In this document: positions 1 to 39,599 of the stretch, one piece after another
How the letters are laid out: each line of letters starts with the position of its first letter
Position numbering within the stretch: the stretch's first letter is position 1
NCBI GenBank assembly: GCA_947631845.1
Contig: CANRMY010000019.1
Location: 1 to 39,599 of the forward strand
Source: an uncultured Oscillospiraceae bacterium
GTDB lineage: Bacteria > Bacillota > Clostridia > Oscillospirales > Oscillospiraceae
Direction: 5' to 3'
Length of the DNA: 39,599 nucleotides
The notes under the pieces: model-generated
What the model was told of the DNA's origin: nothing
The model's input: only the letters and a program-made list of their open reading frames with translations
Database searches by the model: none
Made by a program: the position numbers and the translations under genes

Positions 1-11
1 AGAGTCTTCAT
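1..11 (-). CDS. start of an off-window gene (partial)
   Basis: Only the first codons (M-K-T then off the edge) of a minus-strand gene are visible. An ATG at 11-9 is preceded, after a 9-base gap, by a perfect AAGGAGG at 27-21. Further upstream a plausible minus-strand promoter is seen (TTGCTT at 79-74, 18-base spacer, TATACT at 55-50). The product cannot be identified from three codons. Confidence 0.55.
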
Positions 12-49
12 GTAGTGTTTCCTCCTTAATAACATCGTAAAGCATCTAA

Positions 50-79
50 AGTATACGCCTAAGTATGCGTAAAAAGCAA
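50..79 (-). promoter_or_regulatory. promoter of the partial leftmost gene
   Basis: Reading the minus strand: TTGCTT (79-74), 18-base spacer, TATACT (55-50), about 40 bases before the ATG at 11. The spacer and -10 carry a TACGC/GCGTA inverted pair that could be an operator, which is inference only. Confidence 0.45.
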
Positions 80-174
80 AAAGTATTAAATCAAACGGTA
101 TTTTCCGAACAATTTCCCCGTTTTTCAAAAGTCCCTGTGTCTTGCGCGTGTATTTGTATTTATCTGGAAAAAAT

Positions 175-204
175 TTGACAAAAAGAATATACCTGTGTTA
201 TTAT
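175..204 (+). promoter_or_regulatory. orphan sigma-A-type promoter
   Basis: TTGACA (175-180), 18-base spacer, TATTAT (199-204) on the plus strand. No plus-strand gene lies downstream, because the next 2 kb codes on the minus strand. Two hairpins follow at once (229-254 and 272-303). It may drive a short non-coding RNA or antisense transcript, or be fortuitous in AT-rich DNA. Confidence 0.4.
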
Positions 205-228
205 AAAAATTTACCCTGTATGGATTTT

Positions 229-254
229 CGCGCCAAAAGGGCGTTTTTGGCGCG
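229..254. repeat. perfect 10-bp inverted repeat (hairpin)
   Basis: CGCGCCAAAA (229-238) and TTTTGGCGCG (245-254) enclose a six-base loop. There is no U-tract on either strand, so it does not look like a terminator. It lies between the orphan promoter and the terminator of the PstS-like gene. The rest of 12-410 shows no gene that I can support. Confidence 0.6.
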
Positions 255-262
255 GCTCTGGC

Positions 263-303
263 AAAAAAAAGGAGAGCACCGCGCCGGAAGACGTGGTGCT
301 CTC
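263..303 (-). terminator. rho-independent terminator of the PstS-like gene
   Basis: Read on the minus strand, GAGAGCACC pairs with GGTGCTCTC (303-295 with 280-272) and is followed by a run of eight T after one C. It lies about 110 bases beyond the stop codon at 411. Confidence 0.75.
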
Positions 304-410
304 TTATGAAGGGGATTTGGCGGGAGCAGCTCCCACCGACGGATATTATACACTATATCGCTGAACTTTGCAATAGGAAACGCGGAAAAAATTTCACGTG
401 CGAAAGTGTC

Positions 411-2333
411 TCACTGGCCGTCGTAGCCCAGGTAGGTGCGGAAGATCAGCCGGCCGGTCTCCAGGTCGTAATATTCCGCCCGGTCCAGCTCCAGCTTCTC
501 CACGATGCCGTCGGTGAGGGTGACGACGCGGAAATCGCCCACGCCCAGGATGGTCAGCTCAGGAAGGACCGTCCCGTCCTGGCGGTAATAGGTCCTCCGG
601 GAGACGGAGCCGTCATTGTCCCACCGCTCCCACAGGTAGGGCGCGTCGAAGCCGCGGGCGGCGTCGTAGACGGCGTAAGTGTTTTCAAAGGGCGGCGTCT
701 CGTCCGGGTAACCGGGGGTGGAGGTGTACCAGGTGTTGCTGTCCATCGTCTCCAGCTTCCCGGTGGTCAGGTTATAGTATTGCATATAGAATTCGCCGGT
801 GTCCTCGTCGTACAGCTCTGTCACGGACAGCTTATCGCCGATCCACTGGCTGGTGAAGATCTCCTCGTTGCGGAACATCCCCTCGAACAGCTCCCGGCTG
901 ATGCCCATGTCCTCCGGCGTCAGGCGGGCGGCCACGGAGCCGTCGGCGACCATCAGGGTCACGTCCCGGTCGGTGAACAGGCTGACGCCGGTTTCGGAGA
1001 GGCTGAAGCCGGTGTAATCATAGCCCGTGACCCATTTGCCGCTGAGGCCCGCCGCCGCGAAGCGGGGGCCGTCCTCCTGGCCCCGCGTCAGCACCAGAAC
1101 GCCGCCCATCACCGACACCTGGCTGTAGACCGGATCCACCACTACCCTGCCGTCCCGGGTCATCAGGCCGTAGAGACAGCCGGTGTCCACGTACCAGTCG
1201 TCGGAGAGGCGCAGACCCGCGTAGGGGACCAGGCCGCCGTAATCATCGGCGGGCTTCAGCTCGGCGGTGTAGTCGGGGTAATACCGCCCGCCCACCTCCG
1301 GCGGGAGGCCGCTGTCGGCCGTGGGGTAGTCGGCCACGGAGACATAGCCCTCCGCCGCCGCCAGCTTCTGGCCGCCCTCGGAGAGCAGCCAGTCCCGGAT
1401 GAGGCGCGTGGGGGAATCCTCCCCGGCGGAGGCGGGGATCACCACATAGTAGGGGTTGGTGAGGGGGTATTGGCCGGAGCGGATGGCGGAGGGCTCCGGC
1501 TCCACACCGTCGACGCGGAGGAGCTTCAGGCCCCGGGCGGCCCGCATCTCCCGGGCGTAGTAGTAGACGGAGTAGCCGATGGCGCCGGGGGAATCGTCAT
1601 ACCCGCGCACGAATTCCATCAGCTCCCCCATGGAATCGGCCAGGTATTCCTTTTTCGGCTCCAGCATGGGCGTACCCCGCATGACCAGCTTCTCCATCAA
1701 AGACTGGCTCCCGGCCTCCGGGTTGCGCTGGAGGGGGATGATCTCCCGGTCCTCGCCGCCCAGCTGGGACCAGTTGGTGATCTGGCCGGAGTAGATCTTC
1801 CGGGCCTCCTCCACGGTGATGGAGTCCACGGGGTTGTCCTCGTTCACCACGAATACAAAGGCGTCCAGCGCCAGGGGCGTCTGCTCCCAGGCAAAGCCCC
1901 GCTTCTCCCGCTCGGCGTAGACCTCGGCGCTGCCCTCGCTGACGATCAGGATATCGGCATAGCCGTCCAGCAGATTGTAGTAGGAATTGGTGGTGCGGGA
2001 GAAGGTGATGAGCTCCCCGGCGCTCTCCCGGCTCTCGCCCAAAATCTCGGCGCAGACAGCGGCGGCCAGGGGCGCGGTGGCGGTGGAGCCGTCAAAGCGC
2101 GGCAGCTCCTCCCGGGTAAAGCGCGGCGCGCCGTAGGCGTTTTTCCCCACCTCCGGGTAGTCGGGCGCTGTGTCCGGTGCGGAGGTGTCCGGCGTGGAGG
2201 TATCCGGCGCGGAGGTGTCCTCCGTCCCGGTATCGCCGGTGTCCGTGCCCTGGGCGGTATCGCCGCCCGCCGGTTGGGAGCAGGCGGACAGCAGAAGCGC
2301 CAGAATCAGCATCAGGGGAATGAGCTTTTTCAT
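411..2333 (-). CDS. PstS-like substrate-binding lipoprotein with C-terminal WG-type repeats
   Basis: Lipoprotein of 640 residues. The signal peptide begins MKKLIPLML and ends in the lipobox LLSAC, so it should be anchored outside the membrane. A Thr/Asp/Pro-rich linker (about 20-60) leads to a phosphate-binding-protein-like domain (about 60-345): a GSTATAPL loop, a DAFVFVVNEDNPV strand, IYSGQITNWSQLGG and a GSQSLMEKL segment, all typical of PstS/SphX proteins. The last 290 residues contain YGLMTRDGRVVVDP, resembling a WG (KWG) beta repeat, and are not part of classical PstS. No pstCAB genes are adjacent, so a sensory or scavenging role is as likely as transport. ATG 2333 is preferred to an upstream in-frame GTG because AAAGGA lies 10 bases before it. 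The ligand is unknown. Confidence 0.8.
   Translation of the reverse strand: MKKLIPLMLILALLLSACSQPAGGDTAQGTDTGDTGTEDTSAPDTSTPDTSAPDTAPDYPEVGKNAYGAPRFTREELPRFDGSTATAPLAAAVCAEILGESRESAGELITFSRTTNSYYNLLDGYADILIVSEGSAEVYAEREKRGFAWEQTPLALDAFVFVVNEDNPVDSITVEEARKIYSGQITNWSQLGGEDREIIPLQRNPEAGSQSLMEKLVMRGTPMLEPKKEYLADSMGELMEFVRGYDDSPGAIGYSVYYYAREMRAARGLKLLRVDGVEPEPSAIRSGQYPLTNPYYVVIPASAGEDSPTRLIRDWLLSEGGQKLAAAEGYVSVADYPTADSGLPPEVGGRYYPDYTAELKPADDYGGLVPYAGLRLSDDWYVDTGCLYGLMTRDGRVVVDPVYSQVSVMGGVLVLTRGQEDGPRFAAAGLSGKWVTGYDYTGFSLSETGVSLFTDRDVTLMVADGSVAARLTPEDMGISRELFEGMFRNEEIFTSQWIGDKLSVTELYDEDTGEFYMQYYNLTTGKLETMDSNTWYTSTPGYPDETPPFENTYAVYDAARGFDAPYLWERWDNDGSVSRRTYYRQDGTVLPELTILGVGDFRVVTLTDGIVEKLELDRAEYYDLETGRLIFRTYLGYDGQ
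2171..2220. repeat. 15-bp tandem repeat in the lipoprotein linker
   Basis: Three and a third copies of a TGTCCGGYGYGGAGG unit (2171, 2186, 2201, partial at 2216). On the coding strand each unit encodes a five-residue Asp-Thr-Ser-(Ala/Thr)-Pro module. Because the unit is a multiple of three, copy-number change would alter linker length without frameshift. Confidence 0.8.
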
Positions 2334-2355
2334 TGTGATCACATCCTTTGCCCCT

Positions 2356-2361
2356 ATTATA
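2356..2361 (-). promoter_or_regulatory. -10 element of the PstS-like gene
   Basis: TATAAT on the minus strand (2361-2356), about 25 bases before the ATG at 2333. No convincing -35 hexamer is seen 16-18 bases upstream, which may mean activator dependence. Confidence 0.45.
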
Positions 2362-2417
2362 ACCGGAGCGTTTTTAAAAATCGAGAGTGTTCAGGTTACA
2401 ATTGGTTTCTAAAAAGT

Positions 2418-2461
2418 AAAAAAACGCCCAAAGAATTACGAGCTTGTTCCTTCTTTGGGCG
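2418..2461 (-). terminator. terminator of the synthase-reductase operon
   Basis: Perfect 11-bp stem CGCCCAAAGAA (2425-2435) with TTCTTTGGGCG (2451-2461), 15-base loop. On the minus strand it is followed by seven T and more T-rich sequence. It sits 22 bases beyond the reductase stop codon. Confidence 0.85.
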
Positions 2462-2482
2462 AATTATGGTGAAATTTCGAAT

Positions 2483-3283
2483 TTATTTCGCGTAGAGCCA
2501 GTATACCACCAGGTTCGTAAGCCGCGCGGGCAAAAGGCGGGTCAGCATGACCAGGGCCTTGTAGGAAAAGCCGATGCTGGAGGAGGGCGGGACGGACTTG
2601 CGCAGGGCCATTTTGCGGATATACGCGCCGGCCACGCGGGGATCCATGCCCGTGCGCTCGTCGTGCTCCATGCGGGCCACGCTTTTCCCGATCCGGCCGC
2701 CGTACTTATCGTCGCCCAGGGGGGACTTCTCCCGGGCGTCGGTAAAGCCCGTGGCGATGTCCCCGGGCATCACGGCGGTGACCGTGACGCCGTAGGGACG
2801 CAGCTCGTTGCGCAGAGCCGCCGCATAGGCGTTCAGGGCGGCCTTGGAGGCGGAGTAGTAGGTCTGGAAGGGGATGGCGATGGCGCCGGCCACGGAGGAG
2901 ACCACGACCACGCGGCCCGCGCCCCGCTCCCGCATGTGGGGCAGGACGGCCTTCACGGCGTTCACCACGCCGAAAAAGTTCACGTCCAGCTGCTTTTTCG
3001 CCGCTGAAAGCTCCGTGTACTCCACCGCGCCGGAGATACCGAAGCCGGCACAGCAAACAAGGATGTCGATCCGGCCCTCCCGGGCCAGCACCTCCCCGGC
3101 CACACGCGCCATAGCGGCCTCGTCGGTGACGTCCCCGGGGAGGTGGACGGCGTTTTGAAGCGCTGCGTCCCGGCGGCTGGTCTCATAGACCGTGACGCCG
3201 GCCTCGTGGAGGGCGTTCACCGCCGCCAGGCCGATGCCGGAGGTGCCGCCGGTGACCAGGGCGACCTTCTTCTCCCTCAGCAT
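2483..3283 (-). CDS. short-chain dehydrogenase/reductase (3-ketosphinganine-reductase-like candidate)
   Basis: 266-residue classical SDR. The Rossmann glycine motif TGGTSGIG is at 11-18, CCAG replaces the usual NNAG at 77-80, and the catalytic set is S130, Y143 and K147 (YYSASK). A hydrophobic C-terminal segment, LLPARLTNLVVYWLYAK, could dock on the membrane as in enzymes acting on lipid ketones. Start: ATG 3283 overlaps the synthase stop by seven bases (ATGCTGA), so the two are translationally coupled. The longer frame upstream only shadows the synthase. Reduction of a 3-keto sphingoid base to the hydroxy form is inferred from the partner enzyme. The family is too broad for sequence alone to fix the substrate. 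Confidence 0.85.
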   Translation of the reverse strand: MLREKKVALVTGGTSGIGLAAVNALHEAGVTVYETSRRDAALQNAVHLPGDVTDEAAMARVAGEVLAREGRIDILVCCAGFGISGAVEYTELSAAKKQLDVNFFGVVNAVKAVLPHMRERGAGRVVVVSSVAGAIAIPFQTYYSASKAALNAYAAALRNELRPYGVTVTAVMPGDIATGFTDAREKSPLGDDKYGGRIGKSVARMEHDERTGMDPRVAGAYIRKMALRKSVPPSSSIGFSYKALVMLTRLLPARLTNLVVYWLYAK

Positions 3284-4461
3284 AGATTGTTGGCCCGCAG
3301 GACCTTCTCGATGATCCCGGCGGCCTCCTCCACCAGGGCTTCGGTGTGGGTGGCCATCAGGCTTGTGCGCAGAAGGCACTCGTGGGGCGCCACCGCGGGC
3401 GGGATGGAGGTGTTGACGTACACGCCCTCGTCAAAGAGCTGCTTGGTGATGGTCAGCGTGTCGATCATCTCGTATGTATAGATGGGGATGATGGGCGTCT
3501 CGCTCATACGGATCTTGATGCCCCGGTCGGTGAGCTGCTTGCGGAAATAGGCGGAGATGTGCTGGAGGTTGTCCACCAGCTCCGGGTGGGCGATCAGCTC
3601 GTCCAGGGCCGCCATAGCCGTGGCGCAGCTGGCGGGGGTGATGGAGGCGGAGAAGATGAAGGGGCGGGAGGCGTGGCGCACGTAGTCGCACACGTTGGCG
3701 CTGGCCGCCATATAGCCGCCCAGGGAGGCCAGGGACTTGGAGAAGGTGCCCATGTAGATGTCCACGTCATCCTCCAGGCCGAAGTAGCTGGCGGAGCCAC
3801 GGCCGCCCTTGCCGATGACGCCCAGGGCGTGGGCGTCGTCCACCATGACGCGGGCGCCGTACTTTTTGGCAAGCTTCACGATCTCGGGGAGGTTGGCGAT
3901 GTCGCCGCCCATGGAAAAGACGCCGTCGGTGACGATGAGGCACCCTGCCTCCTCCGGCACCTTCTGGAGCTGCTTTTCCAGGTCCGCCATATCGCTGTGG
4001 CGGTAGCGGAGCATGGTGCCGTAGGAGAGCTTGCACCCGTCGTAGATGCTGGCGTGGTTCTCCCGGTCGCAGATAACGTAATCGCCCCGGCCCACCACGG
4101 CGGAGATGATGCCGAGATTGGACTGGAAGCCCGTGGAGAAGGTGACGACCCCCTCCTTCCCCAGAAATTTGGCCAGCTTGTCCTCCAGCTGCAGGTGCAG
4201 CTCCAGGGTGCCGTTCAAAAAGCGGGACCCGGAACAGCCGGTGCCGTACTTCTCAAGGGCCTTGATGCCCGCCTCGACGACCCGGGGGTTGGTGGTGAGG
4301 CCGAGATAGTTATTCGACCCCAGCATGATGCGGCGCTTGCCCTCCATGATGACCTCCACGTCCTGGCGGGATTCCAGCGCGTGGAAATAAGGGTAGATCC
4401 CCAGGCGGCGGGCCTCCTCCGCCTGGACGTTGCCGTGTACGAGCTTTTTGAATATATCCAT
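3277..4461 (-). CDS. PLP-dependent alpha-oxoamine synthase (serine palmitoyltransferase-like)
   Basis: 394 residues, the usual length of this family (BioF, KBL, HemA, SPT), which condenses an amino acid with an acyl-CoA/ACP and releases CO2. Visible: NHAS at 135-138 (His stacking on PLP), VDDAHALG with PLP-contacting D208 and H211, and the Schiff-base lysine K242 in GTFSKSLASLGG. N-terminal GIYPYF and GSRFLNGTL, and C-terminal SLMATHT, resemble the Bacteroides serine palmitoyltransferase I recall from memory. The downstream overlapping reductase fits sphingoid-base synthesis. Alternatives are glycine C-acetyltransferase (no tdh nearby) and BioF (no bio genes nearby). Start: ATG 4461, after GGAGGAACACCT; the longer reading frame upstream lacks family similarity. 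Confidence 0.85.
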   Translation of the reverse strand: MDIFKKLVHGNVQAEEARRLGIYPYFHALESRQDVEVIMEGKRRIMLGSNNYLGLTTNPRVVEAGIKALEKYGTGCSGSRFLNGTLELHLQLEDKLAKFLGKEGVVTFSTGFQSNLGIISAVVGRGDYVICDRENHASIYDGCKLSYGTMLRYRHSDMADLEKQLQKVPEEAGCLIVTDGVFSMGGDIANLPEIVKLAKKYGARVMVDDAHALGVIGKGGRGSASYFGLEDDVDIYMGTFSKSLASLGGYMAASANVCDYVRHASRPFIFSASITPASCATAMAALDELIAHPELVDNLQHISAYFRKQLTDRGIKIRMSETPIIPIYTYEMIDTLTITKQLFDEGVYVNTSIPPAVAPHECLLRTSLMATHTEALVEEAAGIIEKVLRANNLC

Positions 4462-4537
4462 AGGTGTTCCTCCGTACCTGTATTTGCGGCGGGCCGTCTT
4501 GTCGGGACACGGCACCGCATATTGTGCATACATTATA

Positions 4538-4566
4538 AATGTACCGCAATCTATGTGATTTGTCAA
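4538..4566 (-). promoter_or_regulatory. promoter of the synthase-reductase operon
   Basis: Minus strand: TTGACA (4566-4561), 17-base spacer, TACATT (4543-4538). A nearby TATAAT (4537-4532) is an alternative -10 with a poorer -35. The leader to the ATG is about 70 bases. Confidence 0.5.
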
Positions 4567-4624
4567 TCGTAAATCCACTCATTTTGCCTTTTTTCAGTAA
4601 ATTAAAAAATTTTTAAAAAGGGGG

Positions 4625-4653
4625 TTGACAAATCCGCCGGGCAGTGGTATCCT
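4625..4653 (+). promoter_or_regulatory. feo operon promoter
   Basis: TTGACA (4625-4630), 17-base spacer, TATCCT (4648-4653). The predicted start point falls at the first palindromic metal box (4661-4678), so repressor binding there would block initiation. Confidence 0.7.
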
Positions 4654-4660
4654 TGGTCAC

Positions 4661-4718
4661 GGTTAGCGAGTGCTAACCAAATAAACGGTCAAAAGATTAG
4701 CTTAAACTAATTTTAGTT
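4661..4718 (+). promoter_or_regulatory. two palindromic metal-repressor boxes before feoA
   Basis: GGTTAGC-GAGT-GCTAACC (4661-4678) is a perfect 7-bp inverted repeat containing TTAG-N6-CTAA. A second TTAG-N6-CTAA is at 4697-4710 and overlaps a further palindrome AACTAA-TT-TTAGTT (4705-4718). The TTAG/CTAA arms recall DtxR/IdeR-type iron boxes (established for that family). Assigning this regulator here is inference, since none is encoded in the window. Confidence 0.65.
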
Positions 4719-4735
4719 ATAAGGAGGTAACTTTG

Positions 4736-4957
4736 ATGATGCCGCTGACCATGGCCGGAAACGGCGGGACGAATACCATTGTGAAGATCACGGGAAAGGA
4801 CGCGTCGCGCCGGCATCTGGCGGAGCTGGGCTTCGTGGTGGGCACCGACGTGACGGTGACCGGGCAGCTGGGCGGGAACCTGATCGTGGCCGTCCGGGAC
4901 GCGCGGGTGGCGCTGGACCGGGAGTTGGCCAACAGGATCCTGGTAGATCTGGGGTAA
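4736..4957 (+). CDS. feoA: FeoA-domain protein 1 (ferrous iron transport)
   Basis: 73-residue SH3-like FeoA domain protein. Family hallmarks: RRHLAELGFVVGTDVTVTGQ (helix then strand), GGNLIVAVRDARVALDRELA and a short C-terminal strand. FeoA is a small cytosolic accessory thought to support FeoB-mediated Fe2+ uptake. Start: ATG 4736, eight bases after AAGGAGG (4721-4727); ATG 4739 is an alternative. It is first of a four-gene operon, 33 bases before a second feoA. Confidence 0.9.
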   Translation: MMPLTMAGNGGTNTIVKITGKDASRRHLAELGFVVGTDVTVTGQLGGNLIVAVRDARVALDRELANRILVDLG

Positions 4958-4990
4958 AATATAGCCCCTTAAAATAAGGAGGAAAACTGT

Positions 4991-5212
4991 ATGAAAACAT
5001 TGAAGGAGGCGGCCGTCGGCTCTACGGTGACGGTGGCGAGGCTCCACGGCGAAGGCGCTCTCAAGCGGCGCATCATGGACATGGGCGTTACAAAGGGCGT
5101 GGAGATCTATGTCCGCAAAGTGGCGCCTCTCGGCGACCCCATCGAGGTCACGGTCCGGGGCTACGAGCTGTCCATCCGCAAGGGCGACGCGGAGAACATC
5201 GAGATCCTCTGA
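4991..5212 (+). CDS. feoA: FeoA-domain protein 2 (ferrous iron transport)
   Basis: 73-residue second FeoA domain protein, clearly diverged from the first: MKTLKEAAVGSTVTVARLHG, then LKRRIMDMGVTKGVEIYVRK, then DPIEVTVRGYELSIRKGDA. This one matches the common FeoA pattern more closely. AAGGAGG (4977-4983) lies seven bases before the ATG. Tandem feoA genes before feoB are common in Clostridia; the division of labour between the two is not known. Confidence 0.93.
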   Translation: MKTLKEAAVGSTVTVARLHGEGALKRRIMDMGVTKGVEIYVRKVAPLGDPIEVTVRGYELSIRKGDAENIEIL

Positions 5213-5229
5213 TTTTTTCGCCCAAAAAG

Positions 5230-5243
5230 TTAGTATAATCTAA
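5230..5243 (+). promoter_or_regulatory. third TTAG-N6-CTAA box, before feoB
   Basis: TTAGTATAATCTAA lies in the 68-base feoA2-feoB gap and includes a TATAAT (5234-5239) that could be the -10 of an internal promoter, though no good -35 is seen. The arms match the two boxes before feoA, implying separate metal control of feoB. Confidence 0.55.
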
Positions 5244-5280
5244 TAATTATTATCATACGCTAATCAGGAGGAAAACACCC

Positions 5281-7539
5281 ATGGAAATCAAGATCGCTCT
5301 TGCCGGCAACCCCAATTCCGGCAAGACCACCATGTTCAACGACCTGACCGGCTCCAATCAGTACGTGGGCAACTGGCCGGGCGTCACGGTGGAGAAGAAG
5401 GAGGGGCGGCTGCGGGGCCACAAGGATGTGGTCATCCAGGATCTGCCCGGTATCTATTCCCTGTCCCCCTACACCTTAGAGGAGGTAGTCAGCCGGAACT
5501 ATCTGGTCAACGAAAAGCCCGACGCCATTTTAAACATCGTGGACGGGACGAACATCGAGCGCAACCTCTACCTGACCACACAGCTCATCGAGCTGGGGAT
5601 CCCCGTGGTGGTGGCGCTCAATATGGCCGACCTGATGCGGAAAAACGGCGACACGGTGGATGCGGAGAAGCTCAGCCGCGCCCTGGGCTGTCAGATCGTA
5701 GAGACCTCCGCCCTGAAGGGGGAGGGCTCCAAGGAGGCGGCGGAGCTGGCCGTCAAGGCGGCCCAGGAAAAGAAAGCCGTGGAGCTGCCCGCCGTGTTCC
5801 AGGGCAGTGTGGAGCACGCCATCGCCCACATCGAGGAGTCCATCGAGGAGTACGTGGATCCGCGGTTTTTGCGCTTTTTCGCCATCAAGCTCTTTGAGCG
5901 GGACGAGAAGGTGCGGGCGGAGCTGAAGATCCCCGAGGACGTGCTGCGGCACATCGACGGGCACATCGCAGACTGCGAGAAGGAGCTCAGTGACGACGCG
6001 GAGAGCATCATCACCAACCAGCGTTACGCCTACATAGCGGGCGTGGTGAAAAAGGCGGTGAAAAAGAAGCAGTCCGGCACAAAGCTGAGCGTCTCCGACA
6101 AGATCGACCGGATCGTTACCAACCGTATCCTGGCCCTGCCCATTTTCGCCCTGGTCATGATCATCATCTACGCCATCGCCATGGGGCCGTCCCCCCAGGC
6201 GCTCATCGACGGCCCCGACGAGAACGGGGAGATGGGCGAGTGGGGCATCGGCATCGGCACCTGGGGCACCGACTGGGCCAATGACGTGCTCTTTGGGGAA
6301 TGGGTGCCGGGACTTGTGGACAAGGCGCTCCTCAACGATGCCGGTGAGCCCCGCGTGGCCGATTGGCTCTACGGCCTCATCCAGGACGGCATCGTGGCCG
6401 GCGTGGGCGCGGTGCTGGGATTTGTGCCGCAGATACTTGTACTTTGCCTCCTTTTGAGTATAATAGAGGATATCGGCTACATGGCCCGTATCGCCTTCAT
6501 CATGGACCGCATCTTCCGCCGGTTCGGCCTCTCCGGTAAATCTTTCATCCCGCTTCTGGTGGCCACGGGCTGCGGCGTTCCGGGCATTATGGCCTCCCGC
6601 ACCATCGAGCAGGACCGTGACCGGAAGATGACCGTCATGACCACCGGCTTCATCCCCTGCGGGGCCAAGCTGCCCATCATCGGCCTTTTGGCGGGCGCTG
6701 TCTTCGGCAACTCCGTGTGGGTGTCGGTATCCGCTTTCTTCATCGGCATTGCCGCGGTGGTCGTCTCCGGCGTGATGCTGAAGAAGTTCAAGGTCTTCGC
6801 CGGCGACCCGGCCCCCTTCGTCATGGAGCTTCCCCCCTACCACGTCCCCTCCGTCGGCAACGTCCTGCGGGCCACCTGGGAGCGGGGCTGGTCCTTCATC
6901 AAGCGCGCCGGCACCGTGGTGCTGATCTCCTCCGTGGTCCTCTGGTTCCTCCAGGGCTACGGCTTTACGGACGGCGTCTGGGGCGCCGTGGAGGACAACA
7001 ACAACTCCCTGCTGGCCGCTGTGGGGCGCGGCGTCGCCTGGATCTTCTATCCCCTGGGCTGGATGGGCGATATGGCCTGGAAAGCGACAGTGGCCACCTT
7101 CACCGGCCTCATCGCCAAGGAGGAGGTCATCAACACCTTCGGCGTCCTCTACCAGTACGCGGGCGAGGTGGATCTTGTGGCGGACTCCTCCCCCATCTGG
7201 CAGGCCGTGGGGGCGGACTTCGGCGCCGTCACCGCCTACAGCTTCATGATCTTCAACCTGCTGTGCGCCCCCTGCTTCGCCGCCATGGGCGCCATCAAGC
7301 GGGAGATGAACAACTGGAAATGGACCCTGGGCGCCATCGGCTACATGTGCCTCTTCGCCTACGTCATTGCCATGATCGTCTACCAGCTGGGCGGACTTTT
7401 CACGGGCGAGGCGTCCTTCGGGGTGTTCACCGTCGTCGCCGCCCTGCTCCTGGCCGGACTGCTCTACCTGGTGTTCCGCAAGAACCCGTACAACGAAAAT
7501 CACCTTGAGCTTCATGTAAAGGACAGTGTTAAAGCATGA
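5281..7539 (+). CDS. feoB: FeoB ferrous iron transporter
   Basis: 752-residue polytopic inner-membrane Fe2+ transporter with an N-terminal G domain: G1 GNPNSGKT (9-16), G3 DLPG (54-57), G4 NMAD (114-117). A helical GDI-like spacer (about 165-275) follows, then the membrane domain. The first Gate motif contains ATGCGVPGIMASR with a conserved Cys; the second contains NLLCAPCFAAMGAIK. TGLIAKEEVINTFG is also typical. An Asp/Gly/Trp-rich stretch after the first membrane helix (about 300-350) looks like an extracytoplasmic insertion. AGGAGG (5266-5271) is well placed before ATG 5281. The stop overlaps the next gene by four bases. Confidence 0.97.
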   Translation: MEIKIALAGNPNSGKTTMFNDLTGSNQYVGNWPGVTVEKKEGRLRGHKDVVIQDLPGIYSLSPYTLEEVVSRNYLVNEKPDAILNIVDGTNIERNLYLTTQLIELGIPVVVALNMADLMRKNGDTVDAEKLSRALGCQIVETSALKGEGSKEAAELAVKAAQEKKAVELPAVFQGSVEHAIAHIEESIEEYVDPRFLRFFAIKLFERDEKVRAELKIPEDVLRHIDGHIADCEKELSDDAESIITNQRYAYIAGVVKKAVKKKQSGTKLSVSDKIDRIVTNRILALPIFALVMIIIYAIAMGPSPQALIDGPDENGEMGEWGIGIGTWGTDWANDVLFGEWVPGLVDKALLNDAGEPRVADWLYGLIQDGIVAGVGAVLGFVPQILVLCLLLSIIEDIGYMARIAFIMDRIFRRFGLSGKSFIPLLVATGCGVPGIMASRTIEQDRDRKMTVMTTGFIPCGAKLPIIGLLAGAVFGNSVWVSVSAFFIGIAAVVVSGVMLKKFKVFAGDPAPFVMELPPYHVPSVGNVLRATWERGWSFIKRAGTVVLISSVVLWFLQGYGFTDGVWGAVEDNNNSLLAAVGRGVAWIFYPLGWMGDMAWKATVATFTGLIAKEEVINTFGVLYQYAGEVDLVADSSPIWQAVGADFGAVTAYSFMIFNLLCAPCFAAMGAIKREMNNWKWTLGAIGYMCLFAYVIAMIVYQLGGLFTGEASFGVFTVVAALLLAGLLYLVFRKNPYNENHLELHVKDSVKA

Positions 7540-7727
7540 TCCAATGGTTCTCCGAAAACCTCGCCACCATCATTGTCGCCGCCATCGTCTTCGCTGTTCT
7601 GGCCCTGGTGGTGGTGAAGATGATCCGCGACAAAAAGCGCGGAAAGGGCGGCTGCTCCTGCGGGTGCGGCGGCTGTCCCCACGCCTCGGCGTGTCACTCA
7701 AGCTCGAAACCCTCCCAAAACCGCTGA
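7536..7727 (+). CDS. FeoB-associated Cys-rich membrane protein
   Basis: 63 residues: one membrane helix (NLATIIVAAIVFAVLALVVV), a basic stretch, then a cysteine cluster GGCSCGCGGCPHASACH. This matches the small FeoB-associated proteins found after feoB in Firmicutes. The cysteines may bind or hand over Fe2+, or sense it (inference). The ATG overlaps the feoB stop (ATGA), so it is translationally coupled and last in the feo operon. Confidence 0.88.
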   Translation: MIQWFSENLATIIVAAIVFAVLALVVVKMIRDKKRGKGGCSCGCGGCPHASACHSSSKPSQNR

Positions 7728-7814
7728 ACAGGAAACCTGTTTTTCCCTCCATTTTCTTCTCTTTACTCCCTTTCTCTCCATAACTTCTTTCTTACGTCTG
7801 TACAGCGGTACGCG

Positions 7815-7846
7815 ATCGCCCGGCGAAAGCCGGGCGATTTGCTTTT
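7815..7846 (+). terminator. feo operon terminator
   Basis: Perfect 10-bp stem ATCGCCCGGC / GCCGGGCGAT (7815-7824, 7829-7838) closed by a GAAA tetraloop and followed by TTGCTTTT. The T-tract overlaps the -35 of the next promoter. Confidence 0.88.
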
Positions 7847-7873
7847 GACACGGCGGGGAAAACATGATAAAAT
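7845..7873 (+). promoter_or_regulatory. promoter of the Nudix gene
   Basis: TTGACA (7845-7850), 17-base spacer, TAAAAT (7868-7873), about 48 bases before the ATG. It starts inside the feo terminator's T-tract. Confidence 0.7.
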
Positions 7874-7920
7874 TATAATGTTATTTAAAAGAATAACGCG
7901 CGCGAATTGGAGGTGCCGGT

Positions 7921-8316
7921 ATGAAAGCTCCCACACAGGTGGTGGCCGCGCTCATTTGGAGGGACGGCCGTTTTCTCATATGCCGCCGCCCGCCCCACAA
8001 GATGAGGGGCGGACTGTACGAATTTGTGGGCGGCAAGGTGGAGCCGGGGGAGACGAAGGAGGCCGCCCTCGCCCGGGAGTGCCGGGAGGAGCTGGACGTG
8101 ACGGTGCGGGCCGATTCCGTCTATATGGAGCTGACCCACGCGTACCCGGATATGACCGTGGATCTGACGCTCTTCAACGCCACGCTGGTGGAGGGGGAGC
8201 CGAAGCTTCTGGAGCACACCGACCTGCGCTGGATCACCCCCGCCCAGATCCCGGATTACGAATTTGCCCCGGCGGACCGGGAAATTTTGAAAAAACTGAT
8301 GGAGGAGGCCCGGTGA
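7921..8316 (+). CDS. MutT-type Nudix hydrolase (8-oxo-dGTP diphosphatase-like)
   Basis: 131 residues. The complete Nudix box GX5EX7REUXEEXGU is seen: it begins GGKVEPGETKEAALARE (37-53) and continues CREELDV. The N-terminal VVAALIWRDGRFLICRRP and the Gly-Gly-Leu-Tyr-Glu-Phe strand before the box are typical of MutT/CTP pyrophosphohydrolase subfamilies. The likely role is hydrolysis of oxidised (d)NTPs to sanitise the nucleotide pool, but the exact substrate cannot be set by sequence. GGAGG (7908-7912) precedes the ATG by eight bases. It is a single gene, with its own promoter and a separate promoter for blaI after it. Confidence 0.9.
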   Translation: MKAPTQVVAALIWRDGRFLICRRPPHKMRGGLYEFVGGKVEPGETKEAALARECREELDVTVRADSVYMELTHAYPDMTVDLTLFNATLVEGEPKLLEHTDLRWITPAQIPDYEFAPADREILKKLMEEAR

Positions 8317-8352
8317 CGGGGTAAATATCAGATTTTGTAACCATTTTGTAAC

Positions 8353-8380
8353 TTGTCTTTTTGTTATACAGCTGTATAAT
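8353..8380 (+). promoter_or_regulatory. blaI promoter
   Basis: TTGTCT (8353-8358), 16-base spacer, perfect TATAAT (8375-8380). The -10 overlaps the right half of the first operator palindrome, the arrangement expected for autorepression. Confidence 0.7.
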
Positions 8381-8405
8381 AAAGCTATGTTATACAATCG
8401 TATAA
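8364..8405 (+). promoter_or_regulatory. paired BlaI-type operators
   Basis: TTATACAGCTGTATAA (8364-8379) is a perfect 16-bp palindrome; TTATACAATCGTATAA (8390-8405) has perfect 6-bp arms. Their centres are 26 bp apart. TACA/TGTA half-sites are the known BlaI/MecI recognition core. One covers the -10 and one lies between the start point and the ribosome site, so BlaI probably represses its own operon. Confidence 0.75.
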
Positions 8406-8418
8406 GGAGGGCTGTTCT

Positions 8419-8790
8419 ATGAAAAAGCTGGGCGACGCGGAGCTGGAGATCATGCTGACGGTCTGGGCGGCGGAGGAGCCGGTGACCTCGGGGGTCGTCA
8501 GCGACGCGCTGAAGGGCCGCCGGGACTGGGCGCTGCCGGCGGTGGTGACCAGCCTCAACCGGCTTACGGAGAAGGGCTTTTTGCGGTGTGAGAAGCAGGG
8601 GCGCGTCAATCTCTACTCCCCTCTCATCTCTGAGCGCGACTACAAGGCATCTGAGAGCCGGGGGATCCTCACCAGGCTCTTCGGCGGGAGCGTCTCGGGT
8701 CTGGCGGCGGCGCTCTACGACGGCAAGGCCATGGGGGAGAAGGAGATCCGTGAGCTGAGGGCATTCCTGGACCAGCTGGAGGGAAAATGA
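8419..8790 (+). CDS. BlaI/MecI-family transcriptional repressor
   Basis: 123 residues with the family's winged helix at the N-terminus: LGDAELEIMLTVWAAEEPVT, then a helix-turn-helix whose recognition part reads ALPAVVTSLNRLTEKGFL, then the wing CEKQGRVNLYSPLI. A helical dimerisation tail includes LTRLFGGSVSGLAAALYDG. Members bind TACA-TGTA palindromes as dimers and are cleaved when the BlaR1 partner senses its ligand. Two matching operators lie just upstream. AAGGAGG is at 8404-8410. Its stop overlaps the former blaR1 ATG by one base. With blaR1 broken at the 5' end, derepression may be impaired. Confidence 0.92.
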   Translation: MKKLGDAELEIMLTVWAAEEPVTSGVVSDALKGRRDWALPAVVTSLNRLTEKGFLRCEKQGRVNLYSPLISERDYKASESRGILTRLFGGSVSGLAAALYDGKAMGEKEIRELRAFLDQLEGK

Positions 8791-8816
8791 TGGAGCTTAT
8801 ACTAATATCTATTTAA
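8790..8816 (+). pseudogene. severed 5' end of blaR1
   Basis: The native blaR1 start: ATG GAG CTT then the mobile element, which reads through to a TAA at 8814-8816 (eight residues, MELILISI). Removing the 163 inserted bases rejoins ATG GAG CTT ATA CTG CGT and restores a frame that continues, without interruption, into the large downstream reading frame. Confidence 0.85.
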
Positions 8817-8959
8817 AAGTAGACACCGAGCGGCGAGGATTTTTCGTGTCAGGCGAGGAAGACGCCGCAGGGAATACCCTTTGGTATTTCCAAGGCGGCT
8901 GACAAAGCATGGCGCGAAAAAGGCCGCCGAGAATGTCTTGTTTTAATTAGATATTAGTA
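8800..8959. mobile_element. 160-bp MITE inserted in blaR1
   Basis: Terminal inverted repeats: the left end at 8799-8818 and the right end at 8940-8960 match at 19 of 20 positions when one is complemented (ATACTAATATCTA-type ends). Flanking TTA at 8797-8799 and 8960-8962 suggests a 3-bp target duplication; a TA duplication with a 161-bp element fits equally well. The interior folds back on itself around GGAATACC-CTTT-GGTATTTCC (8871-8891). No coding capacity. These are the traits of a non-autonomous miniature element moved by a transposase encoded elsewhere. Confidence 0.85.
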
Positions 8960-8966
8960 TTATACT
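8938..8966 (+). promoter_or_regulatory. hybrid promoter made by the MITE end
   Basis: TTGTTT (8938-8943) inside the element's right end, exactly 17 bases (8944-8960), then TATACT (8961-8966) that belongs to the original blaR1 codons. It could transcribe the remaining blaR1 frame, with a leader of about 40 bases before the GTG at 9013. Confidence 0.45.
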
Positions 8967-9012
8967 GCGTGTACTCAAGTGGAGCGTCCTGGCGGGGGCG
9001 GCGACGGCCCTG

Positions 9013-12000
9013 GTGACGGCGTTGAAGCCCCTTTTGGACAGGCGTTTTACGCCCCGGTGGCGGTACTGGCTGTGGCTGGCGCTGGCCGCGGCCCTGCTTC
9101 TGTCCCCCCTGCCGCTGGATTCCCTGCTCCCGGCCCTCCCGGAGCCGGCCGTCACGGTCACGGCCCCGGAGATCCGCGTCCCGGCGCCGGCGGCAAGCCG
9201 TCCCGCGCCGGAGGTCCCCGTTATACCCGTGATCCCAAACGATCCCGTGAAGCCCGATCATCCCGCGACGCCGGTCGTTCCCGTAACGCCGGACATCCCC
9301 GCGGCATCGGATACCCCCGTAACGCCGGGGAATCCCACGGGTTCCGGGATGCCCGCGACGCCGGGTACGCCCCCCACCGGCACGGCGGGGCGCCGGACGG
9401 TGGCGCTCTCCACCCTCCTGACGGCGGTGTGGCTTCTGGGCGCGGCGGCGTTCGCCCTGTGGTACATGGCGGGGACGGTGCTTTTAGAGCGGCGGCTCCG
9501 GCGGTGGAGCGTGCCGGCCGTCGGGGCGATCGACGCCCTGTGCCGGGAGCTTTCCGGGGAGCTGGGCCTTTCAAAAGCGCCCAAAGCCGGCGTCAGCCGG
9601 GGCCTGACCTCCCCCCTGGTGACGGGCCTCTGGCGGCCCCGCCTGTGGCTGCCGGACCGGACCTGGGAGGGCCGGGAGCTGGAGCTTGTCCTGCGCCACG
9701 AGCTGACGCACATCAAGCGCCGGGATCTGGGGTACAAGGCCCTGATGCTGGCGGCCAACGCCCTGCACTGGTTTAATCCGCTCATCTGGCTCATGCGCCG
9801 GGAGGCGGGCGAGACGGTGGAGCTCCTGTGCGACGCCCAGGCCCTGCGGGACGCGGATCAGGACACCCGGCGGGCGTACTGCGAGGCGCTTTTGGCCAAC
9901 ATCCGCCGCGTGCGCGGCGCGGCGCTGACCACCTATTTTTACAGCGGAAAATCTTCCGTGAAGGCGCGTTTTAAAAACCTGCTCTCCGGCCGCAAGCGCC
10001 GCTTCGGCTGGGCGGCCCTGGCGTTCTGCGTGCTGGCGGTGACCGTGACGGCCTGCGCCGTGGGCGTCGGCGCGTCCACCGCCATCGCCCCGGAGGAATT
10101 CGACGGAACATACACGGCCAACTGCTTTAAATACGTCTTCCTCCGGGACGAAAACGGCGAGCGCATCCAAGACAAGGCGGTGCTGATAAACTCCCTTGAC
10201 CAGCTCAAAAAGCTCCGCCGGGACAACGGCATTGAGTCCCTGGACGAGGGGTATAGGGTCATCAACGGCGAGCTTACGGAGCGGCTGGACGCGTACACAA
10301 AGGACTATTTCCGTGAAAACGTCCTGGTGGTGCTGATCCGCGAGATGGGCTCCGGCTCCTTTGAGCTGTCGGTAAAGGGCGTGACCCTGGACGGGGACGC
10401 CGTGGCGGTAACGGTCAGCTCCTACAACCCCACGGCTCCCACGCAGACCATGGATCTGTGCCAGTGGTGCGTCCTGGTGGAGTGCCCTCGGGTGGAGGGC
10501 GTCACCGCGGTGCAGTGTACCTTTAAAGCAGAGGATCAGCAGGGCGACGGCGCCCCGGACGCCGTTGCCGACGCCCTGTCCGCCGCCGGGAACGGGTTTG
10601 CGGCCCGTGTCGCCGCCGCCTTGGAGGAACGGGTCGGCGCGCGGGTGCAGGCGGTCTTTCCTCAGGACTATTATCAAATGGCGGAGCTCGCCTATAACGG
10701 GTCTCTCTACCGGGTCTACGACTGGCAGTACAGCCTCACCGTTACGGAGCCGGTCTATCCTTACGACAGCGTGCGGTTTACCCTGGATTCCGGGGAGACC
10801 ATCTGCCTGCGCAGAAGCGCCTGGTCCGCCTACAGCGAGGAGCTGCCCAGCGCCTTTGCCGTCCGGATCAATGAGGATCTGACCGGCGCGCCGGAGATTT
10901 TGGAGACGCTGACCGCCGCCGGGGTTGCCGCCCACAGGCGCGACTGGACGGGGTATCTCTCGGAGCTCTCCGGGAAGACCGCGCCCCACGAGCCCACGAC
11001 AGCGGACCGGGCGGAGCTCATCGGCCGTCAGCTCGTCTGGGGGGAGTTCGGGGGCGTTGTGAAGGTAAAAGAGGGGGAGGAGGTCTCCAGCTTCGTCCTT
11101 TCTGAGGAGGAGCTGGCCGGTGTGCAGGCGGCGCTCACGGGCCTTCACTGGATGCCCAGCTCCGTGTCCTCCCGCTCCTGGAAGAACGACGACATGTGGA
11201 TCCTGGCGGAGAGCGGCGACGGGCGGTATGCCGTGCGCCTGGGGTTGGCCTACGGGCCGGTGGAGCTGACGGCGGAGGGATCATACGCGCTCTTTGAGCT
11301 CCCGGAGGCGGAGTACGCCGGGCTTTGGCGGGAGCTTTTCAGCGCGGCCCAGCGCGCAACCGAGGACGCCGTTTTTTCCGGCGTCAGCGCGGACAGATCT
11401 CTCTCCATGGACGAGGCGGCCGAGGCCATTGGTCAGGGGATCGCCGCCGCCATCCGCGACCTGCCGTCGTGGGTGGCGTGGAAGCCGCTGGACGTTCAGT
11501 TTACCGGCGCTTCCGTGTCTGACGCGTACCGGGGGGAGCCTGAGAGCTTCCGCGCCGGCGTGAGCATCGCCCTGAAATTTACCTCCGACGACCCGGCGGA
11601 CCCGGGCCGGAGCTTCTGGGAGGCCGGGTCGGGCCTGCCGGACGAGCCTATCAGCGGCGGCGCGCCGGACGGATATTACGCGTGGAATCGGGAGATCTGC
11701 GTCTGCCGGGACAAGGCGGGCCAGTGGGTACTCACCGGAATGAACGCCGGCGGCTCGACGGTGTCCGTCCCCGGCTGGATGTACGCCTCGGATGTGGAGA
11801 GCTCCTTTGAGCGGGCGTCCGTGGAGGAGCTTCTGCGCCTCTATACCCTCTCCGGCGGCGATCTCCACGAGTATATCGTCATGCTCCTGTGCCGGAAGAC
11901 CCCCCGGGAGCTGGAGAACATCGGCTCCGCCCTGGCCGCGCTGTCCCCTGAAGCGCTCCAGGAGCTTTCCGGCCAGGTAAAAGGCTATATCCAATGGAAC

Positions 12001-12066
12001 GGCGGCGTACCCACCACCTCCCAATCCCTCCTCTACGACGCTCTGCGGGCGCTGACGGAGAAATGA
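9013..12066 (+). CDS. BlaR1/MecR1-type M56 metalloprotease sensor, 5' disrupted
   Basis: 1,017 residues from GTG 9013; about 1,038 before the MITE insertion removed the start and first transmembrane helix. Remaining: helix WYWLWL-type at 17-33, a Pro/Thr-rich linker (45-125), helix LLTAVWLLGAAAFALWYMAG (134-154), the M56 zinc site HELTH (229-233) with ETVELLCDAQ (267-276), and a fourth helix (332-352). The remaining 660 residues are extracellular by family topology. I see no penicillin-binding SxxK/KTG pattern there, so the ligand need not be a beta-lactam. The role is to cleave or trigger loss of the BlaI repressor. Without helix 1 the topology of a GTG-initiated product is uncertain and it may be a pseudogene. 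Confidence 0.8.
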   Translation: MTALKPLLDRRFTPRWRYWLWLALAAALLLSPLPLDSLLPALPEPAVTVTAPEIRVPAPAASRPAPEVPVIPVIPNDPVKPDHPATPVVPVTPDIPAASDTPVTPGNPTGSGMPATPGTPPTGTAGRRTVALSTLLTAVWLLGAAAFALWYMAGTVLLERRLRRWSVPAVGAIDALCRELSGELGLSKAPKAGVSRGLTSPLVTGLWRPRLWLPDRTWEGRELELVLRHELTHIKRRDLGYKALMLAANALHWFNPLIWLMRREAGETVELLCDAQALRDADQDTRRAYCEALLANIRRVRGAALTTYFYSGKSSVKARFKNLLSGRKRRFGWAALAFCVLAVTVTACAVGVGASTAIAPEEFDGTYTANCFKYVFLRDENGERIQDKAVLINSLDQLKKLRRDNGIESLDEGYRVINGELTERLDAYTKDYFRENVLVVLIREMGSGSFELSVKGVTLDGDAVAVTVSSYNPTAPTQTMDLCQWCVLVECPRVEGVTAVQCTFKAEDQQGDGAPDAVADALSAAGNGFAARVAAALEERVGARVQAVFPQDYYQMAELAYNGSLYRVYDWQYSLTVTEPVYPYDSVRFTLDSGETICLRRSAWSAYSEELPSAFAVRINEDLTGAPEILETLTAAGVAAHRRDWTGYLSELSGKTAPHEPTTADRAELIGRQLVWGEFGGVVKVKEGEEVSSFVLSEEELAGVQAALTGLHWMPSSVSSRSWKNDDMWILAESGDGRYAVRLGLAYGPVELTAEGSYALFELPEAEYAGLWRELFSAAQRATEDAVFSGVSADRSLSMDEAAEAIGQGIAAAIRDLPSWVAWKPLDVQFTGASVSDAYRGEPESFRAGVSIALKFTSDDPADPGRSFWEAGSGLPDEPISGGAPDGYYAWNREICVCRDKAGQWVLTGMNAGGSTVSVPGWMYASDVESSFERASVEELLRLYTLSGGDLHEYIVMLLCRKTPRELENIGSALAALSPEALQELSGQVKGYIQWNGGVPTTSQSLLYDALRALTEK

Positions 12067-12086
12067 GCCGCTCATAACCGCAAGCA

Positions 12087-12115
12087 GGCCGGCTTTTCGC
12101 CGGCCCGCGTTTTTA
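12087..12115 (+). terminator. terminator after blaR1
   Basis: GGCCGGC (12087-12093), loop TTTTC, GCCGGCC (12099-12105), then CGCGTTTTTATTTATTC. It ends plus-strand transcription before the convergent tspO gene. Confidence 0.85.
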
Positions 12116-12127
12116 TTTATTCAATTT

Positions 12128-12601
12128 TTATTTATTCAGAAGATAGACGCCCAGGTTCAGATACCCCGCGAAGGTCACCCACAGAAGATACGGGAGCAGG
12201 AGCTTGCCGGCCGTTTTGTCCAGCTTATGGAAAAAGGCGAAGGTGGCCAGCACCGCCAGCCACAGGGCGATAAGCCAGAAGAAGGCGAAGAGATAGAGCG
12301 CGAAGCGGAAAAAGAGGAGGGGCCAGAAGAAGTTGAGGGCCAGCTGGCAGGCGTAGACCGTCAGGGCCGCCGAGATGGCGTCCCGGGGCCCGCCGGCCTC
12401 GCTGACCAGGTACGACGCCAGGCCCATCATCAGGTAGAGCGCCGTCCAAACCACCGGGAACACCCAGGCGGGCGGCGTCAGCGGCGGCTTCTCCAGGACG
12501 GCAAAGGCCCTCATCCCGGACGCGGACAGCGCCGCCGCCAGGCCCCCCACCGTCAGGGGGATGGCCAGGCAGACGATCAGTTTTTTCGGCTTGATTTTCA
12601 T
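12128..12601 (-). CDS. tspO: TspO/MBR family protein (tryptophan-rich sensory protein)
   Basis: 157 residues, five predicted membrane helices, the normal size for TspO/translocator proteins. Family signatures: KPPLTPPAWVFPVVWTALY (about 38-56), the ALNFFWPLLFF segment in helix 3 and LLPYLLWVTFAGYLNLGVY in helix 5. Members bind porphyrins and affect tetrapyrrole degradation or stress responses; the role here is not shown by context. GAGGTGACGGAAT precedes the ATG. It is convergent with blaR1 and divergent from the spore-coat genes. Confidence 0.93.
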   Translation of the reverse strand: MKIKPKKLIVCLAIPLTVGGLAAALSASGMRAFAVLEKPPLTPPAWVFPVVWTALYLMMGLASYLVSEAGGPRDAISAALTVYACQLALNFFWPLLFFRFALYLFAFFWLIALWLAVLATFAFFHKLDKTAGKLLLPYLLWVTFAGYLNLGVYLLNK

Positions 12602-12701
12602 ATTCCGTCACCTCTTTGGTCAAACTCTATTCCCGGTTTCCGGCAAATATGCGTACATAAAAATCTCATACCGGGGGATAATAACCGCGAGGTGATCAAA
12701 C

Positions 12702-12875
12702 ATGAGTTCCAAGGAGCTTCTTTACGTCGAGGACGCCCTGGGCCACGCTGAATTTCTTGTTAAGCAGTGCCAGGACGCCGTGAACACCCTGCAGGACGCC
12801 GCCCTGAAGGCCCAGGCCCAGCAGTGGGTGGACAAGAACCGCCAGATCTTCGGCAAGTTCTACGCGCTTGTATAA
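12702..12875 (+). CDS. small spore-coat-associated protein
   Basis: 57 residues: MSSKELLYVEDALGHAEF, then LVKQCQDAVNTLQDAALK and a C-terminal QWVDKNRQIFGKFYALV. It is helical and soluble, with no signal. GCGAGGTGATCAAAC precedes the ATG. It lies 12 bases upstream of a CotF-family gene and the pair forms an operon, a layout common in Clostridia, where the short partner is annotated as hypothetical or spore coat. The pairing suggests incorporation into the spore coat (inference). I could not identify a sporulation sigma promoter upstream with confidence. Confidence 0.8.
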   Translation: MSSKELLYVEDALGHAEFLVKQCQDAVNTLQDAALKAQAQQWVDKNRQIFGKFYALV

Positions 12876-12887
12876 GGAGGAAGGAAA

Positions 12888-13136
12888 ATGGACGACAAGA
12901 CCATCATGGAGAATATTCTCCTGACCACCAAGGGCGTGTGCGACCTCTATATGCACGGCGCCATCGAGTCCGCCACCGAGAACGTCAACTGCGCCTTCAA
13001 ATCCGCGCTCACCGACACGCTGGGGATGCAGGACGCCATCTACAAGCAGATGACCCAGAAGGGCTGGTACTCCACCGAGACCGTGCCCCAGTCGAAAATC
13101 GACCAGGTCAAGCAGAAATTCGCGGCGGCCAACTGA
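12888..13136 (+). CDS. CotF-family spore coat protein
   Basis: 82 residues. The opening MDDKTIMENILLTTKGVCDL followed by YMHGAIES, and KGWYSTE near the C-terminus, is the characteristic pattern of short clostridial CotF-type coat proteins (helical bundle, ferritin-like). The expected role is a structural component of the endospore coat, made in the mother cell. AAGGAGG (12874-12880) sits just upstream and overlaps the stop codon of the preceding gene. Its presence is direct support for a spore-forming host. Confidence 0.92.
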   Translation: MDDKTIMENILLTTKGVCDLYMHGAIESATENVNCAFKSALTDTLGMQDAIYKQMTQKGWYSTETVPQSKIDQVKQKFAAAN

Positions 13137-13144
13137 TCCTGTCG

Positions 13145-13168
13145 GAAAAAGCCCAACCGGGCTTTTTC
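13145..13168. terminator. hairpin after the coat genes
   Basis: GAAAAAGCCC (13145-13154), AACC loop, GGGCTTTTTC (13159-13168), with the T-run inside the stem. It is the first of two consecutive terminator structures. A similar GTCGAAAAAGCCC hairpin occurs at 28911-28942. Confidence 0.6.
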
Positions 13169-13176
13169 GGCAAGGG

Positions 13177-13217
13177 AAAAAATGAGGGAAGAAAAAATTT
13201 TCTTCCCTCATTTTTTT
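13177..13217. terminator. long perfect palindromic terminator
   Basis: Nineteen-base arms (13177-13195 and 13198-13216) around AA, containing AATGAGGGAAGAAAA and its exact complement, with A-run and T-run at the two ends. It would terminate in both directions and strongly insulates the next gene. Confidence 0.85.
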
Positions 13218-13293
13218 ACAAAGAAGATACCGATTCTTTGCAACCGTGTGCTATAATGCTCTTATAACTGTAAGAGCAAGGGAGATCACGGGC

Positions 13294-14172
13294 ATGTACC
13301 AGCCGGAGACACAATTCAGGACACAGGGGCGCGTAAAAAAGCGGCGCGGCGGTGCCATCCCCGTTTTGGTGCGGCTTTTGGAGATCGTTCCGGCCGCCGC
13401 GCTCCTGATCGCCGCGTTTTTCATCCTCTTTCCCGCCTCCCCCAAGGGGGGCGAGGACACGACGCCGCCCCCCGCCACGGGTACGGACGCGCCGGCTGAT
13501 TCCGGCACGGAGGACACCGCCGCCCAGACGGAGGAACCCACCGAGCCGCCCTACACCGACCAATACACCCCCGCTCTGCTGGAGCTGGCGGAGAAGAACC
13601 CGGAGGCCGCCGGCTTCGTGGCGGCGTACGCCGGGGCGACGCCGGCAAATCTGAAAATGGATCTGACGGAGGAGCTCTCCCCCGGCCAGCTCCCCTACTT
13701 TACCCAGTGGGACAGCCGCTGGGGCTACAACGTCTACGGCTCCGGCCTCATGGGCTGGACGGGCTGCGGCCCCACGGTGCTGTCCATGGTGGCGGTGGGC
13801 CTCACCGGGGACGGGACGCTGACGCCGGCCTTTGTGGCGGATATGGCCATCCGGGACGGCTACTGCGTGGAGGGCGACGGCACCGCCTGGACGCTCTTCT
13901 CCCAGGGCTCCAAAAAGCTGGGTCTCTCCCCCAAGGAGCTGCCCCTGTGGGAACCTACGGTGCGGGCGGAGCTGGAGGCGGGGCGGCCGGTGGTCTGCGT
14001 CGTGGGGCCGGGCCACTTCACCGAATACGGCCATTACATACTGCTGACAAAGGCCGACGCGGAGGGCTACCACGTCCTGGATCCCTTCCGCCCCTCCAAC
14101 TGCCACGCCTGGAGCTGGGACGACTTCTCCGGGGAGATCCGAAACCTCTGGTCGTTCACCGTGTCCGAATAA
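13294..14172 (+). CDS. membrane-anchored C39-like cysteine peptidase
   Basis: 292 residues. A basic N-terminus, one membrane helix (about 22-49), a Thr/Pro/Glu-rich stalk (52-92), and a peptidase C39-like domain (about 130-290). The domain opens LPYFTQWDSRWGYNVYG and shows the catalytic Cys158 in GWTGCGPT, His247 in YGHYILL and Asp263 in VLDPF. Such proteins sit outside the membrane as type-II anchored domains; substrates are generally unknown. It lacks the ABC transporter fusion seen in bacteriocin-processing C39 proteases. Start: ATG 13294 follows AAGGGAG, and the longer frame upstream lies in the terminator region. It is a single-gene unit. Confidence 0.85.
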   Translation: MYQPETQFRTQGRVKKRRGGAIPVLVRLLEIVPAAALLIAAFFILFPASPKGGEDTTPPPATGTDAPADSGTEDTAAQTEEPTEPPYTDQYTPALLELAEKNPEAAGFVAAYAGATPANLKMDLTEELSPGQLPYFTQWDSRWGYNVYGSGLMGWTGCGPTVLSMVAVGLTGDGTLTPAFVADMAIRDGYCVEGDGTAWTLFSQGSKKLGLSPKELPLWEPTVRAELEAGRPVVCVVGPGHFTEYGHYILLTKADAEGYHVLDPFRPSNCHAWSWDDFSGEIRNLWSFTVSE

Positions 14173-14177
14173 ACATA

Positions 14178-14202
14178 AAAAGGGGCCGTGCAGGCCCCTC
14201 TT
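14178..14202. terminator. bidirectional terminator between convergent genes
   Basis: AGGGGCC (14181-14187), GTGCA-type loop, GGCCCCT (14193-14199). On the minus strand it is followed by TTTTTATG, so it best serves the accessory operon ending at 14244; it also lies just after the peptidase stop. Confidence 0.7.
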
Positions 14203-14243
14203 AGACTGTTTGGCCCCGAAAGCTTTCACGCAACGGACAACCG

Positions 14244-14915
14244 TTATTCTTTAGGCAGGTGGGACAAAAGCCGCCAGGTATTGTCCGACTCCCTGATCGT
14301 CAGGGTGTGGTCGGAGGAGTTGAGGGTTAGAACATCTCCCTCACGGGAGCCGTCGAGAGGCACGAACTCACCCGGACCGTAGTCGCTGACGAAGGTGTAG
14401 ACGGTGTCATTTTCGGGAAGGTAGATGTACGCCTCACCGTTTTTCCAGTCCCCCTCAAGGTCGTCCACGTTGATCCTGGCGTACTCGGTGAGCGCGGAGT
14501 TTATGTCGGAGATCTTGATAGCGTGGATGGGAACGTCATGGTTGAAGGCCTCGCCGTACTTGTCCTCATAGGCCTCCATCAGCTCCTCGTACCCTTCATC
14601 GCCGCTATTCAGAAGCGTCTGAACAGGGAAGCAGCTGATGAACGCAAAAAAGTCAAGCTCCCGGGGATCGTTCCAATCCGAGAGAAAGAAGCCGTTTATC
14701 TCCGACGCGGTCCAGTCCTCCTCTTTTCCCTCGACCGGCACCTCGCTTTTCAGCCTGTCCGTCCACACGGCCAACTCATCGGCGGTAAGCGACACCTTTT
14801 CCGGGGACCCGCCCGAATCCCCGGTGTCCGTGGAATTGTTCTCCTGCTGGCAGCCGGCAAGAAGCGCCGTCAGAAGCATCGTCAACACGAAGGCCAAGCT
14901 GAGTATTTTTTTCAT
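14244..14915 (-). CDS. lipoprotein of unknown function
   Basis: 223 residues with a lipoprotein signal: MKKILSLAFVLTMLLTALLAGC, lipobox LLAGC, lipidated Cys22. A Ser/Asp/Gly-rich spacer precedes a globular domain rich in acidic residues (for example SGDEGYEELMEAYEDKYGEA) and C-terminal beta strands ending in WRLLSHLPKE. I recognise no domain. AGGAGG is well placed before the ATG. It follows the FemAB gene after 22 bases and is last in the minus-strand accessory operon. A role in immunity or at the envelope would fit the neighbours but is inference. Confidence 0.85.
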   Translation of the reverse strand: MKKILSLAFVLTMLLTALLAGCQQENNSTDTGDSGGSPEKVSLTADELAVWTDRLKSEVPVEGKEEDWTASEINGFFLSDWNDPRELDFFAFISCFPVQTLLNSGDEGYEELMEAYEDKYGEAFNHDVPIHAIKISDINSALTEYARINVDDLEGDWKNGEAYIYLPENDTVYTFVSDYGPGEFVPLDGSREGDVLTLNSSDHTLTIRESDNTWRLLSHLPKE

Positions 14916-14937
14916 TGTTGTTTCCTCCTGTTTTTTG

Positions 14938-16002
14938 TTATTTGATTTTTCGCCTTATTGCCGTTCCGATGTGCCGCCACGCAAAGTACAGCTTTTCAGC
15001 TTTGCGGTAGAGCGCGTAGGTCACGGGCTTATACGCGAAATATACCTCCCCGATGAGACGCACAAGCTCCCCGCCAAACTGCTTCTTAAAGCGGTAGAGG
15101 CCGGAGTTCGGGTCGTTCTCGTCGGTGATCTCCAGAAATCCCCGCAGGTCGTAGACCCCATCGCCCCGGCGGAGAGCGTCGCGGATCATCTCCCACTGGA
15201 GAAGGTGACAGGGCATGGAGGATCGTCCCACCGTGGCGCTGGCCCCATATAAGTACCAGGTGCGTCGGGCGTAGTGGACAGGCATGGCCGCCGCCACGGC
15301 CCTGCCGTCAAGACACGCCAGCATCAGCTTCACGTGCTCCGGCCCCAGCTCGTCCCAGACCCGCCGGTAATACGCCATGGGCCGTATGATAAACCCGTCC
15401 CGGCGGGCCGTCTCCTCCATGAGCCTGTAGAATACGGGGAGGTCCGCCTTCGTTCCCTCCCGAACCTCCACGCCCCGCCTTTGGGCGAGGCGTATGTTGT
15501 ATCGGAGCTTTTTGTGGAATCCAGCGAAGACCTCCTCCTCCGTTTTGCCCCGGAGGTCAATGCGGAACACGCTGCGGGGCTGAATGAGATCGAAGCTGCT
15601 TTTGACTTTGTCCCGGATTTGATACCCCAGGGACTCCATGATCGTCCTGAACGCGCCGTCGCCCTCCGGCACGTCCGGCTCCATCCGCAGGGCCATTGCC
15701 CCGTACCAGCGTGCCAGGAACGCGGCACCCTCGGTCAGCTGCCGAAGAGCGTCCGTATCGTGGATATCGCACACTGGCCCGCGTGGACAATACATCAGGT
15801 TCCCGAACACTGGTATCTTCCTGATCAGCACACTGAGTACGCCGGTGATCTCTCCGGAGCTTCCCTCGGCAACGACGATCTCATTCTCCCAATTCGACTT
15901 CACGCCCGCCCACTTTGTTGATTGCATGAAGTGCCCCATGGGGTGGTTTTCACAAAACCGCTCCGCCAACTCCATATCCGTGTCGTTTCCCACCAAGCGC
16001 AT
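14938..16002 (-). CDS. FemAB/MurM-like peptidoglycan aminoacyltransferase
   Basis: 354 residues, a duplicated-GNAT protein of the FemABX family, which adds amino acids from aminoacyl-tRNA to the peptidoglycan stem or lipid II. Visible hallmarks: GHFMQSTKWAGVKSNWE near the N-terminus, FHKKLRYNIRLAQRRGVEV in the middle, and the C-terminal NSGLYRFKKQFGGEL followed by LIGEVYF. No coiled-coil tRNA arm is obvious. Start: GGGAGG lies seven bases before ATG 16002, while the earlier start at 16023 would include that site in the coding region. In several bacteriocin systems a Fem-type enzyme gives self-immunity (established for lysostaphin and zoocin A). Its place behind an ABC transporter and tiny peptides makes that worth testing. 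Confidence 0.9.
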   Translation of the reverse strand: MRLVGNDTDMELAERFCENHPMGHFMQSTKWAGVKSNWENEIVVAEGSSGEITGVLSVLIRKIPVFGNLMYCPRGPVCDIHDTDALRQLTEGAAFLARWYGAMALRMEPDVPEGDGAFRTIMESLGYQIRDKVKSSFDLIQPRSVFRIDLRGKTEEEVFAGFHKKLRYNIRLAQRRGVEVREGTKADLPVFYRLMEETARRDGFIIRPMAYYRRVWDELGPEHVKLMLACLDGRAVAAAMPVHYARRTWYLYGASATVGRSSMPCHLLQWEMIRDALRRGDGVYDLRGFLEITDENDPNSGLYRFKKQFGGELVRLIGEVYFAYKPVTYALYRKAEKLYFAWRHIGTAIRRKIK

Positions 16003-16182
16003 TTCTTTACCTCCCAAAGTCACCGCTTATTACACCCTATCCAATAGCACCCCGCACCGATTACCGCCACCGGAAACTCGATGCCCTTAAGGGAAGGTAT
16101 CGTAATGTATCCGACTGAAAATTGGCCCAGATAAAAAGCAGATCCCTACAAATAGAGCGCTGTCGATACTATATCAGCGAAT

Positions 16183-16623
16183 TCAATCTGTGGTCTCTAA
16201 CAGCTTTACAAGCTCCCCGATAAAGCCGTCCGCGCCGCTCATTATGTACTTCGCGCCGCCTGCGGACATCTCGCCGGAATCGGAAAGAATAACGGAATCA
16301 ACCGGAGCGCCGCCCTCGTATACCGAGATCACAAGCAGCTTTTCACGGGGGGTCATGCCGCTGTCCGAAAATGGGAGGCTCCGCCTAAAGGGGTGTTCGT
16401 CCAGCAGGTCCCGTATGTCCTTCGTGACGGTGATGTTCTCCCAGGTCCGCGTGCCGTTGTGTGCCGCGCCGTCCTGGACGCCAATGGTTGTGCAGGTCAC
16501 ACAGAGCGAGCCGTTTTCCGCGATCCTGTCCGTAAGGCTGTGGGGCCGGAAATAGACGATCGCCCCCGCAACAAGGGTCGCCGCCAGAATAACTGCCAAG
16601 GTAATGATCACTGTTTTTTTCAT
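16183..16623 (-). CDS. membrane-anchored protein of unknown function
   Basis: 146 residues: an N-terminal helix (MKKTVIITLAVILAATLVAG) followed by an extracytoplasmic domain with a Cys-x-x-Cys (LCVTCTT, about 40-46) and a predicted alpha/beta fold. No lipobox is visible, so it is probably a signal anchor. I recognise no family. It is 27 bases downstream of a two-helix small protein and 180 bases upstream of the FemAB gene on the same strand. The 180-base gap holds no clear promoter or terminator, so co-transcription is plausible. Confidence 0.75.
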   Translation of the reverse strand: MKKTVIITLAVILAATLVAGAIVYFRPHSLTDRIAENGSLCVTCTTIGVQDGAAHNGTRTWENITVTKDIRDLLDEHPFRRSLPFSDSGMTPREKLLVISVYEGGAPVDSVILSDSGEMSAGGAKYIMSGADGFIGELVKLLETTD

Positions 16624-16650
16624 TTTACATTCTCCTTTTTCAGATTTGTG

Positions 16651-16827
16651 TTAAACATACGGATACGCCGCGAAAACGAGACAAGCCAGTACACAAAGGC
16701 CAAACGTCAGGCAGGACAACAGGGTCGGTTTCAACGTATCATCATCTTTAGAGCGTATTGCTTTGATGAAAAAGGCCGGAAACGCAAACCCCGCCAGAAC
16801 CCCGGCTATCAAGAAAAATATCAGCAT
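16651..16827 (-). CDS. small two-helix membrane protein
   Basis: 58 residues, nearly all membrane: MLIFFLIAGVLAGFAFPAFF, a short charged loop (KAIRSKDDD), then a second helix ending FAAYPYV. Start: AAAGGAGA lies seven bases before ATG 16827; the longer frame upstream is a shadow of the ABC gene. Small hydrophobic proteins next to peptide ABC exporters are often immunity or assembly factors, but nothing here proves that. Confidence 0.7.
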   Translation of the reverse strand: MLIFFLIAGVLAGFAFPAFFIKAIRSKDDDTLKPTLLSCLTFGLCVLACLVFAAYPYV

Positions 16828-16879
16828 ATCGTTATCTCCTTTACTTGCATTTCTGTGATCCGCAACATCTTCTCCGCGC

Positions 16880-18502
16880 TCACGCGACGCGCCGCAGCTT
16901 GCCGTCCCGAAGCTCCAGCACCTCGTCCGCGAGGGAGCTTGCGGTTTCGGTGGCGTTGTGGGAGACAAGCAGTACCGTCACCCCCGCAAGGCCCAGGACC
17001 ATCCTCTCGATCTCCGCCGCGGTGTGGGGATCCAGGTGCGACGTACTCTCATCCAGCAGGAGTATGGGCGTATTGCGGAGGATGGCCCTGGCGATCACAA
17101 CGCGCTGTTTTTCGCCGCCCGACAGGAAGGACGCGTTTTCTCCCATGGGGGTCCGGAGGCCGTCTGTCAGAGTGTTAAAGAGCCCGCCCAGCTCCACCCG
17201 GCGTATGGCCTCCAAAACCTTATCTTCCCCCACGTCCTCATAAAGACAGATGTTGTTATAGAGCGTGTCGTCGAATAAAAACGGCTCCTGTTCAATTTCG
17301 CAGATGTTCTCCGTAAGGCTTCTTCTGCTGAGAGCGCGCAGTTCCGTACCGGCCAGGGTAATGGAGCCCCGGTAATCATCGCGCAGTCCCGCGATCAGCC
17401 GGAGAAGCGTGGATTTCCCGCTCCCGCTGGCGCCGGTGATCAGATACTTTTTCCCCGATTGGAATGTATAATTGACGCCGCTCAAAATCTCCCTGTCGGC
17501 ATAGGAAAAGCGCAGCTCCCGTAAAGAAAGCTCTCCGCCGGATCCATGCAGATCCTCGCTCCCGCCCAGATCCTCCGGCTCGTCTAAAATGGCCTTCAGC
17601 TTTTTTGCCGGGGCCTTGACGGTCTTTAAATCGGCCAGGTCGCTGTTCAGCCACTGAACGGGATTGCTGATGTAAGAGATCAACTGAGACGCGGCGACGA
17701 CCTCGGCTACGGTGACGACACCCTTGATGTTCAAAACCGCGCCAATGAGGAATACGCCAAGCAGGGCCACCTGGTTAAATACATACGAGAGGGAATTTGA
17801 CCACTCCAGAAGAAAATTCAGCTTTCGCTGATTGTCCTCCGCGCTGCTCATAGCGTCCACATAATTCTTTTCCATTTTATCTTCAATATGGAAAATCTTC
17901 GTCGTGAGAAACGCGGACAGCGACTCCTTCAGGGCCTTCATGTGCCTTTCCTGAGAATTTGAAAAGACCTCCCCGGCGCGCTCCAAGCGTTTGGAAAAGA
18001 TAAGCGGTACAAGCGTCTGCAAAAGGGAGACGGCCACCACAAAAATGCCCAGCACAGGGCTTAAAAAGAGCAGGACCGCCAACGCCACCGCGCAGCACAG
18101 AAAATCGGCGTACATTCCAAGAAGGATCCGGAAATAGGATTCGCGCAGCATTTCCGTGTCGGAGGTCATATTGGAGATATAATCCGCCGTGTTCTGCCCG
18201 AAGAAGTGGAGATAACACATTCTTGAGAGCTTGTGGTCAAGGTCCTTTTTGAGCGTCACCATCGCGCGTTTTGTGACCTGAAAGCGCGCGTACTGATCCG
18301 CCGCGTCAACGGCAAGGTCTATCACAATGTAGACGCCGAAAACAACGACGTACTTCCACACGGCCCCCAGCTCCCCGCTGGTGGCGTAGTCTATGGCCAT
18401 TCCCAACGCCCCGGCCAGCGCCACGCTGGTGAGGGCGCGAAGGGGGGAGACGATCAGGAACAGCAGTATGTAAGGGTTTTTTCGTATTAAATATCGGTAC
18501 AT
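16880..18502 (-). CDS. ABC exporter, fused permease and ATPase
   Basis: 540-residue half-transporter. The membrane domain (about 1-290) has six likely helices. The ATPase domain has Walker A GASGSGKST (357-365), Q-loop Gln405, signature LSGGEKQR (460-467), Walker B ILLLDE (480-485) and switch His515. There is no N-terminal C39 peptidase, so it would export an unprocessed or separately processed substrate. Start: ATG 18502 follows AGGAGAAAAA; nine extra upstream codons are excluded on that basis. It sits between two tiny membrane-peptide genes and two small membrane proteins, under the predicted LytTR promoter. An efflux or self-protection role is possible. Confidence 0.93.
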   Translation of the reverse strand: MYRYLIRKNPYILLFLIVSPLRALTSVALAGALGMAIDYATSGELGAVWKYVVVFGVYIVIDLAVDAADQYARFQVTKRAMVTLKKDLDHKLSRMCYLHFFGQNTADYISNMTSDTEMLRESYFRILLGMYADFLCCAVALAVLLFLSPVLGIFVVAVSLLQTLVPLIFSKRLERAGEVFSNSQERHMKALKESLSAFLTTKIFHIEDKMEKNYVDAMSSAEDNQRKLNFLLEWSNSLSYVFNQVALLGVFLIGAVLNIKGVVTVAEVVAASQLISYISNPVQWLNSDLADLKTVKAPAKKLKAILDEPEDLGGSEDLHGSGGELSLRELRFSYADREILSGVNYTFQSGKKYLITGASGSGKSTLLRLIAGLRDDYRGSITLAGTELRALSRRSLTENICEIEQEPFLFDDTLYNNICLYEDVGEDKVLEAIRRVELGGLFNTLTDGLRTPMGENASFLSGGEKQRVVIARAILRNTPILLLDESTSHLDPHTAAEIERMVLGLAGVTVLLVSHNATETASSLADEVLELRDGKLRRVA

Positions 18503-18571
18503 TTTTTCTCCTGTTGCTGAGGGGGACAACCTATAAAATTCAGCAAGCGTGTTCTTAGAATCAAAGCCTTA

Positions 18572-18739
18572 TCAGTCCTTCTTGTCGGGTAGGAATGTCA
18601 TTACAACACCTACAACGCCAATGATTGAGAAAATCAAAGACCATCTAAAGCTCAAGTCAAAAACCGGTACATTACCATATCCTAACATCAGCAGGATACT
18701 AATCAAAATCAACGCTATTCCTTGTAATTGCTTTTTCAT
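18572..18739 (-). CDS. small two-helix membrane protein (55 residues)
   Basis: MKKQLQGIALILISILLMLG, a short loop with YGNVPVFDLSFRW, then a second helix and a charged tail PDKKD. GAAAGGAAT precedes ATG 18739. Its DNA is noticeably AT-richer than the flanks, as is all of 18,500-19,020, which suggests recent acquisition. Function unknown. It could be an immunity protein or a membrane-active peptide. Confidence 0.65.
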   Translation of the reverse strand: MKKQLQGIALILISILLMLGYGNVPVFDLSFRWSLIFSIIGVVGVVMTFLPDKKD

Positions 18740-18802
18740 ATAATCACATTCCTTTCTTTGTGTTTGGGAACTCATTTGTTCTTTCTTTTATCGTGAATAC
18801 TA

Positions 18803-18952
18803 CTAATGCTGTGCAGAAGTAATACCCCCAAATTGATTAAAAGCAAAAACCATCATCACATTAACGGGTACCACCTTTAGCAATGCGAGTACCCCAAATA
18901 CAACTAAGCAATTTCCTATGATGATTTCCAATGCTCTGTAGATTTTTTCCAT
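18803..18952 (-). CDS. first gene of the LytTR-linked operon: 49-residue hydrophobic peptide
   Basis: An easily missed gene with a perfect AAGGAGG (18967-18961) eight bases before ATG 18952. The peptide begins MEKIYRALEIIIGNCLVVF, has a hydrophobic middle (GVLALLKVVPVNVMMVF) and ends in the polar AFNQFGGITSAQH. It is the first gene after the promoter at 18998-19026. One Cys (15) lies in the helix, so it does not match AgrD thiolactone precursors, which carry Cys in the C-terminal half. FGG six residues from the end is suggestive of a cleavage point but unproven. It may be a pheromone, bacteriocin precursor or small membrane regulator. Confidence 0.65.
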   Translation of the reverse strand: MEKIYRALEIIIGNCLVVFGVLALLKVVPVNVMMVFAFNQFGGITSAQH

Positions 18953-18997
18953 CGTGCAAACCTCCTTAAATATCACACGAGTCCATCAGGCAGTACC

Positions 18998-19026
18998 AAT
19001 ATGCGCTCTGAACAAAAAATAATCAA
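18998..19026 (-). promoter_or_regulatory. promoter of the peptide/ABC/FemAB operon
   Basis: Minus strand: TTGATT (19026-19021), 17-base spacer, CATATT (19003-18998). Both hexamers are weak, as expected for an activator-dependent promoter, and the LytTR-like direct repeat ends seven bases upstream of the -35. Confidence 0.6.
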
Positions 19027-19033
19027 TAGCCTT

Positions 19034-19068
19034 GGCACGAACGGCATTTTTCGCGGCACGAACGACAT
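19034..19068. promoter_or_regulatory. LytTR-type direct repeat between divergent promoters
   Basis: GGCACGAACGGCAT (19034-19047) and GGCACGAACGACAT (19055-19068) match at 13 of 14 positions and are exactly 21 bp apart, two helical turns. On the complementary strand each reads with a CGTTCG core, comparable to the GTT core of AgrA/LytTR half-sites. The pair sits 7 bp from the -35 of the leftward promoter and 9 bp from the -35 of the rightward promoter. Confidence 0.65.
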
Positions 19069-19077
19069 GGGGACGTA

Positions 19078-19106
19078 TTGCTATCCGGGGGAGGATGATT
19101 TATACT
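19078..19106 (+). promoter_or_regulatory. promoter of the two-component genes
   Basis: TTGCTA (19078-19083), 17-base spacer, TATACT (19101-19106). Start point near 19113, which rules out regulator start codons upstream of that point and supports TTG 19140. Confidence 0.65.
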
Positions 19107-19139
19107 CTATTGGCAAAAGCCCGGAAGGGGGAATGGGAT

Positions 19140-19826
19140 TTGCTTATTGCCATATGTGACGATTCAAAGGAGGATATGGACCTTCTCATGGGCTATGTCC
19201 GCCGGTACGATCCCGGCCTTGCGGTCAGGACCTATTCGTCCGCCAGGGAACTGTTGGTGTCCTACCCCACGGAAAAGCCGGACATCGTGTTTATGGATAT
19301 AGAGATGGAGCCCCCCAACGGGTTTGAAGCCGCCCAGAAACTCCGGGCGGAGCGGGATGGGCCGGTCATTGTGTTCACCACCCAGACCCTTAACTACGCT
19401 GTCCGAGGCTATGGGCTGGCGCTGCGGTATCTTCCCAAGCCCATTGATTACGGCGCCTTCTCCGAGGCGCTGGAGCTTGCCCTGCGGGAGCGGACGCCGC
19501 AGAAAATCAGCGTATCCACTGAAAGCGGCACTGAGGTTTTGAATGTGGCGGAACTATTATGGTTTGAGGTGTTTGGCCACAACGTCTGTTTCCATATGGC
19601 GGACAAACGGGAGCTTCAGGTACGGTGTACCTTTTCCTCCGTCCTGGAGCAAGTTCGGCCCTGTGATTTCGCCCAGATCCACAAGAGTTATTGCGTGAAT
19701 CTGTCCTTTGTGGAGCGGGCGGAGCAGAACAGCGTGGTCCTGACGGACGGGACAACGATTCCCGTGGGAAGGAGCTTCGTCAAGTCCTTCCGGGAGGGGT
19801 TGGGAAACTATCTGAGGGGGCGATGA
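19140..19826 (+). CDS. LytTR-family response regulator (AgrA-like)
   Basis: 228 residues. Receiver domain with acidic pair D7-D8 (ICDDSKED), phospho-acceptor D53 (FMDIEM) and K100 (LPKPIDY). The C-terminal LytTR DNA-binding domain (about 122-226) includes QIHKSYCVN and VLTDGTTIPVGRSFVKSF. Start: TTG 19140, about nine bases after GGAAGGGGG. In-frame codons further upstream lie in or before the promoter and are rejected. It is followed by a histidine kinase after a 3-base gap. By family, it should bind direct repeats with 21-22 bp spacing, exactly what lies upstream, so it probably controls both its own promoter and the divergent operon. Confidence 0.92.
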   Translation: MLIAICDDSKEDMDLLMGYVRRYDPGLAVRTYSSARELLVSYPTEKPDIVFMDIEMEPPNGFEAAQKLRAERDGPVIVFTTQTLNYAVRGYGLALRYLPKPIDYGAFSEALELALRERTPQKISVSTESGTEVLNVAELLWFEVFGHNVCFHMADKRELQVRCTFSSVLEQVRPCDFAQIHKSYCVNLSFVERAEQNSVVLTDGTTIPVGRSFVKSFREGLGNYLRGR

Positions 19827-19829
19827 TGT

Positions 19830-21077
19830 ATGACCACATTTGTTGAGTTTGCCGCGGTACCCGTGGAGGTCCTCTTGGGCGTATATATATACGAGGGGCT
19901 GTTTGCGGAGCATCGGCACCCATACGCGGCCTTTATTTATTACGCCGTGTGGTTCGTGGTCGGGGAGCTTGAGACGTTTTACCTGCCGATCCCCTGGCTG
20001 CGGTCACTGATCCTTTTCCTCATAGCGCTTGTGGGGAACTATGTCACCTACAGGACAAAGCCTTTGCCGTGCCTTTACAACACGGCGCTGTACTTTTTGG
20101 TCATCGTTTTCTCTGACGTTCTGTGCGCGGCGATCCTGACGGCGGCCGGATACGGGACGGAAATAGCTATGGGCGGGTCGGAACGAATAGCCCTTATCGT
20201 GATGGCGCGGACAGTCAATCTCCTGCTTATCCAAATCCTGCTTCTTATTTTCCGCCGGGACAAGCCCCGCGCCTTCCCGCTGATTTCTGTTCCGCTGTTT
20301 ATCTGCCAGATCCTCAGCTTTTTTGCCTGTTACAGAAGCTTCTTCGCCCTGGGCAACGGCGAAAACTCAGGGACAATACTATTCACCACGCTGTCGCTGA
20401 TGGTGGTCAATATCATTATCTGCTTCTATGTGCGGATACTTGAGGACTACTACCGGCGCCGGGCCGCCGACGCGGCAGCCGAAAGTCTGGCGGAGCTCCA
20501 GAGACAGTATTTTGAGAATATGACCTCGCGCCAGGAGGAAACGCGCGCCCTGTGGCACGACATAAAAAAATACGTCTCCGCCATGGAGACGATGGTTGCG
20601 TCGGATAAAACCGATGAGGCCCAAAAGTGCTTTGCGGAAATACGGGAGAAGTACGAAAAGATCAACAAGAGCGTGGACGTGGGCAACACCGTGGTGGACA
20701 GTATTTTGAGCGACGCCGTGCGGCGGGCCGGGGACGCTGGTATTGATTTGCGCCTTAATGTTTGGGTGGCCCCGGAGCTGAATATTCCTCCGGCGGACCT
20801 CTACATCATTATCGGGAACACGCTGGACAACGCTTTTGCTGCCTGTGAAAAATTTCCCAAGGGCAAGCGGGTCATAGAGCTTCTTTTGCGCCAGAGCAAC
20901 CATCTTCTCTACTATGAGCTGAAAAACCCCTATCTGCCCGGTGAGGCCCCAAAAAAGGGCGGCATCCACGGCTACGGCCTCAGAAATGTCCGCGCTTGCG
21001 TGGAGAAGGACAAAGGATCAATGGATATTACCACCGATAACGGCTTTTTTACCGTCAGCGTACAGTTGAATGTTTAG
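19830..21077 (+). CDS. GHKL-family sensor histidine kinase (AgrC-like)
   Basis: 415 residues: about six membrane helices in residues 1-200, a helical linker, then the DHp-like segment with His243 (ALWHDIKKYVSAM). The GHKL ATPase N-box is IIGNTLDNAFAAC (327-339) and the G-box is GIHGYGLRNVRACV. The architecture matches peptide-sensing kinases such as AgrC, ComD and FsrC. It is co-transcribed with the LytTR regulator. The signal could be the 49- or 55-residue peptide of the divergent operon. No AgrB-type membrane protease is encoded in the window, so the processing enzyme, if any, is elsewhere. Confidence 0.93.
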   Translation: MTTFVEFAAVPVEVLLGVYIYEGLFAEHRHPYAAFIYYAVWFVVGELETFYLPIPWLRSLILFLIALVGNYVTYRTKPLPCLYNTALYFLVIVFSDVLCAAILTAAGYGTEIAMGGSERIALIVMARTVNLLLIQILLLIFRRDKPRAFPLISVPLFICQILSFFACYRSFFALGNGENSGTILFTTLSLMVVNIIICFYVRILEDYYRRRAADAAAESLAELQRQYFENMTSRQEETRALWHDIKKYVSAMETMVASDKTDEAQKCFAEIREKYEKINKSVDVGNTVVDSILSDAVRRAGDAGIDLRLNVWVAPELNIPPADLYIIIGNTLDNAFAACEKFPKGKRVIELLLRQSNHLLYYELKNPYLPGEAPKKGGIHGYGLRNVRACVEKDKGSMDITTDNGFFTVSVQLNV

Positions 21078-21139
21078 CAGGCGCTTTTGTTATCTATAAT
21101 TTACAGTGACCATTTGCCTCAATGTCAGTACATATCACA

Positions 21140-21170
21140 AGAAATGCGTCTCAATTTGAGACGCATTTCT
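21140..21170. repeat. 15-bp inverted repeat after the kinase gene
   Basis: AGAAATGCGTCTCAA and its exact complement flank a single T (21155). It is very stable, but no U-tract follows on either strand. It may act as a transcript 3'-end stabiliser or a weak terminator between the kinase gene and the convergent thioredoxin gene. The rest of 21,078-21,296 shows no gene. Confidence 0.6.
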
Positions 21171-21296
21171 ACGGGTTGGATGTAAGTGTGACGAGGCTGC
21201 TGATGGGGCGCCAAAAGGAAACTGGGTTTTATTTTGTCTAAAGCTTTGTTCCTCCTTCGACACAGCGGGACGGATTACTTTATTCCTCACAATTTT

Positions 21297-21599
21297 TCAG
21301 CCTATGAACGCCTCCAGCTCTTCCTTGGGAATAAGGCCGATGCTGGTGCCGGCGGGCTGGCCGTCCACAAATTTCATCAGCGTGGGGACGCTCATGACGC
21401 CGTAGCGCATGGCAAGCTCCGGGGACTGGTCAACGTCCACCTTCACAAAACCGATCTCCGGGTGCTCCGCCTCCACCTCCTCCAGGATAGGCACCAGCAT
21501 CCGGCAGGGGCCGCACCAGGTGGCAAAAAAGTCCACCACGGTCACGCCGCCGCCCAGAACCTTCTCCTCAAATGTGTCCTTATTGATGATCTCCGCCAT
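21297..21599 (-). CDS. trxA: thioredoxin
   Basis: 100-residue thioredoxin, a cytosolic dithiol-disulfide carrier. Active site WCGPC in VVDFFATWCGPCRMLVPIL, followed by VKVDVDQSPELAMRYGVMSVPTL with the cis-Pro loop (SVPT) and the C-terminal GLIPKEELEAFIG. Start: ATG 21599 (MAEIINK) after AAAGGAGGCCAT; the longer upstream frame contains the promoter. It is divergent from thioredoxin reductase, its electron donor, so the two form a complete NADPH-thioredoxin system. Confidence 0.97.
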   Translation of the reverse strand: MAEIINKDTFEEKVLGGGVTVVDFFATWCGPCRMLVPILEEVEAEHPEIGFVKVDVDQSPELAMRYGVMSVPTLMKFVDGQPAGTSIGLIPKEELEAFIG

Positions 21600-21632
21600 A
21601 GTATGGCCTCCTTTGTTTGTTTTCCTGCTCCT

Positions 21633-21661
21633 ATTATAATTCCCCAAAAGGGGGATGTCAA
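21633..21661 (-). promoter_or_regulatory. trxA promoter (perfect consensus)
   Basis: Minus strand: TTGACA (21661-21656), 17-base spacer, TATAAT (21638-21633), both hexamers perfect. The spacer is a small palindrome, CCCC-AAAA-GGGG on the plus strand, which might bind a regulator. Confidence 0.85.
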
Positions 21662-21717
21662 TTTATTTAAGTTTGTGGTATACTGTTATTACAACTATTT
21701 GACATGCGGAGGTATGT

Positions 21718-22635
21718 ATGTACGATCTTATCATCATCGGCGGCGGGCCGGCGGGGCTGACAGCCGCGGTCTACGCCCGCCGGGCGGGCCTTTCCACCCT
21801 GATCCTGGAGATCACCGTCTGCGGCGGGCAGATCATCAATTCCCAGAACGTGGAGAATTTTCCCGCCATCCCCCAGATTGAGGGCTGGCGGCTGGCGGAC
21901 AACTGGCAGAAGCAGGCCCAGGCCCTGGGGGCCGAGGTCAAGACCGCCGCCGTCACGGGCATCGAGCTTCGCGATAACGTCAGGCTTGTCCACACGGCCA
22001 AGGGGGACTTTGAGGCGCTGGCCGTCATCATCGCCACGGGCGCGGGACACCGGAAGCTGGACTGCCCCGGCGGGGCGGAGCTCTCGGGCCGGGGCGTGTC
22101 CACCTGCGCCTCCTGTGACGGGGCGTTTTTCCGGGGCCGTCCGGTGGCCGTGGTGGGCGGCGGCAGCACGGCCTTTGAGGACGCGCTGTACCTCAGTTCT
22201 ATCTGTGAAAGGGTCTACATCGTCCACCGCCGCCGGGAGTTCCGGGCGGAACGGCATCTGGTAGAGACTGCCAAAGCCAAGGCAAATGTGGAATTTTTGA
22301 CGCCCTGTGTCCCCGCTGAGGTCGTCGCCGGGGCAAACGGCCGCGTGGCCGCCCTGCGGGTGAGGAATGTGGAGACAAACGAGGAGCGCACGCTGGACAC
22401 CCCCGGCGTCTTTACCGCCATCGGCATGATCCCCAACAACGCCGCCTTCGCCAATGTGCTGAAGCTGGACGAGGCCGGCTACGCCATCGCCGGGGAGGAC
22501 TGCGCATCCGGCACGCCCGGTATCTGGGTGGCCGGGGATGGGCGGCAAAAGTCCCTGCGCCAGCTGATCACCGCCGCCGCCGACGGCGCGGTGGCCGCCA
22601 CAGCGGCGGCCCGCTATGTGAACGAAAGGAAATGA
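21718..22635 (+). CDS. trxB: thioredoxin reductase (NADPH)
   Basis: 305-residue flavoprotein of the low-molecular-weight class. FAD-binding GGGPAGLTAAVYARRAG at the N-terminus, redox pair in STCASCDGAFF, NADPH-binding VVGGGSTAFEDAL followed by VYIVHRRREFRAE, and the C-terminal FAD motif VAGDGRQKSLRQLITAAADG. The first helix region has TVCGGQI rather than the more usual PGGQ, a slight variation. It reduces TrxA using NADPH. A possible -10 (TATACT, 21679-21684) lies upstream; GGAGG precedes the ATG. Its stop is four bases before the dUTPase start, so they are co-transcribed. Confidence 0.95.
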   Translation: MYDLIIIGGGPAGLTAAVYARRAGLSTLILEITVCGGQIINSQNVENFPAIPQIEGWRLADNWQKQAQALGAEVKTAAVTGIELRDNVRLVHTAKGDFEALAVIIATGAGHRKLDCPGGAELSGRGVSTCASCDGAFFRGRPVAVVGGGSTAFEDALYLSSICERVYIVHRRREFRAERHLVETAKAKANVEFLTPCVPAEVVAGANGRVAALRVRNVETNEERTLDTPGVFTAIGMIPNNAAFANVLKLDEAGYAIAGEDCASGTPGIWVAGDGRQKSLRQLITAAADGAVAATAAARYVNERK

Positions 22636-22639
22636 TCGT

Positions 22640-23083
22640 ATGGAACCCATCACCATAAAAGTCAAAAAGCTGGATCCCCGCGCCGTGCTCCCCTCCCGGG
22701 GTTCCCCCTTCTCCGCCGGGGCCGATCTGCGGGCCTGCATGGACGGCCCCGTGACCGTGGCGCCGGGACAGACCGTCTTTTTCCATACCGGCCTCACCGC
22801 CGAGATCCCCGAGGGGTACGCCGGCTTCGTCTTTGCCCGTTCGGGGCTCGCCAGCAAATCCGGCCTGGCCCCCGCCAACAAGGTGGGCGTGGTGGACTCC
22901 GACTACCGGGGGGAATACATGGTGGCCCTCTATAACCACTCCCCCGCGCCCGTCACCGTCAATCCCGGCGACAGGATCGCCCAGATGGTGGTCATGCCCG
23001 TGGCGTTTACGGAGTTTATCGAGGCCGACGAGCTGTCCGAGACGGAGCGCGGAGCCGGCGGCTTCGGGTCCACGGGGAAGTGA
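22640..23083 (+). CDS. dut: dUTP diphosphatase
   Basis: 147-residue trimeric dUTPase that converts dUTP to dUMP and PPi, limiting uracil in DNA. The five conserved motifs are present: SAGADLRA, RSGLASKSGLA, the substrate-binding VGVVDSDYRGE, GDRIAQMVV, and the Phe/Gly lid RGAGGFGSTG at the C-terminus. ATG 22640 starts four bases after the trxB stop, so it is probably co-expressed; no functional link between them is needed. Confidence 0.97.
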   Translation: MEPITIKVKKLDPRAVLPSRGSPFSAGADLRACMDGPVTVAPGQTVFFHTGLTAEIPEGYAGFVFARSGLASKSGLAPANKVGVVDSDYRGEYMVALYNHSPAPVTVNPGDRIAQMVVMPVAFTEFIEADELSETERGAGGFGSTGK

Positions 23084-23119
23084 AGCGTAAAATTTTTAAT
23101 GTTTATCGTTAAATAATAG

Positions 23120-23148
23120 TTGACAAACATACATATCCGTGGTATACT
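23120..23148 (+). promoter_or_regulatory. promoter of the DUF2975 operon
   Basis: TTGACA (23120-23125), 17-base spacer, TATACT (23143-23148); a strong sigma-A-type promoter 31 bases before ATG 23180. Confidence 0.8.
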
Positions 23149-23179
23149 GTGCCCAACTTCAAATAGGGAGGGCACAGAT

Positions 23180-23797
23180 ATGGAAAAGCTCAAAAAGACA
23201 GCGAAGGTGCTGGATAGATTTGCGAAGATATTCAAGGTGATCTTCATTGCCGCCGCCATCTTCCTGTTCGCGGGTCTCATCATCACCTCGGTGTACTACC
23301 TGGCCATCCGGGATGACGACGCGATGGCCGTTCTGGTGGGCGGGGACCTGCACCTGACTCTGGGAAATGTACGGCTGAATCTCGACCATCTGGTCCCGGG
23401 CAGTACCCGGCCCCTGGTGCCGGTGGCCGTGATGATGCTGACGGGCGCCCTGATGTTGGCCATCGCGGCGGTGGAGGCGGGCATTCTCCATCGGATCCTG
23501 GCCCCCATGGCGGAGGGGCGGCCCTTCGACTCGGCGGTGTCGGAGAACCTCGGGAAGCTGGGCTGGCTGACCCTGGTGCAGGCGGCTGTCTACAGCGTGG
23601 CGGAATTTCTGATTTTCTCCATGGAGCTGCGTCTCTTTGAGTTCGGGTATTTTCTGAATCCGGAGTACGTAAAGAGCTACACGGTTGATTTCCGCTTGGA
23701 GATTTCCAGATTCCTCATCCCGGCGGCCCTGTTTCTCCTCTCCTGGATCTTCCACTACGGTGAGGAGCTGCAGCGCCAGTCGGACGAGACGCTCTGA
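23180..23797 (+). CDS. DUF2975-like membrane protein, copy 1
   Basis: 205 residues with four predicted helices: one near 15-45, one at about 75-100 (PVAVMMLTGALMLAIAAVEAG), one near 130-155 and one at the C-terminus (FLIPAALFLLSWIFHYGEEL). The sequence MAEGRPFDSAVSENLGKLGW is typical of this family. The C-terminal LQRQSDETL is identical to that of the next gene. DUF2975 proteins are usually paired with a small Xre-type regulator (as yoaS-yozG in Bacillus), as here. Function unknown; a membrane sensor sequestering the regulator is one idea. Start: AGGGAGGGCACAGAT precedes ATG 23180; the longer frame crosses the promoter. Confidence 0.85.
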   Translation: MEKLKKTAKVLDRFAKIFKVIFIAAAIFLFAGLIITSVYYLAIRDDDAMAVLVGGDLHLTLGNVRLNLDHLVPGSTRPLVPVAVMMLTGALMLAIAAVEAGILHRILAPMAEGRPFDSAVSENLGKLGWLTLVQAAVYSVAEFLIFSMELRLFEFGYFLNPEYVKSYTVDFRLEISRFLIPAALFLLSWIFHYGEELQRQSDETL

Positions 23798-23806
23798 TGT
23801 GGTCAA

Positions 23807-23818
23807 ATGCCAATGATT
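23807..23818 (+). pseudogene. duplication scar: first codons of the Xre gene
   Basis: After the first DUF2975 stop, 24 bases (TGATGTGGTCAAATG... to 23818) match the junction after the second copy (24436-24459) with three mismatches, including ATGCCAAT-ATT, the start of the real Xre gene. It then switches to GGAGGGCACACCA, equivalent to the leader of copy 1. This marks the recombination joint of a tandem duplication. Confidence 0.65.
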
Positions 23819-23832
23819 AGGAGGGCACACCA

Positions 23833-24438
23833 ATGGAAAAGCTCACCAAAACCGCTCGCGTTCTTCATAAAATTGTCCGCATTTTGTACCGCCTCGGCAT
23901 AGTCGGTACGATTGTCACGGCAGTCGCTCTGGTGCTGATCACTTTGCTCCCCGCTGACTCCCTTCGGCAAGCGGTGAGTTCCGCGGACATGACCATCGAA
24001 TTGGGAACGGCGGAGCTCCATCTTTCCAGGATTCTGGAACCAATCGGCGATATCCGCCTCTTTCTCTGTGCCGTCTTCGGCGTTGCCACAGCGTCTCTGG
24101 CACTGTCGGTGTGCGCGCTGAAGCTGGTGCTGCGCATCTTGCGGCTCATGGCAGACGGACGACCCTTTGACGGCACCGTGTCCGCCAATTTTAAGAGGCT
24201 GGGCTGGGTAACGCTGGCTGGCGTGGCGGTGCACTATGTAATGGACGGCGTGGACGCCGCCATGGATGTGTCCATGTTTGACCTGGATCAAATTTTCCGG
24301 CCCGACATGGTCAAAGGTGTCACCATCCAAAATACTGACAGCCTGTCGTGCCTGCTGATACCCATCATGATGTTCCTGCTGTCCTATGTGTTCCGATACG
24401 GTGGGGAGCTTCAGCGCCAATCCGACGAAACGCTTTGA
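23833..24438 (+). CDS. DUF2975-like membrane protein, copy 2
   Basis: 201-residue paralogue of the preceding gene. Shared features: an opening of MEKL-KTA-VL, a central MADGRPFDGTVSANFKRLGW, and the same C-terminal GGELQRQSDETL. It has four predicted helices. The middle extracytoplasmic loop differs strongly between the copies, suggesting divergence of the sensed input while the ends stay constant. AGGAGGGCACACCA precedes the ATG. The stop is nine bases before the Xre gene. Confidence 0.85.
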   Translation: MEKLTKTARVLHKIVRILYRLGIVGTIVTAVALVLITLLPADSLRQAVSSADMTIELGTAELHLSRILEPIGDIRLFLCAVFGVATASLALSVCALKLVLRILRLMADGRPFDGTVSANFKRLGWVTLAGVAVHYVMDGVDAAMDVSMFDLDQIFRPDMVKGVTIQNTDSLSCLLIPIMMFLLSYVFRYGGELQRQSDETL

Positions 24439-24447
24439 GGTGGTCAC

Positions 24448-24657
24448 ATGCCAATTATTTTGCGCCTGGACCGGGTGATGGCCGACCGAAAAATGTCCCT
24501 GAACGCCCTCAGCGAAAAGGTGGGCATCGCCAACGTGAACCTCTCCAAAATCAAGACCGGCAAGGTCAGCGCCATCCGCTTCTCCACCCTGGAGGCCATC
24601 TGCGAGGCGCTCCAATGCCAGCCCGGGGACATTCTGGAGTACCAAAAGGGCGAATAA
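24448..24657 (+). CDS. Xre-family regulator (YozG-like)
   Basis: 69-residue single-domain helix-turn-helix protein: VMADRKMSLNALSEKVGIAN, NLSKIKTGKVSAIRFSTL and EAICEALQCQPGDILEY, the compact cro/C1 fold of YozG-type regulators encoded with DUF2975 proteins. It likely controls its own operon. GAGGTGGTCAC provides the ribosome site and overlaps the end of copy 2, so the genes are probably coupled. Confidence 0.9.
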   Translation: MPIILRLDRVMADRKMSLNALSEKVGIANVNLSKIKTGKVSAIRFSTLEAICEALQCQPGDILEYQKGE

Positions 24658-24667
24658 CGTGAAAACT

Positions 24668-24700
24668 CCCCTGTGCCTGACGCACAGGGGGCGTTTATTT
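24668..24700 (+). terminator. terminator of the DUF2975-Xre operon
   Basis: CCCCTGTGC (24668-24676), CTGAC loop, GCACAGGGG (24682-24690), then GCGTTTATTTT. It also overlaps the end of the convergent toxin gene. Confidence 0.85.
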
Positions 24701-24967
24701 TCCAAAAAGGTCGCTGTGTGTACCCGTGCGGTAAATGAGCAGTTCATCACCGTCCACGCGGTAAATGAGCAGCCAATCCGCTTGTATATGACATTCCTGA
24801 TAATCCGTCCAATTCCCGGCCAGCGCATGATTCCTGTTTGACGGCGGAAGCGGGGCGGGTATGCGCAGTATTTCGATCACGGCTTCCAGAAGGGACATAT
24901 CCGCTCCGCGTTTCGCGCACAGCTTTAGATCCTTTTTAAATCTGGAGGAATACCTGACCGTCAGCAT
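24695..24967 (-). CDS. YafQ-family toxin (type II toxin-antitoxin)
   Basis: 90-residue RelE-superfamily mRNA interferase: YSSRFKKDLKLCAKRG at the N-terminus, then NHALAGNWTDYQECHIQ, DWLLIYRVDGDELLIYR and the C-terminal TGTHSDLFGK. The three histidines and the terminal Asp-Leu-Phe are the YafQ signature. YafQ proteins cleave mRNA on the ribosome unless bound by antitoxin. Start: ATG 24967, two bases after the antitoxin stop; a TTG two codons earlier overlaps it and is a possible alternative. Confidence 0.88.
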   Translation of the reverse strand: MLTVRYSSRFKKDLKLCAKRGADMSLLEAVIEILRIPAPLPPSNRNHALAGNWTDYQECHIQADWLLIYRVDGDELLIYRTGTHSDLFGK

Positions 24968-24969
24968 GA

Positions 24970-25185
24970 TCAATCGTCCTCCGCCAGTATTTCGGAGAGA
25001 AGATCGGACGTTGACCCGTCAAATGTGAATCCGCCGCCGCTGTCAAGCTCTTCTACGGCTTTCATCGTCTCGGCGTTGGGAGTCTCGTCCGGAATCGCCG
25101 CACCCTGCAAAAAAGAGAGCACATAATACATTTTTCCGTCCGGTATCCGGTCAATGAGGCTTTTTGCCAATTCCCTGCTGCTCAT
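24970..25185 (-). CDS. antitoxin partner of the YafQ-type toxin
   Basis: 71 residues: MSSRELAKSLIDRIPDGKMY, then a flexible, acidic C-terminus (TSDLLSEILAEDD) typical of toxin-wrapping antitoxin tails. The N-terminal motif recurs in clostridial antitoxins next to YafQ/RelE genes, from memory. Start: ATG 25185 after GGAGGAACGGAAC; an earlier in-frame ATG at 25209 has no good ribosome site. It is first in the antitoxin-toxin operon and probably autoregulates, but I could not assign an operator. Confidence 0.82.
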   Translation of the reverse strand: MSSRELAKSLIDRIPDGKMYYVLSFLQGAAIPDETPNAETMKAVEELDSGGGFTFDGSTSDLLSEILAEDD

Positions 25186-25245
25186 GTTCCGTTCCTCCTT
25201 TTCACGCACCTAATGATATCCACATTCTCCCCGTTTTATAAATTT

Positions 25246-25275
25246 CCCGCGCCCGGAGGCGCGGGTCTTTTTCTC
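25246..25275. terminator. hairpin between the antitoxin gene and the small membrane-protein gene
   Basis: CCCGCGCC (25246-25253), CGGA loop, GGCGCGGG (25258-25265), then TCTTTTTCTC on the plus strand. On the minus strand the tail is AAATTTAT, a weaker terminator for the upstream small gene. Confidence 0.65.
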
Positions 25276-25276
25276 A

Positions 25277-25474
25277 TCAAATATCCGCGAAGCATTCCCG
25301 CTCCTCGTCGGTGAAATCCGGCTCCGGGGCGGCGGGGGTCTGGGCTTTTTTGAGCTTGGCGGAGAGAGCGGCGAAGAACGCCGCGATCTGCTCATGGAAG
25401 AGGACGACGGCCGTTACGGCGGCGGCGACGGCGGCGATGGCCGACAGGAGGACGGCGATTTTTTTCCTGCTCAT
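25277..25474 (-). CDS. small single-pass membrane protein
   Basis: 65 residues: MSRKKIAVLLSAIAAVAAAV and TAVVLF form one membrane helix. A second amphipathic stretch (IAAFFAALSAKLKKAQ) precedes a Pro/Ala linker and an acidic tail (PDFTDEERECFADI). GGAGGGTAGAAA precedes the ATG. Similar short proteins with an Ala-rich helix and acidic end occur widely in Clostridia without assigned function. Confidence 0.65.
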   Translation of the reverse strand: MSRKKIAVLLSAIAAVAAAVTAVVLFHEQIAAFFAALSAKLKKAQTPAAPEPDFTDEERECFADI

Positions 25475-25595
25475 TTTCTACCCTCCGAAAATCGTTTGAG
25501 ATGACAGGTCGATAGACGCATCTTATTTTACACTACCTTCGCTATTTTTTCAATACCCGCGCGCAACTTTATCAAAAAATCGTGGAATTGCCATC

Positions 25596-25624
25596 TTGTA
25601 TACGGGGCGGCAATGTATTATAAT
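25596..25624 (+). promoter_or_regulatory. promoter of the Asp23-FakA operon
   Basis: TTGTAT (25596-25601), 17-base spacer, perfect TATAAT (25619-25624), giving a leader of about 70 bases to ATG 25700. The remainder of 25,475-25,699 holds nothing else recognisable. Confidence 0.7.
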
Positions 25625-25699
25625 GATATTTGTGTGAGTATGCGCGCGGATACGCATATATCCTTATGTCTGAAGCTGAACTCAAAAAGGGGTGCTCAT

Positions 25700-26050
25700 A
25701 TGGTAAGATTCAAAACGAGTCTCGGCGTCATCTCCATCTCGCCCGACGTCATCACCACCCTGGTGGGCGACGCGGCCACCAGCTGTTTCGGCGTCAAGGG
25801 AATGGCTATGCGCTCCGTCACCGACGGACTTGTCCATCTGCTGAAGCCCGAGGCCATGGGCAAGGGCGTTCACATCGCCTACGGGGAGGACTACATTCTC
25901 ATCGATCTCCACATTATCGTGGACCACGGCGTCAACATCCCCGTGCTGTGCAGCAGCATTATCAACGAGGTCAAATACAAGGTCACAGAGGCCACCGGCA
26001 TTGAAGTCCGCTCCGTGGACGTGTTTGTAGACTCGATAAGTCTTGATTGA
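25700..26050 (+). CDS. Asp23/Gls24 family protein
   Basis: 116 residues. The pattern ISPDVITTLVGDAATSCFGV, then GKGVHIAYGEDYILIDLHII, DHGVNIPVLCSSIINEVKY, and VRSVDVFVDSI is the Asp23/Gls24 (DUF322) fold, an alkaline-shock/envelope-associated family in Firmicutes. It is encoded just before the DAK2 gene, the YloU-YloV arrangement of Bacillus. Start: ATG 25700 after AAAGGGGTG; the longer frame begins upstream of the likely transcript start. Confidence 0.92.
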   Translation: MVRFKTSLGVISISPDVITTLVGDAATSCFGVKGMAMRSVTDGLVHLLKPEAMGKGVHIAYGEDYILIDLHIIVDHGVNIPVLCSSIINEVKYKVTEATGIEVRSVDVFVDSISLD

Positions 26051-26065
26051 TGGAGGACGATAGCC

Positions 26066-27757
26066 TTGATACAGTCGATAGATGCCGCGCTGTTCAAATC
26101 CATGGTCATCTCCGGCGCGGCCCTTTTGGAACAGAACAAACAGCAGATCAATGAACTGAACGTGTTCCCCGTCCCCGACGGCGACACGGGCACCAATATG
26201 AGCCTGACCATGGGCTCCGGCGTCACCGCCCTGAAAAGCGGGGACTTCAACACCGTCACCGCCTGCGCCGACGCCGTGGCCAGCGCGCTCCTGCGGGGCG
26301 CCCGGGGCAACTCCGGCGTCATCCTCTCCCTCCTCTTCCGGGGTATCGGCAAGAGCCTGAAGGAAAAGAAAGCCTGCAGCGCCGCCGAGCTGGCCGCCGC
26401 CTTCCAGCGGGGCGTGGACGCCGCCTACAAGGCCGTCATGCGGCCCACGGAGGGCACCATCCTCACCGTCTCCCGCGTCGCCGCCGAGACCGCCAGGGCC
26501 TACGCGGAGACGGGCGCGGACCTGGAGGAGATGCTGGACAAGATGATCGCCGCCGGGGACGCGGCCCTGGCCGGCACCACCGAGCAAAACCCCGTCCTCA
26601 AGAAGGCCGGCGTTGTGGACGCCGGCGGCAAGGGGTATCTGTGCATCCTGCGGGGGATGCTCTCCGCCCTCCGGGGCCAGCCCATCGAGCATGTGGCCGT
26701 GGAGGAGGCGGAAGATCAGGGCGCGGACTTCGCCGGTCTTTCCGACGAGGAGATCACCTTCGCCTTCGACACCGTCTTTATCGTCCGAAAGAAGGATCCC
26801 GACGTGGATCTGGATCCCTTCCGGGAATACCTGAGCTCCATCGGCGATTCCCTGGTCATCGGCGAGGACGACGACGCCTTTAAGGTACACGTCCACACCA
26901 ACACCCCCGGCGACGCCCTGAACGCCGCCCAGCAGTACGGCGTCCTGGAGCTGGCGAAGATCGAGAACATGGTCACCCAGCGGGACGACCTGGCCGCCGG
27001 TCGAAAGGCCCAGTCCACCGACGACCTGCAGGCCGTAGAGAAGGAGCTGGAGGCCATGGAGGAGCAGGCCAAGGCCGCGCCGGTGGACGTGCCGCCGGAG
27101 AAAAAATACGGGCTTGTCTCCGTCTGCGCCGGCCAGGGCATGGAGGCCGTGTTCAAAAACCTGGGCGTGGATGCCCTGGTCACCGGCGGGCAGACCATGA
27201 ACCCCTCCACCGAGGATATCCTCCGGGCCGTACAGTCCGTCCCGGCGGAGACGGTGTTCGTCCTGCCCAACAACAAGAACATCATCATGGCCGCCCAACA
27301 GTGCGACCGGCTCACCGATAAAAACGTGGTGGTCATCCCCTCCAAGACCGTCCCCCAGGGCATTTCCGCGCTGGTGTGCTTTGACGACTCCCTGGAGCCG
27401 GACGATCTCACCGACGCCATGACCGACGCCTGCGGCACCGTCCACACCGCCTTCGTTACATACGCGGCGCGGGATTCGGAGTTCGACGGCACCCACATCA
27501 AATCCGGCGAGTACCTGGCCCTGCTGGAAAACCAGCTGCTCGCCAGCACCTCGGACCTGGCGGAACTGATCGGCGGCATCGCCGACGCGGTGCGGGATTT
27601 TGACCCGGAGGTGCTGACCATCTTCTACGGCGAGGACGTCACCGAGGAGGCGGCGAAGGCGGTGGAGGAAAAGCTGGCCCTCCGCTTCCCCGACGCCGAC
27701 ATCCAGCTCATCTCCGGCGGCCAGCCCGTGTACTACTACATGATCTCCGCCGAGTGA
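26066..27757 (+). CDS. DAK2/DegV-domain fatty-acid kinase (FakA/YloV-like)
   Basis: 563 residues, start codon TTG 26066 after GGAGG (26052-26056). The N-terminal DAK2/DhaL-like nucleotide domain (about 10-200) has FPVPDGDTGTNMSLT and LRGARGNSGVILSLLFRG. A central region (about 210-310) and a C-terminal DegV-like region (VSVCAGQGMEAVFKNLGVD onward) follow. FakA phosphorylates fatty acids presented by a FakB (DegV) protein, so exogenous lipid can enter phospholipid synthesis. No fakB lies in the window. Directly follows the Asp23 gene, 15 bases apart. Confidence 0.92.
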   Translation: MIQSIDAALFKSMVISGAALLEQNKQQINELNVFPVPDGDTGTNMSLTMGSGVTALKSGDFNTVTACADAVASALLRGARGNSGVILSLLFRGIGKSLKEKKACSAAELAAAFQRGVDAAYKAVMRPTEGTILTVSRVAAETARAYAETGADLEEMLDKMIAAGDAALAGTTEQNPVLKKAGVVDAGGKGYLCILRGMLSALRGQPIEHVAVEEAEDQGADFAGLSDEEITFAFDTVFIVRKKDPDVDLDPFREYLSSIGDSLVIGEDDDAFKVHVHTNTPGDALNAAQQYGVLELAKIENMVTQRDDLAAGRKAQSTDDLQAVEKELEAMEEQAKAAPVDVPPEKKYGLVSVCAGQGMEAVFKNLGVDALVTGGQTMNPSTEDILRAVQSVPAETVFVLPNNKNIIMAAQQCDRLTDKNVVVIPSKTVPQGISALVCFDDSLEPDDLTDAMTDACGTVHTAFVTYAARDSEFDGTHIKSGEYLALLENQLLASTSDLAELIGGIADAVRDFDPEVLTIFYGEDVTEEAAKAVEEKLALRFPDADIQLISGGQPVYYYMISAE

Positions 27758-27773
27758 TTTAAAATGAAACACG

Positions 27774-27804
27774 CCCCCGGGGAAGCCTCCCCGGGGGATT
27801 TTTT
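27774..27804 (+). terminator. terminator of the Asp23-FakA operon
   Basis: CCCCCGGGG (27774-27782), six-base loop, CCCCGGGGG (27789-27797), then ATTTTTTAT. Confidence 0.9.
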
Positions 27805-27872
27805 ATACTGTCCGACTATAAGGGAAAAACCGCGTCTATAGCGGGTTTTCAGGCCATTCTACTGTCTATCGG

Positions 27873-27901
27873 TTGACGGTTTCCGGCGGCGCGGCTATAC
27901 T
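27873..27901 (+). promoter_or_regulatory. promoter of the Xre-membrane fusion gene
   Basis: TTGACG (27873-27878), 17-base spacer, TATACT (27896-27901), 29 bases before ATG 27931. Confidence 0.75.
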
Positions 27902-27930
27902 GGAGGCATCCGAAAGAAGGAGGGGCAGTT

Positions 27931-28707
27931 ATGTTCCAGATCGACAAGTCAGCATTTGGGGCGTTTATCGCGGCTCTGCGCCGGGAACGGGGCATGACCC
28001 AGCGGGAGCTGGCGGAGAAGCTGAACGTATCGGACAAGGCCGTATCCAAGTGGGAGACGGGAGTCAGTCTCCCGGACATATCCCTGCTGCCGCCCCTGGG
28101 GGAGGAGTTGGGGGTCACGGTGACGGAGCTGCTCAACGCCCGGCGGATGGACAGCGGCGAGACGCTGCGTCCCCAAGAGACGGACGAGCTTCTCCGGCGG
28201 GCCATGGAGCTGGCGCCGGAGCCGGGACGCGGCCGGCCAACCGCAAAAAACGTCCTGGCGTTCCTGCTCTGCGTAGGGATCTGCGTGCTGGAGCTCCTGC
28301 TGCTGATGGGGCCGCTGAGCTGGAGGCCCGTAGCCGACACGGCGGCGATGCTCTGGACAGCGGCGGCCCTGGGGGCGGTCTTCGGGGTTTACTTCTTCCT
28401 GGCGGTAAAAACGCGGCTGCCGAAATTCTATGACGAGAACAAGCTTGGCTGCATCACCGACGGCTTTTTGCGGATCCATATGAGCGGCGTCAGCATCAAC
28501 AACACAAACTGGCCCCATATGATCCGGGCCTTTCGCGGCTGGTCGGCGGCGGTGCTGACCCTTGGCCCCGTGACCGTCTACGCCCTGGACCGCCTGACGC
28601 CCGGTGAAAGCCCCTGGCGGATGATCGTCTTCTTCGCCCTCTTTCTGGGCGGCCTCTTCGTCCCGGCGTACTACGCCGCTATCAAATATCGTAACGGCAG
28701 GAAATAG
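27931..28707 (+). CDS. Xre-type regulator fused to a four-helix membrane domain
   Basis: 258 residues. Residues 5-70 form a cro/C1 helix-turn-helix (RRERGMTQRELAEKLNVSDK and AVSKWETGVSLPDI). After an acidic linker come four membrane helices: about 105-127, 133-157, 203-222 and 228-248, with a short soluble strand region between the second and third (GCITDGFLRIHMSGVSINN). A membrane-tethered regulator of this shape could respond to envelope state. Fusions of this kind are common in Clostridia, but targets are unknown. AAGGAGGGG gives the ribosome site. It has its own promoter and no partner gene. Confidence 0.88.
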   Translation: MFQIDKSAFGAFIAALRRERGMTQRELAEKLNVSDKAVSKWETGVSLPDISLLPPLGEELGVTVTELLNARRMDSGETLRPQETDELLRRAMELAPEPGRGRPTAKNVLAFLLCVGICVLELLLLMGPLSWRPVADTAAMLWTAAALGAVFGVYFFLAVKTRLPKFYDENKLGCITDGFLRIHMSGVSINNTNWPHMIRAFRGWSAAVLTLGPVTVYALDRLTPGESPWRMIVFFALFLGGLFVPAYYAAIKYRNGRK

Positions 28708-28722
28708 GGACAACTCCGAATT

Positions 28723-28942
28723 CAATATTATTCGTGGGGCTTCGCCTCACGAATAATCCCTTTTATTTTGCGGCGTGTGCGGCCCTTCGGGCCGTGCGCG
28801 GAGCAAAACAGCAGGAAGACCTACGAGAAAAACCCGCAGGCTTTTCTCGGAGGTCTTTCGCACGTTTCCCTTGGCATTGGAAGGCCGCTTGGCGGCCTTC
28901 CAAAGAAACTGTCGAAAAAGCCCTGACGGGCTTTTTCCGACA
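28723..28942. repeat. cluster of inverted repeats in the intergenic region
   Basis: Five consecutive stem-loops: ATTATTCGTG-rich stem around GGGCTTCGCC; GCGGCCCTTCGGGCCG; GACCT-CGAGAAAA paired with TTTTCTCG-AGGTC; GGAAGGCCGC-TTG-GCGGCCTTCC (28879-28901, perfect); and GTCGAAAAAGCCC-TGAC-GGGCTTTTTCCGAC (28911-28942). No gene is supported within 28,708-28,988. This looks like a palindromic intergenic repeat or a decayed MITE between a plus-strand gene and the convergent tuf. Confidence 0.65.
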
Positions 28943-28951
28943 AGCAAAACA

Positions 28952-28980
28952 AAAGCCCGCCGAAGCGGGCTTTGTTTTTT
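28952..28980. terminator. terminator of the str operon (bidirectional)
   Basis: AAAGCCCGC (28952-28960), CGAA loop, GCGGGCTTT (28965-28973). Minus strand tail TGTTTTG ends tuf transcription; plus strand tail GTTTTTT would end rightward transcripts. Confidence 0.9.
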
Positions 28981-28988
28981 AAACGAAA

Positions 28989-30197
<1,209 letters not shown>

Positions 30198-30251
30198 TGG
30201 TAATTATCCTCCTTTAATTGTTTGGAAAGGGTTTCGGTCTGTCTGAGTTGT

Positions 30252-30280
30252 ATTCTAATACATTCTCAGGGATTTTGCAA
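30252..30280 (-). promoter_or_regulatory. internal tuf promoter
   Basis: Minus strand: TTGCAA (30280-30275), 17-base spacer, TAGAAT (30257-30252), in the 105-base fusA-tuf gap. It would allow extra EF-Tu synthesis. Confidence 0.6.
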
Positions 30281-30302
30281 CTGTTTTTATGGTTTATCCG
30301 GG

Positions 30303-32381
30303 TTATTTTGCCCCGTGCGTCCGGACGATCTCCTCCCGGAGGCTCCTGGGCAGCTCAACGAAGTGGCTGGGCTCCATGGAGTAGTTGGCGCGGCCCTGGG
30401 TCTTGGAGCGAAGGTCGGTGGAGTAGCCGAACATGGTGGAGAGCGGTACGTCGCAGGTGACGCGGACGGTGCCGTTCTGGATATCGGTGGCGGTGACGCT
30501 CCCGCGGCGGGAGTTGATATCGCCGATGATATCACCCATATACTCGTCCGGCCCGATGACCGTGACCTTCATGATGGGCTCCAGGATGGTGGGATCGGCC
30601 TTGGCCATAGCCTCCTTGAAGGCCATGGAGCCGGCGATCTTGAAGGCCATCTCGGAGGAGTCCACCTCGTGGAAGGAGCCGTCGTACAGGTGGACCTTCA
30701 CATCCACCACGGGGAAGCCGGCCACCACGCCGGAGAGCATGGCGCCCTGGATACCGGCGTCTACCGCGGGGATAAACTCCTTGGGGATCGCGCCGCCGGT
30801 GATCTCGTTGAGGAACTCGTAGCCCTTGCCGGACTCGTTGGGCTCGATGCGGATCTTGACGTGGCCGTACTGGCCCTTGCCGCCGGACTGGCGGGCGTAC
30901 TTGCAATCCACATCCGCCGTGCCCTTGATGGTCTCCTTATAGGACACCTGGGGACGGCCCACGTTGGCCTCCACCTTGAACTCGCGCATAAGCCGGTCCA
31001 CGATGATCTCCAGATGGAGCTCGCCCATACCGGCGATGATGGTCTGACCCGTCTCCTCGTCGGTGTAGGTCTTGAAGGTGGGATCCTCCTCCGCCAGCTT
31101 TTGCAGGGCGATGGCCATCTTCTCCTGACCGGCCTTGGTGCGGGGCTCGATGGCCACGCGGATGACCGGCTCGGGGAATTCCATGGATTCCAGAATGATC
31201 TGGTGGTCGGCGTCGCACAGGGTGTCGCCGGTCGTGGTATTTTTCAGGCCCACGGCGGCGGCGATGTCGCCGGTGTAGACCTTGTCGATGTCCTCCCGGT
31301 GGTTGGCGTGCATCTGCAGGATGCGGCCAAGCCGCTCGCGCTGACGCTTCACGGGGTTGATCACCGTGGCGCCCGCCTCGGCCGTGCCGGAATAGACCCG
31401 GAAGAAGCTGAGACGCCCCACATAGGGGTCGGTCATGATCTTGAACGCCAGGGCGGAGAACGGGGCGTTGTCGTCGGCGGGACGCTCCTCCTCCTCGCCG
31501 GTCTTGGGATCCGTGCCCTTGATGGGCGGGATGTCCAGCGGTGAGGGCATGAAATCCACAATGGCGTCGATGAGCTTCTGAACGCCCTTGTTGCGGTAGG
31601 AGGTGCCGCACACCACAGGCACCATCTCGTTGGCGATGGTGGCCTTGCGGATGGCCGCCTTGATGGCGTCGGAGCTGACGGGCTCGCCCTCCAGGTACTT
31701 CTCCATGATCTCGTCGTCGAAGTCCGAAACGGCCTCCAGGAGCTTCATCCTGTACTCCTCGGCCATTTCGCGCATGTCCTCGGGGATGGGCTCCACGCGC
31801 ATGTCCTGGCCCAGCTCGTCGTAGTAGACGTCCGCGTTCATCTCGATGAGATCGACGATGCCGCGGAAATCCGCCTCCTTGCCGATGGGCAGCTGGATGG
31901 GGACGGCGTTGGCCTTGAGCCGCTCATGGACCATGTTGATGACGTTGAAGAAGTCCGCGCCCATGATGTCCATCTTATTGACGTAGATCATGCGGGGGAC
32001 ATGGTAGGTGTCGGCCTGACGCCACACCGTCTCGGACTGGGGCTCCACGCCGCCCTTTGCGCACATCACCGTGACGGAACCGTCCAGCACCCGCAGGGAG
32101 CGCTCCACCTCCACGGTGAAATCCACGTGGCCCGGGGTGTCGATGATGTTGATGCGTGTCCCCTTCCAGAAGCAGGTGGTGGCGGCGCTGGTGATGGTGA
32201 TGCCGCGCTCCTGCTCCTGCACCATCCAGTCCATGGTGGCGGCTCCCTCGTGGACCTCGCCCAGCTTGTGGGTGCGGCCCGTGTAGAAAAGGATGCGCTC
32301 CGTGGTGGTGGTCTTTCCGGCGTCGATGTGGGCCATGATGCCGATGTTTCTTGTTTTCTCTAAGGAATATTGTCTGGGCAT
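30303..32381 (-). CDS. fusA: translation elongation factor G
   Basis: 692-residue translocase GTPase. G1 [14 protein letters not shown], switch I with [15 protein letters not shown]3 [17 protein letters not shown]4 NKMD. Domain II is typical ([12 protein letters not shown]). Domain IV contains [15 protein letters not shown] and [14 protein letters not shown], and domain V ends [15 protein letters not shown]. Length and order match canonical EF-G. AGGAGAAAGAG precedes the ATG. It lies 88 bases after rpsG and 105 bases before tuf, all on the minus strand. Confidence 0.99.
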
Positions 32382-32469
32382 AAAAAACTCTTTCTCCTGA
32401 TGCGCTCAGAGCTCCGACGGCCCTGAACCATACTCAAAAATAGAAACGCGAAATTGGCCGCCGGGGCGA

Positions 32470-32940
32470 TCACCAACGGAAGTGCGCGAACGCCTTGTTG
32501 GCGTCGGCCATCTTGTGGACGTCCTCACGCTTTTTCACAGAGGAGCCGGTGTTGTTGGCGGCGTCCATGATCTCGCCGGCCAGCTTCTCGCGCATGGTCT
32601 TCTCGCCGCGGGCGCGAGTGTAGGTGGTCAGCCAGCGGAGGCCAAGGGTCTGACGGCGGGCGGGACGGACTTCCATGGGGACCTGATAGGTGGAGCCGCC
32701 CACACGGCGGGACTTGGTCTCCACGGAAGGCATGATGTTTTCAAGAGCGGCCTGGAACACCTCAAGGGGCTCCTTGCCGGTCTTTTCCTTGACGATATCG
32801 AAGGCGCCGTAGACCACCTTCTGGGCCACGCCCTTCTTGCCGTCAAGCATGATGGAGTTTACAAGCTTTGTGACGAGCACGGAGTTGTAAACAGGATCGG
32901 GCAAAATTTCTCTTTTGGGAACATTACCTCTTCTGGGCAC
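32470..32940 (-). CDS. rpsG: 30S ribosomal protein S7
   Basis: 156 residues, start GTG 32940 (AAGGAGGG seven bases upstream). Recognised by [59 protein letters not shown] and the C-terminal [15 protein letters not shown]. It nucleates assembly of the 30S head and in many bacteria represses its own operon by binding the rpsL-rpsG intergenic mRNA; here that gap is unusually long. Confidence 0.98.
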
Positions 32941-32983
32941 TTTGCTTCCCTCCTTCTTAATAAGAATTCACAGGTACTCTCGG

Positions 32984-33014
32984 TTGATTGAAATGCCGGA
33001 GGCATTTCAATCAA
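32984..33014. repeat. perfect 14-bp hairpin before rpsG
   Basis: TTGATTGAAATGCC (32984-32997), GGA, GGCATTTCAATCAA (33001-33014). Sits in the rpsL-rpsG intergenic mRNA about 44 bases before the rpsG start. No U-tract, so it is not an intrinsic terminator. Confidence 0.75.
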
Positions 33015-33185
33015 GGGGGAACGTGCGGCAGCGCGGAGCGCCGCCTGCTGTCACGCCGCGCGCACGGCCAAACCGCACACTCGCGTGACAAAAGGGATTT
33101 TTTTCGACGTACATGCCGCCGAAAAAAATATTTGAAAATTCACGCCGCCCTTGACGAACCGAGTGCGCGCCCCGAGGTGTCTATA
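33015..33185. repeat. fold-back insertion-like sequence between rpsL and rpsG
   Basis: The 285-base gap is far longer than usual for this gene pair. It contains nested complementary blocks: CGCACACTCGCGTGA (33074-33088) with TCACGCC and CGAGTGCG (33140-33167), and inside them ATTTTTTTCG (33097-33106) with CGAAAAAAAT (33120-33129). A GC-rich stem (about 33,023-33,052) precedes them. It has no coding potential. It may be a MITE/REP-like element or an enlarged S7-binding leader. Confidence 0.55.
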
Positions 33186-33225
33186 CAAATTATAAACAAC
33201 AACGAGGACGCTGTTGGGGATGGCA

Positions 33226-33651
33226 TTACTTCTTCTTGCCGGCCTTGGGTCTCTTGGCGCCGTACTTGGAGCGGGCCTGCATACGGCCGTTGACGCCCTG
33301 GGTATCGAGGGTGCCGCGGATGATGTGGTAACGCACACCGGGCAGGTCCTTGACACGGCCGCCGCGGATCATGACAACGGAGTGCTCCTGCAGATTGTGA
33401 CCGACGCCGGGGATGTAGGCGGTGACCTCGAAGCCGTTGGTCAGACGCACACGGGCGATCTTACGGAGAGCGGAGTTGGGCTTTTTCGGGGTCATGGTCC
33501 TGACCGCGGTGCAAACGCCGCGCTTCTGGGGGGAGCTCAGATCGGTGGCACGATTCTTCAGGGTGTTCAGACCCTTCTGGAGAGCCGGGGAGGTGGACTT
33601 GTAGACGGATGTCTCGCGTCCCTTCCTGACGAGCTGATTGATTGTGGGCAT
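33226..33651 (-). CDS. rpsL: 30S ribosomal protein S12
   Basis: 141 residues, decoding-centre protein. [20 protein letters not shown], the conserved loop [17 protein letters not shown] with the streptomycin-site lysine, [20 protein letters not shown] and [17 protein letters not shown] are all intact; both classic streptomycin positions carry the sensitive-type residues. AGGAAGGAGGAA precedes the ATG. It is the first gene of the str operon here and divergent from dgt, with no rpoBC upstream. Confidence 0.98.
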
Positions 33652-33736
33652 TGTGTTCCTCCTTCCTCAAAAAATAATGTTTTCACGTATGGATAGTGTA
33701 CCCATAAATGGGCGCAAAAACCCCACGCAGACAGGT

Positions 33737-33765
33737 ATTTTAGCATATTTCCCCCGGAAAGTCAA
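33737..33765 (-). promoter_or_regulatory. str operon promoter
   Basis: Minus strand: TTGACT (33765-33760), 17-base spacer, TAAAAT (33742-33737). The roughly 80-base leader contains a small CCCAT-TT-ATGGG hairpin. Confidence 0.75.
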
Positions 33766-33898
33766 CACTTTTTTCCCTTCCCCGGGAAAGTTTCAGTCGG
33801 TAATTGAAACAAAAATTTTAAAAAAGAAAAAGGTATTTTGGTTTTTACGGCGTATAAAGATATCAACGGGTCAAGAACAGGCTGAGGGAGGGATGAAC

Positions 33899-34912
33899 GT
33901 GCCGAACATTCGGGAAAAGCGCGAGGCGCTGGAGACGCTCCTGGTATGCGATGCCGGCGTCCGCGCCGCCGCCTCCACCGGCAGGTTCCGGCCGGAGCCG
34001 GAGGACGAGGTGCGCACCTGCTTCCAGCGGGATATCGACAGGATCACCCACTCCAAGGCCTTCCGCCGCTTAAAGCAGAAGACCCAGGTGTTTTTAGAGC
34101 CGGAGGGCGACCACTACCGCACGCGCCTGACGCACACGCTGGAGGTCACCCGCATCGCCCGCACCATCGCCAGGGCCCTGAGCCTCAACGAGGATCTGAC
34201 GGAGGCCATCGGCCTGGGCCACGATCTGGGCCACACGCCCTTCGGCCACGCCGGGGAGCGGGCCCTCAATGAGCTTCTGGCCGATGAGGGCGGCTTCCGC
34301 CACTACGAGCAGAGCCTCCGGGTGGTGGATATCATTGAAAAAGAGGGGCGGGGCCTCAACCTGACCAATGAGGTGCGCGAGGGCATCCTCCGCCACACCT
34401 GCGACCCCCTCAGCGCCACGCTGGAGGGGCAGACCGTTAGGCTGGCCGACAAGATCGCCTACATAAACCACGACGTGGACGACGCCATCCGTTCCGGCAC
34501 CCTCAGCGGGGACGATATTCCGGCGATCGTCCGGGACACCCTGGGCCGCCGGTACAGCGCCCGGATAAACACCATCGTGGAGGACATCATAGCACAGGGA
34601 ACCGGCGCCGGAGCGGTGCGTATGAGCGGCCCGGTGGAACAGGCGGTGAACGTCTTTTCCGACTTTCTCTACGAGCGGGTCTACCGGAATCCTGTCGTAA
34701 AAGGGGAGGAACGGAAGGTCCAGGGCCTGCTTTCCGGGATTTTTGATTATTTCGCGGCAAATCCGGCAAAAATGTCGGCAGAATACCTGGCCATCGCGGA
34801 GAAGGACGGCGTGCGCCGCGCCGCCGCGGACTATGTGGCCGGCATGACCGACCCCTACGCCATCGAGATCCACAACAGCATCTTCGTCCCCATGGCCTGG
34901 ACGGTGAAATGA
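33899..34912 (+). CDS. dgt: dNTP triphosphohydrolase (dGTPase-like, HD domain)
   Basis: 337 residues from GTG 33899. HD-domain metal site: RTRLTHTLEVTRIARTIAR (His79) and AIGLGHDLGHTPFGHAGE with H108-D109. The preceding FRRLKQKTQVF is typical of the deoxyguanosinetriphosphate triphosphohydrolase-like family, which splits dNTPs into nucleoside and tripolyphosphate. Start choice: GGGAGG (33886-33891) is seven bases before the GTG but only one base before an in-frame ATG at 33893, so GTG is preferred. Next genes are dnaG and rpoD, after a 182-base gap. This dgt-dnaG-rpoD order is common in Clostridia. Confidence 0.9.
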   Translation: MPNIREKREALETLLVCDAGVRAAASTGRFRPEPEDEVRTCFQRDIDRITHSKAFRRLKQKTQVFLEPEGDHYRTRLTHTLEVTRIARTIARALSLNEDLTEAIGLGHDLGHTPFGHAGERALNELLADEGGFRHYEQSLRVVDIIEKEGRGLNLTNEVREGILRHTCDPLSATLEGQTVRLADKIAYINHDVDDAIRSGTLSGDDIPAIVRDTLGRRYSARINTIVEDIIAQGTGAGAVRMSGPVEQAVNVFSDFLYERVYRNPVVKGEERKVQGLLSGIFDYFAANPAKMSAEYLAIAEKDGVRRAAADYVAGMTDPYAIEIHNSIFVPMAWTVK

Positions 34913-35094
34913 GCCGGACGTAAAGCTGCCGGCGAAAAGCGGCGGCGGACGCGCCGCGCTTCTCCGAGCCTCCTCATATGAGCCTATTATAACGTAATAA
35001 TAAGCATATGTCAAGCGTAAATTTAAATATTTTTAATTCGTTTTATGCATAAATAAATTTTTCCGGGAAACACTTAGCGCAAGGAGGTGAGAGC

Positions 35095-36843
35095 GTGGCC
35101 ATACCGGAGAGCTTTATCGAGGAGGTCATCGCCCGCAGCGACATTGTGGACGTGGTTTCGGAATATGTGCACCTGACAAAGCGCAGCGGGGCCAACCAGT
35201 TCGGCCTCTGCCCCTTCCACTCGGAGAAGACGCCCTCCTTCTCCGTGGCGCCGGACAAGCAGATCTACCACTGCTTCGGCTGCGGCAAGGGCGGGAACGT
35301 CATCGGCTTCATCATGGAGATCGAAAACCTGACCTTCCGGGACGCGGTGGCGTTTCTGGCCCGCAGAGCCCACATGGAGATGCCGGAGGACGGCGAGGAC
35401 CGGCTTGTCCGGGACCGCCGGGCCAGGATCTTTGAGCTGAACCGCCAGGCCGCCCGGTGGTTTTACGACAATCTCTCCAAGCCGGAGGGGGCCCCGGCGG
35501 TGGAGTATATCCGCAAACGCGCCCTGTCCAAAAGGACGGTGACCAGCTTCGGCCTGGGCGCGGCGCCGGACGACTGGTACGCGCTGACCAACGAGATGCG
35601 CCGCCGGGGCTACTCCGACGCGGAGCTCATCGAGGCGGGACTGGCCAAAAAAGGCCGGAACGGCGGGGCCTACGACGTGTTCCGCAACCGCCTTGTCTTC
35701 CCGGTGATCGACGTGCGCGGCAACGTGGTGGCCTTTTCGGGGCGGATCCTCGGCGACGACGGGGGTCCAAAATACCTCAACACCCCCGACACGCCCGTCT
35801 ACGCCAAGAGCCGGAACCTGTTCGCGCTGAATCTGGCCAAGCGCTCCAAGCGGGACATGTTCATCCTGGCCGAGGGCAACGTGGACGTGGTGATGCTCCA
35901 TCAGGCGGGCTTTGACTGCGCGGTGGCCTCCCTGGGCACGTCCCTCACCGCCGAGCAGGCGCGGCTCATGAAGAATTACAAGGAGAAGGTGGTCATCGCC
36001 TACGACTCCGACGGCGCCGGCCTGAAGGCGGCCCAGCGGGCCATCGGCATTCTGGAGCCGGCGGGCCTGCAGGTGCGCGTCCTGCGGATGGAGGGGGCCA
36101 AGGACCCGGACGAATTCATCAAGGCCCGCGGGCCGGACGCCTTTCAGGTGCTCTTAGAGCAGAGCGCCAACCACGTGGAGTACAGAATACTGGCGGCGAA
36201 ATCGAAATACGATATGGATACGGACGACGGGCGGCTGGCCTTCCTCAGGGAGGCGGTGGAGATCCTGGCGGAGAACCCCAACCGGGTGGAACGGGAGCTG
36301 TACACCGCCCGGGTGGCCCATATGGTGGGCGTCTCCAAGGACGCGGCCCGCGTGGAGGTGGAGAAGGCCGTGAAAAACCGGGCCTACGCGGAAAAGCGCC
36401 AGCGGGAACGGCAGACGATGCGCTTGGACGCCGGCCTGCAGCCCCGGGACCGGAAGAGCCGGTATGAGAATCTCCCCTCCGCCAGGGCGGAGGAGGGGGT
36501 CATCCGTCTGCTGATGGCCGATCCGGAGCTGGCCCGGTACACCGGCGGACTGACCAGCGCCGAATTTACCGCGCCCTTCCTGGGGCGCATCTACGACAGG
36601 ATCCTGAAAAGGGCCGAAAACCACGAGAGCGTCAGCCCCGCGGTGATCGCCGCCGGCCTGGAGCCGGGCGAGGCGGCCCAGTTCACGGAGCTTCTGCGGG
36701 AGCCGGAGGAGCTTTCCACCGCCCGCGAGGCCCTGGCCAATTACATAGACAAGATCAGAGAGAGCGGACTCTACAGCGGGACGAACAGGGATGTGAGCGC
36801 CCTCTATGAGATGAAAAAAAAGAAAATGGGACATGGAGGATAA
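35095..36843 (+). CDS. dnaG: DNA primase
   Basis: 582 residues, GTG start after AAGGAGGTGAGAGC. The N-terminal CHC2 zinc ribbon has C39, H42, C60 and C63 ([12 protein letters not shown] and [10 protein letters not shown]). The catalytic core follows with the Toprim domain (about 255-340): [17 protein letters not shown] and [17 protein letters not shown], the acidic metal-binding residues intact. The C-terminal part (about 430-582) is the helicase-binding region. It synthesises RNA primers for replication. Its stop overlaps the ribosome site of rpoD. I saw no clear promoter in 34,913-35,094. Confidence 0.98.
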
Positions 36844-36847
36844 AGAC

Positions 36848-38014
<1,167 letters not shown>

Positions 38015-38026
38015 GGAGACGGGGCC

Positions 38027-39097
38027 ATGAACGCGGAACCCGACGCGGTTTTTTCCGTCCGCGACACGAATATCGTCAAATGCGCCGCCGTGATCCTGCT
38101 CCTGACGCACCACCTGTATATGGGCGTCCTGCCCGCCCCCATTGATTTGAAGGGCTCCGCGCCCCATGTGGTGCTGGCGACGCTGGCCAAGGTGTGCGTG
38201 GCCGTCTTCGTGATGCTCTCCGGCTACGGGCTGTCCGTCAGCTTCGAACGCCGGGGCGAACGGAACCCGGTGCGCTTCACCGTGGATCACACTTTGAAGC
38301 TCATGTGGAACTACTGGCTGGTCTACGTGATCTTCACCCTGGGCGGCGTGTTTTTCTCCAGGCCGGAGTTCTCCCCCCAGGCCATGTACGGCACCGGCCT
38401 TCACGGCGCGTGGCAGGCGCTGGTGGAGTTTCTGGCCCTCCGGCCCCTCCTGGGCACCGCCTCCTACAACCAGACCTGGTGGTACATGGAGGCGGCGCTG
38501 ATACTGTATGTCACCTTCCCCCTGATGTACAAGGCGGTGAAGAAGGTCCCCTGGCTGGTCCTGCCGGTGACCGCCGTGCCGCTGGCGCTCTACTATTTTT
38601 ACGGCAACAACGTGTGGGACACCTGCCGGGAGATCTACTGGTTCTTCCCCTTCGCCGTGGGCGTCTTTCTGGCCCAGAGGGGGCTGCTGGATAAGTTCGC
38701 GGGGCTTTTGAAGGGCGGGCGCGGCTGGGCCGTCACCGCCGCCGTCACCGTGGCTTTTCTTCTGTTTGCCTACATCCGCTCCCTCATCGGGCTGGCCTTT
38801 GATACCTTCTTCGCCCTCTCCCTCCTTCTCTTCCTCCGGGCCACCCTCTGCCGGATACCGGTCCTCAGCGGGGCGGCGGCCTACGTGGGGAGCAGGAGCG
38901 GCGACGTGTTCCTGGTCCACTCCTTCCTCTACGGCTACTATGTCACCCAGACTTATTTCACGAGGCTGCTGTGGAGCTCAAACCCCTGGGCGGTGCTCTC
39001 GGCCCTGCCGGCCCTGCTGGCGCTGAGCCTTGTCTGCGCGGAGCTCCTGCGGCTGCTGCGCCGGGTGGTGGTGTTCCGGCTGCCGGAGTGGAAATGA
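38027..39097 (+). CDS. acyltransferase family 3 membrane protein
   Basis: 356 residues with about ten hydrophobic helices. The N-terminal DTNIVKCAAVILLLTHHLYM holds the family's conserved histidine, followed by VFVMLSGYGLSVSFERRG and the paired aromatic Trp-Trp-Tyr region (NQTWWYMEAALILY). Family members acylate sugars or envelope glycans in the membrane; the substrate is not indicated. It lies 12 bases after rpoD with GAGGAGACGGGGCC before the ATG, so it is likely co-transcribed, an unusual neighbour for a housekeeping sigma gene. Confidence 0.88.
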   Translation: MNAEPDAVFSVRDTNIVKCAAVILLLTHHLYMGVLPAPIDLKGSAPHVVLATLAKVCVAVFVMLSGYGLSVSFERRGERNPVRFTVDHTLKLMWNYWLVYVIFTLGGVFFSRPEFSPQAMYGTGLHGAWQALVEFLALRPLLGTASYNQTWWYMEAALILYVTFPLMYKAVKKVPWLVLPVTAVPLALYYFYGNNVWDTCREIYWFFPFAVGVFLAQRGLLDKFAGLLKGGRGWAVTAAVTVAFLLFAYIRSLIGLAFDTFFALSLLLFLRATLCRIPVLSGAAAYVGSRSGDVFLVHSFLYGYYVTQTYFTRLLWSSNPWAVLSALPALLALSLVCAELLRLLRRVVVFRLPEWK

Positions 39098-39123
39098 CCG
39101 GCTTTTTTCCGTGAATAAACCCG

Positions 39124-39157
39124 CCCCGGGGGGAATAGACTCTCCCGGGGTGATTTT
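39124..39157 (+). terminator. hairpin before ymxH, terminator or ribosome-site occluder
   Basis: CCCCGGGGG (39124-39132) pairs with CTCCCGGGG (39142-39150), nine pairs with one G-U. Tail TGATTTTATGG. The 3' arm plus TGA is also the only ribosome site (GGGGTGA) for the next gene, seven bases before its ATG. Confidence 0.65.
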
Positions 39158-39508
39158 ATGGATTGCAGGATCGGCGACCTCCGCTACAAGGAGGTCATCA
39201 ACGTGAACACCGGCCTGAGGCTGGGCTATGTGTCCGACGGCATCTTTGACGTAAAGACGGGCCGGATGCGGGCGCTGGTGGTGCCGGGGGGCTACCGGGT
39301 GATGGGGTTTCTCGGCCGAAACGACGACTACGTCATCCCCTGGGAGGCCATACGGCGCATCGGGGACGACATCATCCTGGTGGAGGACAGCCGCCTGGAG
39401 ACCCGGGAGCGCAAGCGCAAAAAGTGGCCGGAGGCGGCCGCCCCCTGTCCGGAGCGCCGGGAGAAGGAGCCGCCGCGCCAGGAGGGCGAAAAAAGCACGT
39501 ATTCCTGA
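39158..39508 (+). CDS. YlmC/YmxH-family PRC-barrel sporulation protein
   Basis: 116 residues. The first 80 form a PRC-barrel: MDCRIGDLRYKEVINVNTGL, GYVSDGIFDVKTGRMRALVV and GRNDDYVIPWEAIRRIGDDI. This is the YlmC/YmxH family, conserved in spore-forming Firmicutes. A basic, Glu/Arg/Pro-rich tail (about 85-116) is longer than usual for the family and looks disordered. Start ATG 39158, GGGGTGA upstream. The final 91 bases of the window (39,509-39,599) are AT-rich and hold no gene. Confidence 0.88.
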   Translation: MDCRIGDLRYKEVINVNTGLRLGYVSDGIFDVKTGRMRALVVPGGYRVMGFLGRNDDYVIPWEAIRRIGDDIILVEDSRLETRERKRKKWPEAAAPCPERREKEPPRQEGEKSTYS

Positions 39509-39599
39509 GAAGTTTTTTGGCGGATGTCAAGAAGAATTTTTACAAACCCAAGGAAAAACCAGGATATTACTGAAAAATAAAAGGAACAAAAAAATATCT

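Follow-up and report, generated by a model that had tools for sequence, protein, structure and literature searches.

Our analysis indicates that a short mobile hairpin interrupts an M56 peptidase gene within its first codons in the window, by which we mean the whole stretch of 39,599 nucleotides that was analyzed. The best explanation as a whole, to which we assign a probability of roughly 0.88, is that a miniature inverted-repeat transposable element (MITE) spread throughout the genus was moved in trans into a TTA at the start of the M56 gene, after which the peptidase was lost and the repressor encoded next to it was kept bound. The element, its 3-bp TNA duplication, its many other copies and the empty orthologous sites were observed. 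The remaining steps were read from these features, namely that an IS630-family transposase with similar ends would have moved this non-autonomous cut-and-paste element in trans, that proper peptidase would no longer be produced, and that the repressor would consequently remain on its operators. The window insertion represents an ordinary type of genome parasite, well documented here, and the locus provides a clean case, filled in one species and empty in relatives, in which one partner of a repressor/protease pair has been split.

A 160-bp hairpin between two TTAs

The MITE occupies positions 8800 to 8959 and is 160 bp long; it is given here on the + strand, which is the better RNA-folding strand and also the orientation used for the family. 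A TTA target-site duplication flanks it, with the left copy at 8797 to 8799 and the right copy at 8960 to 8962 (neither assigned a strand), as judged from the sequence, 3-mer counts and empty sites. Together, the element and both TTAs cover 166 bases (8797 to 8962), the same interval as in the preliminary description of this DNA, which had reported near-identical inverted ends, a fold-back interior, and no coding capacity. Comparison of the ends placed the terminal inverted repeats at 8800 to 8825 (left, + strand) and 8934 to 8959 (right, - strand), and the inverted arms, at 8799 to 8825 and 8934 to 8960, span 27 nt and are 89% complementary. The 166-nt strand folded at -41.1 kcal/mol with DNA parameters compared to -17.5 ± 2.9 kcal/mol for shuffled sequences (z of -8.2, with 0 of 200 as low), and the 160-bp element is predicted to form one long hairpin along the whole strand. 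A transposase gene would not fit in 160 bp. The observation as first reported was confirmed. No Rfam family matched the 160-bp element, and a known Rfam RNA was rejected as its identity on that basis. Taken with the copies, empty sites, TNA duplication and sister insertion sequence described below, the reading of 8800 to 8959 as a MITE is strongly supported.

Copies in the source genome and the genus

A search for other copies, as had been proposed with the first description, was made in the source genome (2.59 Mb in 119 contigs, 96.5% complete) and gave 36 DNA matches at E values up to 0.001, including pieces and reverse-arm matches. Both ends were present in 20 copies, a number that does not include several fragments (L020, which lies where a contig ends, together with L021, L028, L030 and one weak match to contig C99). 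Flanking 3-mers included, 14 copies were 164 to 166 bp long, five were 265 bp, and one was 72 bp. The copies on contigs C69, C19 (the window) and C14 were identical across 162 bases, which suggests that these three may be young. In the 265-bp copies (L013, L014, L015, L016 and L018), short-form positions 114 and 121 are separated by an additional conserved module of roughly 100 bp, in which a GC-rich inverted repeat is visible. Another copy in the source genome, at L004:1501-1666 (G000:C3:53776-53941), interrupts a gene resembling tRNA-Thr(TGT) close to the anticodon. ARAGORN detected tRNA-Thr(TGT) only in the empty-site form of this locus and, when introns were allowed, read the filled form as a tRNA-Leu with a 166-base intron.

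Many more copies were found in the genus. Among the 60 genomes searched, 26 of the 34 belonging to the genus (source included) contained the element, compared to 0 of the 26 from outside it. A scan of named genomes with the left end returned at least 110 stretches; among the matches listed, 109 were labeled Oscillospiraceae and one (L108) Lachnospiraceae, and by eye all were metagenome-assembled genomes (MAGs) titled "Lapin," a title that suggests rabbit. Two pattern matches in viral contigs agreed over the end pattern only, without a second end, and the presence of the element in viral contigs was rejected. Our literature searches, which covered open-licence papers, found no paper on this MITE family.

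Insertion signature and empty sites

We counted 147 distinct insertions after dropping those less than 40 bases from a locus end or whose second end was not within 340 bases. The element itself measured 158 to 161 bp at 105 of the 147, with the others at 60 to 87, 257 to 262, 280, or 318 to 321 bp. Identical 3-mers, all of them TNA, flanked 112 of the 147 insertions, compared to an average of 46 and at most 66 when the pairing of the 3-mers was shuffled 2000 times, and TNA was present on both sides at 134. The duplication is three bases long, given that the bases adjoining the 3-mer matched at just 31 and 25 of the 147. The 35 insertions without identical 3-mers count against the best explanation; five of these are among the 20 source-genome sites, where the 3-mers were identical at 15 and differed at the others (e.g., TTA/TAA), as expected for decayed or recombined copies.

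The repressor-M56 region was found in relatives by a search with the locus, and the two flanks were then compared through separate searches. At the window site, seven relatives (L243, L246, L256, L257, L258, L259 and L260) were empty, with the flanks abutting and overlapping by 3 bases. Two others, G017 and G030, which were matched by the left flank, were likewise empty, and the exact site was thus empty in 9 of 9 relatives examined among the matches listed. The start of the gene is therefore uninterrupted in these relatives. At other insertion sites, where some rows of the comparison involve dispersed repeats and not orthologous positions, the overlap was 3 bases in most rows and -1, -4 (twice) or 0 in four. 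The duplication had first been given as TTA or TA; TTA is present on both sides, but the empty sites hold one TNA only, so that the TA within is part of the element, and a 2-bp TA duplication was rejected. Mobility was to be considered unlikely, according to the preliminary description, if relatives were all filled or if the ends did not recur; instead, nine relatives are empty and the ends recur widely.

The surroundings of the 147 sites were classified with a rough coding-context score, for which just five window genes served as the training set. Eight sites lay too close to the end of a locus, 65 were noncoding on both sides, 57 were coding on one side, and 17 were coding on both. The two sides were coding on the same strand at 16 of these 17 sites, the window site among them.

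The interrupted repressor-M56 operon

The first gene of the pair (8419 to 8790, + strand) is an intact open reading frame of 123 amino acids that encodes a BlaI/MecI/CopY-type repressor (Pfam Penicillinase_R). Two 6-4-6 inverted repeats, at 8364 to 8379 and 8390 to 8405 with no strand assigned, were read directly before the repressor gene and probably act as operators. An intact BlaI with its operators had been described here; the intact BlaI/MecI-type frame and the two repeats stand, but the protein reached only 65.4 bits against BlaI_of_BCL, for which the cut-off is 180.

The repressor and M56 genes overlap at ATGATG (8787 to 8792), where the former ends, and the element severs the first bases of the M56 gene (8790 to 8799, + strand, read directly) from the remainder (8963 to 12066, + strand, identified from the list of open reading frames and Pfam). 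The insertion is in codon 4 when counted from the ATG at 8790, in agreement with the original claim of a split at the fourth codon, and in codon 5 from the overlapping ATG at 8787. The frameshift and the element-borne stop that had been described were also recovered: the added length of 163 (160 + 3) equals 54 codons plus 1 and thus shifts the frame by +1, and reading from the ATG at 8790 stops at a TAA (8814 to 8816) inside the element, after eight codons. No stop interrupts the downstream frame between the junction and 12066, and its first ATG, GTG or TTG is the GTG at 9013, which by eye falls within the apparent first membrane helix. Given this early stop and the lack of a well-placed standard start in the downstream frame, a normal M56 product is unlikely, and the peptidase would no longer be made properly. 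Non-standard start codons by the junction may still serve the M56 gene.

Pfam found only Peptidase_M56 (PF05569; 141.8 bits, residues 132 to 323) in the 1017 residues of the downstream frame, with no match to a C-terminal penicillin-binding sensor domain at an E value of 0.001, and the protein scored 89.6 bits against NCBIfam blaR1_generic, well below the cut-off of 400. The M56 peptidase portion of the earlier blaR1 assignment is consequently retained, while the name blaR1 should be dropped. Among the 17 window open reading frames scanned, Pfam detected no beta-lactamase. A FemAB-family protein (196 bits) is encoded on the opposite strand about 3 kb beyond the pair, at 14938 to 16023 (- strand). 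In BlaI/MecI systems, a protease releases the repressor. If a proper peptidase is no longer produced, the repressor would stay on its operators and lose its normal release switch, and by analogy with these systems, the locked repressor or altered sensor proposed in the preliminary description is plausible.

Maintenance of the hairpin

With roughly 150 insertions now available, it can be asked whether selection acts on bacterial MITE hairpins at the RNA level. For covariation analysis, we chose 28 copies differing by at least 5% from the 105 of short form. RNAalifold paired 57 positions, and in 19 of the 57 pairs both partners had changed while remaining paired, compared to a mean of 7.2 in shuffles (0 of 500 as high) and 3 to 6 when the partners were slid. 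One explanation, which we place a little short of even odds, is that the pairing is maintained purely at the DNA level, through either arm-templated palindrome repair or a transposase that needs matched ends, with no role for RNA. Consistent with this, covariation reaches the terminal repeats (columns 7 to 11), where a transposase would be expected to bind. DNA events of this kind do not, however, predict the excess of G-U changes that we observed on one strand. That excess was measured in the 50 pairs common to the structures of both strands, which avoids favoring the predicted strand, by a parsimony count on a tree of 96 distinct short-form sequences. Changes away from Watson-Crick pairs led to G-U in 31 cases, to A-C in 13 and to other mismatches in 19, and 31 led to another Watson-Crick pair; the 31:13 ratio of G-U to A-C gave a two-sided binomial p value of 0.0096. 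We take this as a hint that selection may act on RNA, and a provisional one, given that the copies are short, related and possibly recombining.

It is also conceivable, though we consider it unlikely, that the + strand acts as a structured RNA, such as a cleavage site, attenuator or stabilizer, and that this role helps to keep the 160-bp interior, in which case the window insertion would be an accident of transposition. The covarying pairs and the G-U excess both point in this direction, as does the RNA consensus energy, which was -62.7 kcal/mol on the given strand and -37.5 kcal/mol on the other, with 28 of 28 single sequences folding better on the given strand. Several observations weigh against an RNA role: the relatedness of the copies and a possible exchange of sequence between them would inflate the counts; a tree built from 160 bp is weak; the 19 other mismatches are further changes that break pairing in the same 50 pairs; and Rfam offered no matching family. 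The gene context does not favor it either. According to our rough gene calls, at the 113 sites with a scored neighbor on each side, the better-folding strand was opposite to both neighbors at 45 and along both at 23, which between co-directional genes is the reverse of what would be expected of a useful mRNA element. The opposite-strand excess may instead be due to the removal of harmful insertions. The combined proposal of a mobile structured RNA, in which one strand of a genus-wide transposable hairpin would be under RNA-level selection while a TNA-targeting IS630-type transposase spreads it, appears marginally more doubtful than the RNA role itself.

A candidate transposase in relatives

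Whatever keeps its pairing, the MITE likely has its driver in an IS630-family insertion sequence carried by relatives, judging from the ends of the two elements. Searches of the 34 genus genomes for transposases detected PF01609 in 17 and PF13358 (DDE_3) in 4, and scanning the fetched loci for ends revealed an IS630-type element in G016 (L205:912-2019) that is 1108 bp long with both TTAs. Over the terminal 26 bases, it agrees with the window element at 25 positions on the right and at 22 on the left. The crossed comparisons gave 22 of 26 (window left with L205 right) and 21 of 26 (window right with L205 left); the left match is no better than the first of these, and the link therefore depends chiefly on the right end. 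The asymmetric tails beside the ends (GTAGACA left, CAAGACA right) are common to both elements and, together with the right end, are the clear signal of what appears to be kinship between them. A relative of the L205 element in G021 (L220:1071-2184) has TGA/TGA flanks, so that the two IS630-type elements with both ends in hand are flanked by TTA/TTA and TGA/TGA; TNA also precedes each of 15 further insertion sequence ends that were recognized by eye. The L205 transposase lies in two open frames, which are 176 and 278 residues long. Against transpos_IS630 (NCBIfam, cut-off of 100), the C-terminal piece scored above the cut-off at 135.1 bits and the N-terminal piece below it at 60.5 bits, and the transposase matched PF13358 at 81.2 bits, placing it in the IS630/DDE_3 group. 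Whereas the usual duplication of this group is a 2-bp TA, the element here is tied to a 3-bp TNA.

A transposase with the same ends had been suggested as a target for further searching, and a similar-ended IS630 type was indeed found, but in relatives rather than in the source assembly. There, no DDE_3 transposase was detected even at an E value of 10, and a DNA search for the body of the insertion sequence matched the element's own ends and nothing else. Mobilization in trans is what we infer from this, with a source of transposase that would have been lost, gone unassembled, or come and gone on another replicon. The identical copies look recent even though no transposase was found, and a MAG may miss collapsed repeats. 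Pieces of IS630-type elements sit at many contig ends of G016 (C2, C11, C19, C20, C21, C56, C58, C71 and C101 among them), so such elements probably exist in many copies and are incompletely assembled in these MAGs.

That a DDE_Tnp_1 (PF01609) insertion sequence is the partner of the MITE is very improbable. The domain is present in half of the genus genomes, as counted above, and one copy, in L183, is located between MITE ends; however, it is nested within the MITE, with both halves left, and 0 of 30 fetched loci (of a longer match list) had TACTAATATC-type ends as their own with up to 2 mismatches in 13 bases. The nesting led us to reject this candidate. The L183 insertion sequence itself (L183:1286-2984, G030:C2) is about 1.5 kb and lies near the top of the hairpin.

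Least probable of all is a false insertion through misassembly at a repeat, which the three copies identical across 162 bases and the contig that ends within a copy (L020) could suggest but which we rejected, given that a repeat chimera would join unrelated flanks, whereas here both flanks form one contiguous locus in nine relatives and both TTAs are present.

Comparison with known repeat families

The features of a bacterial MITE were all found here: a short sequence with inverted ends and no transposase gene, dispersed copies, a target duplication with empty sites, and ends shared with an autonomous element, from which we infer that an IS630-type transposase may have moved it. The closest likeness by description is to RUP, the repeat unit of pneumococcus. 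In the available parts of the sources, RUP is a small noncoding repeat that occurs about 110 times in a single pneumococcal genome, with ends that resemble an IS630-family element (IS630-Spn1), a paired secondary structure and occasional gene disruption (PMC3049150, PMC2229807). Both repeats are small and structured, and in both cases an IS630-family element probably provides the movement in trans. RUP, however, is a 107-bp repeat of Streptococcus with TA-containing targets, whereas the present element is mostly 158 to 161 bp, targets TNA and occurs in Oscillospiraceae. The TA dinucleotide duplication of a RUP-like, IS630-mobilized MITE was replaced here by a 3-bp TNA.

Correia/NEMIS and ERIC elements, as far as they are covered in one of these sources, are repeats of about 100 to 200 bp that have inverted ends and yield transcripts folding into long stem-loops (PMC2229807); the element is like them, by description, in being a short repeat with inverted ends and a hairpin, and differs in its hosts. 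Fot-type pogo elements of the IS630-Tc1-mariner group are stated, in the portion of the source available, to make 3-bp TAA duplications (PMC7386202), and the length of the duplication is therefore not in itself new to this transposase group. The likeness extends to a 3-bp duplication within one transposase group, with the difference that Fot belongs to the pogo superfamily, whereas the element associated with the MITE is a bacterial IS630 element with TNA.
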